From Plantactinospora soyae (GTDB lineage: Bacteria; Actinomycetota; Actinomycetes; Mycobacteriales; Micromonosporaceae): 64,000 bases of DNA. Positions 1 to 64,000 of the stretch are shown here, in pieces. Numbering within the stretch: the stretch's first letter is position 1; every line of letters begins with the position of its first letter. Location of the stretch: the NCBI RefSeq assembly GCF_014874095.1, contig NZ_JADBEB010000001.1:7750001-7814000 (forward strand). Reading direction: 5' to 3'. The notes beneath the pieces were generated by a model. That model saw nothing but the letters and a program-made list of their open reading frames with translations, did not search any database and was not told the DNA's origin. The translations under genes were made by a program, and so were the position numbers.

Positions 1-95
1 AGCAGCGCCGAGATCCCGGTGATCGTCAGGGTGAACAGGATCGGCCGTAGAGATCGCCTCGCCGGTGCCGCCCGCACCGCTCCGGTGGCTGACAC
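1..95 (-). CDS. membrane protein, N-terminal part only (runs off the window)
   Basis: Only the first 31 codons lie in the window. A GTG at 95 is preceded by GAGGAG at 109-104 with an 8-base gap, a strong ribosome binding site that fixes the start. The peptide starts MSATGAVRAAPARRSLRP and then turns hydrophobic (ILFTLTITGISAL): a short basic cytoplasmic head followed by a first membrane segment. That pattern fits a transporter or other multi-pass protein. The family cannot be named from so little sequence. Confidence 0.6.
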   Translation of the reverse strand, partial: MSATGAVRAAPARRSLRPILFTLTITGISAL

Positions 96-458
96 AGCTT
101 CGACTCCTCAGCTTGTCGCGGGAATTTCTCGGCTTCGGTCACCGACATCGCGAGTCCACGTCCGGCCCGTACGGGCACGCCGTCGGTCCGGTTCGTGCAG
201 CATGACAGGCCGGGTACGCGATCGACCACGTTGCTGAGCACGGCCACAGGATCGACGGCCGCCGCTGAGAACGCCGCTGGTCGGACGGGGTGTCCCGGCG
301 CACACGGCCGGCCTGGCGCCCGGACCCCGACCTAGAATTGGGCCGCACGATCGCCGCAGGCTCGGCGAACCCGCCCGGCGGCGCAGGCCCAGGAACTGGT
401 CATCCCGGCAGCGGGCTGCCATGCGGCGGGTGGGTACGGAGCCGAGGGAGGACATTCG
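96..458. other. intergenic region, nothing recognised
   Basis: This gap separates two divergent genes. The open frames in it are arginine-rich on both strands and match no family. It should hold the promoters of both neighbours, but no convincing -35/-10 pair or inverted repeat was found. Confidence 0.4.
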
Positions 459-842
459 ATGCCGAGTCGGTACGAATCCCCAGTCGAGCGCCAGATCCGG
501 GAGGCGCAGGAGCGGGGCGAGTTCGACAACCTGCCGGGCGCCGGCCGGCCTCTACCCGGGTACGGCGGCACGGACGACGAGAACTGGTGGATCAGAGACT
601 GGGTACGCCGGGAGAACCTCACCGGACTCGCACCGACCTCGCTGAAGATCCGCAAGGAGGTCGAGGACCTGCTGGGGCGACTGGCGAGGGAGTCGTCCGA
701 ACAGTCCGTACGCGCCGTCGTCACCGAACTCAACCAGCGGATCCGGCAGGCCCGTCTGGGACTGGTCGACGGGCCGCCGGTGGTCCTGCGTACCTTCGAC
801 GTGGACGAGGTCGTCGAGACCTGGCGACGGCGAAGGCATTAG
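459..842 (+). CDS. DUF1992 family protein (DnaJ-like C28 conserved region)
   Basis: The 127-residue product matches the small DUF1992 family, also called the DnaJ homologue subfamily C member 28 conserved domain. Diagnostic stretches are the N-terminal ESPVERQIREAQERGEFDNL, the PGAGRPL turn that follows, and the helical C-terminal half with LKIRKEVEDLL and NQRIRQAR. There is no J domain and no signal peptide, so a cytoplasmic protein is expected. The molecular role of the family is unknown. The start is well placed: GGGAGG lies 8 bases before the ATG. It appears monocistronic; a TetR gene follows 53 bases downstream with its own operator between. Confidence 0.85.
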   Translation: MPSRYESPVERQIREAQERGEFDNLPGAGRPLPGYGGTDDENWWIRDWVRRENLTGLAPTSLKIRKEVEDLLGRLARESSEQSVRAVVTELNQRIRQARLGLVDGPPVVLRTFDVDEVVETWRRRRH

Positions 843-850
843 AGCCTTCC

Positions 851-880
851 CTAGAGTTGTTCACTAGCGAACGTCTCTAG
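851..880. promoter_or_regulatory. 30-bp palindrome, probable TetR operator
   Basis: The sequence reads CTAGAG-N2-GTTC-N-CTAG-N-GAAC-N2-CTCTAG, with all paired arms perfect about the centre (865.5). It ends 15 bases before the GTG of the downstream TetR gene, so bound repressor would cover its promoter or start region. Autoregulation is the inferred role. Confidence 0.75.
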
Positions 881-895
881 ACGTACGTTATAGCC

Positions 896-1528
896 GTGAC
901 GGATCTCAAGCGAGCGAACAAGCGGACCCAGAAGGCCGCGGAGACCCGGCGACGCATCCTGGAGGCCGCTCGCGATCTCTTCCTCGATCAGGGATACGGC
1001 GCGACGAACCTTCAGGAGGTCGCGGCCGCCGCAGGTGTCGCGGTGCAGACCATCTACTTCGTCTTCGGCAACAAGCGGACGCTGCTGAAGGAGCTCGTCG
1101 ATGTGACCATCGCCGGGGACGACGAGCCGGTCGCGACGATGAACCGACCCTGGTTCCGGGACGCCCTGGCGACCGACACCGCCGCCGCCCACCTGGCCGC
1201 ACACGTCCGAGGAACCCGGGAGATCCTGGAACGGGTCGCCCGAATCACCAAGATGGTCGGCACGGCCGCTACCACGGACATCGAGGTCGCACAACTCTGG
1301 CCACCTGGCCGGGATCCCCGGTTCCAGGTGCAAACGGCCGCCGCGAAGGCCATGGTCGTCAAGCCGGGTGCACGGCCCGGAGTCTCGGCGGAACAGGCTG
1401 CGGATCTCCTGTACGCCCTCCTGAGCCCCGAGCTCTACCTGCTCTTCGTGCAGGAGCGCGGCTGGTCATCCGAGCAGTGGGAACAGTGGACCTACGACAC
1501 CCTGCTCCCCCAGCTCTGCTCCCCCTAG
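896..1528 (+). CDS. TetR/AcrR family transcriptional regulator
   Basis: This 210-residue protein has the usual TetR plan. A basic N-terminal tail (KRANKRTQKAAETRRRILEA) leads into a helix-turn-helix at about residues 18-62, with LFLDQGYGATNLQEVAAAAGV and the recognition helix AVQTIYFVFGNKRTLL. A variable ligand-binding C-terminal domain follows. The GTG start sits only 15 bases after a 30-bp palindrome and has no clear Shine-Dalgarno sequence, so translation may be leaderless or nearly so. The ligand is unknown. The downstream SnoaL-like gene has a different operator type, so it is not obviously a target. Confidence 0.9.
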   Translation: MTDLKRANKRTQKAAETRRRILEAARDLFLDQGYGATNLQEVAAAAGVAVQTIYFVFGNKRTLLKELVDVTIAGDDEPVATMNRPWFRDALATDTAAAHLAAHVRGTREILERVARITKMVGTAATTDIEVAQLWPPGRDPRFQVQTAAAKAMVVKPGARPGVSAEQAADLLYALLSPELYLLFVQERGWSSEQWEQWTYDTLLPQLCSP

Positions 1529-1566
1529 GACCCGGCTCGCCCATACCGGTCGCGATGCTGGACAAG

Positions 1567-1610
1567 ATGAGTCGCCACTCACTATCTTTTTTTCATGAGT
1601 CAGCACTCAT
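1567..1610. promoter_or_regulatory. two TGAGT-N4-ACTCA operators before the SnoaL-like gene
   Basis: Two copies of the same inverted repeat lie head to tail: TGAGT-CGCC-ACTCA at 1568-1581 and TGAGT-CAGC-ACTCA at 1596-1609. The second extends to ATGAGT/ACTCAT. Their centres are 28 bp apart and a T-rich tract lies between them. The ribosome binding site AAGGAG of the next gene begins 4 bases after the second copy. Paired sites of this shape are typical of TetR-family dimers. The cognate regulator is not evident, because the palindrome before the neighbouring TetR gene has different arms. Confidence 0.7.
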
Positions 1611-1628
1611 TTTAAGGAGCGAACCGCC

Positions 1629-2033
1629 ATGGAGATCACTCCGCGCGACCTGTTCCACCGGATGCGGCGACAGTGGCTCGACCATCCCGCCGCACTGACC
1701 GGCGAGGACCTGGCCGACGACGTGGTCGTGGAACTTCCGTTCGCCCGGCCGGGCCAGCCGAGCAGGTTCGGAAGCAGGCAGCAGTTCCTGGAATTCGCCA
1801 ACCCGCAGCGGGCCATGCTGCCGGTTCGATTCGACGACTGCCGCACCGTCGCCATCCACGACACCACGGACCCGCACACCATCGTCGTCGAGTACGAGCT
1901 GACCGGCACGTCCACGAAGACCCATCGGCAGTCCACGGCCGCCTTCGTCGGCGTACTGACCGTTCGCGACGGGAAGATCGCCCTCTGGCGCGAGTACCAG
2001 GACACCGCGGCCATCCTGGAAGCCGTCGGGTAG
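1629..2033 (+). CDS. SnoaL-like / NTF2-fold protein
   Basis: The 134-residue product has the length and pattern of the SnoaL-like group: an N-terminal helix (LFHRMRRQWLDHP), an early acidic strand (DDVVVELPFARPGQPSRF), and alternating strands ending in VGVLTVRDGKIALWREYQD. Proteins of this fold can be small isomerases, cyclases or ligand binders, so no reaction can be assigned. The start is firm: AAGGAG lies 9 bases before the ATG. The twin operators upstream suggest tight, signal-responsive expression, perhaps with a steroid-, polyketide- or xenobiotic-type ligand, but that is inference. Confidence 0.8.
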   Translation: MEITPRDLFHRMRRQWLDHPAALTGEDLADDVVVELPFARPGQPSRFGSRQQFLEFANPQRAMLPVRFDDCRTVAIHDTTDPHTIVVEYELTGTSTKTHRQSTAAFVGVLTVRDGKIALWREYQDTAAILEAVG

Positions 2034-2091
2034 ACGCCGCGGCAGCCATGCGTCGGCCGGCCGGATGTCTGCGACAGCCTTGGTGCGGTGG

Positions 2092-2949
2092 TCAGTGACG
2101 GCGGGCGGTGACGATCCAGGCACGCGAGTCGAAGCACACGCCGGCGTCGGTGGTGTGGGCGGCGAGGGTGGCGCGTAGCCGCTTGCGTGCCTGCTCGGCC
2201 GTCACGTCGTCACGGTTGGCAAGCAGGTCTTCGAACTCCCACAGGCGGACCACGGCCTCGAAGGCGGTGGCGCTGTCCGGGCCGTAGTAGACGGGCTCGT
2301 GCACGTCGGTGAAGCTGACTTCCGCGAAGCCGGCCGCCACCAGAATGCCTTCCGTGACGGTCGGGTCGGCGAGCGAGAACGGGTCCGGACCGCCGGTGGG
2401 AGGGGTGGGTGCGGCTGTCGCTGCGGTGAGAGCCCGGCGGATCGCGGTGGCCCATTCATTGGCGTCGCGGTCCTGCCAGACCAGCAGCACCAGGCGCGCT
2501 CCGGGGCGCAGGGCGCGCCCGATATTGGTGAACGCGGCGACCGGGTCGGCGAAGAACATCGTTCCGAACCTGCTGACGCAGAGGTCGAAATGCGTCGGTG
2601 GGAAGCGGTGGACCTGGGCGTCCGCCTGCTGGTAGGTGATGTTGGACAATCCCTGGTCGTCGCTGAGCTGTCGGGCCCGGTCGAGCATTCGTGCGGAGAG
2701 GTCCACGCCGACCGCGCTTCCGGCGACGGCGGCGCGGGCGGCCTCGCGTGTGGACTGGCCCGTGCCACAGCCGATGTCGAGCACCCGGTCACGGGAGCCG
2801 ACCCGGGCAGCGACGCGGAAGAGCTCGTTGTGCAGCCGCAACTCTGCGTCGTAGTCGAACAGGTCGGCGTGCCTGGTTCCGTGCTCACCCGTGGTCGGCT
2901 CGGAGTTCGACCGCGCCTGGGTACCGTCCTCGTCGGACATCACCGTCAC
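2092..2949 (-). CDS. class I SAM-dependent methyltransferase
   Basis: A methyltransferase of about 285 residues. Motif I is VLDIGCGTGQSTRE near residue 50, followed by VGVDLSARMLDRARQ (motif II acidic loop), YQQADAQVHRFP, and DLCVSRFGTMFFADP (post-motif region). The substrate is unknown. The GTG at 2949 overlaps the stop of the upstream hydrolase by four bases and has GAGAGG five bases before it, so it is preferred over the ATG at 2940. The overlap implies coupled translation, so the two products probably serve one function. Related methyltransferases act on small molecules such as polyketides, but nothing here fixes the substrate. Confidence 0.88.
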   Translation of the reverse strand: MTVMSDEDGTQARSNSEPTTGEHGTRHADLFDYDAELRLHNELFRVAARVGSRDRVLDIGCGTGQSTREAARAAVAGSAVGVDLSARMLDRARQLSDDQGLSNITYQQADAQVHRFPPTHFDLCVSRFGTMFFADPVAAFTNIGRALRPGARLVLLVWQDRDANEWATAIRRALTAATAAPTPPTGGPDPFSLADPTVTEGILVAAGFAEVSFTDVHEPVYYGPDSATAFEAVVRLWEFEDLLANRDDVTAEQARKRLRATLAAHTTDAGVCFDSRAWIVTARRH

Positions 2950-3821
2950 CGCATCCTCTCGATGGCGATTCGGTCGCCTCCGGTGTGCTGGATCAGAGCC
3001 GGTACGAACACGTCCCACAGCGGCTTCGGCAGGTCGTGCCCCGCGCCCTGGAGGATCAGCAGCTTCGCGCCGGGAATCGCGTCGCGCAGCGCCTGCCCGT
3101 GCGGGAGCGGGAAGACCGGGTCGCGGTCCCCGTGCACCACCAGGGTCGACGCCTTGATGCCGCCGAAGCCGCGGGACGGCCCGTCGAAGATCATCGCGAA
3201 GTGGTTGGCGAGGGTGGACGCGATGTTGCGGGTGCGGGCCACGTCCCGCTCGACCAGCACACGCGTGGCGGCTTCGTCGAAGTGGGGCGAGCCACCCGAG
3301 TACGCCCTCGCCGATGCGACGACGAAGTCCACCACCGCGGCGCGATCGGCGGGGTCCGGGGCGGCGGAGTTGTTGCCGGTGAGCTCGTCCGACGGCGGTG
3401 GGAGGCCGTCCTCGCCCGTGGAGGTGGAGACGAACGTCAGCGATGCGACCCGGTCGGGGTGGTCCACCCCGACGATGAGCCCGATTCCGCCAGCCATGGA
3501 CCGGCACACGATGTGTGCGCGGTCGACGTTCAGGGCGTCCAGGATGCCGAGCGCGTCCCCGGCCAGGTCCGTGAACGTGTAGCCCGGCCGCCCGGGCGGG
3601 TAGCTGGTGGATCTGCCGGTGTCCCGGGTGTCGTAGCGGATCACGAACCGGTCGCCGCGCGCGATCTGCTCGCACAGCTCGGCTTCCCACCACAGCATCG
3701 AGGCGGCCGCACCATCGACGAGCAGGATCGCGGGGTCCCGGGGGCTTCCGAAGGTCTCGACGCACAGCTCGACATCGGCGACCTGTACGAGCCTCTCGCC
3801 GTGGGCAGGGTGATCGGTCAT
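2946..3821 (-). CDS. alpha/beta hydrolase, methylesterase-like
   Basis: The 291-residue protein has an alpha/beta-hydrolase core: the strand VIRYDTRDTGRSTSY, the nucleophile region HIVCRSMAGG (Ser108), VVHGDRDPVFPL for the acid, and LQGAGHDLP for the catalytic His. It resembles the RdmC-type esterases of aromatic polyketide pathways in overall layout. The nucleophile elbow is unusual: the normal G-x-S-x-G is C-R-S-M-A followed by GG. An ATG at 3821 with GGAG upstream is chosen; an in-frame ATG at 3875 would add 18 residues that do not look family-like. It is transcribed first in a two-gene operon with the methyltransferase. Confidence 0.82.
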   Translation of the reverse strand: MTDHPAHGERLVQVADVELCVETFGSPRDPAILLVDGAAASMLWWEAELCEQIARGDRFVIRYDTRDTGRSTSYPPGRPGYTFTDLAGDALGILDALNVDRAHIVCRSMAGGIGLIVGVDHPDRVASLTFVSTSTGEDGLPPPSDELTGNNSAAPDPADRAAVVDFVVASARAYSGGSPHFDEAATRVLVERDVARTRNIASTLANHFAMIFDGPSRGFGGIKASTLVVHGDRDPVFPLPHGQALRDAIPGAKLLILQGAGHDLPKPLWDVFVPALIQHTGGDRIAIERMR

Positions 3822-4254
3822 GATCTCCACGCTAGGCCAACCAGCACATCGACAAAAGCGATAGTTTCCGATCACGTCGATCGTTCCAGGCGATTGCTAT
3901 TGGCTACGATGCGGTCCGGTGCGCCTGGCCCAACTCGACGGCGCACCGATGGGCACCTTCCGACCGGTATGCCACCAGCCCCGGGTGGAGCGGGCGCTCC
4001 GCCGAACCTGCACGGACGTCGATGGTCGGGCCGGACATGCGCCTGACGGCACCGCCGACATGGTCGCATCCGAATCCAGCATAGACATCGCCGCCGCTTA
4101 ACGATTCGACGACTGTCCGGCGTTCGCTTCCGGATTTTACTGACTTCTCGATAGGACCGCACCACCCCACTGATACTGTCTGTTGTCGTTGACTTCCGGT
4201 ATCCGTATGCGCTCTCTCCCATCCTTCGGGCGAAGCCTCGGGGCCACTGCTGCC

Positions 4255-4266
4255 TGAACCGGTTCA
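4255..4266. promoter_or_regulatory. TGAACCGGTTCA palindrome, operator copy 1
   Basis: This is a perfect 12-bp palindrome. It lies inside a 16-base direct repeat, CTGCCTGAACCGGTTC plus a following A, shared with the second copy 91 bp downstream. The CG-centred symmetric form is typical of LacI-family operators that control sugar importers. Confidence 0.75.
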
Positions 4267-4345
4267 CGGATCGTGACCACTGGGCGCCGCTGCCAGCCTT
4301 TCGCCTCAGGCAAGCCCTCTAGCAGGCCAAACAGGTGGTTCTGCC

Positions 4346-4357
4346 TGAACCGGTTCA
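4346..4357. promoter_or_regulatory. TGAACCGGTTCA palindrome, operator copy 2
   Basis: It is identical to copy 1 and also preceded by CTGCC. It lies about 42 bp upstream of the -35 box of the importer promoter, so simple promoter occlusion is not obvious. Looping between the copies or activator-like action is possible. No regulator gene is adjacent. Confidence 0.75.
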
Positions 4358-4398
4358 TGCACTTAACAGTTCAGCTCCCGCATGGCGTTGTCACGTCG

Positions 4399-4427
4399 TT
4401 GACACGGCTGTAACCCGCGTGTACGTT
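4399..4427 (+). promoter_or_regulatory. promoter of the first sugar importer operon
   Basis: TTGACA at 4399-4404 and TACGTT at 4422-4427 are separated by 17 bases, close to the housekeeping sigma consensus. Transcription would start near 4434, leaving a leader of about 90 bases before the ATG at 4525. Confidence 0.65.
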
Positions 4428-4524
4428 CCCCTGCAAGTCGCGACGCCTATCCCACCCTCCCCGAAGGCGCGCCTCTACACATCGTGCAATGTCCAATGTG
4501 GACACCGAAAGGTGGGACGCGCAT

Positions 4525-5817
4525 ATGAAAAAGTACGGAATCGCAGGCACCGCACTCGCACTTCTGCTGGCCCTGGCCGGCTGTGGCGGGGACGACGAGG
4601 GCGGCACCGACGGCGCCATCTCCGGCGAGATCACGGTGCTCACCCAACGCACCGACATCGTCAACACGGTCTTCCAGGATTACAAGAAGAAATTCGAGGC
4701 CAAGTATCCGGGCACCTCGGTCAAGTTCGAGGCGATCACCGACTACGAGGGCGAAGTCCGGATCCGGATGAACACCAAGGAGTACGGCGACGTCCTCCTC
4801 ATCCCCAACTCCGTCACCGACGACCTGCTGTCGACCTTCTTCGAACCGCTGGGCACGGTCGACGAACTCAAGGACAAGTACCGGTTCGTCCGCAACGAGA
4901 AGATCCTCGACGGCAAGGTCTACGGCCTCGCCCTGACCGGCAACGCTCAGGGCTTCGTCTACAACAAGAAGGTGTGGCAGCAGGCGGGCATCACCGCGCC
5001 ACCGAAGACGCCGGCCGAGTTCCTGGCGGCGCTGACCGCGATCAAGGACAAGACCGACGCGATTCCGCTGTACACCAACTACAAGGACGGCTGGCCGCTC
5101 TCCCAGTGGGAGAGTTTCCGGGGTGTGGTGAGCGGCGATCCCGACGCGGCGATCAAGCTGGCGAAGGACGACGCGCCGTGGGCTCCCGGCAAGGAGCACC
5201 ACGTCATCGACTCGCTGCTGTTCGACATCGTGCAGCAGGGCCTGACCGAGCCGGATCCGACGACCACCAACTGGGAGCAGTCCAAGGGCATGATCGGCAC
5301 CGGCAAGGTCGCCACGATGATGCTCGGCTCCTGGTCCATCGTGCAGATGCAGGACGCGGCCACCAACAAGGCCGACATCGGGTACCTGCCCTTCCCCATG
5401 CAGCCCAACGGCAAGTTCCACACCGTGATGGCGGGCGACTACAAGAACGCCATCAACATCAACTCCAAGAACAAGGCGACGGCCCGGGCCTGGATCGACT
5501 GGTTCACGGACGAGTCGAACTACGCCGTGGACCAGGGCGGCATCTCGGCACTGGTCAGCCAGCCGATGCCCAGCACCCTGGCCGACCTGACCGCCGCGAA
5601 CACCGAGTTCATCGAGCTCAGTCCCCCGCCCAAGGGCGAGGAAGGGCTGGCCGACAAGATCGGCAACGCCGCCGAGATCGCCCTGAACGACGGCAAGTAC
5701 CGGCAGCGGATCGTGGATGCCGCGCGGGGGGGCGAAGAAAGAGACCAAGGACGAGATCTTCGCCGACCTCAACAAGAAGTGGTCGGACGCCAAATCCAAG
5801 ATCAAGTGAGCGGCTGA
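4525..5817 (+). CDS. sugar ABC transporter substrate-binding lipoprotein, frameshifted near the C-terminus
   Basis: An extracellular family 1 solute-binding protein. The signal peptide MKKYGIAGTALALLLALAGC ends in an LAGC lipobox, and the body has typical segments such as LTGNAQGFVYNKKVWQQAG and LGSWSIVQMQDA. It would bind an oligosaccharide outside the membrane and hand it to the two permeases downstream. The frame as read ends at 5817 with a non-family arginine/glutamine-rich tail. After the run of seven G at 5726-5732, the alternative frame gives AKKETKDEIFADLNKKWSDA and stops at 5809, which looks like the real C-terminus. One extra G, as a mutation or a sequencing error, explains it. The ATG at 4525 is chosen because it starts the signal peptide. 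Confidence 0.88.
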   Translation: MKKYGIAGTALALLLALAGCGGDDEGGTDGAISGEITVLTQRTDIVNTVFQDYKKKFEAKYPGTSVKFEAITDYEGEVRIRMNTKEYGDVLLIPNSVTDDLLSTFFEPLGTVDELKDKYRFVRNEKILDGKVYGLALTGNAQGFVYNKKVWQQAGITAPPKTPAEFLAALTAIKDKTDAIPLYTNYKDGWPLSQWESFRGVVSGDPDAAIKLAKDDAPWAPGKEHHVIDSLLFDIVQQGLTEPDPTTTNWEQSKGMIGTGKVATMMLGSWSIVQMQDAATNKADIGYLPFPMQPNGKFHTVMAGDYKNAININSKNKATARAWIDWFTDESNYAVDQGGISALVSQPMPSTLADLTAANTEFIELSPPPKGEEGLADKIGNAAEIALNDGKYRQRIVDAARGGEERDQGRDLRRPQQEVVGRQIQDQVSG

Positions 5818-5950
5818 ACCCGGGCAGCCGTTGCCGGTACGGCTCGGGCGCCACACACCTCGGACGTGCGGGCGGCGCGCACCGCCCGCACGTCCCGGCC
5901 GACACGACGACGTGCGGCCTGGCCCATGGGCGGAAGGTTTGCGTTTCCAG

Positions 5951-6916
5951 ATGGCAACTCCGACGAACACCGCGAGTCGGGTCTCCGGGCTGTCCGGGGC
6001 GACCCCTGCGCGGCGCCTCGGACCCGGTGGCCGACGTCGGCAGGGGCTACGCAGGCGAAAGACCATCACCCCGTACCTCTTCCTGATCGCGCCCGTGGCA
6101 CTGCTGGTGGTGTTCACCTACGTCCCGGTCGTTAACATGTTCGGCTACAGCGTCACCTCCTGGAACGGGCTGAGCCCGTCCAAGGAGTTCATCGGCGCCG
6201 ACAACTACATCGAGATCGCGACCCGCCCCGAGCTCTTCGGCGTACTGCGGGTCAGCCTCTACTACATCGGTGCGTCGGTCATCCAGATCGTGCTGGCGCT
6301 CTACTTCGCCACGGTGCTGAGTTTCAACGTCAGGTTCAGGAACTTCTTCAAGGGGATCATCTTCTTCCCGTACCTGATCAACGGCGTCGCGATCGCGATG
6401 GTCTTCCTGTACTTCTTCGAGCCCGGTGGCACCCTCGACTCGACCCTGAACGCGATCGGCCTCGGCGACCTGTCCCGGCAGTGGCTCGGCGATCCCGGCA
6501 CCATCAACTACTCCCTCGCCGGTACGTCCCTCTGGCGCTACCTCGGACTCAACTTCGTACTCTTCCTCGGCGCGATCCAGTCGATTCCGGCGCAGCTCTA
6601 CGAGGCGGCCGAGATCGACGGCGCGAACCGGTGGCACCAGTTCCGCTTCCTGATCCTGCCCGGCATCAGGCCGATCGTCGGACTGTCGTGCATCCTCGCG
6701 ATCTCCGGCTCGCTGTCGGTGTTCGAGATTCCGTACATCATGACCGGCGGCGCCAACGGCAGCGAGACCTTCGTGACCCAGACCGTCTTCATGGCGTTCA
6801 AGGCCTACAAGGTGGGGCTGGCCTCCGCGATGGCCGTCGTCCTGCTGCTGATCATCCTGCTGATCACCTGGGTACAGCGCCGGGTCGTGCCCGACGAGAA
6901 GGTGAACCTGTCGTGA
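5951..6916 (+). CDS. carbohydrate ABC transporter permease (MalF/UgpA-type)
   Basis: The 321-residue product has a short basic N-terminus followed by six hydrophobic segments, starting with ITPYLFLIAPVALLVVFTYV. The EAA loop that docks the ATPase is present as EAAEIDGANRWHQFRFLILP near residue 216. It forms the membrane channel with the next gene's product. The ATG at 5951 is chosen because upstream in-frame sequence is arginine- and proline-rich; its ribosome binding site (GGAAGG, about 14 bases away) is distant. The stop overlaps the next start by four bases (GTGA), so the two permeases are coupled. No ATPase gene is present in the operon. Confidence 0.9.
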   Translation: MATPTNTASRVSGLSGATPARRLGPGGRRRQGLRRRKTITPYLFLIAPVALLVVFTYVPVVNMFGYSVTSWNGLSPSKEFIGADNYIEIATRPELFGVLRVSLYYIGASVIQIVLALYFATVLSFNVRFRNFFKGIIFFPYLINGVAIAMVFLYFFEPGGTLDSTLNAIGLGDLSRQWLGDPGTINYSLAGTSLWRYLGLNFVLFLGAIQSIPAQLYEAAEIDGANRWHQFRFLILPGIRPIVGLSCILAISGSLSVFEIPYIMTGGANGSETFVTQTVFMAFKAYKVGLASAMAVVLLLIILLITWVQRRVVPDEKVNLS

Positions 6917-7809
6917 GCCTGACCGACTTCCGCAGCACCGAGGCACCCGCCGCGCGACGCGCCCGGACCAACCGGACGGAGATCGTCGGCGGCCGGATCG
7001 CCGTCACCCTCAAGTACCTCTCGCTGGTCCTCGCCTCGGTGGTCGTCCTACTGCCGCTGCTGGTCCTGCTGATGGCGTCGCTGAAGACCAACGACGAGTA
7101 CGTCAACGGCGAGCCGTTCGACGCGCCCGGCAACTGGTTCAACCTCGACAACTACGTCACCGCCTTCACCGAGGGCGGCATGCTGCGGGCCTTCGTCAAC
7201 ACCTCGATCATCCTCGTCGTCTCCCTCGTCGGCACCGTCCTGATCGGCTCGATGGCTGCGTACGCCCTCGACCGGTTCGAGTTCCGGCTCAGGAAGACGA
7301 TCATCCTGCTGTTCCTCCTGGCCACCCTGGTCCCGGGGGTGACGACCCAGGTGGCCACCTTCCAGGTGGTGAACAATCTGGGCCTGTTCAACACCCGCTG
7401 GTCGGCGATCGCCCTGTTCCTCGGCACGGACATCATCTCGATCTACATCTTCCAGCAGTTCCTCCGGAGCATCCCCCGGGAGTTGGACGAGTCCGCCGCG
7501 ATCGAGGGCGCGAGTTCCCTCACCATCTACTTCAGGATCATCCTGCCCCTGCTGAAGCCGGCGATCGCGACCGTCGTGATCATCAAGGGGATCACCATCT
7601 ACAACGAGTTCTTCATCCCGTTCCTCTACATGCCCGACCGGGACCTCGGCGTCATCTCGACCTCGCTGTTCCGGTTCAAGGGGCCGTTCGGAGCGCAGTG
7701 GGAGGTCATCTCGGCCGGGGTGATCCTGGTCATCGTCCCCACGCTGGTCGTCTTCCTGCTGCTCCAGCGGTTCATCTACAACGGCTTCACCAGCGGGGCG
7801 ACGAAGTAG
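6913..7809 (+). CDS. carbohydrate ABC transporter permease (MalG/UgpE-type)
   Basis: This 298-residue partner permease has six hydrophobic segments (first one YLSLVLASVVVLLPLLVLLM) and an EAA loop, ESAAIEGASSLTIYFRIILP, near residue 196. Its GTG start lies inside the stop of the preceding gene. With the binding protein it makes a CUT1-type importer; the missing ATPase is expected to be a shared MsiK-like protein encoded elsewhere, as is common in actinobacteria. The substrate cannot be told from sequence. The next gene downstream is on the opposite strand. Confidence 0.9.
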   Translation: MSLTDFRSTEAPAARRARTNRTEIVGGRIAVTLKYLSLVLASVVVLLPLLVLLMASLKTNDEYVNGEPFDAPGNWFNLDNYVTAFTEGGMLRAFVNTSIILVVSLVGTVLIGSMAAYALDRFEFRLRKTIILLFLLATLVPGVTTQVATFQVVNNLGLFNTRWSAIALFLGTDIISIYIFQQFLRSIPRELDESAAIEGASSLTIYFRIILPLLKPAIATVVIIKGITIYNEFFIPFLYMPDRDLGVISTSLFRFKGPFGAQWEVISAGVILVIVPTLVVFLLLQRFIYNGFTSGATK

Positions 7810-7899
7810 GAACGGGCCGCCGGTCGTAGGCCGATCAGCGGGCGACGGGCCTGCCGGATCGAGGCGCGCGAACCGAGCGGTGTCGAGGCGGCCGCTGAC

Positions 7900-8535
7900 T
7901 CACGCGTCGGGGCCGGTGTCGCCGATGTCATCGCCGAAGACGGCGGCGAGCGCCTTCGCGATCACGTCGGGCAGATCGGTCCGTCCGTCGTCCTCGGCCC
8001 AACGCACCAACGCCGTGTGCATGGCGGCCAGACAGGCACTGGCCGCCGCCTGGGCCCGGAAGGCCGTGTCGGGATCGGTGGTGTCGCCGCCGAGAGCGCC
8101 GACGATTGCCTGCTGAAGGGCGTAGTGGTTGTCCAGGTGCTTGGCCCGCAGGGCCGGCGTCGAGATCATGAGCCGGAGGCGGGCGAGCAGAAACTGCCCG
8201 CTCGCCGTCAGGTCGTTCCCGGAGCTGCCACCGGTCAAGGTCCCGGCCGATGCGATGAGCGCGCTGCCGATCCGTCGGACCAGGGGCTGCGCGGCCGACG
8301 ACGCGGCGATCCGCTCGGCGACGAGCCGGCCGTGCTGGTCGACGAGCACGAGGTCTTCCTTGGTGGGGAAGTGCCGGTACACGGTCATGGCGGAGACACC
8401 TGCGGCTTCGGCGACGTCGGTGACGGTCGTGGCGTCGTACCCGCGCTCGGTGAACAGCCGTACCGCCTGCGCCTGGATCGTCCGCTGCGTCTCGACTCGC
8501 CGTTGCGCTCGCAGTGTTGGGTGCTGGTCGGGCAT
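7900..8535 (-). CDS. TetR family transcriptional regulator
   Basis: This 211-residue regulator has the DNA-binding domain at the N-terminus: QAQAVRLFTERGYDATTVTDVAEAAGV then SAMTVYRHFPTKEDLVL, a near-consensus TetR helix-turn-helix. The C-terminal domain is helical with the common tail pattern AAASACLAAMHTALVRWAEDDG. The ATG at 8535 lies 2 bases from the first of three operator copies. The divergent SDR gene starts on the other side, so this protein most likely represses both itself and the SDR gene. The ligand is unknown, perhaps the substrate of the SDR. Confidence 0.92.
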   Translation of the reverse strand: MPDQHPTLRAQRRVETQRTIQAQAVRLFTERGYDATTVTDVAEAAGVSAMTVYRHFPTKEDLVLVDQHGRLVAERIAASSAAQPLVRRIGSALIASAGTLTGGSSGNDLTASGQFLLARLRLMISTPALRAKHLDNHYALQQAIVGALGGDTTDPDTAFRAQAAASACLAAMHTALVRWAEDDGRTDLPDVIAKALAAVFGDDIGDTGPDA

Positions 8536-8536
8536 C

Positions 8537-8586
8537 TGGTAGACACTACCGCACTGGTAGTTACTAACAGATCGGTAGCAACTAAC
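8537..8586. promoter_or_regulatory. three operator copies at 18-bp spacing between tetR and SDR genes
   Basis: Three copies of GGTAG-N3-CTA(A/C)C start at 8538, 8556 and 8574, exactly 18 bp apart. The first, GGTAG-ACA-CTACC, is a perfect palindrome. The array fills the space between the divergent starts at 8535 and 8587/8605, so bound TetR dimers would cover both promoters. Confidence 0.85.
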
Positions 8587-8604
8587 ATGACAGAAGTGGT
8601 TGGC

Positions 8605-9369
8605 ATGAGTGGTCTGACCGGCAGGACGGCCCTCGTGACCGGAGCGTCGCGCGGCATCGGGCAGGCAATCGCGACCCGGCTGGCGGCGCAGGGAGCAATG
8701 GTCGTCGTGCACTTCGGCACGGACAAGGAGGGTGCGGCGGCGACGGTCGACGAGATCGAAGGTGCCGGCGGAACCGCGTTCGCCGTCGGGGCGGAACTGG
8801 GCATGCCGGACGACGTCGAGACGCTCTTCGCGGGAGTCGAAGCCGGCCTGGCCGGGCGGCCACTCGACATCCTCGTCAACAACGCGGCGGCCGCGCCCGC
8901 CGGCCCACTCGGCGCCACGACGCGGGCGGAGTTCGATCATCTGTTCGCGGTGAACGTGCGCGCGCCGTACTTCATCATCCAGCGAGCATTGCCGCTGCTG
9001 CCCGACGGTGGCCGCATCATCACGATCTCGTCCGTGGCGACCCGGATGGCCAACCCCACCCAGACGTCCTTCGCCATGACCAAGGGCGCGGTCGAGACGA
9101 TGAGCATGACCCTGGCCAACCAGCTCGGGATCCGAGGAATCACGGTGAACGCGGTCGCTCCCGGCGCCACCCGGACGGCCACCAACGGATCATCCTTCGA
9201 AGCGCCAGGGCTGGCCGAATTCGTCGCCGGCACGACGGCGCTCAACCGGCTGGGCGGACCCGACGACGTCGCCGACGTCGTCGCGTTCCTCGCCTCGGAC
9301 GCGGCACGGTGGATCACCGGCCAGGTCATCGACGCAAGTGGTGGCCTGTTCCTCGGACCGCGCGCCTGA
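8605..9369 (+). CDS. short-chain dehydrogenase/reductase family protein with Phe in place of the catalytic Tyr
   Basis: A classical SDR of 254 residues. The nucleotide-binding motif TGASRGIGQA is at about residues 12-21, the NNAA motif (LVNNAAAAP) near 92, and the catalytic Ser is in ISSVA near 142. The active-site Y-x-x-x-K is instead F-A-M-T-K at residues 156-160, with codon TTC at 9070-9072; Lys160 is kept. The C-terminus WITGQVIDASGG is typical. Without the Tyr, normal dehydrogenase activity is doubtful. The ATG at 8605 has GAAGTGG seven bases upstream; an alternative ATG at 8587 directly abuts the third operator copy. Expression is likely controlled by the divergent TetR. Confidence 0.88.
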   Translation: MSGLTGRTALVTGASRGIGQAIATRLAAQGAMVVVHFGTDKEGAAATVDEIEGAGGTAFAVGAELGMPDDVETLFAGVEAGLAGRPLDILVNNAAAAPAGPLGATTRAEFDHLFAVNVRAPYFIIQRALPLLPDGGRIITISSVATRMANPTQTSFAMTKGAVETMSMTLANQLGIRGITVNAVAPGATRTATNGSSFEAPGLAEFVAGTTALNRLGGPDDVADVVAFLASDAARWITGQVIDASGGLFLGPRA

Positions 9370-9453
9370 GCACAGCCGTCGACGCCGCTCGCGTGCTGGC
9401 CGCTCGGACACCGCCGAGTCCGTCGGCCCCGACCTCGGGTATATCGTCGTCCG

Positions 9454-10383
9454 GTGACTGCGGACAGCCCCAGCCGCGGCCCGGAACGCCGGTACGCCGC
9501 ATCCTCCGGACGGACCGGTACGGCCGACCGGGGCGGCCCGGTACGAGCGGCGAAGACCCTGCGGGTCAGCTCCCGGAACGCGAACTTCCAGCAGTGGCTG
9601 GCGCTGTTGACCAACCGCACCAAGCGGCAGCGGGCCGGCGAGTTCCTGGTCCAGGGCGTCCGGCCGATCACCCTGGCCGTGCAGCAGGGCTGGCCGATCC
9701 ACGCCCTGCTGTACCCGGACGGCGCGCCGCTGTCCCGGTGGGCGGAGGATCTGCTCGACCAGGTTCCGGCGGTCCGGGTCCAGATGGCGCCCGAAGTCCT
9801 CGCCGAACTCGGTGGCAAGGACGACGGGCTGCCGGAACTGGTCGCCGTCGTCGGGCTGCCGCCGGACCGGCTGGACCGGATCCCGACCGGTCCGGAGACA
9901 CTGGTGGTGGTCTTCGACCGCCCCACCGCACCGGGCAACATCGGCACGCTGATCCGCTCGGCCGACGCCTTCGGCGCCGCCGGGGTGATCGTCGTCGGAC
10001 ACGCCGCCGACCCGTACGACCCGAGGGCGGTCCGGGCCAGCACCGGCTCGCTCTTCGCGGTACCCGTGGTCCGGACCGGTTCCCACCGGGAGGTCGTCGA
10101 GTGGGTCGAGACGCTGCGCGAGCAGGGTACGCCCGTCCAGATCGTCGGCACCGACGAGAGCGGTGAGGTGGAGATCGCCGAACACGATCTCACCGGGCCG
10201 ACGCTGCTGCTGATCGGCAACGAGACCCACGGGCTGAGCGGCGCGTGGCGGCAGGCCTGCGACCGGATGCTCCGGATCCCGATCGTCGGATCGGCGAGTT
10301 CGCTCAACGCCGCGACCGCCGGCACCGTCGCACTGTACGAGGCGGCCCGGCAGCGACGTACCCGACCGTCGCCGCCCGGCTGA
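9454..10383 (+). CDS. TrmH/SpoU-family RNA 2'-O-methyltransferase
   Basis: The 309-residue product has an N-terminal RNA substrate-binding region (LLTNRTKRQRAGEFLVQGVRPI) and a C-terminal SPOUT domain. All three knot motifs are visible: DRPTAPGNIGTLIRSADAFG, LLIGNETHGLS and IPIVGSASSLNAATAGTVAL. It would transfer a methyl group from S-adenosylmethionine to a ribose 2'-OH in rRNA or tRNA. The GTG at 9454 has a weak ribosome binding site, and the first 40 residues are low-complexity, so a later start is possible. It stands alone, with the convergent MMPL gene downstream. Confidence 0.92.
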   Translation: MTADSPSRGPERRYAASSGRTGTADRGGPVRAAKTLRVSSRNANFQQWLALLTNRTKRQRAGEFLVQGVRPITLAVQQGWPIHALLYPDGAPLSRWAEDLLDQVPAVRVQMAPEVLAELGGKDDGLPELVAVVGLPPDRLDRIPTGPETLVVVFDRPTAPGNIGTLIRSADAFGAAGVIVVGHAADPYDPRAVRASTGSLFAVPVVRTGSHREVVEWVETLREQGTPVQIVGTDESGEVEIAEHDLTGPTLLLIGNETHGLSGAWRQACDRMLRIPIVGSASSLNAATAGTVALYEAARQRRTRPSPPG

Positions 10384-10442
10384 CCGCCCCGGGTACGGGT
10401 AACGGTCGGCCGGGCGGCGACGGCGCGGTCGAGGGCCTGCGG

Positions 10443-12557
10443 TCAGCGGGCCGCCCCGACCGGGGCCAGGGATGGCGGCACCGGCTCGGTCGTCGTCCGG
10501 GCCGGCCGCCCGGGCCACCAGGTACGGGGGCCGATGTGCAGGGCCAGGGCCGGAATCAGCAGGCTGCGCACCAGGAACGTGTCGATGATGACACCGACGG
10601 CGATGATGACGCCGGTCTGCACCGAGGGCACCAGCGGAAGTACGCCGAGCGCGGCGAAGGTGGTCGCGAGCACCACGCCGGCGCTGGTGATCACTCCGCC
10701 GGTGACCGTGAGGGCGTGCAGGACACCCCGCCGGTGTCCCAGCACGGCGACCTCCTCCCGGGCCCGGGTCATCAGGAAGATGGTGTAGTCCACCCCGAGG
10801 GCGACCAGGAACAGGAACGCCTGCAACGGAATGCCGACCCACAGCCTCGGATGACCCAGCGCGTCGAGAACCAGGCCGGCGGCGCCCAGTGCGGCGACGT
10901 ACGACACCACGACGCTGATCATCAGCAGCAGGGGGGCGACCAGCGCACGGAGCAACAGCACCAGGATGACGAAGACGACCGCCAGGATCAGCGGCATCAC
11001 CACCCGGTTGTCCCGGTTGGTCACCTCCTCGGTGTCGAGTTGGAACGCGGTCTCCCCGGCGACCAGGGCGTCGGCGCCGGACACCGTCGCGAGCGCGTCC
11101 CGCAGCCGGTCCACGCTCTCCATCGCCGCGCGGGAACCCGGGTCGTCCGCGAGTACCGCCGGAACCCGTACCCACCGGCCGTCGGCCGAGCGTTGCGGCT
11201 CGCCGACCTCCGCGATCCCGTCGACCGCGCCGGCCACCCGTACCACGTCGTCGGCGCTGCCCGCGCTGGCCAGGATCTCGGCCGGGGCGAGCGTGCCGGC
11301 GGCCCAGTGCGTCTCGATCATGCGCTGCCCGGTGACCGAGCCGACCTCCTTGGTGAAGAACTCGTCGCCGGGCAGTCCGACGCTCAGGTTGCCGATGCCG
11401 AGGGTGAGCACACCGAGCGCGACGACCGTACCGATCCAGGTGGTCCGGGGTCGCCGGCCGACGAAGCCGGCCACCTTCGCCCAGCCGCGGTGGTCCTCGG
11501 CCACGTCATGGGTGACCTGGTCCGCCGAGTAACGCGGCACGAACGGCCAGAACAGCCACCTGCCGAAGAGTACGAGCACCGCCGGCAGCAGCGTGGTCAT
11601 CGCGATGAGGGTGGCGGCGACCCCGACCGCGCCGACCGGACCGAGGCCCCGGGTCGAGGGAAGCTGCGCGGCGAGCAGGCACAGCAGCCCGGCCACCACG
11701 GTGGCGGCGGAGGCGCAGATCGCGGGGAACGACCGGCGCAGTGCCATTTCCATCGCCTCGTGGCGATCCCGGTGCCGCCGCAGCTCCTCGCGGTACCGCG
11801 CGATGATCAACAGTGCGTAGTCCACCCCGACCCCGAAGACCAGCACGGTCAGGATGTTCTGGCTCTGCAGGTCGATGACGAGTCCACCGTGCTTGGCGAG
11901 CAGGTAGACCACGGCACTGGCCACCTGACTGGCCACCCCGGCGGTGATCAACGGGATGAGCCAGAGCACCGGGCTGCGGTAGGTGATCAGCAGTAGCAGC
12001 GCCACCGCGCTGATGGTGGCCAGCAGCAGGGTGTGGTCCATCCCCCCGAACGCGTCGAACATGTCGTCGTCGGCTCCGGCGGATCCGGTCAGCGCGGTCC
12101 GCAGGCCGTCCGGCACACCGTCCGCCAACCGCTCCTTCACCTCACCGACTGCCGCCGACTGTGCGTCGCCGTCACCGGCGAGGGGAAAGGAGAGCAGCAG
12201 CGCCCGGCCGTCCTCGCTGGGCACCTCGGGTGGCACCACGCCACCGTCGGCGTACCGGACAAAGGCCGCCCGGTCGGTCGCGACCTTCGCCCGGTCCGCC
12301 TCGCTGAGACCGGCCTCCCGGGCGTAGACGACCACCGCCACCAGGCCGTCCGGCTCGGGGAACGCCGCCTCGGCCCGCTCGATCGCCCGGCTCGTCTCGG
12401 CCCCGCCGGGCAGCGCGCCCAGGTTGTCGTTGTTCTGCACCTCGCCGAGCTTGAGTGCGAGCGGGCCGACCAGTGCCGCGAGCACGACCCACAGGGCCAG
12501 CATCGCGAACTTGGCGCGCCGGCCGGATGGTATTCCGACCATTCGGTGCCTGGACAT
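10443..12557 (-). CDS. MMPL/RND-family transporter
   Basis: The 704-residue protein has the MMPL layout of two halves, each a large extracytoplasmic domain and a membrane block. The paired Asp-Tyr proton-relay motifs are seen as GVGVDYALLIIARYREE near residue 246 and GVDYTIFLMTRAREE near 594. Such proteins export lipids, glycolipids or drugs, using proton motive force. The ATG at 12557 follows GGAGGAACGCTTC, a good ribosome binding site. It is divergent from a NarL-type two-component system 184 bases away, which is the likely regulator. Substrate unknown. Confidence 0.92.
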   Translation of the reverse strand: MSRHRMVGIPSGRRAKFAMLALWVVLAALVGPLALKLGEVQNNDNLGALPGGAETSRAIERAEAAFPEPDGLVAVVVYAREAGLSEADRAKVATDRAAFVRYADGGVVPPEVPSEDGRALLLSFPLAGDGDAQSAAVGEVKERLADGVPDGLRTALTGSAGADDDMFDAFGGMDHTLLLATISAVALLLLITYRSPVLWLIPLITAGVASQVASAVVYLLAKHGGLVIDLQSQNILTVLVFGVGVDYALLIIARYREELRRHRDRHEAMEMALRRSFPAICASAATVVAGLLCLLAAQLPSTRGLGPVGAVGVAATLIAMTTLLPAVLVLFGRWLFWPFVPRYSADQVTHDVAEDHRGWAKVAGFVGRRPRTTWIGTVVALGVLTLGIGNLSVGLPGDEFFTKEVGSVTGQRMIETHWAAGTLAPAEILASAGSADDVVRVAGAVDGIAEVGEPQRSADGRWVRVPAVLADDPGSRAAMESVDRLRDALATVSGADALVAGETAFQLDTEEVTNRDNRVVMPLILAVVFVILVLLLRALVAPLLLMISVVVSYVAALGAAGLVLDALGHPRLWVGIPLQAFLFLVALGVDYTIFLMTRAREEVAVLGHRRGVLHALTVTGGVITSAGVVLATTFAALGVLPLVPSVQTGVIIAVGVIIDTFLVRSLLIPALALHIGPRTWWPGRPARTTTEPVPPSLAPVGAAR

Positions 12558-12741
12558 GAAGCGTTCCTCCCGGAACCTCGTAGGACTGCCTGCTGACCGG
12601 CGGAAGCGCCCAGGCCCTCGTGGCCACGGTCATGGCATCGATCCAACGGGCTCGTGGCGTCGGCGGCAGGGGTGTCACGTTCCCAACGGGGGTGGTCCTA
12701 GCACCACAGATCCGGGCCGACTGATCCACCAGAATGGGCCC

Positions 12742-14052
12742 ATGCACAGCTCCCTCGCCGAACGGCTGGAACGGCTACAACCGTGGCTCCGCCGCCGCCT
12801 CATCCAGGGTGGCCAGGCGCTGCTGCTCGCCGTACTGTCGGTCAGCGCCAACATCGCGCTGCTGGTCCTGTCGGTGCTGGCACTCGCCTTCACCGTGCTC
12901 GGCGCCGGGCTGTTCGCCTTTCCGGCGGTGACCCTCGCGGTACGCGACCTCGCCAACCTGAACCGGCGGATCGCCGCGCAGTGGACCGGCACCGAGATCC
13001 CGGCGCCGTACCGACCGGAGCCGGCCGGGGCGGGCCTCTGGGGCCGGTACCGGTGGGTGGTCACCGACCCGGCGACCTGGCGGGACCTGCGCTGGCTGGT
13101 GGTGTCGATCCCGGTCGGCCTGGTGCTGGGCCTGCTTCCGCTCTGCCTGGTGGGCTACGGCCTGGAGGGCCTCATCGGCGTACCGGTGCTGCTCTGGTCC
13201 CTCGACGTCTGGTACGGGTACGCCACGACCTGGCCGATCGACAGCGTGTTCGAGGCGGTGCTCTCGGTGCCGCAGGGCGCCCTGCTGGTGTTCCTCGGCG
13301 GGTTCCTGGCCCAGCGGATCCACCAGTTGCACGCCGGGTTCATCCGCGCGCTGCTGGCCCCCACCCCGACGGCGCTGCTGACCCAACGGGTACAGCGGCT
13401 CACCGAGACCCGGTCCGACGCGATGGACGCGCAGGCCGCCGAGCTACGCCGGATCGAGCGGGACCTGCACGACGGCGCCCAGGCCCGGCTGGTGGCCCTG
13501 AGCATGAACATCGGGCTGGCCGAGGCGTTGATGGCCCGGGATCCCGAGGCGGCCCAGCAGCTGATGGCGGAGGCCCGGGAGGCCAGCGGCGAGGCGCTGG
13601 GCGAGCTGCGGGACCTCGTCCGGGGCATCCATCCTCCGGTGCTCGCCGAACGCGGGCTGGACGGCGCGGTGCGGGCCCTCGCCATGAAGCTGCCGCTCTT
13701 CATCGACGTCGACGTCGACCTGCCGGGCCGACCACAGGCCCCGGTCGAGTCGGCGGTCTACTTCGCGGTGGCCGAACTGCTGGCCAACGTCGCCAAGCAC
13801 AGCCACGCCGAGGAGGCCTGGGTACGGCTCAGGCACGGCGACGGACGGCTCGTCGCGGTGGTCGCGGACGGTGGCCTCGGCGGTGCCGATCCGGCAGCCG
13901 GAAGTGGCCTGCGGGGGATCGAACGACGGCTCGCCGCCTTTGATGGCACGATGTCCGTGGCCAGCCCGCCCGGCGGGCCCACGACCGTGACCATGGAGCT
14001 GCCGTGCGAGTTGTCATCGCCGAAGACCTCGCCCTACTCAGAGACGGGATAA
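12742..14052 (+). CDS. sensor histidine kinase (NarL/DesK class)
   Basis: This 436-residue kinase starts with a membrane sensor region containing hydrophobic stretches at about 25-60, 118-160 and 175-192, like the putative sensor family of actinobacterial kinases. The HisKA_3 domain has ELRRIERDLHDGAQARLVAL, with His243 as phospho-acceptor. The ATPase domain shows AELLANVAKHSHAEEAW (N box) and SGLRGIERRLAAFDG (G box). No clear Shine-Dalgarno precedes the ATG. Its last 49 bases overlap the response-regulator gene, so the pair is co-translated. It faces away from the MMPL gene, its probable target. Confidence 0.93.
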   Translation: MHSSLAERLERLQPWLRRRLIQGGQALLLAVLSVSANIALLVLSVLALAFTVLGAGLFAFPAVTLAVRDLANLNRRIAAQWTGTEIPAPYRPEPAGAGLWGRYRWVVTDPATWRDLRWLVVSIPVGLVLGLLPLCLVGYGLEGLIGVPVLLWSLDVWYGYATTWPIDSVFEAVLSVPQGALLVFLGGFLAQRIHQLHAGFIRALLAPTPTALLTQRVQRLTETRSDAMDAQAAELRRIERDLHDGAQARLVALSMNIGLAEALMARDPEAAQQLMAEAREASGEALGELRDLVRGIHPPVLAERGLDGAVRALAMKLPLFIDVDVDLPGRPQAPVESAVYFAVAELLANVAKHSHAEEAWVRLRHGDGRLVAVVADGGLGGADPAAGSGLRGIERRLAAFDGTMSVASPPGGPTTVTMELPCELSSPKTSPYSETG

Positions 14053-14648
14053 CCCGACTGCTCCAGGCGTTCGACTTCGAGGTCGTCGCGGCCGTCGACA
14101 ACGGGCCGGCGCTGCTGCCGGCGCTGATCGAGCATCGGCCCGACGTGGCGGTGGTCGACGTACGGCTGCCGCCCACCTTCACCGACGAGGGGCTCCAGGC
14201 GGCGATCCAGGCCCGGGCGCGGATTCCCGGGCTGCCGATCCTGGTCCTGTCCCAACACGTCGAACAGCTCTACGCCCGTGAGCTGCTGGCCGACCGCAGC
14301 GGCGCGATCGGCTACCTGCTCAAGGACCGGGTCTCCAACGTCGGCCAGTTCGTCGACGCGGTGCGCCAGGTCGCCAACGGCGGCACCGTGATGGATCCGG
14401 AGGTGATCGGCCAACTGCTGGCCAAGCATGCCGGCACCGAGCCACTGCACCCCCTCACCGCGCGGGAACGCGAGGTCCTCGGCCTGATGGCGGAGGGCCG
14501 CTCGAATGCGGCGATCGCCGGTCGGCTCTTCGTCACCGAGAAGGCGGTCAGCAAGCACATCAACAGCATCTTCAGCAAGCTGGGCATGCCACCGTCCGAC
14601 GACGACAACCGACGGGTGCTGGCGGTCCTGACCTACCTGAACGCCTGA
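14004..14648 (+). CDS. response regulator, NarL/FixJ type
   Basis: This 214-residue regulator has an N-terminal receiver domain with acidic residues in VVIAEDLALLRDG, phospho-acceptor Asp52 in VAVVDVRLPP, Thr/Ser-region VLSQH and Lys in YLLKDRV. The C-terminal LuxR-type HTH is LTAREREVLGLMAEGRSNAA at 152-171 with VTEKAVSKHINSIFSKLGM. It would bind DNA after phosphorylation by the overlapping kinase. The GTG start at 14004 lies inside the kinase gene. The divergent transporter is a plausible target, though no operator was identified. Confidence 0.94.
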   Translation: MRVVIAEDLALLRDGITRLLQAFDFEVVAAVDNGPALLPALIEHRPDVAVVDVRLPPTFTDEGLQAAIQARARIPGLPILVLSQHVEQLYARELLADRSGAIGYLLKDRVSNVGQFVDAVRQVANGGTVMDPEVIGQLLAKHAGTEPLHPLTAREREVLGLMAEGRSNAAIAGRLFVTEKAVSKHINSIFSKLGMPPSDDDNRRVLAVLTYLNA

Positions 14649-14699
14649 ACGGTCCCGCCGGCCGCCCGCCCCGACGGTGCCGATCATCCACTGTGCCCA

Positions 14700-14776
14700 A
14701 TGGTATTGATCAGCATAATTCGCTACCATCCGCCATCAGTGCCTTACTCGGCGCAGATGGTGTGATCATGCTGATC
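14700..14776. promoter_or_regulatory. inverted repeats upstream of the P450 operon
   Basis: Two features lie in this AT-richer stretch. ATGGTA (14700-14705) is inverted as TACCAT (14724-14729), and GATCAGCAT (14708-14716) is inverted as ATGCTGATC (14768-14776), a 9-base match across 51 bases. They fall 70-150 bases before the P450 start and could be binding sites for an unknown regulator. Confidence 0.4.
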
Positions 14777-14847
14777 GTCGGTCACGGCGGTCACCGCCGC
14801 CCGTCCGCGCCGCAGACCACGCCCGCGTTCCGACGGAGGGATTCGTG

Positions 14848-16053
14848 ATGACGGACAGCCGGCAGGTAACCGCCCGACCGTACCCGTTCGCCGCTCCCGA
14901 CCGACTCAACCTCGATCCGCGCTACGCGCAACTGCGCCGGGACGAACCACTGTCCCGGGTACAGCTGCCGTTCGGCGAGGAGGCCTGGCTCGCCACCCGG
15001 TACGAAGACGTCCGGGTTGTGATGGGTGACGCCCGGTTCAGCCGCGCTCTCAGCGTCGGCCGCGACGAGCCCCGGACCATCCCACGGCAGCAGGACCTCG
15101 GCATGCTCAGGATGGATCCACCGGACCACACCCGGCTGCGCCGACTGGTGGCGAAGGCGTTCACCGCCCGCCGGGTCGAGCTGCTCCGCACCCGTGCCCA
15201 GCAGATCACCGACGAGCTGGTGGACGAGATGGTGAAGGCCGGTCCGCCGGCCGACCTGGTCGAGCAGTTCGCCACGCCGCTGCCGATCCAGGTCATCTGC
15301 GAACTGCTCGGGGTGCCGTTCGCCGACCGGGACAAGTTCCACACCTGGTCCGAGGCGATCGTCTCGACCACGTCGCTGGGAGTGGACCAGATCCAGGAGT
15401 ATCTGAACAACCTCTGGGGCTACATCGGCGAGCTGGTCGCGGTGCGCCGCCGCGAGCCGGTCGACGACCTGCTCGGCGCGATGGTGCGGGCCCGGGACGA
15501 GAACGAGGACCGGCTCACCGAGGAGGAGTTGGTGCAACTCGCCGCCGGGCTGCTGGCGGCGGGACACGAGACGACGGTGACCCAGATCCCGAACTTCGTC
15601 TACGTGCTGCTGGAGCATCCGGCGGAACTGGCCCGGCTCCGGGCCGACCCCACCCTGGTGCCGTCCGCCGTGGAGGAGCTGATCCGGTTCGTACCGCTCG
15701 GCGTCGCCTCGGCCTTCCCCCGCTACGCGACGGAGGACATCGAGCTCGGCGGCGTGCTCGTCCGGGCCGGCGAGCCGGTGCTGCCCGCCGTCGGGTCGGC
15801 GAACCGGGACGGCGAGGTGTTCGCCGATCCGGACCGGCTGGACCTGGGTCGCGTTCCCAACCCCCACGTCGGCTTCGGCCACGGGGTGCACCACTGCATC
15901 GGCGCGCAGCTGGCCCGGATGGAGTTGCAGGTGGCGATCCACACCCTGGTCACCCGGCTGCCCGGACTGCGACTGGCGGTGCCGGAACCGGAGTTGACCT
16001 GGAAGAGCGGCCTGCTCGTACGCGGCCTGGCCGCGCTGCCGGTGACCTGGTGA
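14848..16053 (+). CDS. cytochrome P450
   Basis: The 401-residue protein is a bacterial class I P450 of the CYP105/107 kind. The I-helix oxygen-activation motif AAGHETT is at about 237-243, the K-helix ExxR is EELIR near 276, and the heme loop is GFGHGVHHCIGAQLAR with Cys350 as the iron ligand. The C-helix HTRLRRLVAKAFT is also typical. It needs electrons from a ferredoxin, and the next gene encodes one with a four-base overlap. The ATG at 14848 has GGAGGG seven bases upstream. The substrate is unknown; a secondary metabolite or xenobiotic is likely. Confidence 0.95.
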   Translation: MTDSRQVTARPYPFAAPDRLNLDPRYAQLRRDEPLSRVQLPFGEEAWLATRYEDVRVVMGDARFSRALSVGRDEPRTIPRQQDLGMLRMDPPDHTRLRRLVAKAFTARRVELLRTRAQQITDELVDEMVKAGPPADLVEQFATPLPIQVICELLGVPFADRDKFHTWSEAIVSTTSLGVDQIQEYLNNLWGYIGELVAVRRREPVDDLLGAMVRARDENEDRLTEEELVQLAAGLLAAGHETTVTQIPNFVYVLLEHPAELARLRADPTLVPSAVEELIRFVPLGVASAFPRYATEDIELGGVLVRAGEPVLPAVGSANRDGEVFADPDRLDLGRVPNPHVGFGHGVHHCIGAQLARMELQVAIHTLVTRLPGLRLAVPEPELTWKSGLLVRGLAALPVTW

Positions 16054-16277
16054 GCACCGCCTGGCGGGTCAGCGTCGACCCGCACCGCTGCATCGGCGCG
16101 GGCATCTGCGCCGGCACCGCACCGCAGCACTTCCACCTGGTGGACGGGCTCTCGGCACCGCTGGCCGAGACGGTCCTCCCGGCCGATCCGGTGATCGACG
16201 CCGCGGAGTCCTGCCCGGTCGAGGCGATCACGGTGCAGGACGCCGGCGACCACCGGCTCATCGCACCCGAGCCGTGA
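16050..16277 (+). CDS. 3Fe-4S-type ferredoxin, redox partner of the P450
   Basis: This 75-residue ferredoxin has the pattern C-IGAGI-C (C-x5-C) near residues 14-20 and a single late Cys in SCPVEAI near 55. Three cysteines are consistent with a [3Fe-4S] cluster, as in P450-linked ferredoxins of streptomycetes. The GTG start overlaps the P450 stop (GTGA), so the two are coupled and made together. A ferredoxin reductase is not encoded nearby. A strong hairpin follows within two bases of the stop codon. Confidence 0.94.
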   Translation: MSTAWRVSVDPHRCIGAGICAGTAPQHFHLVDGLSAPLAETVLPADPVIDAAESCPVEAITVQDAGDHRLIAPEP

Positions 16278-16278
16278 C

Positions 16279-16314
16279 CCGGGCCGGCGAACTGGTCCGA
16301 CCGCGCCGGCCCGG
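16279..16314. terminator. hairpin terminator between convergent genes
   Basis: CCGGGCCGGCG at 16279-16289 pairs perfectly with CGCCGGCCCGG at 16304-16314 (11 bp, 14-base loop), directly after the ferredoxin stop. A second weaker stem (CCGGTCGT/ACGACCGG) follows around 16345-16370. There is no U tract, as is usual in high-GC actinobacteria. Confidence 0.6.
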
Positions 16315-16400
16315 AGCACTCCGGAGGATCGGCGCGGCCGGGCCGGTCGTCCGGCTCGGCACGACCGGGCCGGTCGCCCGTCGGAACCGCCGGCCGGTGG

Positions 16401-17252
16401 TCAGGTCAGCGCGTCGACCGGGGTCTTGATGAACTCGAGCAGCGCCTGGTTGACCTCGTCGGCGTGCGTCCACGGGATGCCGTGCGGCGCGCCCTTGATC
16501 GTCCGCAGTTGGCTGCTGGGCATCGCCGCGTGCATCCGCTGTCCGGTCACAGGGTACGGCAGGACCCGGTCCGCGTCGCCCTGGATGATCAGCGCCGGTA
16601 CGTCGATCCGGGGCAGGTCCTGCCGGAAGTCGCTGAGCCAGGCGGGGATGGAGGCCACGGTACCGGTCGGCGAGGCGCTGACCGCGACGTTCCAGTTGGC
16701 CCGGATGACCTCGTCGCTGACCCGCTTACCCAGGTTCTCGTCGACGTTGTAGAAGTCGTTCATGAACGACGTCAGGTACGCGGGCCGGTCCGCCATCGCG
16801 CTCGTCATGAAGCCCTCGAAGAGGCTCTGGTCCACGCCCTCCGGGTTGTCCTCGGTCTTGAGCAGGTACGGCGGGATCGGCGAGACGAAGATTGCCCGGC
16901 TCACCCGGGCGGACCCGTAGTTGGCGATGTACCGGGTCACCTCCCCGGTGCCCATCGAGTGTCCGACCAGCACGATGTCGGTGAGGTCCAGCTCGTTGAT
17001 CAGGATGCTGAGGTCGGCGGCGAAGGTGTCGTAGTCGTAACCCACCGCCGGCTGGCTGGACGTGCCGAACCCCCGCCGGTCGTAGGTGATCGTCCGGTAG
17101 CCCTCGTTGAGCAGGGCGGCGACCTGCTTCTCCCAGGCGGCGCCGCTGAGCGGGAAGCCGTGGATGAGCACCACCGGCTGCCCGGCGCCGTGATCCTCGT
17201 AGTGCAGATCAATGGGCGCGGAGTTCTCCACGCCGACAGTCAGATAGGGCAC
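16401..17252 (-). CDS. alpha/beta hydrolase, cofactor-free chloroperoxidase-like
   Basis: This 283-residue enzyme closely matches the non-heme chloroperoxidase (perhydrolase) group. Visible are the oxyanion-hole HGFPLSGAAW, YDRRGFGTSS, the nucleophile elbow VGHSMGTGE (Ser99), the acid region QGDADRVLPY and the catalytic His in GAPHGIPWTHADEV. No signal peptide is present. The GTG at 17252 has GAGGAG with a 6-base gap, which decides the start. These enzymes hydrolyse esters and can make peracids with hydrogen peroxide. The gene is monocistronic and converges on the P450 operon. Confidence 0.92.
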   Translation of the reverse strand: MPYLTVGVENSAPIDLHYEDHGAGQPVVLIHGFPLSGAAWEKQVAALLNEGYRTITYDRRGFGTSSQPAVGYDYDTFAADLSILINELDLTDIVLVGHSMGTGEVTRYIANYGSARVSRAIFVSPIPPYLLKTEDNPEGVDQSLFEGFMTSAMADRPAYLTSFMNDFYNVDENLGKRVSDEVIRANWNVAVSASPTGTVASIPAWLSDFRQDLPRIDVPALIIQGDADRVLPYPVTGQRMHAAMPSSQLRTIKGAPHGIPWTHADEVNQALLEFIKTPVDALT

Positions 17253-17482
17253 CCGACGCTCCTCTTCCCCCGTGTGTCCGCCCGGCGGGACGTCGTCGCG
17301 TCGACCGGCGGCGTGATGTGACGGGAGCCTCTCCCGCCATGGCGGCATTTACGCAGACAGTGGCATTTGCCGGCTTATCGCAGCGTATCGAGTCCACCCG
17401 GACGACAGCGGTGGGATACGGATATTCTCGGCGCCGATATTCGTTGGAGGGCGCGGCGTCGGTGCGCCTATGGTGGCGCCCG

Positions 17483-18247
17483 ATGACACTTGCCCATGAT
17501 GTCGAAGGCGACGGCCCCGCCGTCCTGCTGCTGCACTCCTCGGTCTGCGACCGGCGGATGTGGGATCCCCAGTGGTCCGCCCTGCGCGACGCCGGATACC
17601 GGGTGCTGCGCTGCGACCTCCGCGGTTACGGCCAGACCCCGATGGCCGACCGCCCGTACACCGACGCCGAGGACGTACGCGACCTGCTGGACGCGCTCCG
17701 GATCGACCGGGTGGTGCTGGTCGCCGCCTCGTACGGCGGCCTGGTCGGGCTCGAGGTGGCCGCCCGGTGGCCGGACCGGGTGAGCACGCTGGCGCTGCTC
17801 TGTCCCGGGATGCCCGGACACCAGCCCAGCGCCGAGCTGCGGGCCTTCGGCGCGCGCGAGGACGCACTGCTGGAGGCCGACGACCTCACCGGCGCCGTCG
17901 AACTCAACGTGCAGACCTGGCTGGGCCCGGAAGCCGACGACGCGACCCGTGACCGGGTACGACAGATGCAGCGGCACGCCTTCGAAGTCCAGCTCGCCGC
18001 CACCGAGGAGTTCCCGAAACCCGAGCGCGACGAGATCGACCTCGGAAAGATCTCCGCACCCTGCCTCGCCGTCTCCGGCCGGTACGACCTACCGGACTTC
18101 CGGCAGATCGCCGCCCGGCTGACCGAACTGCTGCCCGACGCGCGGCACCTCGAACTCCCCTGGGCCGGTCACCTGCCCAGCCTGGAACGGCCGGCCGAGG
18201 TGACCGCCCTGCTCACCGACCACCTCCGCGAGACCTCGCCGAGCTGA
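17483..18247 (+). CDS. alpha/beta hydrolase
   Basis: The protein, 254 residues from the chosen ATG, has the fold's order of motifs: LLLHSSVCDRRMW (oxyanion region), CDLRGYGQTP, the nucleophile elbow VAASYGGLVG (Ser83; the first Gly of G-x-S-x-G is Ala), SGRYDLPDFRQ for the acid and LPWAGHLPSLERP for the catalytic His. It resembles 3-oxoadipate enol-lactonase-type hydrolases in layout, but the substrate is unknown. Upstream in-frame codons to 17318 are possible but encode no family sequence, so the ATG at 17483 is preferred. It converges on the LacI gene 18 bases away. Confidence 0.85.
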   Translation: MTLAHDVEGDGPAVLLLHSSVCDRRMWDPQWSALRDAGYRVLRCDLRGYGQTPMADRPYTDAEDVRDLLDALRIDRVVLVAASYGGLVGLEVAARWPDRVSTLALLCPGMPGHQPSAELRAFGAREDALLEADDLTGAVELNVQTWLGPEADDATRDRVRQMQRHAFEVQLAATEEFPKPERDEIDLGKISAPCLAVSGRYDLPDFRQIAARLTELLPDARHLELPWAGHLPSLERPAEVTALLTDHLRETSPS

Positions 18248-18265
18248 CGTCCGAGGGACGGCTGG

Positions 18266-19303
18266 TCAGCCACGGGGCTCGAAGGGCGCGGTGCTCTCCC
18301 GCACGATCAGCTCGGTCACGAGGTCGATCCGGCTGGTCGACAGTTCGACCCCGCGGGCCAGGTCGAGAAGCATCTGGGTCGCGGTGCCGGCCATGTCGCG
18401 CAGCGGCTGGTTGACCGTGGTGAGGGCGGGTGCGATCCAGGCGGCCACCGGCAGGTTGTCGTAGCCGATCACCGACAGGTCCGCCGGAACGTCCAGACCG
18501 TGCTGCCGGGCGGCCCGCAGTACGCCCATGGCCTGCATGTCCGAGCCGGCGAAGATCGCTGTGGGCCGGTCCGGCCGGGGCAGGAGTTCCATCGCGTACT
18601 CATATCCGTCGTGCGCGGAGAAGTTGCCGTACACGACGAGGTCGGGGTCGACCGGCAGCCCGGCCTCGTCGTGCGCGAACCGGAAGCCGGCGGCCCGGGC
18701 CCGGCTGCACAGCATGTCCTGCGGACCCGAGATGCAGGCGATCCGCCGGTGGCCCAGTTCCAGCAGGTGGCGGGTGGCGAGCAGCCCCCCGCTCCAGTTG
18801 TTGGAGCCGACGGTCGGCACAAGGGCGGAGGTGGCGCTGTCGGTGTCGATGACCACGGAGGGAATCGACCGGCGTTGCAGCTGTTGGCGCTGGGGATCGG
18901 TCAGGTTGCAGAGCACGAGCAGCACGCCGAGGGGGCGGCGGAGCAGCACGCTCTCCAGCCACTGCTGCGACGGGCGGTGCTTGCCGTCCAGTTGGGACAG
19001 GACCACCCCGACCTCCGCGGCGGCGGTCACCCCTTCGACCCCGCCGATGATCTCCGTCGCCCAGACGGAATCGAGTTCGTGGAAGACTAGTTCGATCTGC
19101 TCCACCCCGACCGACTGTCGCTTGCCACGCCGGCGGTACCTGTGCCGCTCGAGGCTGGCCTCGACGCGCGCTCTCGTGCCGGGTGAGACGTCGGAGCGGC
19201 CGTTGAGGACCTTTGAGACGGTCGTCAGGGAAACGCCGACCTCTTCGGCGATGGTCGCGATCGTCGCTGGACCAGTTCCGACGATCGGACGAGACCTCAC
19301 CAT
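18266..19303 (-). CDS. LacI family transcriptional regulator of the polysaccharide locus
   Basis: The 345-residue regulator has an N-terminal HTH, TIATIAEEVGVSLTTVSKVL followed by NGRSDVSPGTRARVE, and a periplasmic-binding-like sugar sensor domain with HLLELGHRRIACISGP, AIFAGSDMQAMGVLRAARQ and VIGYDNLPVAAWIAPALTTV. The ATG at 19303 has GGGAGG six bases upstream. A perfect palindrome, GCCGAAA-C-TTTCGGC, lies 20 bases upstream of the start. The gene is divergent from the importer/glycosidase operon. By position it should repress that operon until an oligosaccharide inducer binds. Confidence 0.93.
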   Translation of the reverse strand: MVRSRPIVGTGPATIATIAEEVGVSLTTVSKVLNGRSDVSPGTRARVEASLERHRYRRRGKRQSVGVEQIELVFHELDSVWATEIIGGVEGVTAAAEVGVVLSQLDGKHRPSQQWLESVLLRRPLGVLLVLCNLTDPQRQQLQRRSIPSVVIDTDSATSALVPTVGSNNWSGGLLATRHLLELGHRRIACISGPQDMLCSRARAAGFRFAHDEAGLPVDPDLVVYGNFSAHDGYEYAMELLPRPDRPTAIFAGSDMQAMGVLRAARQHGLDVPADLSVIGYDNLPVAAWIAPALTTVNQPLRDMAGTATQMLLDLARGVELSTSRIDLVTELIVRESTAPFEPRG

Positions 19304-19322
19304 CGACCGCCTCCCGCAACTA

Positions 19323-19337
19323 GCCGAAACTTTCGGC
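19323..19337. promoter_or_regulatory. operator GCCGAAA-C-TTTCGGC
   Basis: This perfect 15-base palindrome with an odd centre lies 20 bases upstream of the LacI-family start. It resembles the CGAAA-N-TTTCG type of site reported for actinobacterial LacI regulators of xylan and xyloside genes (from memory). Autoregulation by the LacI protein is inferred. Confidence 0.8.
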
Positions 19338-19458
19338 ACGAACTCTAGCACCGGGGTGGGTGATCAAGGTTCAATCGACGGGAAGACCCGACCGGCCGTC
19401 CAAAGTGTTCCTGAGAGCGCACTACGGGCAATCACCGATCTCAGCAGTGTAGAGACCC

Positions 19459-19488
19459 TTGACACACGCTGGTGACGGCGCTTAGGTT
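19459..19488 (+). promoter_or_regulatory. promoter of the glycan importer operon
   Basis: TTGACA at 19459-19464 and TAGGTT at 19483-19488 are separated by 18 bases. A degenerate operator-like site (CGGAAGTTTTCG) lies about 29 bases after the -10 box, a position where a bound repressor could block the start. Confidence 0.55.
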
Positions 19489-19957
19489 GCCCGGCACAGG
19501 TATCGCAGATATTACCGGAAGTTTTCGAAGACATACCGGCGTGAGCTACCCACTTGCCCGCGAGGGACGATGCCACGGCGGACTGAAGGGGTGGCATGAA
19601 GAGGAAGTTGCCCGTCGCCAGCAGCGCCACGTCGGGAAACGCCGCGCCGTGGCGCGATTCGCGCCGGTCTTCCGCCTGGCCGGCCGCCCCCGCCATCCCG
19701 CTGATGTCGCGCGCGGAGCGGGTCGCCCCGCCGCGCGACGGCGTCACCCGTCCCGGACCCGGCCGGTTGACCGGCCCGTTCGGCACCGCACCGGTCGTCC
19801 GCGCCCGGTCCCTCGCCGCCACCCGGTGAGGTGATGGCACCGTGCCGCTGAACCCTGCCAACGTCGGGCGCGAGGCTGACCGCCCGCGGCGACTGCAATC
19901 GCCGGAACTCCTCGAGCCCACCGCACCGCTGCTCCCCACCCCGCAGGAGGTCCGACA

Positions 19958-20956
19958 ATGAGCGCGCCCAGCACGGCGGACCAGGCACCGCGCACCCGGA
20001 GCCCCGATCGGCCGGAGCCCGGATCCACGGGCCGATCCCGCTCCCGTACCGCTCGCCGTGGCTGGCGGCAGGCGTTCCGGCGGGACTGGCAGCTGTATTC
20101 GCTGGCGATCCTGCCGTTGCTGTTCTTCCTGATCTTCCGGTACCTGCCGATGATCGGGAACGTGATCGCGTTCCGCCGGTTCCAGCCGGGCGGCAACGTG
20201 CTCGGCGAGTACTGGGTCGGTCTGCGGTACGTCAAGATGTTCCTGAGCGATCCGACGTTCTGGAACGTCTTCACCAACACGGCCGTGTTGGGTGGGCTGA
20301 CCCTGCTGGTGTGCTTCCCGCTGCCGATCGTGCTCGCGCTGCTGCTCAACGAGGTCCGGGCCCGGCGGCTCAAGCGGTTCGTCCAGTCGGTCTCCTACCT
20401 GCCGCACTTCCTGTCGATCGTGATCGTCGCCGCCATGGTGATGCAGTTGCTCTCGATCGACGGAACGGTGAACCAACTCGTACGGGCGGCCGGTGGTGAC
20501 GCGGTTCCCTTCCTGCAACAGCCGGAGTGGTTCCGCACGGTCTACGTCTCGTCGGAGCTGTGGCAGACCCTGGGTTGGGGCACGATCCTGTACCTCGCCG
20601 CGCTCACCACGATCGACGAGAACCTGTACGAGGCCGCCCGGATCGACGGTGCCAACCGATGGCGACAGACCTGGCACGTGACTCTGCCCGGTATCCGGCC
20701 GACGATGGTGACACTGCTGATCCTGAACATCGGCACGTTCATGGCGGTCGGGTTCGAGAAGGTCCTGTTGCTCTACAACCCGTTGACGTACCCGACGGCG
20801 GACGTGATCTCCACGTACCTGTTCCGGATGGGCTTCCAGTCCAGCAACTTCAGCTACGCCGCCGCGATCGGGCTCTTCGAGGCCGTGATCGGACTGACCC
20901 TGGTCCTGTCGGCGAACGCAATCTCCCGCCGCACAGTGGGGACGAGCCTGTGGTGA
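19958..20956 (+). CDS. ABC transporter permease, LplB type
   Basis: The 332-residue permease has a basic proline-rich N-terminus, then six hydrophobic segments starting at YSLAILPLLFFLIFRYLPM. The EAA loop is EAARIDGANRWRQTWHVTLP near residue 227. The LplB/YtcQ-type system usually imports oligosaccharides from plant polymers, such as aldouronates or pectin fragments. AGGAGG lies 7 bases before the ATG. The stop overlaps the next gene's GTG by four bases. As in the first importer, no ATPase is encoded in the operon. Confidence 0.93.
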   Translation: MSAPSTADQAPRTRSPDRPEPGSTGRSRSRTARRGWRQAFRRDWQLYSLAILPLLFFLIFRYLPMIGNVIAFRRFQPGGNVLGEYWVGLRYVKMFLSDPTFWNVFTNTAVLGGLTLLVCFPLPIVLALLLNEVRARRLKRFVQSVSYLPHFLSIVIVAAMVMQLLSIDGTVNQLVRAAGGDAVPFLQQPEWFRTVYVSSELWQTLGWGTILYLAALTTIDENLYEAARIDGANRWRQTWHVTLPGIRPTMVTLLILNIGTFMAVGFEKVLLLYNPLTYPTADVISTYLFRMGFQSSNFSYAAAIGLFEAVIGLTLVLSANAISRRTVGTSLW

Positions 20957-21900
20957 GCACCGATGCCAGCACCGTCGACGCCGGCAAGGCGGTGGATGAG
21001 ATCATCCGCCCCCGGGGACGACGGGGAATCCGGCCCACCCGGGGTTACCGGGTCTTCCAGGTGGTCAACGCGATCATCCTGACCGGCGTCGTGATCGTCA
21101 CGCTCTACCCCTTCATCAACATCCTGGCCCGCTCGCTCAGCGACGAGGCGTACATCATCGCCGGCAAGGTCAGCCTCGTGCCACGGGGATTCAACGTGGA
21201 CACGTACAAGCTGCTGATGTCCGACTCGCTGTTCTGGACGAACTACCGCAACACCGTGGTGTACACCGTCGTCGCCACGATCATCGCGATCGTCATGACC
21301 ACCTGCTACGCGTACGTCCTGTCCAAGAGGCACCTCAAAGGCCGCGGTGCACTCGTCGGGATCGCCGTGTTCACGATGTTCTTCTCCGGCGGGCTGATCC
21401 CCAACTACGTACTGATCACCAGCCTGGGCATGAAGAACACCATCTGGGCGATCGTCCTGCCCAACGCTATCAGCGTCTTCAATCTCCTGGTCATGAAGGC
21501 GTTCTTCGAGAGCCTGCCGGTCGAACTGGAGGAGGCCGCCGCCGTCGATGGGCTGAACACGTACGGAATCCTGCTCCGGATCGTGATTCCGCTGTCCAAG
21601 GCGGTGATCGCCACGATGGTGTTGTTCTACGCCGTCTCCTTCTGGAACTCGTGGTTCAGCGCCTTCCTGTACATGGATAAGCAGGACCTGCTCCCGGTCA
21701 CCGTCTACCTGCGCAACCTCATCGCCGGGGCCACCGGCGCGGAGAACGTCGGCGCCATCGCCGAGGCCGACGAGGTGCAGGCCGAGGCCACCCTCAAGGC
21801 CGTCACCATCGTGCTCACCACGCTGCCCATCCTGTTGGTCTATCCCTTCGTCCAGCGGTACTTCGTGTCCGGAGTCATGCTGGGCGCGGTCAAGGGATAG
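20953..21900 (+). CDS. ABC transporter permease, YtcP type
   Basis: The 315-residue partner permease has segments such as VVNAIILTGVVIVTLYPFIN and IAVFTMFFSGGLIPNYVLI, and an EAA loop EEAAAVDGLNTYGILLRIVI. The phrase FFSGGLIPNY is characteristic of the YtcP group. Its GTG start lies within the stop of the LplB-type gene, so both subunits should be made in equal amounts. The binding lipoprotein follows 62 bases downstream. Confidence 0.93.
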   Translation: MSTDASTVDAGKAVDEIIRPRGRRGIRPTRGYRVFQVVNAIILTGVVIVTLYPFINILARSLSDEAYIIAGKVSLVPRGFNVDTYKLLMSDSLFWTNYRNTVVYTVVATIIAIVMTTCYAYVLSKRHLKGRGALVGIAVFTMFFSGGLIPNYVLITSLGMKNTIWAIVLPNAISVFNLLVMKAFFESLPVELEEAAAVDGLNTYGILLRIVIPLSKAVIATMVLFYAVSFWNSWFSAFLYMDKQDLLPVTVYLRNLIAGATGAENVGAIAEADEVQAEATLKAVTIVLTTLPILLVYPFVQRYFVSGVMLGAVKG

Positions 21901-21962
21901 TCCTCGAAGACACAGTACGAGCTGTCCGACCCCACCGCCTTTCACCGCGAAAGGAAAATCCG

Positions 21963-23609
21963 ATGTTCGCACGATCACGACGCCGAGTAGCGATAGCCGC
22001 TGCCGGTCTGCTCACCCTTTCCCTCGTCGCCTGTAGCGAGGGCGACGACTCGTCCGACTCCGACCTCTCGGCGAACCGCGTCGGCGCGATGGGCGACTAC
22101 AAGGCCGGCGACCAGTTCAAGGCCACCGAGGCGGTGAAGTTCTCGGTGCTCTACAACAACCACCCGAACTACCCGCTCAAAGAGGACTGGCTGTTCTGGA
22201 CCGAGCTGAACAAGCGGACCAACGTCACGTTCGAGCCGGTCGCCGTGCCGCTGAGCGACTACGAGCAGAAGCGCAGTCTGCTGATCGGTGCCGGTGACGC
22301 GCCGTTCATCATCCCGAAGACGTACCCGGGCCAGGAGGACGCCTACGTCTCCTCCGGCGCGATCCTCCCGGTCAGCGACTACCTCGACCTGATGCCCAAC
22401 CTTCAGGACAAGATCTCGAAGTGGAGCCTCCAGCCCGAGATCAACACCCTGCGCCAAGCGGACGGCAAGTTCTATCTGCTGCCCGGCGTGCACGAGAAGC
22501 CCTGGCACGACTACTCGCTGGCGATGCGGACCGACATCCTCGAGCAGCTCAACCTCGAGGTCCCGAAGACCTGGGACGAGCTGTACACCGTGCTCAAGGC
22601 GATGAAGGCGTCGAACCCCGATCCCAGCTTCTACCCGTTCTCGGACCGGTTCAGCAAGCCCAACCCGGCCGGTAACCTGCTGAACGTCCTCGCGATGTCG
22701 TACGGGCTCGAGGGCGCCGGCTGGAACTTCCAGCACATCAGCTGGGACGCGAACGCCAAGAAGCTCTTCTACACCGGCGCCAGCGAGCAGTACAAGCAGA
22801 TGCTGACGTACCTCAACAAGCTGGTGAAGGAGAAGCTGCTCGACCCGGAGAGCTTCACCCAGACCGACGACAACGCGCGTCAGAAGCTCACCAACGGCAA
22901 GTCGTACGTGATCAGCGCCAACGCCCAGACCCTGGTCAACGAGAACCGGCCGGACCTGGCGAAGACCAATCCGAAGGCGACGCTCACCAAGATCCCGCTG
23001 CCGATCGGACCGGCCGGTGAGATCAACCCCACCCTCCGGCTCGAGAACGGCATCATGATCTCGAAGTCCGCCCGGGACAGCAAGAACTTCGTCGCCATGA
23101 TGCAGCTCGTCGACTGGCTCTGGTACTCCGACGCGGGGCAGGAGTTCGCCAGGTGGGGCGTTGAAGGGACCACCTTCACCAAGGACGGGTCCGGGAAGCA
23201 TCAGCTGGCGCCCGACGTCAACGTCATCGGGCTGCGCCCCAACGCGCCCAAGCACCTGCAGAAGGACTTCGGCTTCTACAACGGCATTTTCGCCTATGCG
23301 GGCAAGCCCGAGCTGGTGCAGTCGTTCTTCTCCCCGGAGGAGCAGGAATTCCAGAAGGTGATGAACGCCCGGACGCCGCGGGTGGTGCCGCCGCCGTACC
23401 CGTTCACCGACGAGGAGCGTGAACAGGTGTCGCTGTGGGAGACGCCGCTGAAGGACTTCGTCTACCAGGCGGCGCTCCAGTTCATCCTCGGCCAGCGGGA
23501 CCTCGCCCAGTGGGACGCCTACCTCGCCGAACTCAAGGCCAAGAACATGGACTCCTACATGGACCTCGTCACCAAGGCGTACGAGCGCTACCAGAAGGAA
23601 CACGGCTGA
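21963..23609 (+). CDS. extracellular solute-binding lipoprotein of the LplA/YtcQ type
   Basis: This 548-residue protein is long for a sugar-binding protein, as is usual for the LplA/YtcQ family. The signal peptide has a basic start (MFARSRRRVAIAAAG) and a lipobox LVAC at about residue 23, so it is anchored on the outer face of the membrane. Family-like segments include PLKEDWLFWTELNKRTNV, FYLLPGVHEKPWHDYSLAMR and LENGIMISKSARDSKNF. AAAGGA lies 8-10 bases before the ATG. It is the third gene of the operon and delivers the ligand, probably a plant-glycan oligosaccharide, to the two permeases. Confidence 0.93.
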   Translation: MFARSRRRVAIAAAGLLTLSLVACSEGDDSSDSDLSANRVGAMGDYKAGDQFKATEAVKFSVLYNNHPNYPLKEDWLFWTELNKRTNVTFEPVAVPLSDYEQKRSLLIGAGDAPFIIPKTYPGQEDAYVSSGAILPVSDYLDLMPNLQDKISKWSLQPEINTLRQADGKFYLLPGVHEKPWHDYSLAMRTDILEQLNLEVPKTWDELYTVLKAMKASNPDPSFYPFSDRFSKPNPAGNLLNVLAMSYGLEGAGWNFQHISWDANAKKLFYTGASEQYKQMLTYLNKLVKEKLLDPESFTQTDDNARQKLTNGKSYVISANAQTLVNENRPDLAKTNPKATLTKIPLPIGPAGEINPTLRLENGIMISKSARDSKNFVAMMQLVDWLWYSDAGQEFARWGVEGTTFTKDGSGKHQLAPDVNVIGLRPNAPKHLQKDFGFYNGIFAYAGKPELVQSFFSPEEQEFQKVMNARTPRVVPPPYPFTDEEREQVSLWETPLKDFVYQAALQFILGQRDLAQWDAYLAELKAKNMDSYMDLVTKAYERYQKEHG

Positions 23610-23686
23610 TCGACCGCCGGTCGGTCGCACCCGTTGTCGGGTGCGACCGACCGGCACACCGCACGGCACAGAGCAGAGGAACACAA

Positions 23687-25231
23687 GTGCAGATCCCCGT
23701 CCCAGAGCATTCCTCGGGCCGACTGAGCGACGCCTGGCGGGCCTGCGTCGGCACCGGTCGCTTCGAGCTGGCGCTGCGGCGCGACTACCAGGACTCGCTG
23801 GCGCTGATCCAGCGGGAGATCGGCTTCCGGCACATCCGCGGGCACGGGCTGCTCAGCGACGGCGTCGGCGTCCACCGGCCGTACGAACACCGGGGCGCAC
23901 GGCACGTACGGCACGCCTTCACCTACGTCGACCAGGTGATCGACGCCTATCTCGAACTCGGCATCCGGCCCTTCGTGGAGCTGGGCTTCATGCCGTCCGA
24001 GCTAGCCTCCGGCGACCAGACGGTGTTCTGGTGGCAGGGCAACGTCACCCCGCCCCGGTCGTTCACCGAGTGGGCCGACCTGGTCCGGGCCACGGTGTCC
24101 CACCTGGTGGACCGGTACGGACTCGACGAGGTCCGCGGCTGGCCGATCGAGGTGTGGAACGAACCCAACCTGGAACAGTTCTGGCAGGACGCGGACCCCG
24201 ACGCCTACCACCGGCTGTACGAGGTGACCGCGCACGCCGTCAAGGAGGTGGACGCCAGCCTCCAGGTCGGCGGACCCGCCATCTCCCCCGGCGCCGACGA
24301 GTGGCTGCCCCGGTTCGCCGAGTTCGTCTCCGCCCGCTCGGTACCGGTCGACTTCGTCAGCAAGCACGCGTACACCTCCGGTCCGGCCCAACACGTGCCG
24401 TTCGGGGTACACCAGACCCTGGCCCCGGCGACCGAACTGTTGGCGCAGTTCGCCAGCCCACGGCAGATCCTGCGGGACACCGCCCTGGCCGGCCTGCCGG
24501 TCCACATCACCGAGTTCAACTCGTCGTACCGGCCGGACAACCCGATCCACGACACCGCGTTCCACGCCGCGTACCTGGCCCCGGTGCTGGCCGCCGGGGG
24601 TGACCTGGTCGACTCCTTCTCCTACTGGACCTTCAGCGACATGTTCGAGGAGGTCGGCATACCCACCTCGCTGTTCCACGGCGGGTTCGGCCTGCTCACC
24701 CACCGGCAGATCAAGAAACCCACCTACCACCTGTACGCCTTCATGGCCCGCCTCGGCGACCAGATGCTCGCGCGGGGGGCGGACCACCTGGTCACCCGGG
24801 ACGCCGCCGGCCGGGTCACCGTGCTGGCCTGGGCACCGGTGGACGTCACCGGCACGGTCCCGCCGGTCGATCGGCACGCCGTGTCGCTGTCGATCCCGCT
24901 CGGACCGTCGACGGCCGGGTCGGCGTTCGTACTGCGCTCGTCGGTGAACGAGGAGGTGGGCAACGCCTGGACGGCCTGGGGTGAGATGGGCCGTCCCCGA
25001 TCGCCCCGGCCGCACCAGCTCGATACGCTGCGGGAAGCGGCCGAGCCGGCCCGGAGACATCAGAGTCTTCCGGTCGTCGACGGTCGCATCGACCTCGATC
25101 TCACCCTGGCCCGTCACGAGGTGACCCTGGTCGAGATCACGGCCGTCGTCGACGAGACGCCGCCGTGGTGGGACAACGACCGGATGCTCGGCCTGCCGCC
25201 CGGTCCGGGGCGTGACCGGAAGGACCAGTGA
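23687..25231 (+). CDS. GH39-like glycoside hydrolase (beta-xylosidase type), intracellular
   Basis: The product is 514 residues with no signal peptide, so it acts inside the cell. The clan GH-A pattern is clear: the acid/base Glu159 in IEVWNEPNLEQFW and the nucleophile Glu276 in VHITEFNSSY, followed by DSFSYWTFSDMFEE. Family 39 enzymes include beta-xylosidases; the Asn-Glu-Pro and Thr-Glu-Phe contexts fit. The GTG at 23687 has GAGGA seven bases before it. It lies 77 bases after the binding protein and overlaps the next gene by one base, so it is in the same operon. It probably cleaves imported xylo-oligosaccharides, but other beta-glycosides are possible. Confidence 0.88.
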   Translation: MQIPVPEHSSGRLSDAWRACVGTGRFELALRRDYQDSLALIQREIGFRHIRGHGLLSDGVGVHRPYEHRGARHVRHAFTYVDQVIDAYLELGIRPFVELGFMPSELASGDQTVFWWQGNVTPPRSFTEWADLVRATVSHLVDRYGLDEVRGWPIEVWNEPNLEQFWQDADPDAYHRLYEVTAHAVKEVDASLQVGGPAISPGADEWLPRFAEFVSARSVPVDFVSKHAYTSGPAQHVPFGVHQTLAPATELLAQFASPRQILRDTALAGLPVHITEFNSSYRPDNPIHDTAFHAAYLAPVLAAGGDLVDSFSYWTFSDMFEEVGIPTSLFHGGFGLLTHRQIKKPTYHLYAFMARLGDQMLARGADHLVTRDAAGRVTVLAWAPVDVTGTVPPVDRHAVSLSIPLGPSTAGSAFVLRSSVNEEVGNAWTAWGEMGRPRSPRPHQLDTLREAAEPARRHQSLPVVDGRIDLDLTLARHEVTLVEITAVVDETPPWWDNDRMLGLPPGPGRDRKDQ

Positions 25232-25914
25232 TGAGCGACGCCATCGGCCGCCAGTTCGGGGACGGACCCCTCTCCCGGGGCGCGGCACTGGTCTACAGCC
25301 TGCTGGTCGTCGAGCTGCTGTTCCTGGTTACCACCGTGCCGGGCCTGGTCCCGCTCCTCCTGCTCGGCAACGACGTCAGCAACCTCCCGCTGGCCGCCGC
25401 CTGCGCGATCCCGATCGGCCCGGCCCTGTCCGCCGCGTTGTACGCGTTGCACCACCACCGCGGCGACCTGACCGACCTGACCCCCGCGACCGCGTTCTGG
25501 CGCGGCTACCGGACCAACCTCGCGGCGGTGCTCCGGATCTGGCTGCCGCTGCTCGGATGGCTGACGATCCTCGCGATCGGCCTCGTCCACTTCGACGCCA
25601 CGGGACTGCCCGGTTGGTGGGCGGTGCTGCTGGTCGTCATCGCGGTGGCGGTGACCCTCTGCGGAACCAACGCGCTGGTGATCACCTCGCTCTTCCACTT
25701 CCGGACCCGGGACGTCCTCCGGCTGGCCCTGTACTTCCTCGTCCACACCCGTGGTGTCACGCTCGGCAATGCCGGCCTCCTGGTCGCGGCGGCGAGCGTC
25801 GTCTGGATGTCCTCCGAGGCGCTGCTCGCGCTGCTCGGTTCGGTGCTCGCCCTGGCCCTGCTGACCACCTGCCGCCCGATGACCAGCAAGATCCAGGAGG
25901 AGTTCACCGCATGA
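25231..25914 (+). CDS. DUF624 (YesL-like) membrane protein
   Basis: This 227-residue integral membrane protein has five or so hydrophobic segments, including ALVYSLLVVELLFLVTTVPG and VLLVVIAVAVTLCGTNALV. The N-terminal GPLSRGAALVYSLLVVELL and the FWRGYRTNLAAVLRIWLPLL stretch are typical of DUF624, a family found with LplABC-type importers and plant-glycan enzymes. Its role is unknown; an accessory function for the importer is plausible. The ATG overlaps the stop of the GH39-like gene (TGATG), and its own stop overlaps the GH42 start (ATGA). Confidence 0.88.
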   Translation: MSDAIGRQFGDGPLSRGAALVYSLLVVELLFLVTTVPGLVPLLLLGNDVSNLPLAAACAIPIGPALSAALYALHHHRGDLTDLTPATAFWRGYRTNLAAVLRIWLPLLGWLTILAIGLVHFDATGLPGWWAVLLVVIAVAVTLCGTNALVITSLFHFRTRDVLRLALYFLVHTRGVTLGNAGLLVAAASVVWMSSEALLALLGSVLALALLTTCRPMTSKIQEEFTA

Positions 25915-27995
25915 GCGAGCGAGGAGACGGCGTGAGCGAGCGCGGCCCGAAGTCGGCGACCCTGCCGGCCACCGCGAAGATCCCGTTCGGCGGGGACTAC
26001 AACCCGGAGCAGTGGCCGGATGAGGTGTGGAAGCAGGACTACCGCCTGTTCGACGTCGCCCGGATCGACACCGTCACCCTCGGGGTCTTCGTCTGGGGTC
26101 TGACCCAGCCGGCGCCGGACGTCTACGACTTCTCGATGCTGGACCGGGTCGTCGAGCGGGCCAGCGCGGAGGGCCGGAACATCTGCCTGGCGACCGGTAC
26201 CGGTGCCCACCCGGCCTGGCTGGCCCGGGCGTTTCCCGAGGTGACCCGGACGGACTTCGAGGGGCGCCGGCACCGGTTCGGCCAGCGACACAACTCCTGC
26301 CCCAGCTCACCGGTCTTCCGCCGGCTCTCGGCCGAACTGGCCCGACGCGTCGCGGCCCGCTACGCCGACAACCCCTCGATCGTCGCCTGGCACGTCGGCA
26401 ACGAGTACGGCGGCGCCTGCTACTGCGACCGCTGCGCCGTCGGCTTCCGCAACTGGCTACGGAAGCAGTACGGCACCCTGGAGGCGCTGAACGCGGCCTG
26501 GTACACCACCTTCTGGTCGCACACCTTCTCCGACTGGGACGAGATCGAGCCGCCGTCGGCGCTGACCGAGCACTGGCGGGGGCCGAACCACACCGCGTTC
26601 CAGGGCATCACCCTGGACTACCTGAGGTTCATGTCCGACGCGATGCTCGCCAACTTCCGGGACGAGAAGGCCGCGATCCGCGAGTCCAGCGACCTCCCGG
26701 TCACCACGAACCTGATGGGCATGTACCGGCCGATCGACTACCACCGCTGGGCCGCGGACCTCGACTTCGCCTCCTGGGACAACTACCCGCCGGACGACAG
26801 GTCGCCCGCCCGGATGGCGCTGGCACACGACCTGATGCGCGGCCTGCGGGACGGCCAACCGTTCTGGCTGATGGAGCAGACGCCGAGCTACACCGCGTCG
26901 CGGGACGTGAACCCGCTCAAGCGGCCCGGGGTGATGGGGCTGTGGAGCTGGCAGGCGGTGGCGCACGGGGCCGACGCCGTGCTCTTCTTCCAGATGCGGG
27001 CCTCCCGGGGCGCCTGCGAGAAGTACCACGGCGCCGTCATCGGCCACGCCGGGCACGGCGACACCCGGGTCTTCCGCGAGGTGACGCAGCTGGGAACCGA
27101 GCTTGACCGGCTCGGCGACGCGACGCTCGGCGCCCGGACCCCGGCCCGGGTCGCGCTGCTGTTCGACTGGGACAGCTGGTGGGCCCTGGAGATCTCCGAC
27201 GGCCCCTCCCGGCTGGTCCGCTACCAGCAGGTCGTACTCGACTACTACCAGGCGCTGTGGGACGCCGGTGTCGACGTCGACGTCGTCCCGGTGACCAAAG
27301 ACCTCTCCCGGTACGACGTGGTCGTCGCACCGGCCCTGCACATGCTCAAGGGCGACCTGCCAGGGCGGCTGGAGGCGGTCGCCGAGCGCGGAGGCTCGGT
27401 CCTGACGACCTTCCTGTCCGGGCGGGTCGACGAGCACGACAACGCCTTCCTGATGGACGTACCGGGCCCGCTCGGGCCGCTGATGGGCATCCGGATCGAC
27501 GAGTGGGACGCCCGCGAACCCGAGGTCGTCAACCCGGTACGGCTGCACACCGGGACCGGCGAGGTCGAGGTGGAGGTGGAGGCACGGCTGGTGTTCGAAC
27601 TGGTGATCCCGCAGGGCGCCGAGGTGCTCGGCACCTACCAGGCCGATTTCTACGCCGGGACCCCGGCCGTCACCAGGAACACCTTCGGCGCCGGCCACGG
27701 CTGGTACGTCGCCGCCGGCCTCGACCAGGTCGGCGTCACCACGATCGTCCGACAGGTTCTTGCGCACCACGACCTGCTCGGGCCGTACCCGGACACACCC
27801 GACCTCGAGACGACCGTCCGGATCACTCCCGACGGCACCCGGCTGGTCTTCCTGCTCAACCACCGCGACCAGCCGGTCGAACTTCCCGCGCGCAGCGACG
27901 GTACCGACCTGCTCTCCGGTGAGCCGATCGCGTACGGCCAGCCCGTCATCCTCGACCCGCACGGCGTTCTGGTGCTGCGCGAGAGCGCGGGATGA
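25911..27995 (+). CDS. GH42 beta-galactosidase-type glycoside hydrolase
   Basis: This 694-residue cytoplasmic enzyme is a clear GH42 member. The start FGGDYNPEQWP is diagnostic, the acid/base Glu165 lies in WHVGNEYGG, the nucleophile Glu322 in FWLMEQTPS, and the CYCDRC cluster matches the zinc-binding cysteines of the family. The trimerisation domain (about residues 405-620) and a C-terminal beta domain follow. GH42 enzymes cleave beta-galactosides, and some act on alpha-L-arabinopyranosides. The ATG overlaps the previous stop; an alternative GTG at 25932 has a better ribosome binding site (GAGGAG, 5-base gap). It is the last gene of the operon; a perfect hairpin follows. Confidence 0.92.
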   Translation: MSERGDGVSERGPKSATLPATAKIPFGGDYNPEQWPDEVWKQDYRLFDVARIDTVTLGVFVWGLTQPAPDVYDFSMLDRVVERASAEGRNICLATGTGAHPAWLARAFPEVTRTDFEGRRHRFGQRHNSCPSSPVFRRLSAELARRVAARYADNPSIVAWHVGNEYGGACYCDRCAVGFRNWLRKQYGTLEALNAAWYTTFWSHTFSDWDEIEPPSALTEHWRGPNHTAFQGITLDYLRFMSDAMLANFRDEKAAIRESSDLPVTTNLMGMYRPIDYHRWAADLDFASWDNYPPDDRSPARMALAHDLMRGLRDGQPFWLMEQTPSYTASRDVNPLKRPGVMGLWSWQAVAHGADAVLFFQMRASRGACEKYHGAVIGHAGHGDTRVFREVTQLGTELDRLGDATLGARTPARVALLFDWDSWWALEISDGPSRLVRYQQVVLDYYQALWDAGVDVDVVPVTKDLSRYDVVVAPALHMLKGDLPGRLEAVAERGGSVLTTFLSGRVDEHDNAFLMDVPGPLGPLMGIRIDEWDAREPEVVNPVRLHTGTGEVEVEVEARLVFELVIPQGAEVLGTYQADFYAGTPAVTRNTFGAGHGWYVAAGLDQVGVTTIVRQVLAHHDLLGPYPDTPDLETTVRITPDGTRLVFLLNHRDQPVELPARSDGTDLLSGEPIAYGQPVILDPHGVLVLRESAG

Positions 27996-28057
27996 CCTGA
28001 CCACCCGCCGTTCGAGCCGCCGCCGGCCGCCGCCTGGAACGGGTGCCGTTCGGACGA

Positions 28058-28090
28058 CCGGGGTGTGCGGTACGTGACCGCACACCCCGG
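28058..28090. terminator. bidirectional terminator between GH42 and CE15 genes
   Basis: CCGGGGTGTGCGGT (28058-28071) pairs perfectly with ACCGCACACCCCGG (28077-28090) around a 5-base loop. The stem is 14 bp. It lies 62 bases after the GH42 stop and 30 bases past the CE15 stop on the other strand, so it should stop transcription from both sides. Confidence 0.85.
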
Positions 28091-28119
28091 CGTCGCTGTG
28101 TTGTTGTCCGCTCGGGAAA

Positions 28120-29832
28120 TCAGCCGACGCGGCAGCTGACCGATGGTCGAGCGCTGCTGTTGCCGTTGAACATGGTGGTGAAGCCGAACGAGTTCCCGTT
28201 GCCGTTCGGTCGAGCGGTCATGATGTTGCCGCCGCCGCTGAAGGTGGCCGTGGTGTTCCAGGTCGTACTGACCCGCTGGGGACCGGTGAGGGTCACCGTG
28301 ACGGTCCAGGTGCCGGTGCCGGTCACGTTGACGGTGGTGTTGTAGCGGTCGCCCCACACGGTGCCTGGGACCGTGGTCGCGGTGCAGGACCCGGACGGCG
28401 GCGGCGTCGTGGTCGGCGGGACGACGGTGGGCGTCGGCGTAGGTGTGGGCGATCCGGTCGGCGGAGTGACGGTCGGGTTGCCGGTGGGCGACGGCCCGTC
28501 GGCCAGGGTCGGGGTCTGCCAGTTCCGCCACTGCGACAGGTTGCCCATCGCCTTACTCGCGATCCTGATCGTGCCGGCGGCGTTGCCCGTCTTCAGCAAA
28601 TATTTCTGGATGTGCTGCTGCAACGGAGTCCGCCACTCCGATCGGTTGGCACAGTGACTGCCGTCCTGGACGTCGGACCAGTAGGTGATGTTCTCCCCCA
28701 CACCGAGGGCCTTGTAGACCTCCGCACCACCCAGCGCCGCCACACTCGCCGACCTCGGACCCAGATTCGCGATATGCGGATTGTCCATGATGAACAACCC
28801 CCGCGGCGCCACCATCGCCACCATCTGGTGCGTGTCCACCGGCAGGTTGTTCGGGTTGCCCGTGAAGGAACCGAACGCGTCACCCAACCACGGCTGCTCC
28901 CCGTAGGCACTGCTCAGACTCTGCGCGCCCTCTCCCGGAATCCCCCGGAAAATCGGCGCACCGGCACTACCGGACTCGATCGGCATCGTCAACGCGATCC
29001 GCTGATCGAACGCACCGATCACGAACGCACCCTTCCCGAACCGCGAACACCCGGTGACCCCGGTCGCGTCCGGTCGCAGGATGTTGCCGCCCGACTGCTC
29101 GATCACATCGATGATCCGACTCACACCCCAGGACCAGGCCATCAACAACCCGGTACTGCTGGTGTTGCCATAGATGCTGTAGAACGCGCCCTGCTTGTTG
29201 TTCCGGGGCGTACCCTCCCGACCCACCGCGTACGGGTCATAGTTGATGACGGCGGCACCAGCCGACCTGATGGTGGCCGTGTCCGCGCCGAACCCGCCCA
29301 GCACCACCACCGCCGGGAACGGACCCGAACCACTCGGCAACTGCACACTCGCCGAGAAGCTGGAGCTCCGGCCGTTGTGCGACACGTTCACCGTGATGCT
29401 GGAACTCGACACCGTCCCCGTGACAGTCGCCGGCTTCGCCGGCTTGTCACCGTAGACGTACCTCTCCGCCAACTCCCGGGTCTCCGCCCGCCGACACCGC
29501 CAGTCCGCCTTCGAGGTGATCCGCGAGCCATTCAACTTGAGGAAAGGGTCGGGAAGCATGGAGTTCGACGTCGTCGAGCCCGGCAACGACACCGGACAGT
29601 CCGCACCCTCGTCCTCAACCGACGCCGCCGCCACGACAGTCCCCACCGGGGCAGCCTCGGCGACTGTGGTTTTCGCTACCACCGACACCGCTCCAGCGAC
29701 CGCGAGCGCCGCTACCACCAGCGCCACGACCCCCGATCGGATCTTGGAATGGCCCGAGCCGGCAGTTGCCAGGGCCCTCCTCAAGGGAACGACAACCGCG
29801 ATCGTCAGTCCCCTCGCTAGGACAGTTCGCAT
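28120..29832 (-). CDS. secreted CE15 glucuronoyl esterase with C-terminal CBM2-like domain
   Basis: The 570-residue protein has a hydrophobic export segment at about 34-55, then the CE15 catalytic domain (about 78-440), a Pro/Thr linker (about 447-480) and a carbohydrate-binding domain to the end. The catalytic Ser263 is in GCSRFGKGAF, Glu286 in PIESGSAG and His393 in DGSHCANR, matching the family triad. CE15 enzymes cut the ester bond between glucuronic acid on xylan and lignin alcohols. The binding domain ends NSFGFTTMFNGNSSARPSV, typical of CBM2. AAGGAG lies 6 bases before the ATG. It is divergent from the GH30 gene. Confidence 0.93.
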   Translation of the reverse strand: MRTVLARGLTIAVVVPLRRALATAGSGHSKIRSGVVALVVAALAVAGAVSVVAKTTVAEAAPVGTVVAAASVEDEGADCPVSLPGSTTSNSMLPDPFLKLNGSRITSKADWRCRRAETRELAERYVYGDKPAKPATVTGTVSSSSITVNVSHNGRSSSFSASVQLPSGSGPFPAVVVLGGFGADTATIRSAGAAVINYDPYAVGREGTPRNNKQGAFYSIYGNTSSTGLLMAWSWGVSRIIDVIEQSGGNILRPDATGVTGCSRFGKGAFVIGAFDQRIALTMPIESGSAGAPIFRGIPGEGAQSLSSAYGEQPWLGDAFGSFTGNPNNLPVDTHQMVAMVAPRGLFIMDNPHIANLGPRSASVAALGGAEVYKALGVGENITYWSDVQDGSHCANRSEWRTPLQQHIQKYLLKTGNAAGTIRIASKAMGNLSQWRNWQTPTLADGPSPTGNPTVTPPTGSPTPTPTPTVVPPTTTPPPSGSCTATTVPGTVWGDRYNTTVNVTGTGTWTVTVTLTGPQRVSTTWNTTATFSGGGNIMTARPNGNGNSFGFTTMFNGNSSARPSVSCRVG

Positions 29833-30036
29833 GCTGACTCCTTCTCGCCGCGGGTGGCGATGTCAGTTGGCGATACAGGTTGGCTGTGGACACGTCGCAG
29901 GTGCCACTCCGGACGCCGACGATCTCCGAGGGCGGCCATAGCAGCAGGTCAGAGCCGACGTTCCACCGACGCCTCCCGGCGTGCGCGCTCACATCCATCG
30001 ATGACCGAGGCTGCCACAAGGTTTCGGGGATATCAA

Positions 30037-30059
30037 GGGAATGTTTCGGTAAACTTCCC
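30037..30059. promoter_or_regulatory. imperfect palindrome, possible operator
   Basis: The arms GGGAA(T)GTTT and AAACTTCCC match with a single extra T, centred on CGGT. It lies about 205 bases upstream of the CE15 start and 310 bases upstream of the GH30 start, so it could serve either divergent gene. Confidence 0.4.
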
Positions 30060-30272
30060 GGAACCACGACCCCGTAGGTATCCTGATCCAGCCAAACTCG
30101 CCGATGATCACGACCGTGCTCCATCAGGGACGGAGCACGGCACCCCCATGGTCGGACCCGGTGCACTTCGTCAGGGCCGGCCGTCAGCAGCCTGGCCAGC
30201 ATCATGGTCAACCAGGAATGATCACACCGACCGTCCGTCGCGACCGCGAGCCGAGGGTTGCCGCCCGGACCT

Positions 30273-30285
30273 CGAAAGGTTTCCG
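30273..30285. promoter_or_regulatory. CGAAA-GG-TTTCCG, possible LacI-type operator
   Basis: It shares the CGAAA and TTTC halves with the operator at 19323-19337, with one more base in the centre and one mismatch. It lies about 85 bases upstream of the GH30 start, within reach of its promoter. Confidence 0.45.
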
Positions 30286-30369
30286 TTCATATTCCGAAAA
30301 TTAGATCGATGATTGTCGAAGCAATCCGTCTGCACCCCCACACCGAGCGACCGCTGCAAGGAGAGTGTC

Positions 30370-31779
30370 GTGCTTCGATCCCCCGCCCTCGTGACCGCCA
30401 TCGTGGCCGTGACCGCGCTTGCCGGATCACCGGCCCTCGCCGGCCCGTCAACCGGTCTGACCATCGACCGCACCGAGAAGCACCAGCCCATCGACGGCTT
30501 CGGCTACTCCATCGCCTTCCAGCGCTCCTCACTGGTCCACAACCTGACCGGGGACAAGCGGGAGGAGGCCCTCGATCTGCTCCTCGACCGCAGGACCGGC
30601 GCGGCGCCGAGCATCCTGCGGCTCGGCATCGGCTCGTCGGCCACCAACCCGTACGACTGGATGCTCTCCATCCAGCCGACCGATCCCGGCGGGCCGACGG
30701 CCACTCCGACGTACAGCTGGGACGGCTGGGACGGCGGCCAGGTGTGGTACACGAAAGAGGCCCGCAAGCGCGGCATCGATCGGTTCTACGCGGATGCCTG
30801 GAGCGCTCCGGGCTACATGAAGGACAACGGCACCGACATCAACGGCGGGGCCCTCTGTGGCCTGCAGGGTGTCACGTGCGCCAGCGGCGACTGGCGCGAG
30901 GCGTACGCGCGGTATCTCGTCCAGTACGCCAAGTTCTACCGGCAGGAAGGCATCAAGCTCGACGAGATCGGCTTCACCAACGAACCCGACTGGACCACCT
31001 CCTACGCCTCGATGCGGTTCACCCCGGCCCAGGCCGCCGAGTTCGTGAAGGTCCTCGGCCCCATCGCCAGGAAGGCCGGCGTGGACGTGGCCTGCTGCGA
31101 CTCGTTCGGCTGGCAGCAGTCGGAGGCGTACGCCCAGGCGATCGAGGCGGATCCGGAGGCTCGCAGGTACCTCGACCTCTTCACCGGTCACGGGTACGCG
31201 AGCCCCTCGGACCACCCGCTGCCGACCACCGCACGCACCTGGATGTCGGAGTGGGCTCCGTCGAGTGTCGCGGACGGCTGGAACGAGGCGTGGGACAGCG
31301 GCAAGGGCACCGACGGCATCGCGCTCGCCGAACGCATCCATGACACGCTCGCCCTGGCCGACAGCAGCGCCTTCATCTTCTGGCTCGGGTCCTCCCGGGG
31401 CGGAACGGCGGCGCTGATGCAGATCGACGACGCGAACAACGCCTACCGGGTGTCGTCCCGGCTCTACGCCTTCGCCGCGTACAGCCGGTTCATCCGGCCG
31501 GGCGCCGTACGGATCGGCATCGACAATGCGCAGGACGGGCTGAAGGTGTCGGCCTACCGGAACGCCGACGGCACCGAGGTCGTGGAGATCCTCAACACCA
31601 CGGGCGCGGCCGTCGAGACCGCCATCAACCTGAAGCGGCCGACGGCGTACGTCACCGACTCCACCCACAATCTGGCGGAGGTCCCCACAGTCGTGTCCAG
31701 GCGTGGTTCGCACAGCACGATCGAGTTGGCGCCGCGTTCGCTGACCACGCTGGTCGCCAAGCGCCCCGGGCGGGGCTGA
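30370..31779 (+). CDS. secreted GH30 family glycoside hydrolase
   Basis: The product has 469 residues. A cleavable signal peptide (LRSPALVTAIVAVTALAGSP, then ALAG) precedes a clan GH-A barrel starting at QPIDGFGYSIAFQ. The acid/base Glu205 is in GFTNEPDW and the nucleophile Glu294 in TWMSEWAP, both in the contexts found in GH30. The C-terminal half has the beta-domain that packs on the barrel (ISL-type AYRNADGTEVVEILNTTG). GH30 members cut glucuronoxylan, beta-1,6-galactan or related chains, so the exact substrate is open. AAGGAG lies 6 bases before the GTG. It pairs functionally with the divergent CE15 esterase. Confidence 0.9.
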   Translation: MLRSPALVTAIVAVTALAGSPALAGPSTGLTIDRTEKHQPIDGFGYSIAFQRSSLVHNLTGDKREEALDLLLDRRTGAAPSILRLGIGSSATNPYDWMLSIQPTDPGGPTATPTYSWDGWDGGQVWYTKEARKRGIDRFYADAWSAPGYMKDNGTDINGGALCGLQGVTCASGDWREAYARYLVQYAKFYRQEGIKLDEIGFTNEPDWTTSYASMRFTPAQAAEFVKVLGPIARKAGVDVACCDSFGWQQSEAYAQAIEADPEARRYLDLFTGHGYASPSDHPLPTTARTWMSEWAPSSVADGWNEAWDSGKGTDGIALAERIHDTLALADSSAFIFWLGSSRGGTAALMQIDDANNAYRVSSRLYAFAAYSRFIRPGAVRIGIDNAQDGLKVSAYRNADGTEVVEILNTTGAAVETAINLKRPTAYVTDSTHNLAEVPTVVSRRGSHSTIELAPRSLTTLVAKRPGRG

Positions 31780-31801
31780 CGCCGGAGACTAAACTGCCGC
31801 C

Positions 31802-32554
31802 ATGGATCGGCGGGCAGCGGATCGTGAACTTGACGAGGCGGAGGCCGGCCCGCTGGTCGTACTGGTGCACAGCCCGTCGGTCGGGCCGGCCACCTGGCAG
31901 CCGGTCGCCACCGAGCTGCGCGCCAGCGGCCGGGACGTGGCCGTGCCGTCGCTGCTCGAGGTCGGCGCGGGAGATCCCCCGTACTGGCCCCGGGTGGTGG
32001 ACGCCGTCCGCGACGAGCTGTCGGGAATTGCCCCGGACCGACCGGTGGTCCTGGTCGCGCACAGCAACGCCGGACTGTTCATCCCGGTGATCCGCGCCGG
32101 GCTGGTGCAACCGGTCGTCGCCTCGGTCTTCGTCGACGCCGCCCTGCCGGCGACGAGCGGAAGCACGGCGGTGGTACCGCCGGACCGGCTGGACGCCCTC
32201 CGGGCACTCGCCGGTCCGGACGGTCGGCTGCCCCGCTGGACGGACTGGTTCGACGAGGTCGACGTCGCGCCGATGTTCCCCGATCCGGCGACCCGGCGTG
32301 CGGTCACCGACGAGCAGCCCCGGCTTCCGCTGGCGTACTACCAGCACCCGGTGCCGGTGACGCCTGGCTGGGACGACCACCCGTGCGGGTACCTGCGGTT
32401 CAGCCCGGCGTACGAGCAACCCGCCGCCGAGGCCGCCGGGCGGGGCTGGCCGGTGCTGACCGTACCCGGCCGGCACCTGCATCAGCTCGTCGATCCCGGC
32501 GCGGTCGGCAGCGCGATCCGCCGACTGGTCCCGATCCTGGTACCACCCGACTGA
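31802..32554 (+). CDS. alpha/beta hydrolase
   Basis: A 250-residue protein with PLVVLVHSPSVGPATWQPVA (oxyanion region), the nucleophile elbow VLVAHSNAGLF (Ser88, HSNAG) and a C-terminal His in VPGRHLHQLVDP. The HSNAG elbow and short cap are found in small uncharacterised actinobacterial hydrolases. It lies 22 bases after the GH30 gene on the same strand but has no glycan-related motif, so read-through rather than shared function is possible. The ATG at 31802 has GGAG about 14 bases upstream, which is far. Confidence 0.8.
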   Translation: MDRRAADRELDEAEAGPLVVLVHSPSVGPATWQPVATELRASGRDVAVPSLLEVGAGDPPYWPRVVDAVRDELSGIAPDRPVVLVAHSNAGLFIPVIRAGLVQPVVASVFVDAALPATSGSTAVVPPDRLDALRALAGPDGRLPRWTDWFDEVDVAPMFPDPATRRAVTDEQPRLPLAYYQHPVPVTPGWDDHPCGYLRFSPAYEQPAAEAAGRGWPVLTVPGRHLHQLVDPGAVGSAIRRLVPILVPPD

Positions 32555-32615
32555 CCGGTGTCGCCGGTCGGCGTGGGCGGGCGCCATCCCGGCCCGGGCG
32601 TAGCAAAATATCGCG

Positions 32616-33434
32616 GTGACGTCGACGCTTCCGCCCAGCGAGACCGGCTACCTCGGGGCGGTGCTGGACCGGCTGGCCGCCGTACTCGGGGACGACCTGC
32701 TCGGCGTCTATCCGACCGGCTCCCTCGCGCTCGACGGCTACACGCCGGGACGCAGCGACATCGACCTGATCGCCGTGGTCGAGCGGGCCCGGCCCGCCGT
32801 GCTGGAGACGGTCGCCGCCCGGCTCTCCCACGACGCGCTCCCCTGTCCCGCGACCGGCCTGGAGTTCGTCCTGTACGAGCGGGCGACGCTGGCCCTGGCC
32901 GGCACCGGGGCCGGCTTCGCCCTCAACCTGAACACCGGACGGGAACTGCCGGCCAAACGTAGCTACGGCCCCGGCGACGAGGCGACCTTCTGGTATCCGA
33001 TCGACCGGGCGATCAGCAGCCAGCAGGGTGTCGCGCTGCTCGGGCCACCACCCCGGACGCTCCTCGCGCCGACACCGTTCGCGGCGCTGCTGCCGGTGGT
33101 CGTCGAGTCGATCGAGGCGCGCCTGCACGCGGACCTCGATCTCGTCGACAACGCGGTGCTCAACGGTTGCCGCTCGCTGCGGTTCGCCATGCAGCGGCAG
33201 TGGTACCCGAAGCGGTCGGCGGCGGAGTGGGCGATCGGGACGGTACCGGAGTTCGGCCCGCTGATCGGCGCGGCGCTGCGCAGCTACGACCGGGGACGGA
33301 CCGTCGACGGAACCGTCGACCGCCAGGAGGTACGGGCCTTCCTCGCCTTCCTCCTCGGCCGACTCGCCCCGACGCACCCGCCGCTCGACCGGCACCGGCC
33401 TGCCGGGAGCACGGGCGGCCACCGGGGCCGGTAG
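32616..33434 (+). CDS. nucleotidyltransferase, aminoglycoside adenylyltransferase-like
   Basis: The protein, 272 residues, has the Pol-beta nucleotidyltransferase signature: GSLALDGYTPGRSDIDLIAV, with Gly35-Ser36 and metal-binding Asp48 and Asp50. The C-terminal domain is helical, in the style of ANT(3'')/AadA-type adenylyltransferases (DUF4111). Such proteins adenylate streptomycin or spectinomycin, but many homologues in actinobacteria have no known drug substrate. No Shine-Dalgarno is seen before the GTG. It ends 48 bases from the convergent GH15 gene. Confidence 0.82.
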   Translation: MTSTLPPSETGYLGAVLDRLAAVLGDDLLGVYPTGSLALDGYTPGRSDIDLIAVVERARPAVLETVAARLSHDALPCPATGLEFVLYERATLALAGTGAGFALNLNTGRELPAKRSYGPGDEATFWYPIDRAISSQQGVALLGPPPRTLLAPTPFAALLPVVVESIEARLHADLDLVDNAVLNGCRSLRFAMQRQWYPKRSAAEWAIGTVPEFGPLIGAALRSYDRGRTVDGTVDRQEVRAFLAFLLGRLAPTHPPLDRHRPAGSTGGHRGR

Positions 33435-33451
33435 CCGCCGCCCGGCGGAGT

Positions 33452-33472
33452 ACCCGGTCGGTATCCCCGGGT
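33452..33472. terminator. short hairpin between convergent genes
   Basis: ACCCGG (33452-33457) pairs with CCGGGT (33467-33472) with a 9-base loop, in the 48-base gap between the nucleotidyltransferase and GH15 genes. The stem is short, so the call is weak. Confidence 0.3.
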
Positions 33473-33482
33473 CGGCCACGGT

Positions 33483-35315
33483 TCAGCCGACCTCGCCGGA
33501 CCGGGCCGACCCGGCCGACCGGATCGCGAGCGCGGCCTGGACGAGCGTCGCATGGGTCAGGGTCTGCGGATAGTTGCCGAGGTGGGCGCCGGTGACCGGG
33601 TCCATCTCCTCGGCGTAGAGGCCGAGCGGGCTCGCCCGGTCGAGGAGCAGCCGGAACAGCTCGATGGCCTCGGCCCGCCGTCCGGTGCCGGCGAGGGCCT
33701 GGGCGAGCCAAAAGGAGCAGGGCAGAAAGGCCGCCTCCGAGCCGGGTAGGCCGTCGTGTCCGGGTGGATAGCGGTAGAGCAGCGGACCGCCCGCACCGAG
33801 TTCGGCGCGAATGGCCGCGATGGTGCCACCGACCCGGGGCGAGTCGGCGTCCTCGATCCCGAGCAGCGGCAGCACCAGCAGCGCCGCGTCGAGTTCCGTC
33901 GAGCCGTAGCCACGAACATAGCTCGACCGTTCGGGATCGAAGCCGTTCGTCCGGACCTCGGAGGCGATCGCCTGCCGGGCGTCCTGCCAGCGTCGCCGCC
34001 GCCGGGCCGCAAGCGGATGCGTCTCGGCTATCCGCAGTGCCCGATCCAGGGCGAGCCAGCCCATCAGTTTGGAGTGCACCTGGTGGCTGGGTTGGCGCAG
34101 CTCCCAGATGCCGGCGTCGGGTTCCCGCCAGCGGCGGGTCACCACGTCGGCGAAGCCGCGCACCGCCCGCCAGGTCTCGGAGTCGAGGTGGTGTCCGGCC
34201 TGGACGTACACCCAGACGGCGTCGACGACCCAGCCGTAGCCGTCGAGCTGGTGCTGGTCGGCCGCGCCGTTGCCGATCCGTACCGGCGTGCTGCCGGCGT
34301 AGCCGGGCCAGCCGTCGAGCTGCCGTTCCGCCGGCACGCGCAGACCGTCCAGGGTGAACAGCGCCGGCAGGCGGGGTCGCTGCAACCGGCTGGCCCGCAA
34401 CAGCCAGGCGAGGAACCCGCGTGCCTGGTCGGGCTTGCCGACGCCGAGGAACGCGGCGACCCCGATGCTGGCGTCCCGGGGCCAGACGTAGCGGTAGTCC
34501 CAGTTCCGTACGCCGCCGGGCTGTTCCGGCAGCGAGGTGCTGGGCGCCGCGACCGGCGCGTGGGACGGCGAGTACGTCAACAGCCGCAGGGTGAGCAGGC
34601 TCCGCGTCACCGCCTCCCGGAAGGGGAGTTCCGGGTCCACCTCGGCGATCCAGGCCCGCCAGTGTGCCTCGTCGGCCCGCAGGAGTTCCCAGGCCACGGC
34701 CGGTTCGACGTCGATCAGTGGTTCACGGTGGGCCACGGTCAGCACGACGGTGAGCGGTCGTTCCGGCGCAACGGTCAGCACGGTCGACCGGCCCGGCTCG
34801 ACGTTCAGGTGGGGAGCGCAGGCCAGCGACACGGCGAGCGCTCCCCACTCGCAGACGAGCAGCGACCGGCGACGGCGTACCCGAGGTGCCCGATGGTTGG
34901 TCCCGAGCCGGGGGTCGAAGTCGACGACGGCCTCGATCGGTCCCCCTTCGGCCGACAGGCGCCGGACGAGCAGGGTCGACGGCAGCAGCCGCCCGGCGAC
35001 CTCGGCGACCATCCCCTCGGTGAGGGTGAGCCGCCGATCGCCCACCACCCAGGTAGTCCGGAGCGTGGTCGTGTGCTGCCGGTACCGCCGCTCGACGACC
35101 TCGGCCGGCCGGGCCGGTCCGATCCGGTACGTGCCCGCCTCCGGACCGCCGACGAGCCGACCGAACAGGGGCGCGCCGTCGAAGCGGGGTGCGCACATCC
35201 AGTCGATCGCACCGGTGCTGGAGACCAGGGCTGCGGTGCGGGTGTCCCCCAGCAGCCCGTAGTCCGCGATCGGTGGCGGCGCCGCGCCAGGGCCGACGGC
35301 CGGATCGTCGGTCAT
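33483..35315 (-). CDS. GH15 family glycoside hydrolase (glucoamylase/trehalase-like)
   Basis: The 610-residue protein has the two-part layout of bacterial GH15 enzymes. The N-terminal beta domain starts IADYGLLGDTRTAALVSSTG and includes IDWMCAPRFDGAPLFGRL; the (alpha/alpha)6 barrel has VRNWDYRYVWPRDASI, GIWELRQPSHQVHSKLMGW and LGLYAEEMDPVTGAHLGNYP. The Glu residues in WELR and AEEMDP fit the catalytic pair. Close relatives include mycobacterial trehalases as well as glucoamylases, so an alpha-glucosidic substrate is sure but trehalose versus maltodextrin is not. No signal peptide; cytoplasmic. It seems to be co-directional with the small membrane protein upstream. Confidence 0.92.
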   Translation of the reverse strand: MTDDPAVGPGAAPPPIADYGLLGDTRTAALVSSTGAIDWMCAPRFDGAPLFGRLVGGPEAGTYRIGPARPAEVVERRYRQHTTTLRTTWVVGDRRLTLTEGMVAEVAGRLLPSTLLVRRLSAEGGPIEAVVDFDPRLGTNHRAPRVRRRRSLLVCEWGALAVSLACAPHLNVEPGRSTVLTVAPERPLTVVLTVAHREPLIDVEPAVAWELLRADEAHWRAWIAEVDPELPFREAVTRSLLTLRLLTYSPSHAPVAAPSTSLPEQPGGVRNWDYRYVWPRDASIGVAAFLGVGKPDQARGFLAWLLRASRLQRPRLPALFTLDGLRVPAERQLDGWPGYAGSTPVRIGNGAADQHQLDGYGWVVDAVWVYVQAGHHLDSETWRAVRGFADVVTRRWREPDAGIWELRQPSHQVHSKLMGWLALDRALRIAETHPLAARRRRRWQDARQAIASEVRTNGFDPERSSYVRGYGSTELDAALLVLPLLGIEDADSPRVGGTIAAIRAELGAGGPLLYRYPPGHDGLPGSEAAFLPCSFWLAQALAGTGRRAEAIELFRLLLDRASPLGLYAEEMDPVTGAHLGNYPQTLTHATLVQAALAIRSAGSARSGEVG

Positions 35316-35385
35316 CGTGGTTCCCGCCGCGCATTGCGGGGCGCGACGATGGCCCGGCGGATCGCCCGGCCGGGGCCGACCGGGC

Positions 35386-35862
35386 TCACCGGGCCTGGAG
35401 GAGCAGGCCGAGGATGGCCCCGTAGAAGACGTGTACGACGCCCGTGATCACGGGCGTCTGCACGCCGTAGTTGAGGGCGAGCAGGCCCGGTGGCTCCAGC
35501 ACCGCCGTGCTGGACGGGCCGGCCCGCGCCGAAGCCATCCGTGGGTGTACGCCCGGCAGCAGCGGCAGCAGCACCGTCAGCGCGACGCCGACGTGCAGTA
35601 CCCCGATCAGCGCCCCGAGCCACCAGGTGGCGCGACCCAGCAGGGCGAACATCGCGGCGTAGCCGAGCGCGAAGCCCTGACCGGCCAGGAGGTGGATTCC
35701 GAACCCGGCCACCCGGGCCCGGTCCGGGTCCTCGGTGACCATGGTGCCGAGGATCAGCGGCAGGTCGACGCGGGTCAACCCGGCGAGTTGTGCCGTGATC
35801 ATCGCAGCGGTGAGTGCGGCCGTGGCGACCACGCCGAAGAGTGCCCAACCGGCCCAGTCCAT
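35386..35862 (-). CDS. small integral membrane protein
   Basis: This product of about 158 residues has four hydrophobic segments: WALFGVVATAALTAAMITA, GFGIHLLAGQGFALGYAAMFALL, TWWLGALIGVLHVGVALTVLLPL and TGVVHVFYGAILGLLL. A conserved-looking histidine-containing segment (GVHPRMASARAGPSS) lies between helices 3 and 4. Similar unnamed proteins occur in actinobacteria; the function is unknown. The ATG at 35862 starts just before the first helix; a GTG at 35892 would add 10 residues, and neither has a strong ribosome binding site. It lies 70 bases upstream of the GH15 gene and may be co-transcribed with it. Confidence 0.65.
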   Translation of the reverse strand: MDWAGWALFGVVATAALTAAMITAQLAGLTRVDLPLILGTMVTEDPDRARVAGFGIHLLAGQGFALGYAAMFALLGRATWWLGALIGVLHVGVALTVLLPLLPGVHPRMASARAGPSSTAVLEPPGLLALNYGVQTPVITGVVHVFYGAILGLLLQAR

Positions 35863-36240
35863 CTCAGCCGGCGCGACCGACCGCCAGGACACGCCGGCCC
35901 GGCCCGTTCGCCGGATCGCGTACCGGATCGGCCATCGGCCTGCCTCCTGATTCGTGTGGGGACGCGCCTCATCGGAGCACTGGCAGCCCCTGGTTCGTGC
36001 GTACACAACGGTATGCGTCGTGGTGGTCGGAAACCGTACGGCTCGCCGATCCGGCATTTTCGGAAACCATTCGGGTGCGCCTGCGCCCGCCCTTCCGTGC
36101 GTTTGTCGACCAGAACCATTGCCGAATGATTCCATTCCGATCTGGACGGAGAGACATGGACGGCGGAGGATGACCCGAAGGCAGAACGGCAGGAACGTCC
36201 AACAGTCCGTAAAAGGCCCGGACATATGGAGACGATAAAC
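35863..36240. other. divergent AT-richer intergenic region
   Basis: These 378 bases separate the membrane protein from the small-ORF/DUF397 pair and have lower GC than the surroundings. Several related motifs are seen: TTTTCGGAAACC near 36057, CCATTCGGG near 36067 and CCGAATG/CATTCCG near 36122-36140. They look like regulator sites but no clear symmetric operator can be defined. Confidence 0.4.
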
Positions 36241-36390
36241 GTGAGTACTCTTCCACTAATTCTCAAGCGGCTCCGCGCCGAACCCGGCCGAGTGACCGCG
36301 CTCGATCGGATGTGGCACGCCATCAGTGCGGTAGCGTTGCCGTGCGATCAGTCACGCGACCTGATTTCGAGGATGGTGAAGGACCTGTGA
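36241..36390 (+). CDS. 49-residue protein of unknown function, coupled to DUF397
   Basis: Reading from the GTG at 36241 gives VSTLPLILKRLRAEPGRVTA and continues to residue 49 with LDRMWHAISAVALP, then DQSRDLISRMVKDL. GGAG lies nine bases before the start. The third codon positions are strongly G/C, as in real genes of this genome. Its TGA (36388-36390) overlaps the GTG of the DUF397 gene, the same four-base overlap used elsewhere in the window. The product is short, helical and charged, with no signal or membrane segment. No family was recognised. In most loci DUF397 follows an XRE regulator; here this small gene takes that place. Confidence 0.6.
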   Translation: MSTLPLILKRLRAEPGRVTALDRMWHAISAVALPCDQSRDLISRMVKDL

Positions 36391-36575
36391 CGACCGACAG
36401 CCCGCGCTGGCGCACGTCGCGCCGCAGCAACCAGTCCGGCGGCGACTGCGTCGAGGTCGCCGACAATCTGCCCGGCCGGGTACTGGTCCGGGACAGCAAG
36501 GACCGCCCCGGACCGGTGCTGGCCTTCGCACCCGACGCGTGGCGCAGCTTCGTCCACGACGCCGCCGCCCGCTGA
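36387..36575 (+). CDS. DUF397 domain protein
   Basis: The 62-residue product is a complete DUF397 domain: WRTSRRSNQSGGDCVEVAD, VLVRDSKDRPGPVLAF and the tail WRSFVHDA. These small proteins are abundant in actinobacteria, usually next to an XRE-family regulator, and act with it in control of development and antibiotic production in the few studied cases. Here no XRE gene is adjacent; instead a 49-residue gene overlaps the start by four bases. The GTG at 36387 follows AAGGA closely. Cytoplasmic. Confidence 0.88.
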   Translation: MTTDSPRWRTSRRSNQSGGDCVEVADNLPGRVLVRDSKDRPGPVLAFAPDAWRSFVHDAAAR

Positions 36576-36703
36576 CTTCCCGCTCCGGCACTACGGCGCC
36601 GAGACACCACCGGTGCAGGTACGAGACGTACCGGCCCGGCCTCGAATCCACCCGGGCACGGAGGCCGCGACCAGGTGGCCCCGAGACCAGGCCGGCGACC
36701 GAG

Positions 36704-37966
36704 TTACCGGGACGCTCCCGCGCGCCGCTTGGTCCAGACGTCGAAGGCCACCGCCGCCAGCAGTACGGCACCCTTGACCAGCATCACCTGCTCGCTGGGC
36801 GCCCCGATCAGCGACATGCCGTTGTTGATCACACCCATGATCAGGCCGCCGGTGATGGCACCGACCACCTTGCCGACGCCGCCCTGCACGGCGGCCCCGC
36901 CGATGAACGCGGCGGCGATGGCGTCGAGTTCGAAGGCGTTGCCGGCGGTCGGTCCGGCCTGGTTCAGCCGGCCGGCGAAGATGACCCCGGCGAGTGCGGC
37001 CAGCACACCCATGTTGACGAAGATCCAGAAGATCACCGACTTGACCTTGACCCCGCTCAGGGTCGCGGCCTGCAGGTTGCCGCCGACGGCGTAGATCTGC
37101 CGGCCGAACACGGCACGGCTGGTGACCAGCGAGTACGCCAGGATCAGCGCCGCGAGCGCCACCAGGACCCAGGGCAGGTTCTTGAACCGGGCCAGCTGCA
37201 CGATCACGGTCATCACCACGACGGCGGCTGCGACGATCTTCAGCACGAACAGCGGCAGCGGTTCGACGGTCTGGTGATAGCCGAGCCGGGCCATCCGGCC
37301 GCGCCACTGCACCACGGCGAAGCCGACCACCGCCGCGATCCCGACCAGCAGGCTGAACAGGTCCGCCCCGCCCAGCGGCCCGAGCCCGATGTTGCCGAGG
37401 TACCCCTCGGTGAAGCCGTTGGCCAGGGTACGGACCGGGTCCGGGAACGGCCCGATGCCCTGGTTACCGAGGACGGTGAGGGTGAGCGCCCGGAACAGCA
37501 GCATGCCGGCCAGGGTCACGATGAAGGCGGGGATTCCGAAGTAGGCGATCCAGAAGCCCTGCCAGGCGCCGATGAGTCCGCCGACCACGAGGGTGATCAG
37601 CAGGGCCAGCGGCCACGGTACGTCGTGTTCGACCATCAGCACCGCGGCCACGGCTCCGGTGACCGCCACCACCGAGCCGGCGGAGAGGTCGATGTGGCCG
37701 GCAATGATGATCAGGATCATCCCGATCGCGAGGATCAGGATGTAGGAGTTCTGCACGATGATGTTTGAGATGTTCTGCGGTTGCAGCAGGGCACCGTCGG
37801 TGAGTACCGAGAACAGCAGAACGATCAGCGCGAAGGCGATGTAGATGCCGCTCTGCCGCAGGTTCACCGGCAGCCGGCGACCGGGTCCGCCGGCCGATGG
37901 CGACGGATCGCCCAGACCGGGCCCGCTCACCGCGAGATCGGCGTTGGTGGGTGCGGTGGCGCTCAT
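36704..37966 (-). CDS. sugar ABC transporter permease (XylH/GguB-like)
   Basis: The 420-residue permease belongs to the ribose/xylose/arabinose class. Membrane segments run from GIYIAFALIVLLFSVLT onward, with the family motif MILIIIAGHIDLSAGSVVA near residue 83 and GGAAVQGGVGKVVGAITGGLIMGVINNGM near 350. It forms a homodimeric channel with the ATPase encoded just upstream. GGGAG is nine bases before the ATG at 37966, and the ATPase stop is only six bases away, so the genes form one operon. Sugar is probably L-arabinose, given araA upstream. Confidence 0.93.
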   Translation of the reverse strand: MSATAPTNADLAVSGPGLGDPSPSAGGPGRRLPVNLRQSGIYIAFALIVLLFSVLTDGALLQPQNISNIIVQNSYILILAIGMILIIIAGHIDLSAGSVVAVTGAVAAVLMVEHDVPWPLALLITLVVGGLIGAWQGFWIAYFGIPAFIVTLAGMLLFRALTLTVLGNQGIGPFPDPVRTLANGFTEGYLGNIGLGPLGGADLFSLLVGIAAVVGFAVVQWRGRMARLGYHQTVEPLPLFVLKIVAAAVVVMTVIVQLARFKNLPWVLVALAALILAYSLVTSRAVFGRQIYAVGGNLQAATLSGVKVKSVIFWIFVNMGVLAALAGVIFAGRLNQAGPTAGNAFELDAIAAAFIGGAAVQGGVGKVVGAITGGLIMGVINNGMSLIGAPSEQVMLVKGAVLLAAVAFDVWTKRRAGASR

Positions 37967-37972
37967 CGAGGT

Positions 37973-39562
37973 CTACTCCCGTTCATTCGTCGTGTCGCTC
38001 TGGTCGGTCCCCGTACTCCGACCGTTGGTGGTGTCGGTCTGCCCCTTGGTCATGTACCGCATCAGACCCTCCTGGGTCGCGTCCTCCCGCGCCACCTCGG
38101 CGGTGACCCGACCGGCGGAAAGGGTGTAGATGCGGTCACACAGGCCCAGCAGCTCGGGCAGCTCCGACGAGATGACCAGGACCGCCTTGCCCTCGTCGGC
38201 GAGCCGGTTGATGATCGAGTAGATCTCGTACTTGGCGCCGACGTCGATACCCCGGGTCGGCTCGTCCAGGATCAGCACGTCGGGGTTCGTGAAGATCCAC
38301 TTCGACAGCACGACCTTCTGCTGGTTGCCGCCGCTGAGCTTGCCGGTCGTACTCAGCACGCTGGGCGCCTTGATGTTCATGCTGGTGCGGAACTCGTTGG
38401 CGACCCGGTACTCCTGGTTGTCGTCGACCCAGCCGCGCCGAGCCAGCTTGGCCAGGCCCGCCGCCGAGATGTTGCGCTTGATGTCCTCGATGAGGTTGAG
38501 GCCGTACCGCTTACGGTCCTCGGTGGCGTACGCGATGCCGTGCCGGATCGCGTCCCGCACCGACCGTACGCTGATCTCCGTACCGTCCTTGACCAGCCGC
38601 CCGGTGATGTTCGTGCCGTACGAGCGGCCGAAGACGCTCATCGCCAGCTCGGTACGACCGGCGCCCATCAACCCGGCGAGCCCGACGATCTCGCCGCGCC
38701 GCAGCGTGAGGTTGGCGTTCGCCACCACCACCCGGCCGCGCTGGGTCGGACTGTGCACCGTCCAGTCCTCGATCCGCAGGACCTCCGTGCCGATCCGTGG
38801 CTCCCGGGGCGGGAAACGGTGGTCCAGGTCCCGGCCGACCATGCCGGAGATGATCCGGTCCTCGGTCACCTCGTCGGCCCGCATGTCCAACGTCTCGATC
38901 ATCTGGCCGTCCCGCAGGATGCTGATCCGGTCGGCGATCGCCGCGATCTCGTTCAGCTTGTGCGAGATGATCACACAGGTGATGCCCTGGTCTCGCAGGC
39001 CCCGGAGCAGGTCGAGCAGGTGCGCGGAGTCCCGGTCGTTGAGCGCCGCGGTGGGCTCGTCGAGGATGAGCAGCCGGACCCGCTTGGACAACGCCTTGGC
39101 GATCTCGACGAGCTGCTGCTTGCCGACCCCGATGTCGACCACGGCGGTCACCGGGTTCTCCGACAGGCCGACCCGGGCGAGCAGCTCGGCGGCCTCGTGG
39201 TTGGTCCGGTTCCAGTCGATCAGACCCCGGGCCGCCCGCTCGTTGCCGAGGAAGATGTTCTCGGCGATCGACAGCTGCGGGCAGAGCGCCAGCTCCTGGT
39301 GGATGATGACGATGCCGCGTCGCTCGCTGTCCCGGATGTCGGAGAACTCGCACGCCTCGCCGTCGAAGGAGATCTCCCCCGAGTACGAGCCGTGCGGGTA
39401 GACCCCGGACAGCACCTTCATCAGGGTCGACTTTCCCGCGCCGTTCTCGCCGCAGATCGCGTGGATCTCCCCCCGGCGCACCGAGAGGCTGACCTCCTGC
39501 AGTGCCCGTACCCCGGGAAAGGTCTTGGTGATGTCACGCATCCGCAGAATGTCGTCGGTCAT
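37973..39562 (-). CDS. sugar ABC transporter ATP-binding protein, two-domain (GguA/XylG-like)
   Basis: The 529-residue protein carries two ATPase domains. The first has Walker [10 protein letters not shown] near 39, the variant signature [13 protein letters not shown] and Walker [12 protein letters not shown]. The second has a degenerate Walker A (GLMGAGRTE), the full signature [15 protein letters not shown] and [15 protein letters not shown]. This asymmetry is normal for monosaccharide importers (CUT2). The ATG at 39562 is chosen; a TTG six bases upstream has better spacing to GGAGG and may be the true start. It drives the permease in the same operon. Confidence 0.94.
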
Positions 39563-39655
39563 TGCCAACGGAACGCCTCCGTCGTGCGAGGTGGGTGTGG
39601 CCGGTGGTGCGGCGGCGGCCGCGCGGGAACCGCGCGACCGCCGCTGGAGGAGCGA

Positions 39656-40780
39656 CTACTTGAGCTGGTCCTCTTTGTAGTAACCGGTGTCGACCAACGT
39701 CGCCTTGTAGTTGGCCTTGTTGACGATCACCGGCTGCAGCAGGAAGGACGGTACGACCTTGTTGCCGTTGTCGTAGTCCTTCTCGTTGTTCACCTCGGGC
39801 TTGCCGCCCTTGAGCACCGCGTCGGCCATCTTGACCGCGACCTCGGCGAGTTCCCGGGTGTCCTTGTAGATGGTCGAGTACTGCTCGTTCGCGATGATGG
39901 ACTTCACCGAGGCGACCTCGGCGTCCTGACCGGTCACCACCGGGTAAGGCTGACCGCCGGTGCCGTAGCCGTTGCTCTTCAGCGCCGACAGGATGCCGAT
40001 CGACAGTCCGTCGTACGGCGACAGCACGCCGTCGACCTTCGCACCGCCGTACGTCTTGGTCAGCAGGTCCTCCATCCGGCGCTGTGCGGTACCCGCCTCC
40101 CAGCGCAGGATCGCGACGGTCTTGAAGTCCTTCTGCCCGCTCTTGACCACCAGCGTGCCCTTGTCGATGTACGGCTGGAGCACCGACATCGCCCCGTTGA
40201 AGAAGAAGGTGGCGTTGTTGTCGTCCGGCGAACCGGCGAACAGCTCGATGTTGAACGGGCCCTTGGCCTCGCCGTCGGTGCCGTCGTCCTTCTTCAACTT
40301 CAGCCCGACCAGCAGCGAGGTCGCCTGCTGGACGCCGACCTTGAAGTTGTCGAACGTGGCGTAGTAGTTGACGTTCGGGCTGTTCCGGATCAGGCGGTCG
40401 TACGCGATGACCGGAATCTTGTTGTCCGCCGCGTTCTGCAACTGGGTGGTGATCGCGGTGCCGTCGATCGAGGCGATGATGAGCACCTTGGCGCCCCTGG
40501 TGATCTGGTTCTCGATCTGGTTCACCTGGGACGGGATGTCGTTCTCGGCGTACTGGAGGTCGACCTGGTAGCCGAGCTTCTCCAGTCCCGCCTTGACGTT
40601 GTTGCCGTCGTGGATCCACCGCTCGGAGGACTTCGTCGGCATGGTGACGCCGACGAGCGCGCCGGCGCTGTCGCCGGAGCCGCCCTCTTCGTCCACCGTC
40701 TTCGTGCTCGATCCACACGCGGTGAGAGCGGCGGCGAGCGTGATGGCGCCAGCCGCCGCCGCGAGCCGGGCGAATTTCAT
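39656..40780 (-). CDS. sugar ABC transporter substrate-binding lipoprotein (ChvE-like)
   Basis: A 374-residue lipoprotein with signal [20 protein letters not shown] and lipobox LTAC near residue 22. The body is of the periplasmic-binding type I class: [57 protein letters not shown] and [20 protein letters not shown]. This is closest to ChvE/GguS-type proteins that bind arabinose, galactose, glucose or xylose. GGAGGAGC directly precedes the ATG at 40780. It is followed by the ATPase gene after 93 bases. The ligand is likely L-arabinose, from its position after araA. Confidence 0.93.
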
Positions 40781-40840
40781 GTGCTCCTCCAAATTCCTGG
40801 TACGGCGTGCGGGTCTCCGCTGCGGGACACGGGCTTGCGC

Positions 40841-40875
40841 CGCGACCCGCGGGTCTCGTACGGGTGCGGGTCGCG
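40841..40875 (-). terminator. GC-rich hairpin between araA and the binding-protein gene
   Basis: CGCGACCCGC (40841-40850) pairs with GCGGGTCGCG (40866-40875), a perfect 10-bp stem with a 15-base loop. It lies about 100 bases after the araA stop and 60 bases before the next gene. It could be a partial terminator or an RNA-stability element that sets different levels for the enzyme and the importer. Confidence 0.4.
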
Positions 40876-40972
40876 CTGCGCGATCCGCGGGACCGGCCGG
40901 TGGCGTACGTCGGACATCCGTTACTCCACCACGGATCGATGGATCCGGCATGCCCGGGCCGGGCCGGTCGGG

Positions 40973-42490
40973 TCAGTTCCGGCCGGACAGTCCCTGGGCG
41001 AGCCGGTGGTAGGCCTGGTTCCAGCGCAGCCGGTCCCGGAAGTCCGCCGTCGTGGTGTTCTCGTCGATCAGCACCAGCTCGGTGTGCAGCATCTCGGCGA
41101 AGTCGCGCAGGGTGGCCGAGCCGACCGCCTGGGTGAGCACGGTGTGGTGCGGGCCACCGGCGGTCAGCCAGGACTCGGCCGACGTGGTCAACGACGGTGC
41201 CGGCTTCCATACGGCGCGCGCGACCGGCAGGTTCGGCATCGGCTCGTCCGGCGGCACGACCTCGATCTCGTTGGCGACGAGACGGAACCGTTCGCCGAGA
41301 TCGGCCAGTCCGATCACCACCGCCGGACCGGGGGTGGCGTCGAAGACGAGCCGGACCGGGTCCTCCCGGTCGCCGATGCCGAGCGGATGGATCTCGCACG
41401 AGGGTTGCCCGCCCGCGATGGTGGGGCAGACCTCCAGCATGTGCGCGCCGAGGATCTTCGGCTCGCCGGGCCCGAAGTGGTACGTGTAGTCCTCCATGAA
41501 GGAGGTGCCACGGCCGGTGCCGACGCTCATCGCCTTGACCGAGGCCAGCAGGGTCGAGGTCTTCCAGTCGCCCTCGCCGCCGAAGCCGTAGCCGTCGGCC
41601 ATCAACCGTTGTACGGCGAGGCCGGGCAGTTGGCGAAGGCCGCCGAGGTCCTGGAAGTTGGTGGTGAACGCCCCGAATCCGCCGTCGGTGAGGAACTGCC
41701 GCAGGCCGGCCTCGATCCGGGCCGCGTACCGCAGCGAGTCGTGCCGGTCGCCGTCCTTGGCAAGTTCGGGGGCGAGCCGGTAGGTGTCGGCGTAGTCCGC
41801 GACGAGCCGGTCGATCTCCGCGTCGGCGACCTGGTCCACGACGTCGACCAGGTCGTTGACGCCGTAGGTGTTCACCGAGACGCCGAACCGAAGTTCCGCC
41901 TCCACCTTGTCACCTTCGGTGACGGCGACGTCCCGCATGTTGTCGCCGAACCGGGCCAACCGGAGATTGCGCAGGTGGCCGTAGCCGAGCGCGGCCCGGG
42001 CCCAGTCGTCGATCCGGGACACCACGCTCGGGTCGGAGGCGTGCCCGGCAATGGTCTTGCGGGCCAGCCCGAGCCGGGTCTGGATGAAGCCGAACTCCCG
42101 GTCGCCGTGCGCGGCCTGGTTGAGGTTCATGAAGTCCATGTCGATGGACTCCCAGGGCAGCGCCTCGTTGAGCTGGGTGTGCAGGTGCAGCAGCGGCTTG
42201 CGGAGCGCGTCCAGCCCGCTGATCCACATCTTGGCCGGCGAGAAGGTGTGCATCCAGGCGATCACACCGAGGCAGGCCGGATCGGCGTTGGCCTCCAGCA
42301 GGATTGCGCGGATCGCCGACGCCTCGGTGAGTACGGGTTTCCAGACGATCTCCGCGACGACCTGACCGGAGCCGGTGAGCGTGCGCATGATCTGCTGCGA
42401 CTGGCTCGCGACCTGGTCGAGGGTTTCCGGGCCGTACAGGTGCTGGCTTCCGGTGAGGAACCAGATCTGCGGTTGCTTGGCCGGCGGCAT
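40973..42490 (-). CDS. araA: L-arabinose isomerase
   Basis: The 505-residue enzyme has the usual length for AraA, which converts L-arabinose to L-ribulose. It starts [20 protein letters not shown], the family signature, and has [47 protein letters not shown] with a metal-binding Glu, [11 protein letters not shown] and [10 protein letters not shown] with further metal ligands. The ATG at 42490 follows GGAGAGG; 8 extra in-frame residues upstream are not family-like. The kinase (araB) and epimerase (araD) are not in the window. It is the first gene of the arabinose importer unit and lies behind the TGTTA-N4-TAACA operator. Confidence 0.96.
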
Positions 42491-42565
42491 GTCCACCTCT
42501 CCTGCTGGGGGCACGGCTACCGCCTGCCCGGATGGATGTGGTCGCGATCAACTTCGCGAGCCGAG

Positions 42566-42579
42566 TGTTACCGCTAACA
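42566..42579. promoter_or_regulatory. operator TGTTA-CCGC-TAACA before araA
   Basis: The arms TGTTA and TAACA are perfect around a CG centre, the shape of LacI-family operators. It lies 76 bases upstream of the araA start and is the only strong repeat in this gap. The cognate regulator is not in the window, and the site differs from the operators at 4255 and 19323. Confidence 0.75.
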
Positions 42580-42752
42580 TCAGAGCAGTCAAACCGTACA
42601 CCGTAACGCTTCAATAACGGCAGAGCAGACATCCACGGCTCCCGTCGCCCGGGACGCGTCGGCAACCGGATGGCGCCCGACGAATCACCACCGAACCGGC
42701 GCCGAGCAGGACAGACGCCGTACGTCGGTGCCGGTCGACGGGTGCGGGGATG

Positions 42753-43298
42753 TCAACGATCTGTGGGCTCGGCCGGCGCGGACCGGAAGGACGACGACGG
42801 GTCGTACTCGTGATGGGCGACGACCTCGAATCCGTTACGGGACAGCAGCGCGGCCGTGACACCCATCCCGGCCGTCCGGTTACGTCGGAACGACCCGTCG
42901 CTGATCTGCCGGCAACCGCAGGAGGGGCTGTAGTCCTGGAGCACGGCTCCGGCCGCCCCGGTCGCCTGGGCGATCCGCAGTACCCGCCGGGCGCCCGACA
43001 GGTACGCCTCGGTCACGTCCTCGCCCTTGTGGGTCAGCACCCTCGCCCGACCGTCGAGCACGTCGAAGCCGTTCCCGCCGACGATCTCGGCGCGGTCGCG
43101 GGGCGTGCCGAGCCCGCCCATCACCTCCGGACAGACCAGCCGCACGGCGGCGGTATCGCCGACCGAGACCTCCTGGTTCGCGGCGCCACCGTCGTACGCG
43201 CACCGGGTGCCGGCGAGGCAGGCACTCATCAGGAACACCGCCGGGCCGGCGCCGCCGGCTGCCGGCACCTCGTTGTCGGAGTCATCCGCGCCGTCCAC
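42753..43298 (-). CDS. DUF523 family protein
   Basis: The product has about 181 residues. The DUF523 pattern is plain: MSACLAGTRCAYDGG with C-x5-C, LVCPEVMGGLGTPRDRAEIVGG, and DYSPSCGCRQISDGSF with the Cys pair. The conserved cysteines suggest metal or Fe-S binding; the function is unknown, though family members are sometimes linked to thiouridine chemistry. The GTG at 43298 has GAGAGGGG upstream; an earlier ATG at 43415 would add 39 residues of low complexity. It ends 262 bases before araA and is unrelated to it by motif. Confidence 0.85.
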   Translation of the reverse strand: MDGADDSDNEVPAAGGAGPAVFLMSACLAGTRCAYDGGAANQEVSVGDTAAVRLVCPEVMGGLGTPRDRAEIVGGNGFDVLDGRARVLTHKGEDVTEAYLSGARRVLRIAQATGAAGAVLQDYSPSCGCRQISDGSFRRNRTAGMGVTAALLSRNGFEVVAHHEYDPSSSFRSAPAEPTDR

Positions 43299-43606
43299 GC
43301 CCAACGCCCCTCTCGCCGGCCAGGCGGTGGCGGCGACCGCCGCCGAGTCGACCGATCGGACAGCACGGGTACCTGGCCGGAACCGCCCGCTCGTCCATCG
43401 ATGTGCGCAACCCACATCGTAGGGCTGCGGAGCGGGGCCGACCCGGCCGGCGGGCCGGGAGGACCTCGCCCGGCGAATCCGCCCGGTCCGGATGTCGGGG
43501 ACGAAAACCGGCGACGGACGGCGTACGCCTCCTCCGGTTCCGACGAATGTGCGCGGCCATTGCGGGTATGGCCAGACGGACGACCACCGATCCGAGGGGA
43601 CCCGGC
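43299..43606. other. divergent intergenic region, no element recognised
   Basis: The 308 bases separate the DUF523 gene from the Cys-rich protein gene. No clear promoter, repeat or small gene was found. A copper-responsive site might be expected for the second gene, but none of the usual patterns was seen. Confidence 0.4.
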
Positions 43607-44017
43607 ATGACGGCGACGACCCGGCCGATGCTGGCCACTTACCCGGGAGAGATCAACCTCGACCGGGACATGCTCTCCAGGACCATCGACGCCCTGCTCT
43701 CCTGCGGCCAGGCCTGTACCTCGTGCGCCGACGCCTGCCTGAGCGAGGCGGACGTCGCCCAGCTGGTCAAGTGCATCCGTACCGACCTCGACTGCGCGGA
43801 CGTCTGCACCGCCACCGCCCGGGTCCTGTCCCGACACACCGGGTACGACGCCAACCTCACCCGCAGCCTCCTGGAGGCCTGCGCCACCGCCTGCCGGTCC
43901 TGCGGCGAAGAGTGCGAACGGCACGCCAGCATGCACGAGCACTGTCGGATCTGCGCCGAGGCCTGCCGGGTCTGCGAACGCGCCTGCCGGGAGCTGCTGG
44001 CCACCATCGGCGGCTGA
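43607..44017 (+). CDS. four-helix cysteine-rich protein, copper-storage (Csp)-like
   Basis: The 136-residue cytoplasmic protein has 18 or so cysteines spread in helical heptads: CGQACTSCADAC, CIRTDLDCADVC, CATACRSCGEEC, and CRICAEACRVCERAC. This is the DUF326 pattern of the Csp family, where four-helix bundles hold many Cu(I) ions through Cys thiolates. There is no signal peptide, so it is like the cytosolic Csp3. GAGGGG lies 7 bases before the ATG. The context gives no copper gene nearby. Copper storage is inferred from the family; other soft metals are possible. Confidence 0.9.
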   Translation: MTATTRPMLATYPGEINLDRDMLSRTIDALLSCGQACTSCADACLSEADVAQLVKCIRTDLDCADVCTATARVLSRHTGYDANLTRSLLEACATACRSCGEECERHASMHEHCRICAEACRVCERACRELLATIGG

Positions 44018-44493
44018 CCGCTCCGACGACACTCCTGCCCGGCCGAGGTGGCGCGGCGCGGTCCACCGGTCGACGGTGCTCCGGGGCCGGTCCCCCGGAT
44101 CCGACTGCCGTTCCGGCCAGTCCTGCCGGCCGGCCGTACCGACCCGGACCCGACGTTCGCGCAGTGCGCCCGGTACGCCGAGCACCGGAGCGCCGAGCCG
44201 TTCGACCCGGGCGACACCGGGCAGATCGAGACCGTCGACGGGTACGCCCCTGGTCGGACGGCGAAACCGGCCCGTCTGCGAACTCCGCCGCGCCACCAAC
44301 CCACCACCCCGAAGCGGCGCCCACTGTCGACATCGGCGACCACGTGAGCCTGAACACCCTCTGTCAGTGCACATGTACTATCGCCGGACTACTGCGGCGG
44401 CCCTGAGCACCGGACGGGCCCTTCGGAGGGGCCTCCGGTGCGTTGGTGCCGCCTCGTTAGGATCCGCACAGAACAAAGCGGGAGTGGGTTGGG
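44018..44493. other. intergenic region with a hairpin, no gene called
   Basis: A 99-codon frame at 44048-44347 exists but its proline- and arginine-rich product matches nothing and has no ribosome binding site. The hairpin at 44408-44440 is listed separately. Otherwise nothing was recognised in these 476 bases. Confidence 0.4.
44408..44440 (+). terminator. hairpin upstream of the repeat-containing membrane protein
   Basis: CACCGGA (44408-44414) pairs with TCCGGTG (44434-44440), and inside it GGCCC (44417-44421) pairs with GGGCC (44429-44433), around TTCGGAG. The stem is strong and GC-rich without a U tract. It may end transcription from the Cys-rich protein gene 390 bases upstream. Confidence 0.5.
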
Positions 44494-46023
44494 ATGCAGC
44501 CAGTGGGTCCGTACCAGTTCATCGAGGCGATCAGCCTGTGTCAGGTGGGCAGTGTCTGGTCAGCCATCGACGGGCAGGGAAACTCGTACACGGTGGCCGT
44601 GCTCGACGCCACCGTAGCGGGCGATCAGCGCTGGCGGGACGCTTTCACCGGCACGGCACACGGGTTGGCACAGCCGGGAGCGGGCGGGCCCCGCTACGCG
44701 CACGCCGACTTCGCGGCCACCGCCCCCTGGGTGGCGTACGCCAGCAGCGACGGTCCGGGGGCGGAACGGCTGTTCGCGGCGCTCGGGATGGAGTGCCGAC
44801 CCACCCAGTCGGAGCTTGGCGGAATCGAGTCGGCCACCGTCAAGACCCCGGTGGTGGGTGCCACGCCCGGAGCGGACGACGACGAACTCGCGACGCCGAC
44901 GACGCGGCTGACGCCGGGTCTGACGCCGCCCGGCCCGTGGCAGGCCGGGCCACCGCAGCCGGTCACCGGTGAACCGGTCGTCGGGGAGCCGACGTCAGCA
45001 CCCCCGCACCAGGTGTCTGTGCCGCCACACCAGGTGTCCGTGCCGCCGCACCAGAGTTCCGGACCGCCCTACCAGGTTTCCGTACCGCCGGACCAGACGT
45101 CGGCGCCGCCGCACCAGGTCTCCGTACCGCCGCACCAGAGTTCCGGGCCGCCCTACCAGGTGTCGGTGCCGCCGCACCAGATCTCCGTACCGCCGGACTC
45201 GATCTCCGGGCCGCCGCAGCCGCTGCCGGAGATGCCCCGGCCGGGCGTGACCAGTGGGATCCCGGACGACCAGTCGTCGTACGACCCGCTCTACTCACCG
45301 GTCCGGCACATCGTGCCCTCCGAGCCAGCGCCGTCGCGACGTCGACTGTGGATCGGGATCGCCGCGCTCGTCGTACTCGTGCTCGGCGTCGGCGGAACAA
45401 TCTTCGCGCTGACCCAGTCGGGCGGGAACGATCCGAGCCCACCGGTGGCGAGCGCATCGGCGACCAGCCAGCCTCCGGCGCCGCTGCCGACCGCGTCGGC
45501 CCTCAATCCGGGACTGGAGCCGCCGAGGCAGGGCACCTGGCCGGCGCAGTGGCCCAAGTTCGGGGCCGGGGACGGTGTCCGGACGCTGACCGATCTGGAC
45601 GGTCTGGGCTTCACCGTCAAGGTGCCACGGGACTGGCAGTGCATCCCGGGCGGCAAGGCGGACGGCTTCGCCAAGCACTACTGCGGAGTCTCGCCGGGAG
45701 AGAGCCCGGAGATCGGTGGCGAGGTGGTCGTCCGGAACTGCCCGACCCCCTGCGGCCAGGACCAGCAGACCTCGATGCGGCGCGCCGAGGAGGCCTGGGG
45801 CCTGCAGTGGGTGGGCACCGGACGGTACGCCGCCTACGCCGAGCGCAGCTCGCTCAACATCGACGGCAAGGAACGGTACGTCCTGATCATCGTCGCGTAC
45901 TGGCGTAGCGGCAGCGAGGGAGTCGTCGACCGGCAGGTCGTGTTCCGGATGACGGCGCCGCCCGACGGGGCGAACCAGTTGCGGCGGATCGCCAACTACA
46001 TCCGCGACACGGTCGTCTTCTGA
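44494..46023 (+). CDS. membrane-anchored protein with kinase-N-lobe-like start, heptapeptide repeats and extracellular domain
   Basis: The 509-residue protein has four parts. Residues 1-50 (MQPVGPYQFIEAISLCQVGS, then WSAIDGQGNSYTVAVLD) look like the start of a Ser/Thr kinase N-lobe, but no catalytic HRD or DFG motifs follow. Residues 170-239 are ten tandem heptapeptides of the type PPHQVSV. A membrane segment (LWIGIAALVVLVLGVGGTIFALT) is near 286-308. The remaining about 200 residues, with an internal Cys-rich stretch (CIPGG, YCGV, NCPTPCG), would be outside. The layout is that of a sensor kinase that lost its kinase. It overlaps the convergent flippase gene by 28 bases. No function can be given. 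Confidence 0.8.
   Translation: MQPVGPYQFIEAISLCQVGSVWSAIDGQGNSYTVAVLDATVAGDQRWRDAFTGTAHGLAQPGAGGPRYAHADFAATAPWVAYASSDGPGAERLFAALGMECRPTQSELGGIESATVKTPVVGATPGADDDELATPTTRLTPGLTPPGPWQAGPPQPVTGEPVVGEPTSAPPHQVSVPPHQVSVPPHQSSGPPYQVSVPPDQTSAPPHQVSVPPHQSSGPPYQVSVPPHQISVPPDSISGPPQPLPEMPRPGVTSGIPDDQSSYDPLYSPVRHIVPSEPAPSRRRLWIGIAALVVLVLGVGGTIFALTQSGGNDPSPPVASASATSQPPAPLPTASALNPGLEPPRQGTWPAQWPKFGAGDGVRTLTDLDGLGFTVKVPRDWQCIPGGKADGFAKHYCGVSPGESPEIGGEVVVRNCPTPCGQDQQTSMRRAEEAWGLQWVGTGRYAAYAERSSLNIDGKERYVLIIVAYWRSGSEGVVDRQVVFRMTAPPDGANQLRRIANYIRDTVVF
45001..45210 (+). repeat. ten tandem 21-bp repeats coding for PPxxxSx heptapeptides
   Basis: Ten in-frame 21-base units, consensus CCGCCGCACCAGGTNTCCGT plus G/A, run without a break. 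Units 2-4 and 6-8 encode the same order (HQVSV, HQSSG, YQVSV after PP), so a four-unit block of 84 bases has been duplicated. The tract lies between the kinase-like start and the membrane segment. Confidence 0.9.
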
Positions 46024-48731
46024 GTCGAGCCCCTTCCCGCCAGCCGCTGTTGCAGCGCACCCGCCGTACCGTTGCGCCAGCCGGCACCGGCCCATGACCG
46101 CCCGCCCCGATCCTGCCCGGTCGAGGCGGGCGGTGCGTCGCCGGCCGGCAGGCCGAGCAGGGCGATCACCATCAGCGGAAGCCAGGTCGCGTGTCCGGCC
46201 AGCGTGGTCGGCACGTGCGACGCCTCCAGCCACGAGACGTACAGGAAGGCGACCAGGAAGAGTGCCGCGGCCGGGAAGCCGGCCCCCGCCAGCGCGACCG
46301 ACCTTCGCCAGGTGAGCAGGACGAGCAGCGCGACCAGCACTGTGGTGAGCAGCCCACCGACGACGAGAAACTGGACCAGAACGTTGTGCCCGTGGGTGAA
46401 CTCACCACCCAGTTGCACCGTCAGGTCCGGTTCACGCTGGAAGTACCGGGGACCGTGGCCCAGCAGCGGATGCTCGGCCCACCGGTCCAGCAGGGTCCGC
46501 CAGATCCGGCCACGCCGGGTGAACGCCTCGGGGTCCGTCGTGACCAGCGGCACCAGCACGACCGCCGCGACCCCGCTCGCCATCACGCCCGACAGCAGCC
46601 AGGTCCGGGTCGGGAAGAGCCGGACCAGCAGGTACGTGCCCAGCACGGCGGCGACCGCCAACTGACTGCTGCGTGACCCGGTCCAGAACAGCGCGAAGAG
46701 CATGACGGCCAGCGCGCCCCAGCGCAGCGGCGGACGCGCCACGCAGAACACGAACGGGATGCTCAGGGCCAGTGCGATTCCGAGCACGTTGGAATGCAGG
46801 AAGGGGCCGGCGAGAAGGCCACCGAGCAACGCGCTCTTGTCTCCGGCCGCCGCCCCGGAGATGAGGCCCAGGTCGGGGCGGACCAGCGCCAGCAGGATCG
46901 ACCCGGTCGCGGTGACGGCGCCGAGAACGCCGATCACCCCCAGGACCTCGCGCCGGACCGGCTGCAACCAGATGGCGACCGCGGCGAGCGGAAGTGCCAG
47001 CGACACCAGTCCGGGTCGCTGGTGGTTGAGGAGCCCGGACGCCTCGATCGCGAGGAAGGGGGCGAGGACGACGGCCAGCGACCACAGCCGCCCCGGTCGG
47101 CGCCGGTAGCCGCCGTGCGCCGCGAGGACCGCCGCGACCAGGATGAACGCCAGGCTGAGTGCGTCGCCGACCAGGTCGCTCGCCGGTGGGACCAGATCCT
47201 CGCGCGAGTTGAACTCCGGGCGTCCCGTATCGAGGAGCTGGATCAGCAGCGGCACCATCAACCGGAGCCAGGCGAGCACGAACAACAGGCCCACCCCGAA
47301 GGTCCCGACGTCGATCCGGCGTACCAGGGTGCCGAGCGCCCGCCGAGGTGGGGCTTCGTCCCCGCCGGACCCGGCCGGGTCCGAAGGCCCGGGCTCCGTC
47401 GTGGCCCGCTTCCGGAAGCGGCCGACGAACCCGATCGCCACCTCGCCGAGGGAGCGCAGGTCCTCCCGGTACGGCACCGTCAGTTCCCGCAGGGAAGGCA
47501 ATTCCGGCACTCTCCTCACCATCGCGCCGGCGGCCACGACCGACACTCCGTAACCGACCAGGCTGGCGATCGCGGCCCCGACCGCGCCCATCGGGGCGAG
47601 CAGGAACAGGAACACGATGCCGAGAACGGAACCGGCGACCAGCGCACCGGAGGACCAGGCCGCCCTGCCGTTCGCCAACAGAACCGCGCTGAAGATCACC
47701 ATGCTGGTGTAGAGGGTCGTCGCCGCGCAGAGGATGACCGTGGGCAGGACGGCCGGGGCGAACGCGGCACCGAAGACCCACGGCACGGCGATGCCCGCGA
47801 TCGCCGCCAGGACTCCGCTCGCGACGATCGACCCCAGCACGGCGAGCCGGGCGACCGTACTGGCCCGACGCCGGTCGCCACTGCTCGGCCGGCCCATCAG
47901 TACCGTACGGGCCGCCGTCGCGATCACCATCGGAATCTCCGCGACACTCACCGCCACCGCGTAGAAGCCGAGTTCCCGCGCCCCGATCACCGGCAACCCG
48001 ATGATCTGGTCGAGCCGGGCGGTGGAGATCGCCGCCAGCACACCGGGCAGACAGGTCAGCGAGTACGCCAGCAGTGAGCGGGTGGGTATGCCCGGATCCG
48101 GTGGCTCGGGTGGGTCCCCGGTCTCCTCCCCGGCCGACTCGACCCGCTCGGTCGAGAAGTGCAGCCGGACCAGTCCGAGAACGAGTCCGCCGCTCACCGA
48201 GGCGACGAAGAGCAGACCGGCCCAGTACGCGCTCAGGTCCAGCGTCAGGCAGGCGAAGACGACCAGCGCCGTCCGGAGCAGCGCGGGTACGACCTTCACC
48301 AGGTTGACGCCGCGAATGTCGGAGGCACCGGTCAACGCGCCGATGAGCAGGTTGGCGAGGATGTGCAGCGGCGCGAGCAGGGACAGCAGGAGGAACTGGC
48401 CGTAGTGCCCGTCGTCGCCACCGGGAAAGACGAAGAGCCCGAGCACGGCGAGCAGCCCGATCCCGAGCAGTCCGAGGGGTACCGAGGCGATCAGGCTCAC
48501 CTTGGCGGCGGCCCTGGTCGACAGCCGGCCGGTGCGCAGGTGGTAGCTGAGCGCGTCCTGTAACCCGTACGTGCCGATCCAGCCGCAGACGACGATCGGC
48601 AGGGTGAGCGCGGCATAGAGGCCACGACCGGTGGGTCCCAGTTCCCGGGAGAGCAGCGGGCCGACGAGGAGCCCGCTGATCGGGATCAGCAGGTTCGCGA
48701 AGGAGGCGGAGACCAGTTTCCTCGTCGACAT
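45996..48731 (-). CDS. flippase (Wzx/MATE-like) fused to O-antigen ligase/polymerase (Wzy-like) domain
   Basis: The 911-residue protein joins two membrane modules. The N-terminal about 430 residues start KLVSASFANLLIPISGLLVG with the repeated multi-helix pattern of polysaccharide flippases (ELGFYAVAVSVAEIPMVIATA; ILCAATTLYTSMVIF). After a polar linker (about 440-480), the C-terminal half has the O-antigen-ligase pattern: SNVLGIALALSIPFVF, ALFWTGSRSSQLAVAAVLGT, DRWAEHPLLGHGPRYFQR and FTHGHNVLVQFLVVGGLL. One chain would thus flip lipid-linked units and polymerise or ligate them. The ATG at 48731 overlaps the upstream stop (TGATG). The 3' end overlaps the convergent gene by 28 bases. Confidence 0.88.
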   Translation of the reverse strand: MSTRKLVSASFANLLIPISGLLVGPLLSRELGPTGRGLYAALTLPIVVCGWIGTYGLQDALSYHLRTGRLSTRAAAKVSLIASVPLGLLGIGLLAVLGLFVFPGGDDGHYGQFLLLSLLAPLHILANLLIGALTGASDIRGVNLVKVVPALLRTALVVFACLTLDLSAYWAGLLFVASVSGGLVLGLVRLHFSTERVESAGEETGDPPEPPDPGIPTRSLLAYSLTCLPGVLAAISTARLDQIIGLPVIGARELGFYAVAVSVAEIPMVIATAARTVLMGRPSSGDRRRASTVARLAVLGSIVASGVLAAIAGIAVPWVFGAAFAPAVLPTVILCAATTLYTSMVIFSAVLLANGRAAWSSGALVAGSVLGIVFLFLLAPMGAVGAAIASLVGYGVSVVAAGAMVRRVPELPSLRELTVPYREDLRSLGEVAIGFVGRFRKRATTEPGPSDPAGSGGDEAPPRRALGTLVRRIDVGTFGVGLLFVLAWLRLMVPLLIQLLDTGRPEFNSREDLVPPASDLVGDALSLAFILVAAVLAAHGGYRRRPGRLWSLAVVLAPFLAIEASGLLNHQRPGLVSLALPLAAVAIWLQPVRREVLGVIGVLGAVTATGSILLALVRPDLGLISGAAAGDKSALLGGLLAGPFLHSNVLGIALALSIPFVFCVARPPLRWGALAVMLFALFWTGSRSSQLAVAAVLGTYLLVRLFPTRTWLLSGVMASGVAAVVLVPLVTTDPEAFTRRGRIWRTLLDRWAEHPLLGHGPRYFQREPDLTVQLGGEFTHGHNVLVQFLVVGGLLTTVLVALLVLLTWRRSVALAGAGFPAAALFLVAFLYVSWLEASHVPTTLAGHATWLPLMVIALLGLPAGDAPPASTGQDRGGRSWAGAGWRNGTAGALQQRLAGRGSTQKTTVSRM

Positions 48732-49933
48732 CACTGTCCCCCGCGTGATGCCGTACCGCTGACGTCGAGATAGCCGTGTACGGCGAGCGCGCCGATCAGA
48801 CGCTCGGCGAACCGGTCCTCGGAGAACTGGTCACCGATCAGCACAGAGCCGGCGGCGGCCATCGTGTCCAGTTCGGCCGCCGACGCCCGCAGGATCTCCG
48901 CCGCCAGTGCCTCCGGGGTGTCGGCCAACCGGACGGCCGCCGTCTCCGGAACACCCTCGGCACCGACCGGGGTGGTGAAGACCGGGACGGAGTGCGCCAG
49001 CAGCGTCAGGGTCTTCAGTTTGACGCCGGCACCGCTCCAGACCGGAACCACCGCGGCCCGGGCCTCCGCGAGCACCGGCCGGAGATCCTCCAGGTAACCG
49101 CGCACGTCGAGACCGTCGACCGGGGCGAGACTCGCCTGTACCCGGTCGGTGAGGCCCGATCCGACCAGGGTCAGCCGGAAGCCGGCCCGGCGCAGCGCCG
49201 GCCAACCCCGGTCGAGGAAGTGCCGAAGCCCGGACAGGTTGGAGCGGTACGCGAAGCTGCTGAGCCAGACCAGGTGGCGCTCCTGCGGTCGCGGAACGTG
49301 CCCGACCGGCACCGGTACGCAGCTCGGCAGCGTGAAGTCCGCCGTCCGGCCGTGGTGCTCGGCGAGCCGGGCCGACTCCTGTGCGCTGGTCACCGAGACC
49401 GTCGCGCACCGCGACAGCGCCCGGGACTCGAACCGGGTCGAGATCCCGGCCAGGTACCGCGCCCGGAGCTGGTGTGCGAGATCCTCCGCCTCCGCGATGT
49501 CCCCCCGGGTGCTGCCGGCGAGCACGTTGGCCTTGTCCCAGTGCCAGCGCAGCCGGGTGCCCCGGAAGTACACCGCCGCCGCCTCGCCGATGGCGATCCC
49601 CGCACCGTCGCGGGACCGCAGGTCGTCGTGCAGCGGCTGGCTGTAGCGGCTCCGTACCCACGGTGGCAGTCCGTCGGCCATCGCCTCCGGGTAGCGACCG
49701 AGCGGCCCCAGCCGGTCCAGCCGGTACGGCGTCGCCGGATAGTCCCGGACCTCCACCTCGGGCAGCATCGCCCGCAACCGGGCCACCTGGTCGTCGGTGG
49801 TGTCGGGTCGGCGTACCACCGCCAGGGTGAACGGCCGGATCCGCGAGATCGCCCGGAGCATCATGAGTACCCGGACCGGATCGCCCCGGTCCGGGGGCAG
49901 CGGAAAGAACGTCGAGACGACTGTCAGCCCCAT
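48731..49933 (-). CDS. GT4-type glycosyltransferase
   Basis: The 400-residue protein has a GT-B fold layout. The N-terminal half starts MGLTVVSTFFPLPPDRGDPV and contains the acceptor region; the C-terminal half has LVWLSSFAYRSNLSGLRHFL, FRLTLVGSGLTDR, and the sugar-nucleotide site VPVWSGAGVKLKTLTLLAHS followed by PVFTTPVGAEGV. This resembles the GT4 enzymes of exopolysaccharide loci in actinobacteria. It would add a sugar to the lipid-linked repeat unit on the cytoplasmic face. It starts 4 bases after the upstream glycosyltransferase stop, and its own stop touches the flippase gene. Confidence 0.88.
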   Translation of the reverse strand: MGLTVVSTFFPLPPDRGDPVRVLMMLRAISRIRPFTLAVVRRPDTTDDQVARLRAMLPEVEVRDYPATPYRLDRLGPLGRYPEAMADGLPPWVRSRYSQPLHDDLRSRDGAGIAIGEAAAVYFRGTRLRWHWDKANVLAGSTRGDIAEAEDLAHQLRARYLAGISTRFESRALSRCATVSVTSAQESARLAEHHGRTADFTLPSCVPVPVGHVPRPQERHLVWLSSFAYRSNLSGLRHFLDRGWPALRRAGFRLTLVGSGLTDRVQASLAPVDGLDVRGYLEDLRPVLAEARAAVVPVWSGAGVKLKTLTLLAHSVPVFTTPVGAEGVPETAAVRLADTPEALAAEILRASAAELDTMAAAGSVLIGDQFSEDRFAERLIGALAVHGYLDVSGTASRGGQ

Positions 49934-49937
49934 CGGT

Positions 49938-51146
49938 CTAGCGCCTCGCCTCGGTGGCGCTGGCGTCGGCCGCCCGCCGGCGATCCCCGGCCGGGTCGGC
50001 GAGTCGGTGCCAGGTGTCGAGCAGCCGCTCCGCCTGCCGCTCGGGGCGGAACTCCGTACGCAGGCGGGTGGCGAGCGTACCCGCGCGGCGCCGCGCCTCC
50101 GCCCGGTCCCGCACCACCCGCGCCACCGCGTCGGCGAGCGCGGCCGGATCGTCGGGCGCGACCAGCCAGCCACCGTCGTCGTCGACGAGTTCGGGGATGC
50201 CGGAGACGGCGGTGGTCACCACCGGAACCTGCCGGCTGGCCGCCTCCATCAGGAAGACCGGAATGCCGTCGAGATCCCCGTCGGCGCCGCGCGTACAGGG
50301 CAGCACCGCGACGTCCGCGCCGGCCAGTGCCTCGGTCGCCACCGCGTGCGGCACCGCGCCGTGGAACGTCACGGCGGCGGAGACACCGTTCTCCTCGGCC
50401 CGGCGTTCCAGGCTGGACCGCAGCGGCCCGTCACCGTAGACGTCGTACTGGACGTCGAGGCCGGCGGCCACCAGCCGGGCCACCGCGTCGACGCCGGTGC
50501 CGACGCCCTTCTTCTCGACCAGGCGGGCGACGGTGACCAGCCGTACCGTGCCGTCCGGAGCACGCGGCGCCGGGTCGGGCAGTTCGCCGTCGTACGCGGC
50601 CCGGACGATGCTGTGCGGGATCGTCGCCATCGCCACGCCTCGCGCCTCGAGCTGGCGGACGGTCGCGGCCGAGATGACGAAGAGGTGCCGGAGCAGCCCG
50701 AGTCGCCGGGCCAGCCCGACCGGGTTCCGGTCCAGCAGGAAGTCGGCGGCGTGTGCGATGGCGGTCGCGGGCCTGCCGACCTCCTTCGCGACGAGTGCCG
50801 CCACCGAGGTCGGCAGGTTGACGAAGTGCGCGTGGACGACGTCCGGCGCGAAGGACCCGACCTGCTCGGCGAGCGCGATCGCGTGGCTGCCGGCCAGCAC
50901 CGCCCGGCGCAGGTCGGTGGCGCCGAGCGTACGTACCTGGGCGAACAGCCGGACGGGATGACGGAACACCGTACGGACGACCCGGGCGAGTTCGGCGCGC
51001 CGGCCGCCGGGGCGGGCGACGAAGACCTCGACGGTGGCGCCGGCGGACCGGACCGCGCGGATCTCCGCGGAGATGAACGTCTCGCTGTAGCTCGGCGGGC
51101 GGAGCAGGATGTACGCGACCCGTAGACCAGGCCGACCCTCCGTCAT
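49938..51146 (-). CDS. GT4-type glycosyltransferase
   Basis: The protein, 402 residues, shows clear GT-B features: VAYILLRPPSYSETFISAEI at the start, DVVHAHFVNLPTSVAALVAK, ATAIAHAADFL, and the donor-site half with TVRLVTVARLVEKKGVGTGV, YGDGPLRSSLE, VTFHGAVPHAVATEAL and IPVFLMEAASRQVPVVTT (EX7E-like acidic pair region). It resembles colanic-acid-type transferases (WcaL group). The ATG at 51146 lies 5 bases after the preceding stop. It is one of four consecutive glycosyltransferases, so the polymer's repeat unit is likely at least a tetra- or pentasaccharide. Confidence 0.92.
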   Translation of the reverse strand: MTEGRPGLRVAYILLRPPSYSETFISAEIRAVRSAGATVEVFVARPGGRRAELARVVRTVFRHPVRLFAQVRTLGATDLRRAVLAGSHAIALAEQVGSFAPDVVHAHFVNLPTSVAALVAKEVGRPATAIAHAADFLLDRNPVGLARRLGLLRHLFVISAATVRQLEARGVAMATIPHSIVRAAYDGELPDPAPRAPDGTVRLVTVARLVEKKGVGTGVDAVARLVAAGLDVQYDVYGDGPLRSSLERRAEENGVSAAVTFHGAVPHAVATEALAGADVAVLPCTRGADGDLDGIPVFLMEAASRQVPVVTTAVSGIPELVDDDGGWLVAPDDPAALADAVARVVRDRAEARRRAGTLATRLRTEFRPERQAERLLDTWHRLADPAGDRRRAADASATEARR

Positions 51147-51151
51147 CGGGC

Positions 51152-52390
51152 TCACTTCCCGCCCGCGTTCGGTCGCGCCTGCCGGACCGCCTGGAAGAAC
51201 CCGGCGTGGAAGCTCCGGCACTCCTCGTCGGTACGGATCCCCGGCGTCGCCGCCGCGCCCGCGGCCAGCCCGGCCCGCAACTGCGTCGAGTCCGCCAGCC
51301 TCAGCAACGCCTGGCCGAGCGCCTCGGGATCGTTCGGGGGTACGAGGAGGCCGTTGACGCCGGACCGGATCCACTCCCCCGGCCCGCCGCCCTCGGTGGC
51401 GACGATCGGCAGTGCCCGGGCCAGTCCCTGGATGACGGTCTGTCCCAGCGGTTCCGGTCTGGTCGACGCGTGTACCAGCACATCGATCGAGTCGAGGAAG
51501 CCCGGTACGTCGTCGACGTGACCGAGCAGATCCACCTGGTCCACGATGCCCAGTTCGGCGACGAGGCGACGGATCTCGGTCTCGTAGGCCGTCTCGGCGA
51601 ACAGCGGTGCTCCGGCGATCCGGGCCCGTACGTCGGTGCCCCGGAAGGCCAGTGCGAACGCGCGGAGGAAGACGTGCTGACCCTTCCACCGCTGTAGCCG
51701 CCCGACCATGCCGATCCGCCGTACCGCCGGGGCGGGACGGGGAACGGTGACCCGCCGATCGATGCCGACCGGGCTCTGGATCACCATCCTGGGCAGTCCG
51801 GGCCGGAGCCACTGCTCGGCCGAGGCCAGCGTCGTACGCGAGTTGGCGATCACGCCGTCGGCCCGGCCCAACGCGATCCTGGTGAACGCCCCGAAGCCGA
51901 ACCGGCCCAGGCTCTCGGCCGTGACGAGGTCGCGCAGGTGCACGACCAACGGTTTGGTCCCGCCCCGGTCGGCGAACGCGGAGCAGATCGCCGCGGCGGC
52001 CGTGTTGGCGTGCACGAGATCGGCGTCCCGGAACAGCCGGCTGCGTCCCAGCACACCGGCGCCGGCCTGTAGGGCACGCAGGTAACGCGCCGCGAGCAGG
52101 AGGCTTCCGCCCCGGGTGCCGCCGGTGGGCAGCGCCGGCAGGTTCCGCTCCAGTACCACGCCGTGCGCGGTCAACGCGTCGAAGGCGGTGCCGTTACCGG
52201 GCGTGCAGAGCCGGGCCAGCCAGTGCCGCTGCTGCTGGCTGAGCAGCCGGGCGAGGGCCAACTCGGCGCCGCCGCGCTGCGCGGTGTGGCTGACGTGCAG
52301 CACCGTCATCGCCGACGGTCCGGCCGGGTCGCCGTCGGCCGGGCCGAACAGTTGGTCCGGCACCGGGCTGTCGCCGTCAGCGAGACTCAT
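51152..52390 (-). CDS. GT4-type glycosyltransferase
   Basis: This 412-residue transferase has TVLHVSHTAQRGGAELALAR (the GG motif of GT4), ADLVHANTAAAAICSAFADR, a donor half with RRIGMVGRLQRWKGQHVFLR, IVDQVDLLGHVDDVPGFLDS and STRPEPLGQTVIQGLARALP with the conserved Glu of the EX7E region. No membrane segments. The ATG at 52390 lies inside the 3' end of the preceding glycosyltransferase gene (14-base overlap), so the two are translationally linked. Its sugar specificity cannot be read from the sequence. Confidence 0.93.
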   Translation of the reverse strand: MSLADGDSPVPDQLFGPADGDPAGPSAMTVLHVSHTAQRGGAELALARLLSQQQRHWLARLCTPGNGTAFDALTAHGVVLERNLPALPTGGTRGGSLLLAARYLRALQAGAGVLGRSRLFRDADLVHANTAAAAICSAFADRGGTKPLVVHLRDLVTAESLGRFGFGAFTRIALGRADGVIANSRTTLASAEQWLRPGLPRMVIQSPVGIDRRVTVPRPAPAVRRIGMVGRLQRWKGQHVFLRAFALAFRGTDVRARIAGAPLFAETAYETEIRRLVAELGIVDQVDLLGHVDDVPGFLDSIDVLVHASTRPEPLGQTVIQGLARALPIVATEGGGPGEWIRSGVNGLLVPPNDPEALGQALLRLADSTQLRAGLAAGAAATPGIRTDEECRSFHAGFFQAVRQARPNAGGK

Positions 52391-53576
52391 GGTCGATCCA
52401 CGCTGACATCCTCGCCGCGAACTCCTGGCCGGAGAAAGCGGTGGCATGGTTCCGGATCCGCTCGGGCATCAGCTCGGGCAGCCGCCGGACGAGCGGGGCG
52501 AAGTCCGCCGGATCCAACGAGTCGACCAGGAAGCCGGTCTCCCCGTCGGTCACCGTCTCCAACAGGCCGCCCCGGCGCAGTCCCAGCACCGGGGTACCGC
52601 ACGCCTGGGCCTCGACCGGGATGATGCCGAAGTCCTCGTGCACCGGAAACAGCAACGCCCGCGCCCCCCAGTAGAGCTGCCGCAACCTCTCCTTGCCGGG
52701 CATGACCTCGAACGTGACGGGTACGCCGACCCGGTCCGCCAGCCGCCGCAGGTTCGTCTCCTCCGGTCCGGAGCCGGCGAGCACGAGCGGCAGCCCGGCC
52801 GCTTCCGCGATCCCGATGACGAGGTCGAAGTTCTTGTACGGGATCCATCGGCCCACCCCGAGCAGATAGTCCCGGGACTGGCTCCGGTCGACCGCTGGCG
52901 CGGCGGCGAAGTAGTCCGTGTCGACCGGCGGATTGATCACCGTCGCGTCGCGTCGCCAGTAGCGCCGGATCCGGTTCTGCACCTCGCGCGAGTTCGCCGC
53001 GTAACTGTGCACATGCCGGCTGAGCCGTACGTCCGCGGCCCGCAAGACCCGTCGGGGTGGGGCCAGCAGCGGACTCGCGCCGCGGCCGTCGAACGTCGGG
53101 CTCCAGAGATAGCGCGCCGGGGCGTGTACGTAGCTGAGGTACCGGGTCTGCTCCGGTGAGCCCAGCCGGACCGTGTGCGCGAACGCGTGACTGGAGGAGA
53201 TGACGACGTCGTAGCGTTCCCGGGTGAGCGTCCGCCAGACGAGCGGCATCAGCGGCAGCGCCAGCGCCTTGCTGCGGGTCAGTGGGGTCCGGGCCAGCCA
53301 GGACTCGCGGAGGCCGGGCTCGGTGACGTCGCGGTCCTTCCACAGCACGAAGCGCTCGGCGTGCGGCACCAGGTCGGCGATGCGCCGGAACACCTCCTCC
53401 GACCCGCCCGTCGCGCCGAACCACTCGTGGACCAGTGCGACCGAACGACCGCGGAGCGGACGAAACTCGCAGGACCTGCCGAGGTCCGACTGCCGCCCGG
53501 TCGGGATCACGTCGCCGGGAGTTTCGCCGGAGACCGACCAATGCGGGCGCGGTTCGCGGGCCGGACGCCATGACAT
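52377..53576 (-). CDS. GT4-type glycosyltransferase
   Basis: The 399-residue enzyme is the first of the minus-strand glycosyltransferase run. Visible are SVALVHEWFGATGGSEEVFR, YDVVISSSHAFAHTVRLGSP, TRYLSYVHAPARYLWSPTFD, NSREVQNRIRRYWRRDATVI, LLGVGRWIPYKNFDLVIGIA and PVHEDFGIIPVEAQACGTPV, all GT4 hallmarks (mannosyltransferase-like). The ATG at 53576 has only a weak ribosome binding site and the first 45 residues are variable, so a later start is possible. It is divergent from the DUF1800 gene 139 bases away, and that gap should contain the locus promoters. Confidence 0.9.
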   Translation of the reverse strand: MSWRPAREPRPHWSVSGETPGDVIPTGRQSDLGRSCEFRPLRGRSVALVHEWFGATGGSEEVFRRIADLVPHAERFVLWKDRDVTEPGLRESWLARTPLTRSKALALPLMPLVWRTLTRERYDVVISSSHAFAHTVRLGSPEQTRYLSYVHAPARYLWSPTFDGRGASPLLAPPRRVLRAADVRLSRHVHSYAANSREVQNRIRRYWRRDATVINPPVDTDYFAAAPAVDRSQSRDYLLGVGRWIPYKNFDLVIGIAEAAGLPLVLAGSGPEETNLRRLADRVGVPVTFEVMPGKERLRQLYWGARALLFPVHEDFGIIPVEAQACGTPVLGLRRGGLLETVTDGETGFLVDSLDPADFAPLVRRLPELMPERIRNHATAFSGQEFAARMSAWIDHESR

Positions 53577-53715
53577 GCCAACTTGGACTCTCCCGCAGGT
53601 ACCGAACCAGCCAGTTCCAGGCCGGGATGATACAGCAGCACCAGGACCCCGACCATCAGCGGCGTCGGTTCGGGCCCGAGTGCCGATCGACGTGCTCGCC
53701 ACCTATGGTTGCAGG

Positions 53716-54984
53716 ATGACCGACGACGTCGCGTTGCTGCTGCGTCGGGCCGGCTTCGGTCCGACCGCCGCGGAACTGGCCGCGGCGCGGCAGGCCGGTT
53801 ACGAGGCGACCGTGTCGACCCTCGTCGCCCCGTTCGGGCCCGACATCGGGGCGAGCAGCGCGCCGATGCCGGACCTCGGGCTGGACCCGTACGCCGAGAA
53901 CCCGAACCCGACCAGCCGGCAACGCGCCGAGGCCGACCGGATCCGGAAGACGCAGACGGATCTGATCACCCGGTGGTGGCTGGAGCGGATGGTGGTGGCC
54001 AACCACCAGGCCGTCGAGAAGCTGCTGTTCTTCTGGCACGGGCACTGGGCAACCTCGGTGACGAAGGTCAAGAGCCCGCAGCTCATGCTGGCGCAGCACC
54101 GCAGCCTCCGGGAGTCACGCGACATCGCGGACACCGCACGGCGGATGATCGTCGACCCCGCCCTGGTCTACTGGCTGGACGGGCACCTCAACACCAAGCG
54201 GGCGCCGAACGAGAACCTCGGCCGTGAGCTGCTCGAACTGTTCCTGCTGGGGCACGGACAGTACACCGAACGGGACGTCAAGGAGGTGGGTCGGGCGCTC
54301 ACCGGCTGGCGGATCAACCTGCGCGCCGCGACCTCGGTCCTCGACCCCCGGGAGCACGACAACGGACGGAAGACGATCCTCGGCTCGACCGAGAAGTTCA
54401 CCGCCACCAGCGTGGTGAACCTGCTGTTGGGCCGGATCGAGTGCGTACGGTTCATCGCCTCCAGGTTGTGGTTCCGCTACGCCTCGTCGACAACGCCCGT
54501 TCCGGATCGGACCAGTGCCCGGATGGCCGGCGCGTTTCCGGCCCCGATGTCGATGCTCCGCGCCCTCTACACGGACGAGGCGTTCGCCACCACCCGGGAC
54601 ACGATGGTGAAGCAACCCATCGAGTGGCTGGTCGGCGCCATGCGGCAACTGGAGCTGCGTCCGACGAGGATCCCCGCCGAGACCCTGACCCAGCTCATCG
54701 ACGGACTCGGTGGACTCGGACAACGACCGTTCGCACCGCCCAGCGTCGGCGGCTGGCCGGCCGGGGCCACCTGGTTGACCTCGGCCGGTGCGCAGGTGCG
54801 GCTGAGCCTGGCCGGCAAGCTCGCCAGCCAGCTCACGCCGGGTCGGCTGACTCCGGAGGACGTGGCGTACATTCTCTGCATCGACAAGTGGACCGACAGG
54901 ACCTACGCCGTGCTGCGCGACGTACGAAACGCACGTCTGCTGCTGACGCTCGGACTCGTCAGCCCCGAATACCTGGTGACCTGA
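53716..54984 (+). CDS. DUF1800 family protein
   Basis: The 422-residue protein has the DUF1800 markers: LLLRRAGFGPTAAELAAARQ, WWLERMVVANHQAVEKLLFF with WHGHWATS, APNENLGRELLELFLLGHGQ with YTERDVKEVGRALTGWRI and PFAPPSVGGWPAG. DUF1800 proteins nearly always occur with a DUF1501 partner, which follows after one base here. Their function is unknown; roles in export or modification of extracellular polymers have been suggested by context. No signal peptide is seen, unlike its Tat-exported partner. It lies within an exopolysaccharide locus. Confidence 0.93.
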   Translation: MTDDVALLLRRAGFGPTAAELAAARQAGYEATVSTLVAPFGPDIGASSAPMPDLGLDPYAENPNPTSRQRAEADRIRKTQTDLITRWWLERMVVANHQAVEKLLFFWHGHWATSVTKVKSPQLMLAQHRSLRESRDIADTARRMIVDPALVYWLDGHLNTKRAPNENLGRELLELFLLGHGQYTERDVKEVGRALTGWRINLRAATSVLDPREHDNGRKTILGSTEKFTATSVVNLLLGRIECVRFIASRLWFRYASSTTPVPDRTSARMAGAFPAPMSMLRALYTDEAFATTRDTMVKQPIEWLVGAMRQLELRPTRIPAETLTQLIDGLGGLGQRPFAPPSVGGWPAGATWLTSAGAQVRLSLAGKLASQLTPGRLTPEDVAYILCIDKWTDRTYAVLRDVRNARLLLTLGLVSPEYLVT

Positions 54985-54985
54985 G

Positions 54986-56245
54986 ATGGACGCGCTCACC
55001 CGACGTCGGTTTCTCGTCGCCTCCGGGGTGCTGAGCGGCGGCGCGGTGGCGGCCGGTGCCGGCGCGATCGGCCTGGCCCGGCTGTTGGGCACCTCGTCGA
55101 AGGCGGCTCCCCCGGACCCGACCCGGCAGACCAGCAAGGTGGTGCTGGTCACCCTCTACGGCGGCAACGACGGGCTGAACACCGTCATCCCGTACGCGGA
55201 CCGGGCCTACCACTCGGCCCGGCCGGAGTTGGCGTACGCCTCCCGCGAGGTGCTGCGGCTGGACGACAAGCTCGGGCTCAACCCCAGGCTGCGTGGCCTG
55301 AAGGGACTCTGGGACGCCAAACGGCTCGGCATCGTGCTCGGGGTGGGGTACCCGAAACCGGACCGGAGCCACTTCCGGTCGATGGACATCTGGCAGACCG
55401 CGTCGCCGGGCAGCCCCGCGCCGACAGGTTGGGTGGGACGGTGGCTCGACGGCGTGAACGCACCCGTCGAGGCGGCCGTGAGCTTCGAGCCGGTGCTTCC
55501 GCCCCTGCTGGTGGGCAGGTCCCGGATCGGCGCCTGCGTCAGCTACCGAGGCCTCACCCTGCCCGACTGGATCAGTCCCGACCTGGTCGCGGCCCTGGGC
55601 CGCAGTCAGCCGAACGAGCCGGAGATGCAGGCCCGCGCCGCGGCCTCGTTCGCGGACCTGCTCACCATGGGCGACGTGGTCCGGGCGGCCGGGCAGCCGA
55701 CCCAAACGCCGGATGCGGGCGACGAACCCGCCGTGCCGGCCACGAGCACCGGTGGGGAGAACGCCCTCACCGCCCAGCTCGCGCTCGTGGCCCGCTGCGT
55801 CGAGGTCGGTGTGCCGACCCAGGTCTACTCGGTGAGCCTGGGCGGATTCGACACCCACGCCGAGGAGCGGGCCGGACACGAGGTGTTGCTGAAGCAGCTC
55901 GACGAGGCCCTGACGAGCTTCGTGGCCAGGATGGCCGAGACCGATGCCGGACGGCAGGTGGTGGTGGTCGTCTACAGCGAGTTCGGCCGGCGGGTCCGGG
56001 CGAACGCCTCCGACGGCACCGACCACGGGACTGCCGGGCCCGTCTTCGTCCTGGGGCCCCGGGTGGTCGGCGGGTTCTACGGCGAGCAGCCCAGCCTGAC
56101 CGATCTGGACGACGGCGACCTCAAGGCCACCGTGGACTTCCGGGACGTCTTCGGTACGGTCCTCGGCTCCGTGCTGGGCGCGGACCCGGCCCGCTACCTG
56201 GAGGGCTACCAGGGAAAACTGCTGCCCTTCGTACCCTCCGACTGA
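54986..56245 (+). CDS. DUF1501 family protein with Tat signal
   Basis: The 419-residue partner of the DUF1800 protein has a twin-arginine signal: LTRRRFLVASGVLSGGAVAA at about residues 4-23. The DUF1501 body shows LVTLYGGNDGLNTVIPYADR, GVGYPKPDRSHFRSMDIWQT, SVSLGGFDTHAEERAGHEVL, VVVYSEFGRRVRANASDGTD and HGTAGPVFVLG. Asp, His and Thr residues in DTHAE and DGTDHG are placed like those of alkaline-phosphatase-fold sulfatases, to which the family is distantly related. Export folded by Tat suggests a cofactor or metal. A hairpin follows the stop. Confidence 0.93.
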   Translation: MDALTRRRFLVASGVLSGGAVAAGAGAIGLARLLGTSSKAAPPDPTRQTSKVVLVTLYGGNDGLNTVIPYADRAYHSARPELAYASREVLRLDDKLGLNPRLRGLKGLWDAKRLGIVLGVGYPKPDRSHFRSMDIWQTASPGSPAPTGWVGRWLDGVNAPVEAAVSFEPVLPPLLVGRSRIGACVSYRGLTLPDWISPDLVAALGRSQPNEPEMQARAAASFADLLTMGDVVRAAGQPTQTPDAGDEPAVPATSTGGENALTAQLALVARCVEVGVPTQVYSVSLGGFDTHAEERAGHEVLLKQLDEALTSFVARMAETDAGRQVVVVVYSEFGRRVRANASDGTDHGTAGPVFVLGPRVVGGFYGEQPSLTDLDDGDLKATVDFRDVFGTVLGSVLGADPARYLEGYQGKLLPFVPSD

Positions 56246-56251
56246 CCGTTA

Positions 56252-56278
56252 CCGGGGCGGATCGGCGGATCGCCCCGG
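56252..56278. terminator. hairpin between convergent DUF1501 and sugar-transferase genes
   Basis: CCGGGGCG (56252-56259) pairs with CGCCCCGG (56271-56278) around an 11-base loop. It begins 7 bases after the DUF1501 stop and lies 18 bases from the end of the convergent gene, so it can serve both. Confidence 0.55.
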
Positions 56279-56295
56279 GCCCGGCGCCCGCCCGG

Positions 56296-57858
56296 TCATC
56301 GGCCACCGCCCCGGAACACCTCGGCGACCGTCCGGAGCAGTACCTTCGTGTCCAGCCAGAGCGACCAGTTCTCGATGTAGTAGTTGTCGAACCGGGCCCG
56401 GTCGGAGATCGGGGTGTCGCCACGTAGTCCGCTCACCTGGGCCAGGCCGGTGAGCCCCACCGGGACCCGGTGCCGCATCGCGTAGTCCGGGTGCTCGGCG
56501 GAGAACTTCTCTACGAAGTACGGGCGCTCCGGCCGGGGGCCGACCACCGTCATGTCGCCCCGGAGGATGTTCCAGAGCTGCGGCAGCTCGTCCAGCGACG
56601 TACGGCGCATGAACCGGCCGATCGGCCCGACCCGTAGGTCGCCCGCTATCGACCATCTCGTCTGCGACTCGTGGTCGTCCCGGGGTCGCATCGTACGGAA
56701 CTTGATGACGTCGAACGGCTCGCCGTACCTGCCGATGCGCTGCTGCCGGAAGAAGATGCCCCGGCCCCCTTCGCAGAGGGTCAGCAGCGCGCAGATCGCG
56801 ATGACCGGGCTGAGCAGCACCAACGCGATCGACGCCAGCACGATGTCGGACGCCCGTTTGGCCATCCACCGCGGGCCGGACAGGGTGGTGTGGCGGATCT
56901 GCACGACGGGGATCGCACCGATGTGGTCGGGCAGTCCGCCGGGAGAGCGGGATCCCCACAGCCTCGGCACGGTCCACAGGTCGCAGCGGGCGTACGCCGG
57001 GTGGGCCAGGATCTCCATCAACCGGGGTTCCAGGCAGTGCGGGTCGGCGACGATGAGGACGTCACACTCGACCATCGCGACCCGTTGTTCGAGGTTGTCG
57101 AGGGTACCGATCAGCGGCGGGCGCCCCGGAGCCTGCTCGTCGTCGACGTCGACGCAGCCGACGAACCGGAGGCCGTACTGGGGATACCGGCGCAGTAGCC
57201 GGGCCAGTTCGGCGGCGATCGGACCGCTGCCGATGATGATGGCGTTGTGCTCCACCCAGCGTCGCCGTCGGGCCAGCAGGACCATGCTCCGGGTGATCGC
57301 CCGGCCCAGGATGACCAGGCCGGCGGAGAGGGCGACCCCCCGCATGAAGCCGGCGACGTACTCCACCGATCCGTGCCGCATCGCGGCGATGATCGCCACG
57401 ATGGCCGCGGTGGCGAGCAGTCGGCCGCCGAGATTGGGCAGCTCGTCGAGGATGCTCATGTGCCGGCGTCCACGGTAGAGCCCGCCGGTCGCGAAGATGG
57501 CGACGGTGAGCCCGGCCGCGAACAGGGTGCCGCGCCAGTAGCGGTCGGAGAGCATCAGCGGTGCCAGCAGGGCGGCGAGGTCGACGGGAGCGGTCACCAT
57601 CCAGGCGCGGAGCCGGCGGGTACGCCCCGACGCGACCGACCCGGCATAGGGCAGTACGGCGGTGGTGTCGAGTCCGGATCGGGTCCGGACCGGGGCGGCC
57701 GGCTCGATCGGCGTACGTGGGCGGGGAATGCTCCGCGCCTCGTCAGCCTCGTCCGCCGTCCCGACCTCCGTCCCGGAGCCCGGTGCCAGTCGGCCGGCCG
57801 GATCGCTGTCGGACAGGTCCGCCGCCGGACCATGGTGGACCGCCCCCCAGCTCGACAT
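56296..57858 (-). CDS. polyprenyl-phosphate sugar-1-phosphate transferase (WcaJ/CpsE-type)
   Basis: The 520-residue enzyme starts the lipid-linked repeat unit by moving a sugar-1-phosphate to undecaprenyl phosphate. The N-terminal part has membrane segments and a Rossmann-like CoA-binding domain (AIIIGSGPIAAELARLLRRY). The catalytic C-terminus has KRASDIVLASIALVLLSPVI, FFRQQRIGRYGEPFDVIKFR with TMRPRDDHESQ, RFMRRTSLDELPQLWNILRG with DMTVVGPRPERPYFVE and RHRVPVGLTGLAQVSGLRGD, all family hallmarks. The ATG at 57858 has GGGAGG eight bases upstream; ATG 57864 is too close to it. The gene is co-directional with the LCP gene upstream. Confidence 0.94.
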   Translation of the reverse strand: MSSWGAVHHGPAADLSDSDPAGRLAPGSGTEVGTADEADEARSIPRPRTPIEPAAPVRTRSGLDTTAVLPYAGSVASGRTRRLRAWMVTAPVDLAALLAPLMLSDRYWRGTLFAAGLTVAIFATGGLYRGRRHMSILDELPNLGGRLLATAAIVAIIAAMRHGSVEYVAGFMRGVALSAGLVILGRAITRSMVLLARRRRWVEHNAIIIGSGPIAAELARLLRRYPQYGLRFVGCVDVDDEQAPGRPPLIGTLDNLEQRVAMVECDVLIVADPHCLEPRLMEILAHPAYARCDLWTVPRLWGSRSPGGLPDHIGAIPVVQIRHTTLSGPRWMAKRASDIVLASIALVLLSPVIAICALLTLCEGGRGIFFRQQRIGRYGEPFDVIKFRTMRPRDDHESQTRWSIAGDLRVGPIGRFMRRTSLDELPQLWNILRGDMTVVGPRPERPYFVEKFSAEHPDYAMRHRVPVGLTGLAQVSGLRGDTPISDRARFDNYYIENWSLWLDTKVLLRTVAEVFRGGGR

Positions 57859-58004
57859 CTCCATGACCTCCCCCGTGCCCTCGGCGCAGCACCTCACGCC
57901 GCGAGCGGTCGCCAGCAGAATACGGCCGGCTCAGCCGCTCCACCAGACGGTAACCTGGCGGCTCACGACGGTCGCTGGTGCGGGTGGCGGAACGCGGCTA
58001 CGGG

Positions 58005-59090
58005 CTACTTCGCGGCGCGAAGGATCTCCGGGACCGCGTCACGGCGGACGGCGTCGTAGAACTTCTTGGCCTCGTCGGTCCTGGCGAACACCACACTCTC
58101 GTCGCCGACCTGACCGGTTCCCTGGGTCGGGCTGGTGACGAAGGTCAGGTTGTTGCTACGCAGGTGGCGCAGCTCCATCGCCAGGTCGAGCATGGACATG
58201 GTCTTGTCCACCGAGACGGCATCGGCGGAGGCCTTGACGAACGAGTTCAGTCGCGCCGGGTTGGCGAGCGTGCCACCGGAGGCGGCCTTGTCCAGGATCG
58301 CCCTGATGACCTGCTGCTGGTGCCGGATCCGGGCGAAGTCCCCGTCCTTGAAGGCGAAGCGTTCCCGGGCGTAGTCCAGCGCCTTCGCACCGTCCATCGT
58401 CTGCCTGCCCTTGGTGAACTCCCGTCGTCCACCCGGCAGCAGGGAGTGGGTCGAGGTGAAGCTCTCCTCGACGGTGATCTGTACGCCGCCCAGCGCGTCC
58501 ACGATCTCCTTGAAGCCGGCGAAGTCGACGATCGCGACGTGGTCGATCCGGACCCCGGTGAACTTCTCGACCGTCTGCACCATCAGCGGAAGACCGCCCC
58601 AGGCGTACCCGGCGTTGATTTTGGCGTTCCGGCCGCCGTGCTTGCCGTCCTTGCTCTTGGGCACGTTCACCCAGGTGTCCCGGGGAATCGACACCAGTTG
58701 GGCGCTCGACCGGTCCTTGGGCAGGTGGGCGAGGATGATGGTGTCGCTGCGTGAACCGGAGGTGTTCGCCGGGTCACGGGTGTCGCTGCCGAGGACGAGG
58801 ATGTTCTTGGCATCCTGCGCCACCTTGACCGGGCGCGACTCCGCGGGCACCTCGTCGAACGCCTCCACGCGTTCGATGCCGCCCTCCACCGAACGCACGT
58901 AGAGGCCCGCCGCGACCGCGCCACCGGCGCCGAGCAGTGCCAACACCAACAGCGTGATCAGGACTATCCGCCTGGTACGGCGCCGCTTCGTGGGCGCGGG
59001 TGCCTCGGTCGGCTGCCCCTCGGGGGTCACCTCGGTGGCCTCGGTGGCCTCGGTGGAGTCGGACTCCGCGAGTTGGGGTTGGTGTGGCAT
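58005..59090 (-). CDS. LytR-CpsA-Psr (LCP) family protein
   Basis: This 361-residue protein has a cytoplasmic tail with an EATEAT repeat, one membrane anchor (RIVLITLLVLALLGAGGAVA, about 41-60) and an extracytoplasmic LCP domain. Family motifs are NILVLGSDTRDPANTSGSRS and SDTIILAHLP, LVSIPRDTWVNVP, KINAGYAWGGLPLMVQTVEK, VDALGGVQITVEE and ALDYARERFAFKDGDFARIR, including the Arg/Asp residues that bind pyrophosphate lipids. LCP enzymes attach polymers from lipid carriers to the cell wall or other acceptors. Here it is expected to anchor the exopolysaccharide. The ATG at 59090 has a weak ribosome binding site. Confidence 0.94.
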   Translation of the reverse strand: MPHQPQLAESDSTEATEATEVTPEGQPTEAPAPTKRRRTRRIVLITLLVLALLGAGGAVAAGLYVRSVEGGIERVEAFDEVPAESRPVKVAQDAKNILVLGSDTRDPANTSGSRSDTIILAHLPKDRSSAQLVSIPRDTWVNVPKSKDGKHGGRNAKINAGYAWGGLPLMVQTVEKFTGVRIDHVAIVDFAGFKEIVDALGGVQITVEESFTSTHSLLPGGRREFTKGRQTMDGAKALDYARERFAFKDGDFARIRHQQQVIRAILDKAASGGTLANPARLNSFVKASADAVSVDKTMSMLDLAMELRHLRSNNLTFVTSPTQGTGQVGDESVVFARTDEAKKFYDAVRRDAVPEILRAAK

Positions 59091-59291
59091 GGCTCGATGC
59101 TACTGATGGCCGCAACCTGCCTGCTGCCCCGGTTCAGGTGGTATCCGCCACCGTGCGCCGCAAACGGGGGCGGGCCGGCCCGGCGGGCCGCGCTGACAGC
59201 ACCATCCGTCGGCCCCTTGCCGGCCACCGACGCAGGTCAGGGCGCCTCCGAGCAGTGTCCACAAGGGTCGTTGGGCAACTCGGACCGAGAA

Positions 59292-59310
59292 CCTGACGAG
59301 CATTGTCAGG
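59292..59310. promoter_or_regulatory. inverted repeat CCTGAC-N7-GTCAGG upstream of the DUF1579-like gene
   Basis: The two 6-base arms are perfect and 7 bases apart, and the repeat ends 22 bases before the ATG. TATAGCT just after it may be a -10 box. The position fits an operator for the downstream gene or a site shared with the divergent LCP gene. Confidence 0.5.
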
Positions 59311-59332
59311 TATAGCTGAGAAGATCGACGGC

Positions 59333-59782
59333 ATGAACGACTTCGATTTCCTTATCGGCTCCTGGAACATAGTCAACCGCCAGCTCAAGACGCTGCTCGT
59401 CGGCAGCGACGACTGGGAGACCTACTCCTCCACCAGCACCTGCTACCGAATCTTCGAAGGCGGCGGCAACACCGAGGAGATCGTCTTCACCGGCCGGGGC
59501 AATCGCGGCCTGACCCTCCGACTGTTCGACCTCGAACGCAAGGAGTGGTCGCTCTACTGGGCGAGCAGCCGTACCGGGCTGCTCTACCCGCCCGTCGTCG
59601 GCACCTTCACCGACGGCTGCGGGGACTTCTACGGCGACGACACGCACGAGGGCACCCCGATCCGGGCGCACTTCAGGTGGTCCGACATCACCCCGACCTC
59701 CGCGCGCTGGGAGCAGCGGTTCTCCGTCGACGCTGGACAGACCTGGGAGACCAACTGGGTCATGGAGTACAACCGGGTGTAG
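59333..59782 (+). CDS. DUF1579-like small protein
   Basis: The 149-residue protein begins NDFDFLIGSWNIVNRQLKTL, the typical opening of DUF1579-like and related calycin-fold proteins, and continues as a beta-rich sequence: YRIFEGGGNTEEIVF, GLTLRLFDLERKEWSLYWAS, and HFRWSDITPTSARWEQRFSV. No signal peptide or membrane segment. The role is unknown; a small-ligand binding beta-barrel is likely. The ATG at 59333 is preferred because upstream in-frame codons include only a TTG. No Shine-Dalgarno is evident. A perfect inverted repeat lies just upstream. Confidence 0.75.
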   Translation: MNDFDFLIGSWNIVNRQLKTLLVGSDDWETYSSTSTCYRIFEGGGNTEEIVFTGRGNRGLTLRLFDLERKEWSLYWASSRTGLLYPPVVGTFTDGCGDFYGDDTHEGTPIRAHFRWSDITPTSARWEQRFSVDAGQTWETNWVMEYNRV

Positions 59783-59892
59783 GCGTACGCCGTCTGCGGC
59801 CGACCGGCCCCGGAGATCCGGGCGGGTCGGCCGCCGTCGTACCGGGTCCGGTCGCCGGCTCCGGACGTCCGGCTTCGCTATTGTTCTGCACC

Positions 59893-61665
59893 GTGGTCAG
59901 CGCCCCTCGACTCGCGATCGACTTCGGCACCTCACACACCGTCGCGGTGTGTCGGTGGCGCGACGACGAGGGCCGGCCGCTGCTCTTCGACACCTCTCCG
60001 CTGCTTCCCTCGGCGGTACTCGCCGACGCCACCGGCCGGCTGCTCGTCGGTCGGGACGCGGTACGCGCCGGCCGGACGGATCCGGGCAGCCTGGAGCCGT
60101 ACCCGAAACGGCGGATCGACGAGGGCAGCATCCTGCTGGGCCGCACGGAGGTGGCCGTCGTCGACGTGGTCGCCGCCGTGTTGCGGCGCTGTGCGGACGA
60201 GGCGGTCCGGGTCGCGGGGCGCCCGATCGGCGAACTCGTGCTGACCCATCCGGCGGCCTGGGGACCCCGGCGCCGCGAGATCCTCGTCCACGCGGCCGGC
60301 CGGGCCGGGCTGCCCCGACCCGCGCTGCTGGCCGAACCGGTCGCCGCCGCCACCTACTTCACCACGGTCCTGGCCAGATCCGTCCGGACCGGCGCCGCCG
60401 TCGTCGTCTACGACTTCGGCGCCGGCACCTTCGACGTGGCGGTCCTGCGGCGCCGGCCCGACGGCGGCTGGGACGTCGCCGACAGTCAGGGCCTTGCCGA
60501 CCTCGGCGGCATCGACCTGGACGGCATCGTCGTCGAGCGGGTACGCGCCGCAGCCGCCGCAACCGACGAGGAGCGCTGGCACCGGCTGACCCGACCCGGC
60601 ACCGAGCCGGACCTACGGCATCGGCAGGCGCTCTGGGAGGAGGCCCGCGCGGCCAAGGAGCAACTGTCCCGACGCAGTACCGCCGGGGTGCACCTGCCGA
60701 TCTTCGAGCGGGACGTGCACGTGACCCGGGAGGAGTTCGAGAGCGCCGCGAACGCCACGATCGAGCGGACCGTGGCGTTGACCGCCGCGACGATGTCCGC
60801 CAGCGGACTCGATCCGGCACAGGTGGCCGGGCTGTTCCTGGTCGGCGGCGCCAGCCGGGTCCCCCTGGTGGCCACCAGCCTGCACCGCCGGCTCGGTCTG
60901 GCACCCACCATCATCGAACAGCCCGAACTGGTCGTCGCCCAGGGTGCGCTGCTCGCGACCGTGCTCGGCACGGGCCAGCCCCCGCCCGCACCGCCGGACG
61001 CCGGACCGATCTCCGCACACCCCACTCCGACGGACGGCGCCCCGTCACCCGGGCGGCCGGTGGCCCCGGTCGGCCCGGTCGGCCCGGTCGGCACGCCCCG
61101 CACGCCACGCACGCCCGGCCCGCCCGCCGTCGCCTGGCAGCGGCGCCGGAGCACCTGGATCGGTGCCGCCGCCGTGCTCCTCGTACTCGTCGTCGCCGGG
61201 GTGGTGGCGGTGGTACAGGCGAACCGACAACCCCCGCTCGGCGCGACGGGACGGGCCAACGAGCAGGTGATCGAGTCCCCGGCGCTCCGCGCGTTCGCCC
61301 GTCCGTGGCTCGATCACGTCACCGACTGCCAGCAGCGCATTCCGGACACGTACGGCGGGCGGGCCACCGAGTACGTCGCGTGTGCCGGCGACGGCTGGGA
61401 GGTCCAGTTCCGGGCCCTGGCCGACCGGGAGGGGCGGAACCTGTCCCGGGACCAGCGCGCGACCGTGTACAACGGCACTCGCGAGGGGTTCTCCGGTGAC
61501 CAGCCGCGTTCCGGCACCCGGGTCCGGTACAGCTACGGTGCCGGACAGCAGGTGATCTACTGGGACGACGACGACTCGGCGATGGTCGGCGACCTGACCA
61601 CGGTCGCCGGCAGCACCCTCGACGTCACGGCCCTGCTCCGGATCTGGGAAGAGCACATCCAGTAG
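59893..61665 (+). CDS. Hsp70-like ATPase tethered to the membrane with an extracytoplasmic C-terminal domain
   Basis: The 590-residue protein has a DnaK-type ATPase domain at residues 1-360: LAIDFGTSHTVAVCRW (phosphate 1), VVVYDFGAGTFDVAVLRRRP (phosphate 2) and AGLFLVGGASRVPLVATSLH (adenosine). There is no substrate-binding domain. A proline-rich linker (about 365-415) leads to a membrane segment (WIGAAAVLLVLVVAGVVAVV, about 425-445) and a domain of about 140 residues outside with two Cys (TDCQQ, YVACAGDG). The design couples an internal ATP-binding module to an outside sensor-like domain. The GTG at 59893 lies just before the ATPase motif. Function unknown. Confidence 0.85.
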   Translation: MVSAPRLAIDFGTSHTVAVCRWRDDEGRPLLFDTSPLLPSAVLADATGRLLVGRDAVRAGRTDPGSLEPYPKRRIDEGSILLGRTEVAVVDVVAAVLRRCADEAVRVAGRPIGELVLTHPAAWGPRRREILVHAAGRAGLPRPALLAEPVAAATYFTTVLARSVRTGAAVVVYDFGAGTFDVAVLRRRPDGGWDVADSQGLADLGGIDLDGIVVERVRAAAAATDEERWHRLTRPGTEPDLRHRQALWEEARAAKEQLSRRSTAGVHLPIFERDVHVTREEFESAANATIERTVALTAATMSASGLDPAQVAGLFLVGGASRVPLVATSLHRRLGLAPTIIEQPELVVAQGALLATVLGTGQPPPAPPDAGPISAHPTPTDGAPSPGRPVAPVGPVGPVGTPRTPRTPGPPAVAWQRRRSTWIGAAAVLLVLVVAGVVAVVQANRQPPLGATGRANEQVIESPALRAFARPWLDHVTDCQQRIPDTYGGRATEYVACAGDGWEVQFRALADREGRNLSRDQRATVYNGTREGFSGDQPRSGTRVRYSYGAGQQVIYWDDDDSAMVGDLTTVAGSTLDVTALLRIWEEHIQ

Positions 61666-61852
61666 CCGGTCGTGGTCTCCTCGGCCCCGCGGTCGGGGTC
61701 CGGCCGGCGCCGACGCTCCTCCCCGGCCCGCTGCTCCGCCCTCCCCGGCCCGCTCCCCCGGCCTTTTCCGGCCGGAAATCGCCATTCGCGTGCCGCCGGT
61801 CGCCCGGATCGGTGACAGTGCGAGGCGGGAGAGGCCGAGGACGGGGCGGAGC

Positions 61853-64000
61853 ATGGGCGCGGGGCGGCGGGAGCGGGACGGGGACGGTTCGACGCCGCCG
61901 GAGCACCCGACGATCACCTTCAGCCCGTCGGCCGAGTTTCCCCCGCTGAGCGAGACCGAACTGGGCGCACTGCACGACGTCGGCCAGCGGTGGCGGGCCG
62001 ACCTGGGCGGGCATCGGCCCCGGGACGCCGTACTTCCGCTGGACCCCAGCCTCGAGCAGTACCGGCGTCCACCGGCTCCGGGCCGCTTCGGCCGGCTGGG
62101 CCGGATCGAGATGTTCCGGACCGAGCGGCGTGGCCAGTTGACCGCGACCGGGTCGGCGGACGCCTCCGGCACCCGGTTGCGCCGGACCCTGGCCCGGCTC
62201 CGGCGCGTCCTGCTCGGGCCACCGCTGGCCAGCGCCGCCGTGTTGCAGGAACGGATGCGCAAGCTGGTCGCCCTGCCGGTGCTCTCCTCGGACCTGCTCT
62301 CCTCGGTGGCCTACGGACCCGAGGCGATGCTGGCCATCCTGGTACTGGCCGGCAGTGGCGCGCTCGGGCTCTCCCTGCCGATCGCCGCCGGACTGGTGGT
62401 GCTGATGATCACGGTCGGTACGTCGTACCGACAGACCATCTACGCCTATCCGCACGGCGCCGGCTCCTACCTGGTGGCCAGCGACAGCCTCGGTCCCCGG
62501 TTCGGTCTGACCGCCGCGGCCGGCCTGATCCTCGACTACGTCCTGACCGTCTCGGTGTCGGTGGCGGCCGGGATCGGCGCGATCACCTCGGCGCTGCCCG
62601 GACTGACCCCGTTCACCGTGCCCCTCGGCCTGCTGGTGATCGCCGGACTGCTCGCCGGCAACCTGCGCGGCGTACGGGCGGCCGGCAAGATCTTCGCCGC
62701 GCCGACGTACCTCTTCATCGCCGCCGTACTGCTGCTCTTCGCCGCCGGCCTGGCCCAGGCGGCGGCGCGCGGGTTCACCCCGGTCCCACCGCCGCCGGTC
62801 GGCGCCGTCGAGGGTCTCGGCCTGCTGGTCGTACTCCGGGCCTTCGCCTCCGGCGCGTCCTCGATGACCGGCATCGAGGCGGTCGCGGACGCCGTGCCGG
62901 CCTTCCGCCCGGTCGAGTGGCGGCAGGCCCGTACGACGCTCACCTGGATGGTCGGCATCCTGGTGGTGCTCTTCGCCGGGCTGACCATCCTGATCGACTT
63001 CAACGGTCTGGTCCCCCGGGGCGACGAGACGCTGCTCTCCCAACTCGCCCGCCGGACGTTCCCCACCGGCCCGTGGTACGCCCTGATCCAGGCGGCGACC
63101 ACGATGGTGCTGCTGCTGGCCGCGAACACGGCGTTCAACGATTTTCCCCGGCTGCTGTTCTTCATGGCCCGGGACAGCTACGCCCCCCGGCGCTTCCTGC
63201 ACATGGGCGACCGGCTCGCGTTCAGCAACGGCATCGTCGCGCTGGCCGTCGCGGCGGCGCTCGTCTTCGTCGCGTTCGGCGGCTACACCCAGTCGCTGAT
63301 CCCGCTCTACGCCGTCGGAGTCTTCCTCGCCTTCACCCTCTCCCAGGCCGGCATGGTGGCGCACTGGCGACGTCACCGGGGCCGCAACTGGCGTCGACGG
63401 GCGGCGCTGAACGCCACCGGCGCACTTCTCTGTGGGTTGGTCCTGGTCACCGCGGCGATCACCAAGTTCGTCGAGGGCGCCTGGGTGGTGGTGCTGGCCG
63501 TACCGCTGCTGGTGCTGCTCTGCCTGCACATCAGGTGGCACTACGACGCCATGCGACAGGCGCTCGCGTTGCCCCCGCCGGACACGCCCGACCCAGATCA
63601 GGGCGGCCGACCGGATCCGATGGGCCGGCCGAACCGGGTGGCGGAGTCGACCGGGCCGGATGACCTGCTGGTGGACCAGACACCACGGGAGGTACGACAC
63701 CTGGTGGTCGTACCGGTCGCCCGGCTCAACCTGGCCGCAATGCGGGCGCTGGCGTACGCGACCTCACTCGGGCAGCCGGTCTTCGCCGTACACCTCAGTC
63801 CCGAGCAGGAGGAGGCCGACCGGTTCCGGCGGCAGTGGGAGACCTGGGGCGACCACCTCCGGCTGGAGACGATCATCTCGCCGTACCGGACCGTCATCGC
63901 GCCGCTGGCCCAGTACGTCGAGGCACTGCACACGGTACGGCCGGAGGTCACCCTCACCGTGGTGGTGCCGGAGATCGTGGTCCGCCACCTGTGGCACAAG
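61853..64000 (+). CDS. APC family permease, extended N-terminus and C-terminal cytoplasmic domain (partial)
   Basis: The reading frame stays open from the ATG at 61853 to the window edge: 716 codons without a stop. Residues 1-140 are a hydrophilic N-terminal domain unusual for the family. The membrane core starts with the APC signature VLSSDLLSSVAYGPEAMLA near 144 and continues through about 12 segments, including TIYAYPHGAGSYLVASDSLG and FASGASSMTGIEAVADAVP. After about residue 600 a soluble domain follows (HLVVVPVARLNLAAMRALAY, VFAVHLSPEQEEADRF), similar to universal-stress-type domains. Such APC proteins import amino acids or potassium; the substrate is unknown. GGCGGAG precedes the ATG. 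Confidence 0.9.
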   Translation, partial: MGAGRRERDGDGSTPPEHPTITFSPSAEFPPLSETELGALHDVGQRWRADLGGHRPRDAVLPLDPSLEQYRRPPAPGRFGRLGRIEMFRTERRGQLTATGSADASGTRLRRTLARLRRVLLGPPLASAAVLQERMRKLVALPVLSSDLLSSVAYGPEAMLAILVLAGSGALGLSLPIAAGLVVLMITVGTSYRQTIYAYPHGAGSYLVASDSLGPRFGLTAAAGLILDYVLTVSVSVAAGIGAITSALPGLTPFTVPLGLLVIAGLLAGNLRGVRAAGKIFAAPTYLFIAAVLLLFAAGLAQAAARGFTPVPPPPVGAVEGLGLLVVLRAFASGASSMTGIEAVADAVPAFRPVEWRQARTTLTWMVGILVVLFAGLTILIDFNGLVPRGDETLLSQLARRTFPTGPWYALIQAATTMVLLLAANTAFNDFPRLLFFMARDSYAPRRFLHMGDRLAFSNGIVALAVAAALVFVAFGGYTQSLIPLYAVGVFLAFTLSQAGMVAHWRRHRGRNWRRRAALNATGALLCGLVLVTAAITKFVEGAWVVVLAVPLLVLLCLHIRWHYDAMRQALALPPPDTPDPDQGGRPDPMGRPNRVAESTGPDDLLVDQTPREVRHLVVVPVARLNLAAMRALAYATSLGQPVFAVHLSPEQEEADRFRRQWETWGDHLRLETIISPYRTVIAPLAQYVEALHTVRPEVTLTVVVPEIVVRHLWHK

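Follow-up and report, generated by a model that had tools for sequence, protein, structure and literature searches.

DUF1800 and DUF1501 are common bacterial protein families without known function. Among the closest described systems are those of a 2016 study (PMC5122149), in which the two families were found to travel with bacterial chitin synthases and a functional link was proposed. Those chitin-synthase-linked pairs share three features with the pair described here: the adjacency of both families, a Tat motif on the DUF1501 protein, and co-transfer with a polysaccharide synthase. The system of that study comprises one processive GT2 chitin synthase and a sugar epimerase in Proteobacteria, whereas the pairs reported here accompany Wzx/Wzy clusters with WcaJ and LCP genes in Micromonosporaceae, form a dedicated subfamily, and carry tree evidence of following a polymer module. 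Our literature search, with most subscription journals outside its scope, found no report tying DUF1800/DUF1501 to Wzx/Wzy clusters; the other publications that it returned name the two families incidentally or as entries in lists of genes.

The pair lies in the 9.7-Mb genome of Plantactinospora soyae, within a stretch of 64,000 nucleotides that was analyzed as a whole (G000:C1:7750001-7814000, hereafter the window; Table 1). The initial annotation had placed it between the glycosyltransferases and the initiating sugar transferase; the coordinates proved exact, and the neighbors were confirmed as GT4, Wzx/Wzy-type, WcaJ and LCP genes. Since the cluster holds WcaJ, glycosyltransferases, Wzx, Wzy and LCP together, we classify it as Wzx/Wzy-dependent, and the glycosyltransferases identified in it are all GT4. 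The DUF1800 protein matches PF08811 over its full length (profile positions 2-418 of 419, E 3.7e-78, 264 bits vs. a curated cut-off of 26.1), and the DUF1501 protein matches PF07394 (E 2.2e-29, 103 bits vs. a curated cut-off of 27), with residues 207-412 as the best stretch. A single base separates the DUF1800 stop codon from the DUF1501 ATG, a spacing shared by 25 of the 39 loci of the A-type subfamily defined below. Relative to its neighbors, the pair points away from the first GT4 gene and toward WcaJ, and its strand is opposite to that of the GT4, WcaJ and LCP genes, so that it stands outside the glycosyltransferase and WcaJ operon in the window. A scan for promoter and terminator consensus sites was blank, with no sigma-70-type site in the intergenic region between GT4 and DUF1800; in a genome this rich in GC, such a result carries no information.

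Window positions 44494-46023 (+), where the polysaccharide cluster has its far end, encode a conserved protein that matches no Pfam family significantly. From a cytosolic N-terminus, which by eye resembles a degenerate kinase N-lobe, the protein continues through a proline-rich linker and a single transmembrane helix to a conserved outer domain at its C-terminus, and its relatives occur in several Micromonosporaceae polysaccharide clusters (e.g., L028:1184-2419 and L144:17302-18630).

Table 1. Features of the polysaccharide locus, in window positions.
Feature	Position	Strand	Remarks
Fused Wzx-like flippase (Polysacc_synt) and Wzy-like polymerase/ligase (Wzy_C)	45996-48731	-	module M1
GT4 glycosyltransferase	48731-49933	-	module M1
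GT4 glycosyltransferase	49938-51146	-	module M1
GT4 glycosyltransferase	51152-52390	-	module M1
GT4 glycosyltransferase	52377-53510	-	module M1; divergent neighbor of DUF1800
Divergent intergenic region, GT4 to DUF1800	53511-53715	.	about 145-205 bp, set by the choice of GT4 start
A-type DUF1800 protein, 422 aa	53716-54984	+	ATG at 53716; PF08811 profile; without signal peptide
A-type DUF1501 protein, 419 aa	54986-56245	+	PF07394 profile; Tat signal TRRRFLVASGV; predicted alkaline-phosphatase-superfamily fold
Tat signal and N-terminal hydrophobic region of DUF1501 (approximate)	54986-55105	+	low-confidence section of model
WcaJ-type initiating sugar phosphotransferase	56296-57864	-	tail to tail with DUF1501, 50 bp
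LCP-family glycopolymer transferase	58005-59090	-	

The same genome carries a second DUF1800/DUF1501 pair at 2.747 Mb (locus L005), with no polysaccharide genes around it. A protein search of 251 Micromonosporaceae genomes separated an A-type, scoring at least 548 bits and present in 39 genomes, from a B-type comprising the rest (at most 495 bits); the pair in the window is A-type and that at L005 is B-type. In the tree, the A-type DUF1501 proteins form one clade (SH-aLRT 100) adjoining the B-type of Micromonosporaceae. B-type pairs also occur in Mycobacterium, Amycolatopsis, Nocardia, aquatic Actinobacteria and others, and resemble the A-type in gene order, Tat motif and invariant residues, with about 60% identity between the DUF1501 proteins. 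Unlike the A-type, they fall outside the A clade, and the 54 B-type loci tested are without polysaccharide genes save for one LCP match. Plasmids of other phyla repeat the DUF1800-DUF1501 order; some of these pairs (Rhodobacter, Paracoccus, Azospirillum) have polysaccharide genes close by, and others lack them. The initial annotation had offered a testable role for two uncharacterized families. Given the mixed contexts of the B-type and plasmid-borne pairs, which rule out a general polysaccharide link for DUF1501 and DUF1800, that role can be claimed for the A-type subfamily and not for both families.

Several pairs depart from the usual gene structure. In Mycobacterium talmoniae (L078:8672-11191), DUF1800 and DUF1501 form a single 840-aa open reading frame with the Tat signal in mid-protein, which is either a natural fusion or a lost stop codon; a joint MAFFT alignment of this protein with both families, meant for complex prediction, was dropped, its DUF1800 half being at 13-19% identity. 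The A-type DUF1501 gene at L140:7198-8462, in an M2 cluster (see below), is broken into two overlapping frames by a frameshift or a sequencing error. On an Acidisarcina plasmid (L152:4032-7799), the protein encoded upstream of DUF1501 is a DUF1800-family member of about 1256 aa whose N-terminal part includes a hydrophobic stretch, in contrast to the short, unsignaled actinobacterial forms.

The A-type pair is linked to polysaccharide clusters, as supported by computation. Scoring a locus as linked when at least three polysaccharide genes lay within ~10 kb, we found linkage at 38 of 39 A-type loci vs. none of 23 B-type loci in Micromonosporaceae (Fisher p 4e-16), and at none of 31 B-type loci elsewhere in Actinobacteria. 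Thus, the expected co-occurrence with GT4, WcaJ and LCP genes held strongly for the A-type and not for the B-type. WcaJ is tail to tail with the pair (at most about 115 bp apart) at 26 of the 39 A-type loci and lies within 15 kb at six more, while some pairs are 9-14 kb from WcaJ or on contigs without it. At 14 loci, the gene directly before the pair, on its strand and no more than 75 bp away, encodes a glycosyltransferase, Wzz or Wzx. The sole A-type locus without polysaccharide genes nearby, L122, is near transporter genes, and the WcaJ relative of that genome is far off. By a count that ignores genome kinship, a WcaJ relative (E < 1e-120) is present in 38 of 39 genomes with an A-type pair vs. 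about 61 of 212 without one; the latter indicate that the pair is optional, and the WcaJ clusters L141-L144 are examples without it. Trypsin-like (Trypsin_2) proteins recur in A-type loci (L127:8431-9933, L124:729-2105 and L013:1359-2510), that of L127 being directly convergent with DUF1501.

A-type pairs accompany five modules that differ in flippases, polymerases and glycosyltransferases, labeled by clustering of the neighbor genes independently of the pair sequences: M1, the module in the window, with GT4s and a fused Wzx/Wzy; M2, with a MurJ-like flippase and a separate Wzy; M3, with a pyruvyl transferase; M4, with Wzz-like and Wzy-like genes; and M5, with its own Wzx and glycosyltransferase set. 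The same-strand arrangements behind module genes belong to M3-M5. Single-linkage cluster 4 of the neighbors, which mixes an orphan membrane protein with trypsin-like proteins, was left out as evidence. Trees from quick searches were compared for the 27 loci at which DUF1501, DUF1800, WcaJ and LCP are all present. The DUF1501 and DUF1800 trees require six and five module changes, respectively (shuffled mean 16), and eight and nine genus changes, whereas the WcaJ and LCP trees require ten and eight module changes and only four and five genus changes. Pairwise identities point the same way: same-genus, different-module DUF1501 proteins are 67.8% identical vs. 66.5% when both genus and module differ, and the corresponding values for WcaJ are 79.4% vs. 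71.0%. Moreover, AU tests rejected a single clade for the genus of the window in DUF1501 (p 0.00015) and DUF1800 (p 0.0004), a clade that the WcaJ tree already shows, and rejected M5 as a single clade for WcaJ (p 0.03). Loci L119, L124 and L132 deviate from the module pattern. Because the trees of the pair track module over genus and those of WcaJ and LCP show the opposite pattern, the pair seems to move with the part of the cluster that is specific to the polymer: computation supports co-inheritance of the A-type pair with an interchangeable, polymer-specific module. The proposal that the pair modifies or processes the polymer gains from both the linkage and the module-tracking trees; its chemical part, modification of the polymer, is one that we still infer.

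The two proteins were folded separately. The AlphaFold2 model of DUF1501 (pLDDT 81.9, 54-row alignment) predicts an alkaline-phosphatase-superfamily fold, to which the sulfatase/phosphatase-like acidic motifs noticed earlier would belong. It matches 490 PDB chains at Z of at least 8, including the bacterial NPP phosphodiesterase 7mw8_C (Z 17.3 over 247 residues, rmsd 3.3), as well as LtaS, choline sulfatase, phosphopentomutase and phosphoethanolamine transferases. NPP, phosphopentomutase, sulfatase and LtaS come out as roughly equal matches, so the fold names no substrate. No variation occurs at D62, S128, H129, D289, H291, E332, R335, D346 and H347 among the 95 DUF1501 proteins (39 A-type and 56 B-type). 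By their order along the chain, D62, S128, D289/H291, E332 and H347 would fit the metal and nucleophile positions of the superfamily, and the candidate nucleophile S128 directly precedes a helix (129-138) in the model. The invariance of these candidate active-site residues suggests selection for catalysis. The likeness to the superfamily thus covers the fold, at Z of about 15-17, and conserved Asp, Ser and Asp/His in the expected order, but DUF1501 has Glu-Phe in place of the usual Asp-His or Asp-Asn, an extra invariant His after the candidate Ser, and a fixed DUF1800 partner. Phe occupies position 333, where a short, non-significant profile match and the motif order suggest that the second-metal His/Asn has been replaced. 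Profile-profile comparison of DUF1501 with the sulfatase and NPP families of related genomes yielded no significant hit and no more than a short local alignment, which put YSEFG on ISDNG, and a profile search of PDB sequences with the family returned nothing meaningful and no sequence-level match to PDB chains.

The pair had been described as one cytosolic-looking and one Tat-exported protein, and both halves of this description hold: the DUF1800 protein in the window lacks an N-terminal hydrophobic stretch, as do most across the set, and its DUF1501 partner carries the motif TRRRFL. The strict Tat motif [STND]RRxF[LIVM] is found in 89 of the 95 DUF1501 proteins (A-type, 37 of 39; B-type, 52 of 56), and a hydrophobic stretch is present in 38 of 39 and 50 of 56, respectively. 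The DUF1800 model is all-helical and very confident (pLDDT 96.4). A PDB fold search with it gave no clear match (Foldseek E no better than 0.9; Z at most 3.5, over 49 residues), which does not in itself prove a new fold, and a profile search of PDB sequences with the family returned nothing meaningful. Its invariant or near-invariant polar residues are E101, H110, D155, N165, E166, N167, R170, E171 and E174; H108 is Gln in four A-type proteins.

We favor the reading that the A-type pair is a module-specific, extracytoplasmic unit for polymer tailoring or processing in Micromonosporaceae, with DUF1501 catalyzing and DUF1800 assisting, and give it a probability of roughly 0.58; catalysis, substrate, complex formation and co-export of the pair are what we infer within it. 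The polymer would be a WcaJ-primed, Wzx/Wzy-made, probably LCP-anchored surface polysaccharide, and the pair would be matched to the repeat unit or polymer from the local Wzx/Wzy module. Outside the membrane, the Tat-exported DUF1501 protein would act on the polymer or on its lipid-linked repeat unit, hydrolyzing or transferring a phospho- or sulfo-group. DUF1800, which is translated immediately ahead of DUF1501 and has no signal itself, would work with DUF1501 and, if both act together, may be exported as a passenger of the DUF1501 Tat signal.

Module co-inheritance is explained equally well by a partner of Wzx/Wzy or by a repeat-unit enzyme, and the pair could instead be a non-catalytic or regulatory assembly factor, serving for example Wzy chain length, export or carrier recycling, that is matched to its module and leaves polymer chemistry unaltered. 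Its position directly behind Wzz-like or Wzx-like genes in M4 and M5 fits such a factor, as does a DUF1800 protein without a clear known fold match; nevertheless, the invariant candidate active-site residues of DUF1501 favor catalysis, and the pair is kept while flippases and polymerases vary by module, so we hold this to be unlikely, if a serious competitor. The main sceptical reading, in which the A-type pair is a general envelope enzyme that settled at the recombination-prone WcaJ border and is carried with exchanged DNA, seems to us improbable. Passenger DNA between exchanged modules would likewise track the module tree, many A-type pairs occupy the one border, meeting WcaJ tail to tail, and polysaccharide genes are missing around the widespread B-type pairs, but passenger status sits poorly with retention in 38 of 39 loci over five modules (including pairs 9-14 kb from WcaJ or on WcaJ-less contigs), with the operon-like position behind module genes at 14 loci, and with the single, fully supported A-type clade in Micromonosporaceae. 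Action on a substrate other than the polymer (wall phosphate or nutrients, for instance), with co-regulation alongside the capsule, would suit the about equal fold matches of DUF1501 but leaves unexplained why the phylogeny of the pair tracks the polymer module, and we regard it as very improbable.

More broadly, we raise as a tentative and somewhat doubtful generalization that DUF1800-DUF1501 may be a widespread two-part enzyme, in which a subunit from the alkaline phosphatase superfamily, its metal site altered, is joined by a Tat-passenger partner of unrecognized fold, and whose clades would be dedicated to different polysaccharides (Wzx/Wzy-made here, chitin-like in Proteobacteria) and swapped with the biosynthetic module of the polymer.

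For the A-type, our results suggest a type of polymer-tailoring enzyme whose partner has no clear fold counterpart among solved structures. A subfamily locked to polysaccharide clusters and exchanged with the polymer-specific module provides a concrete, testable substrate class for these proteins, and strains of the same genus with different modules and matching pairs offer ready-made comparisons.
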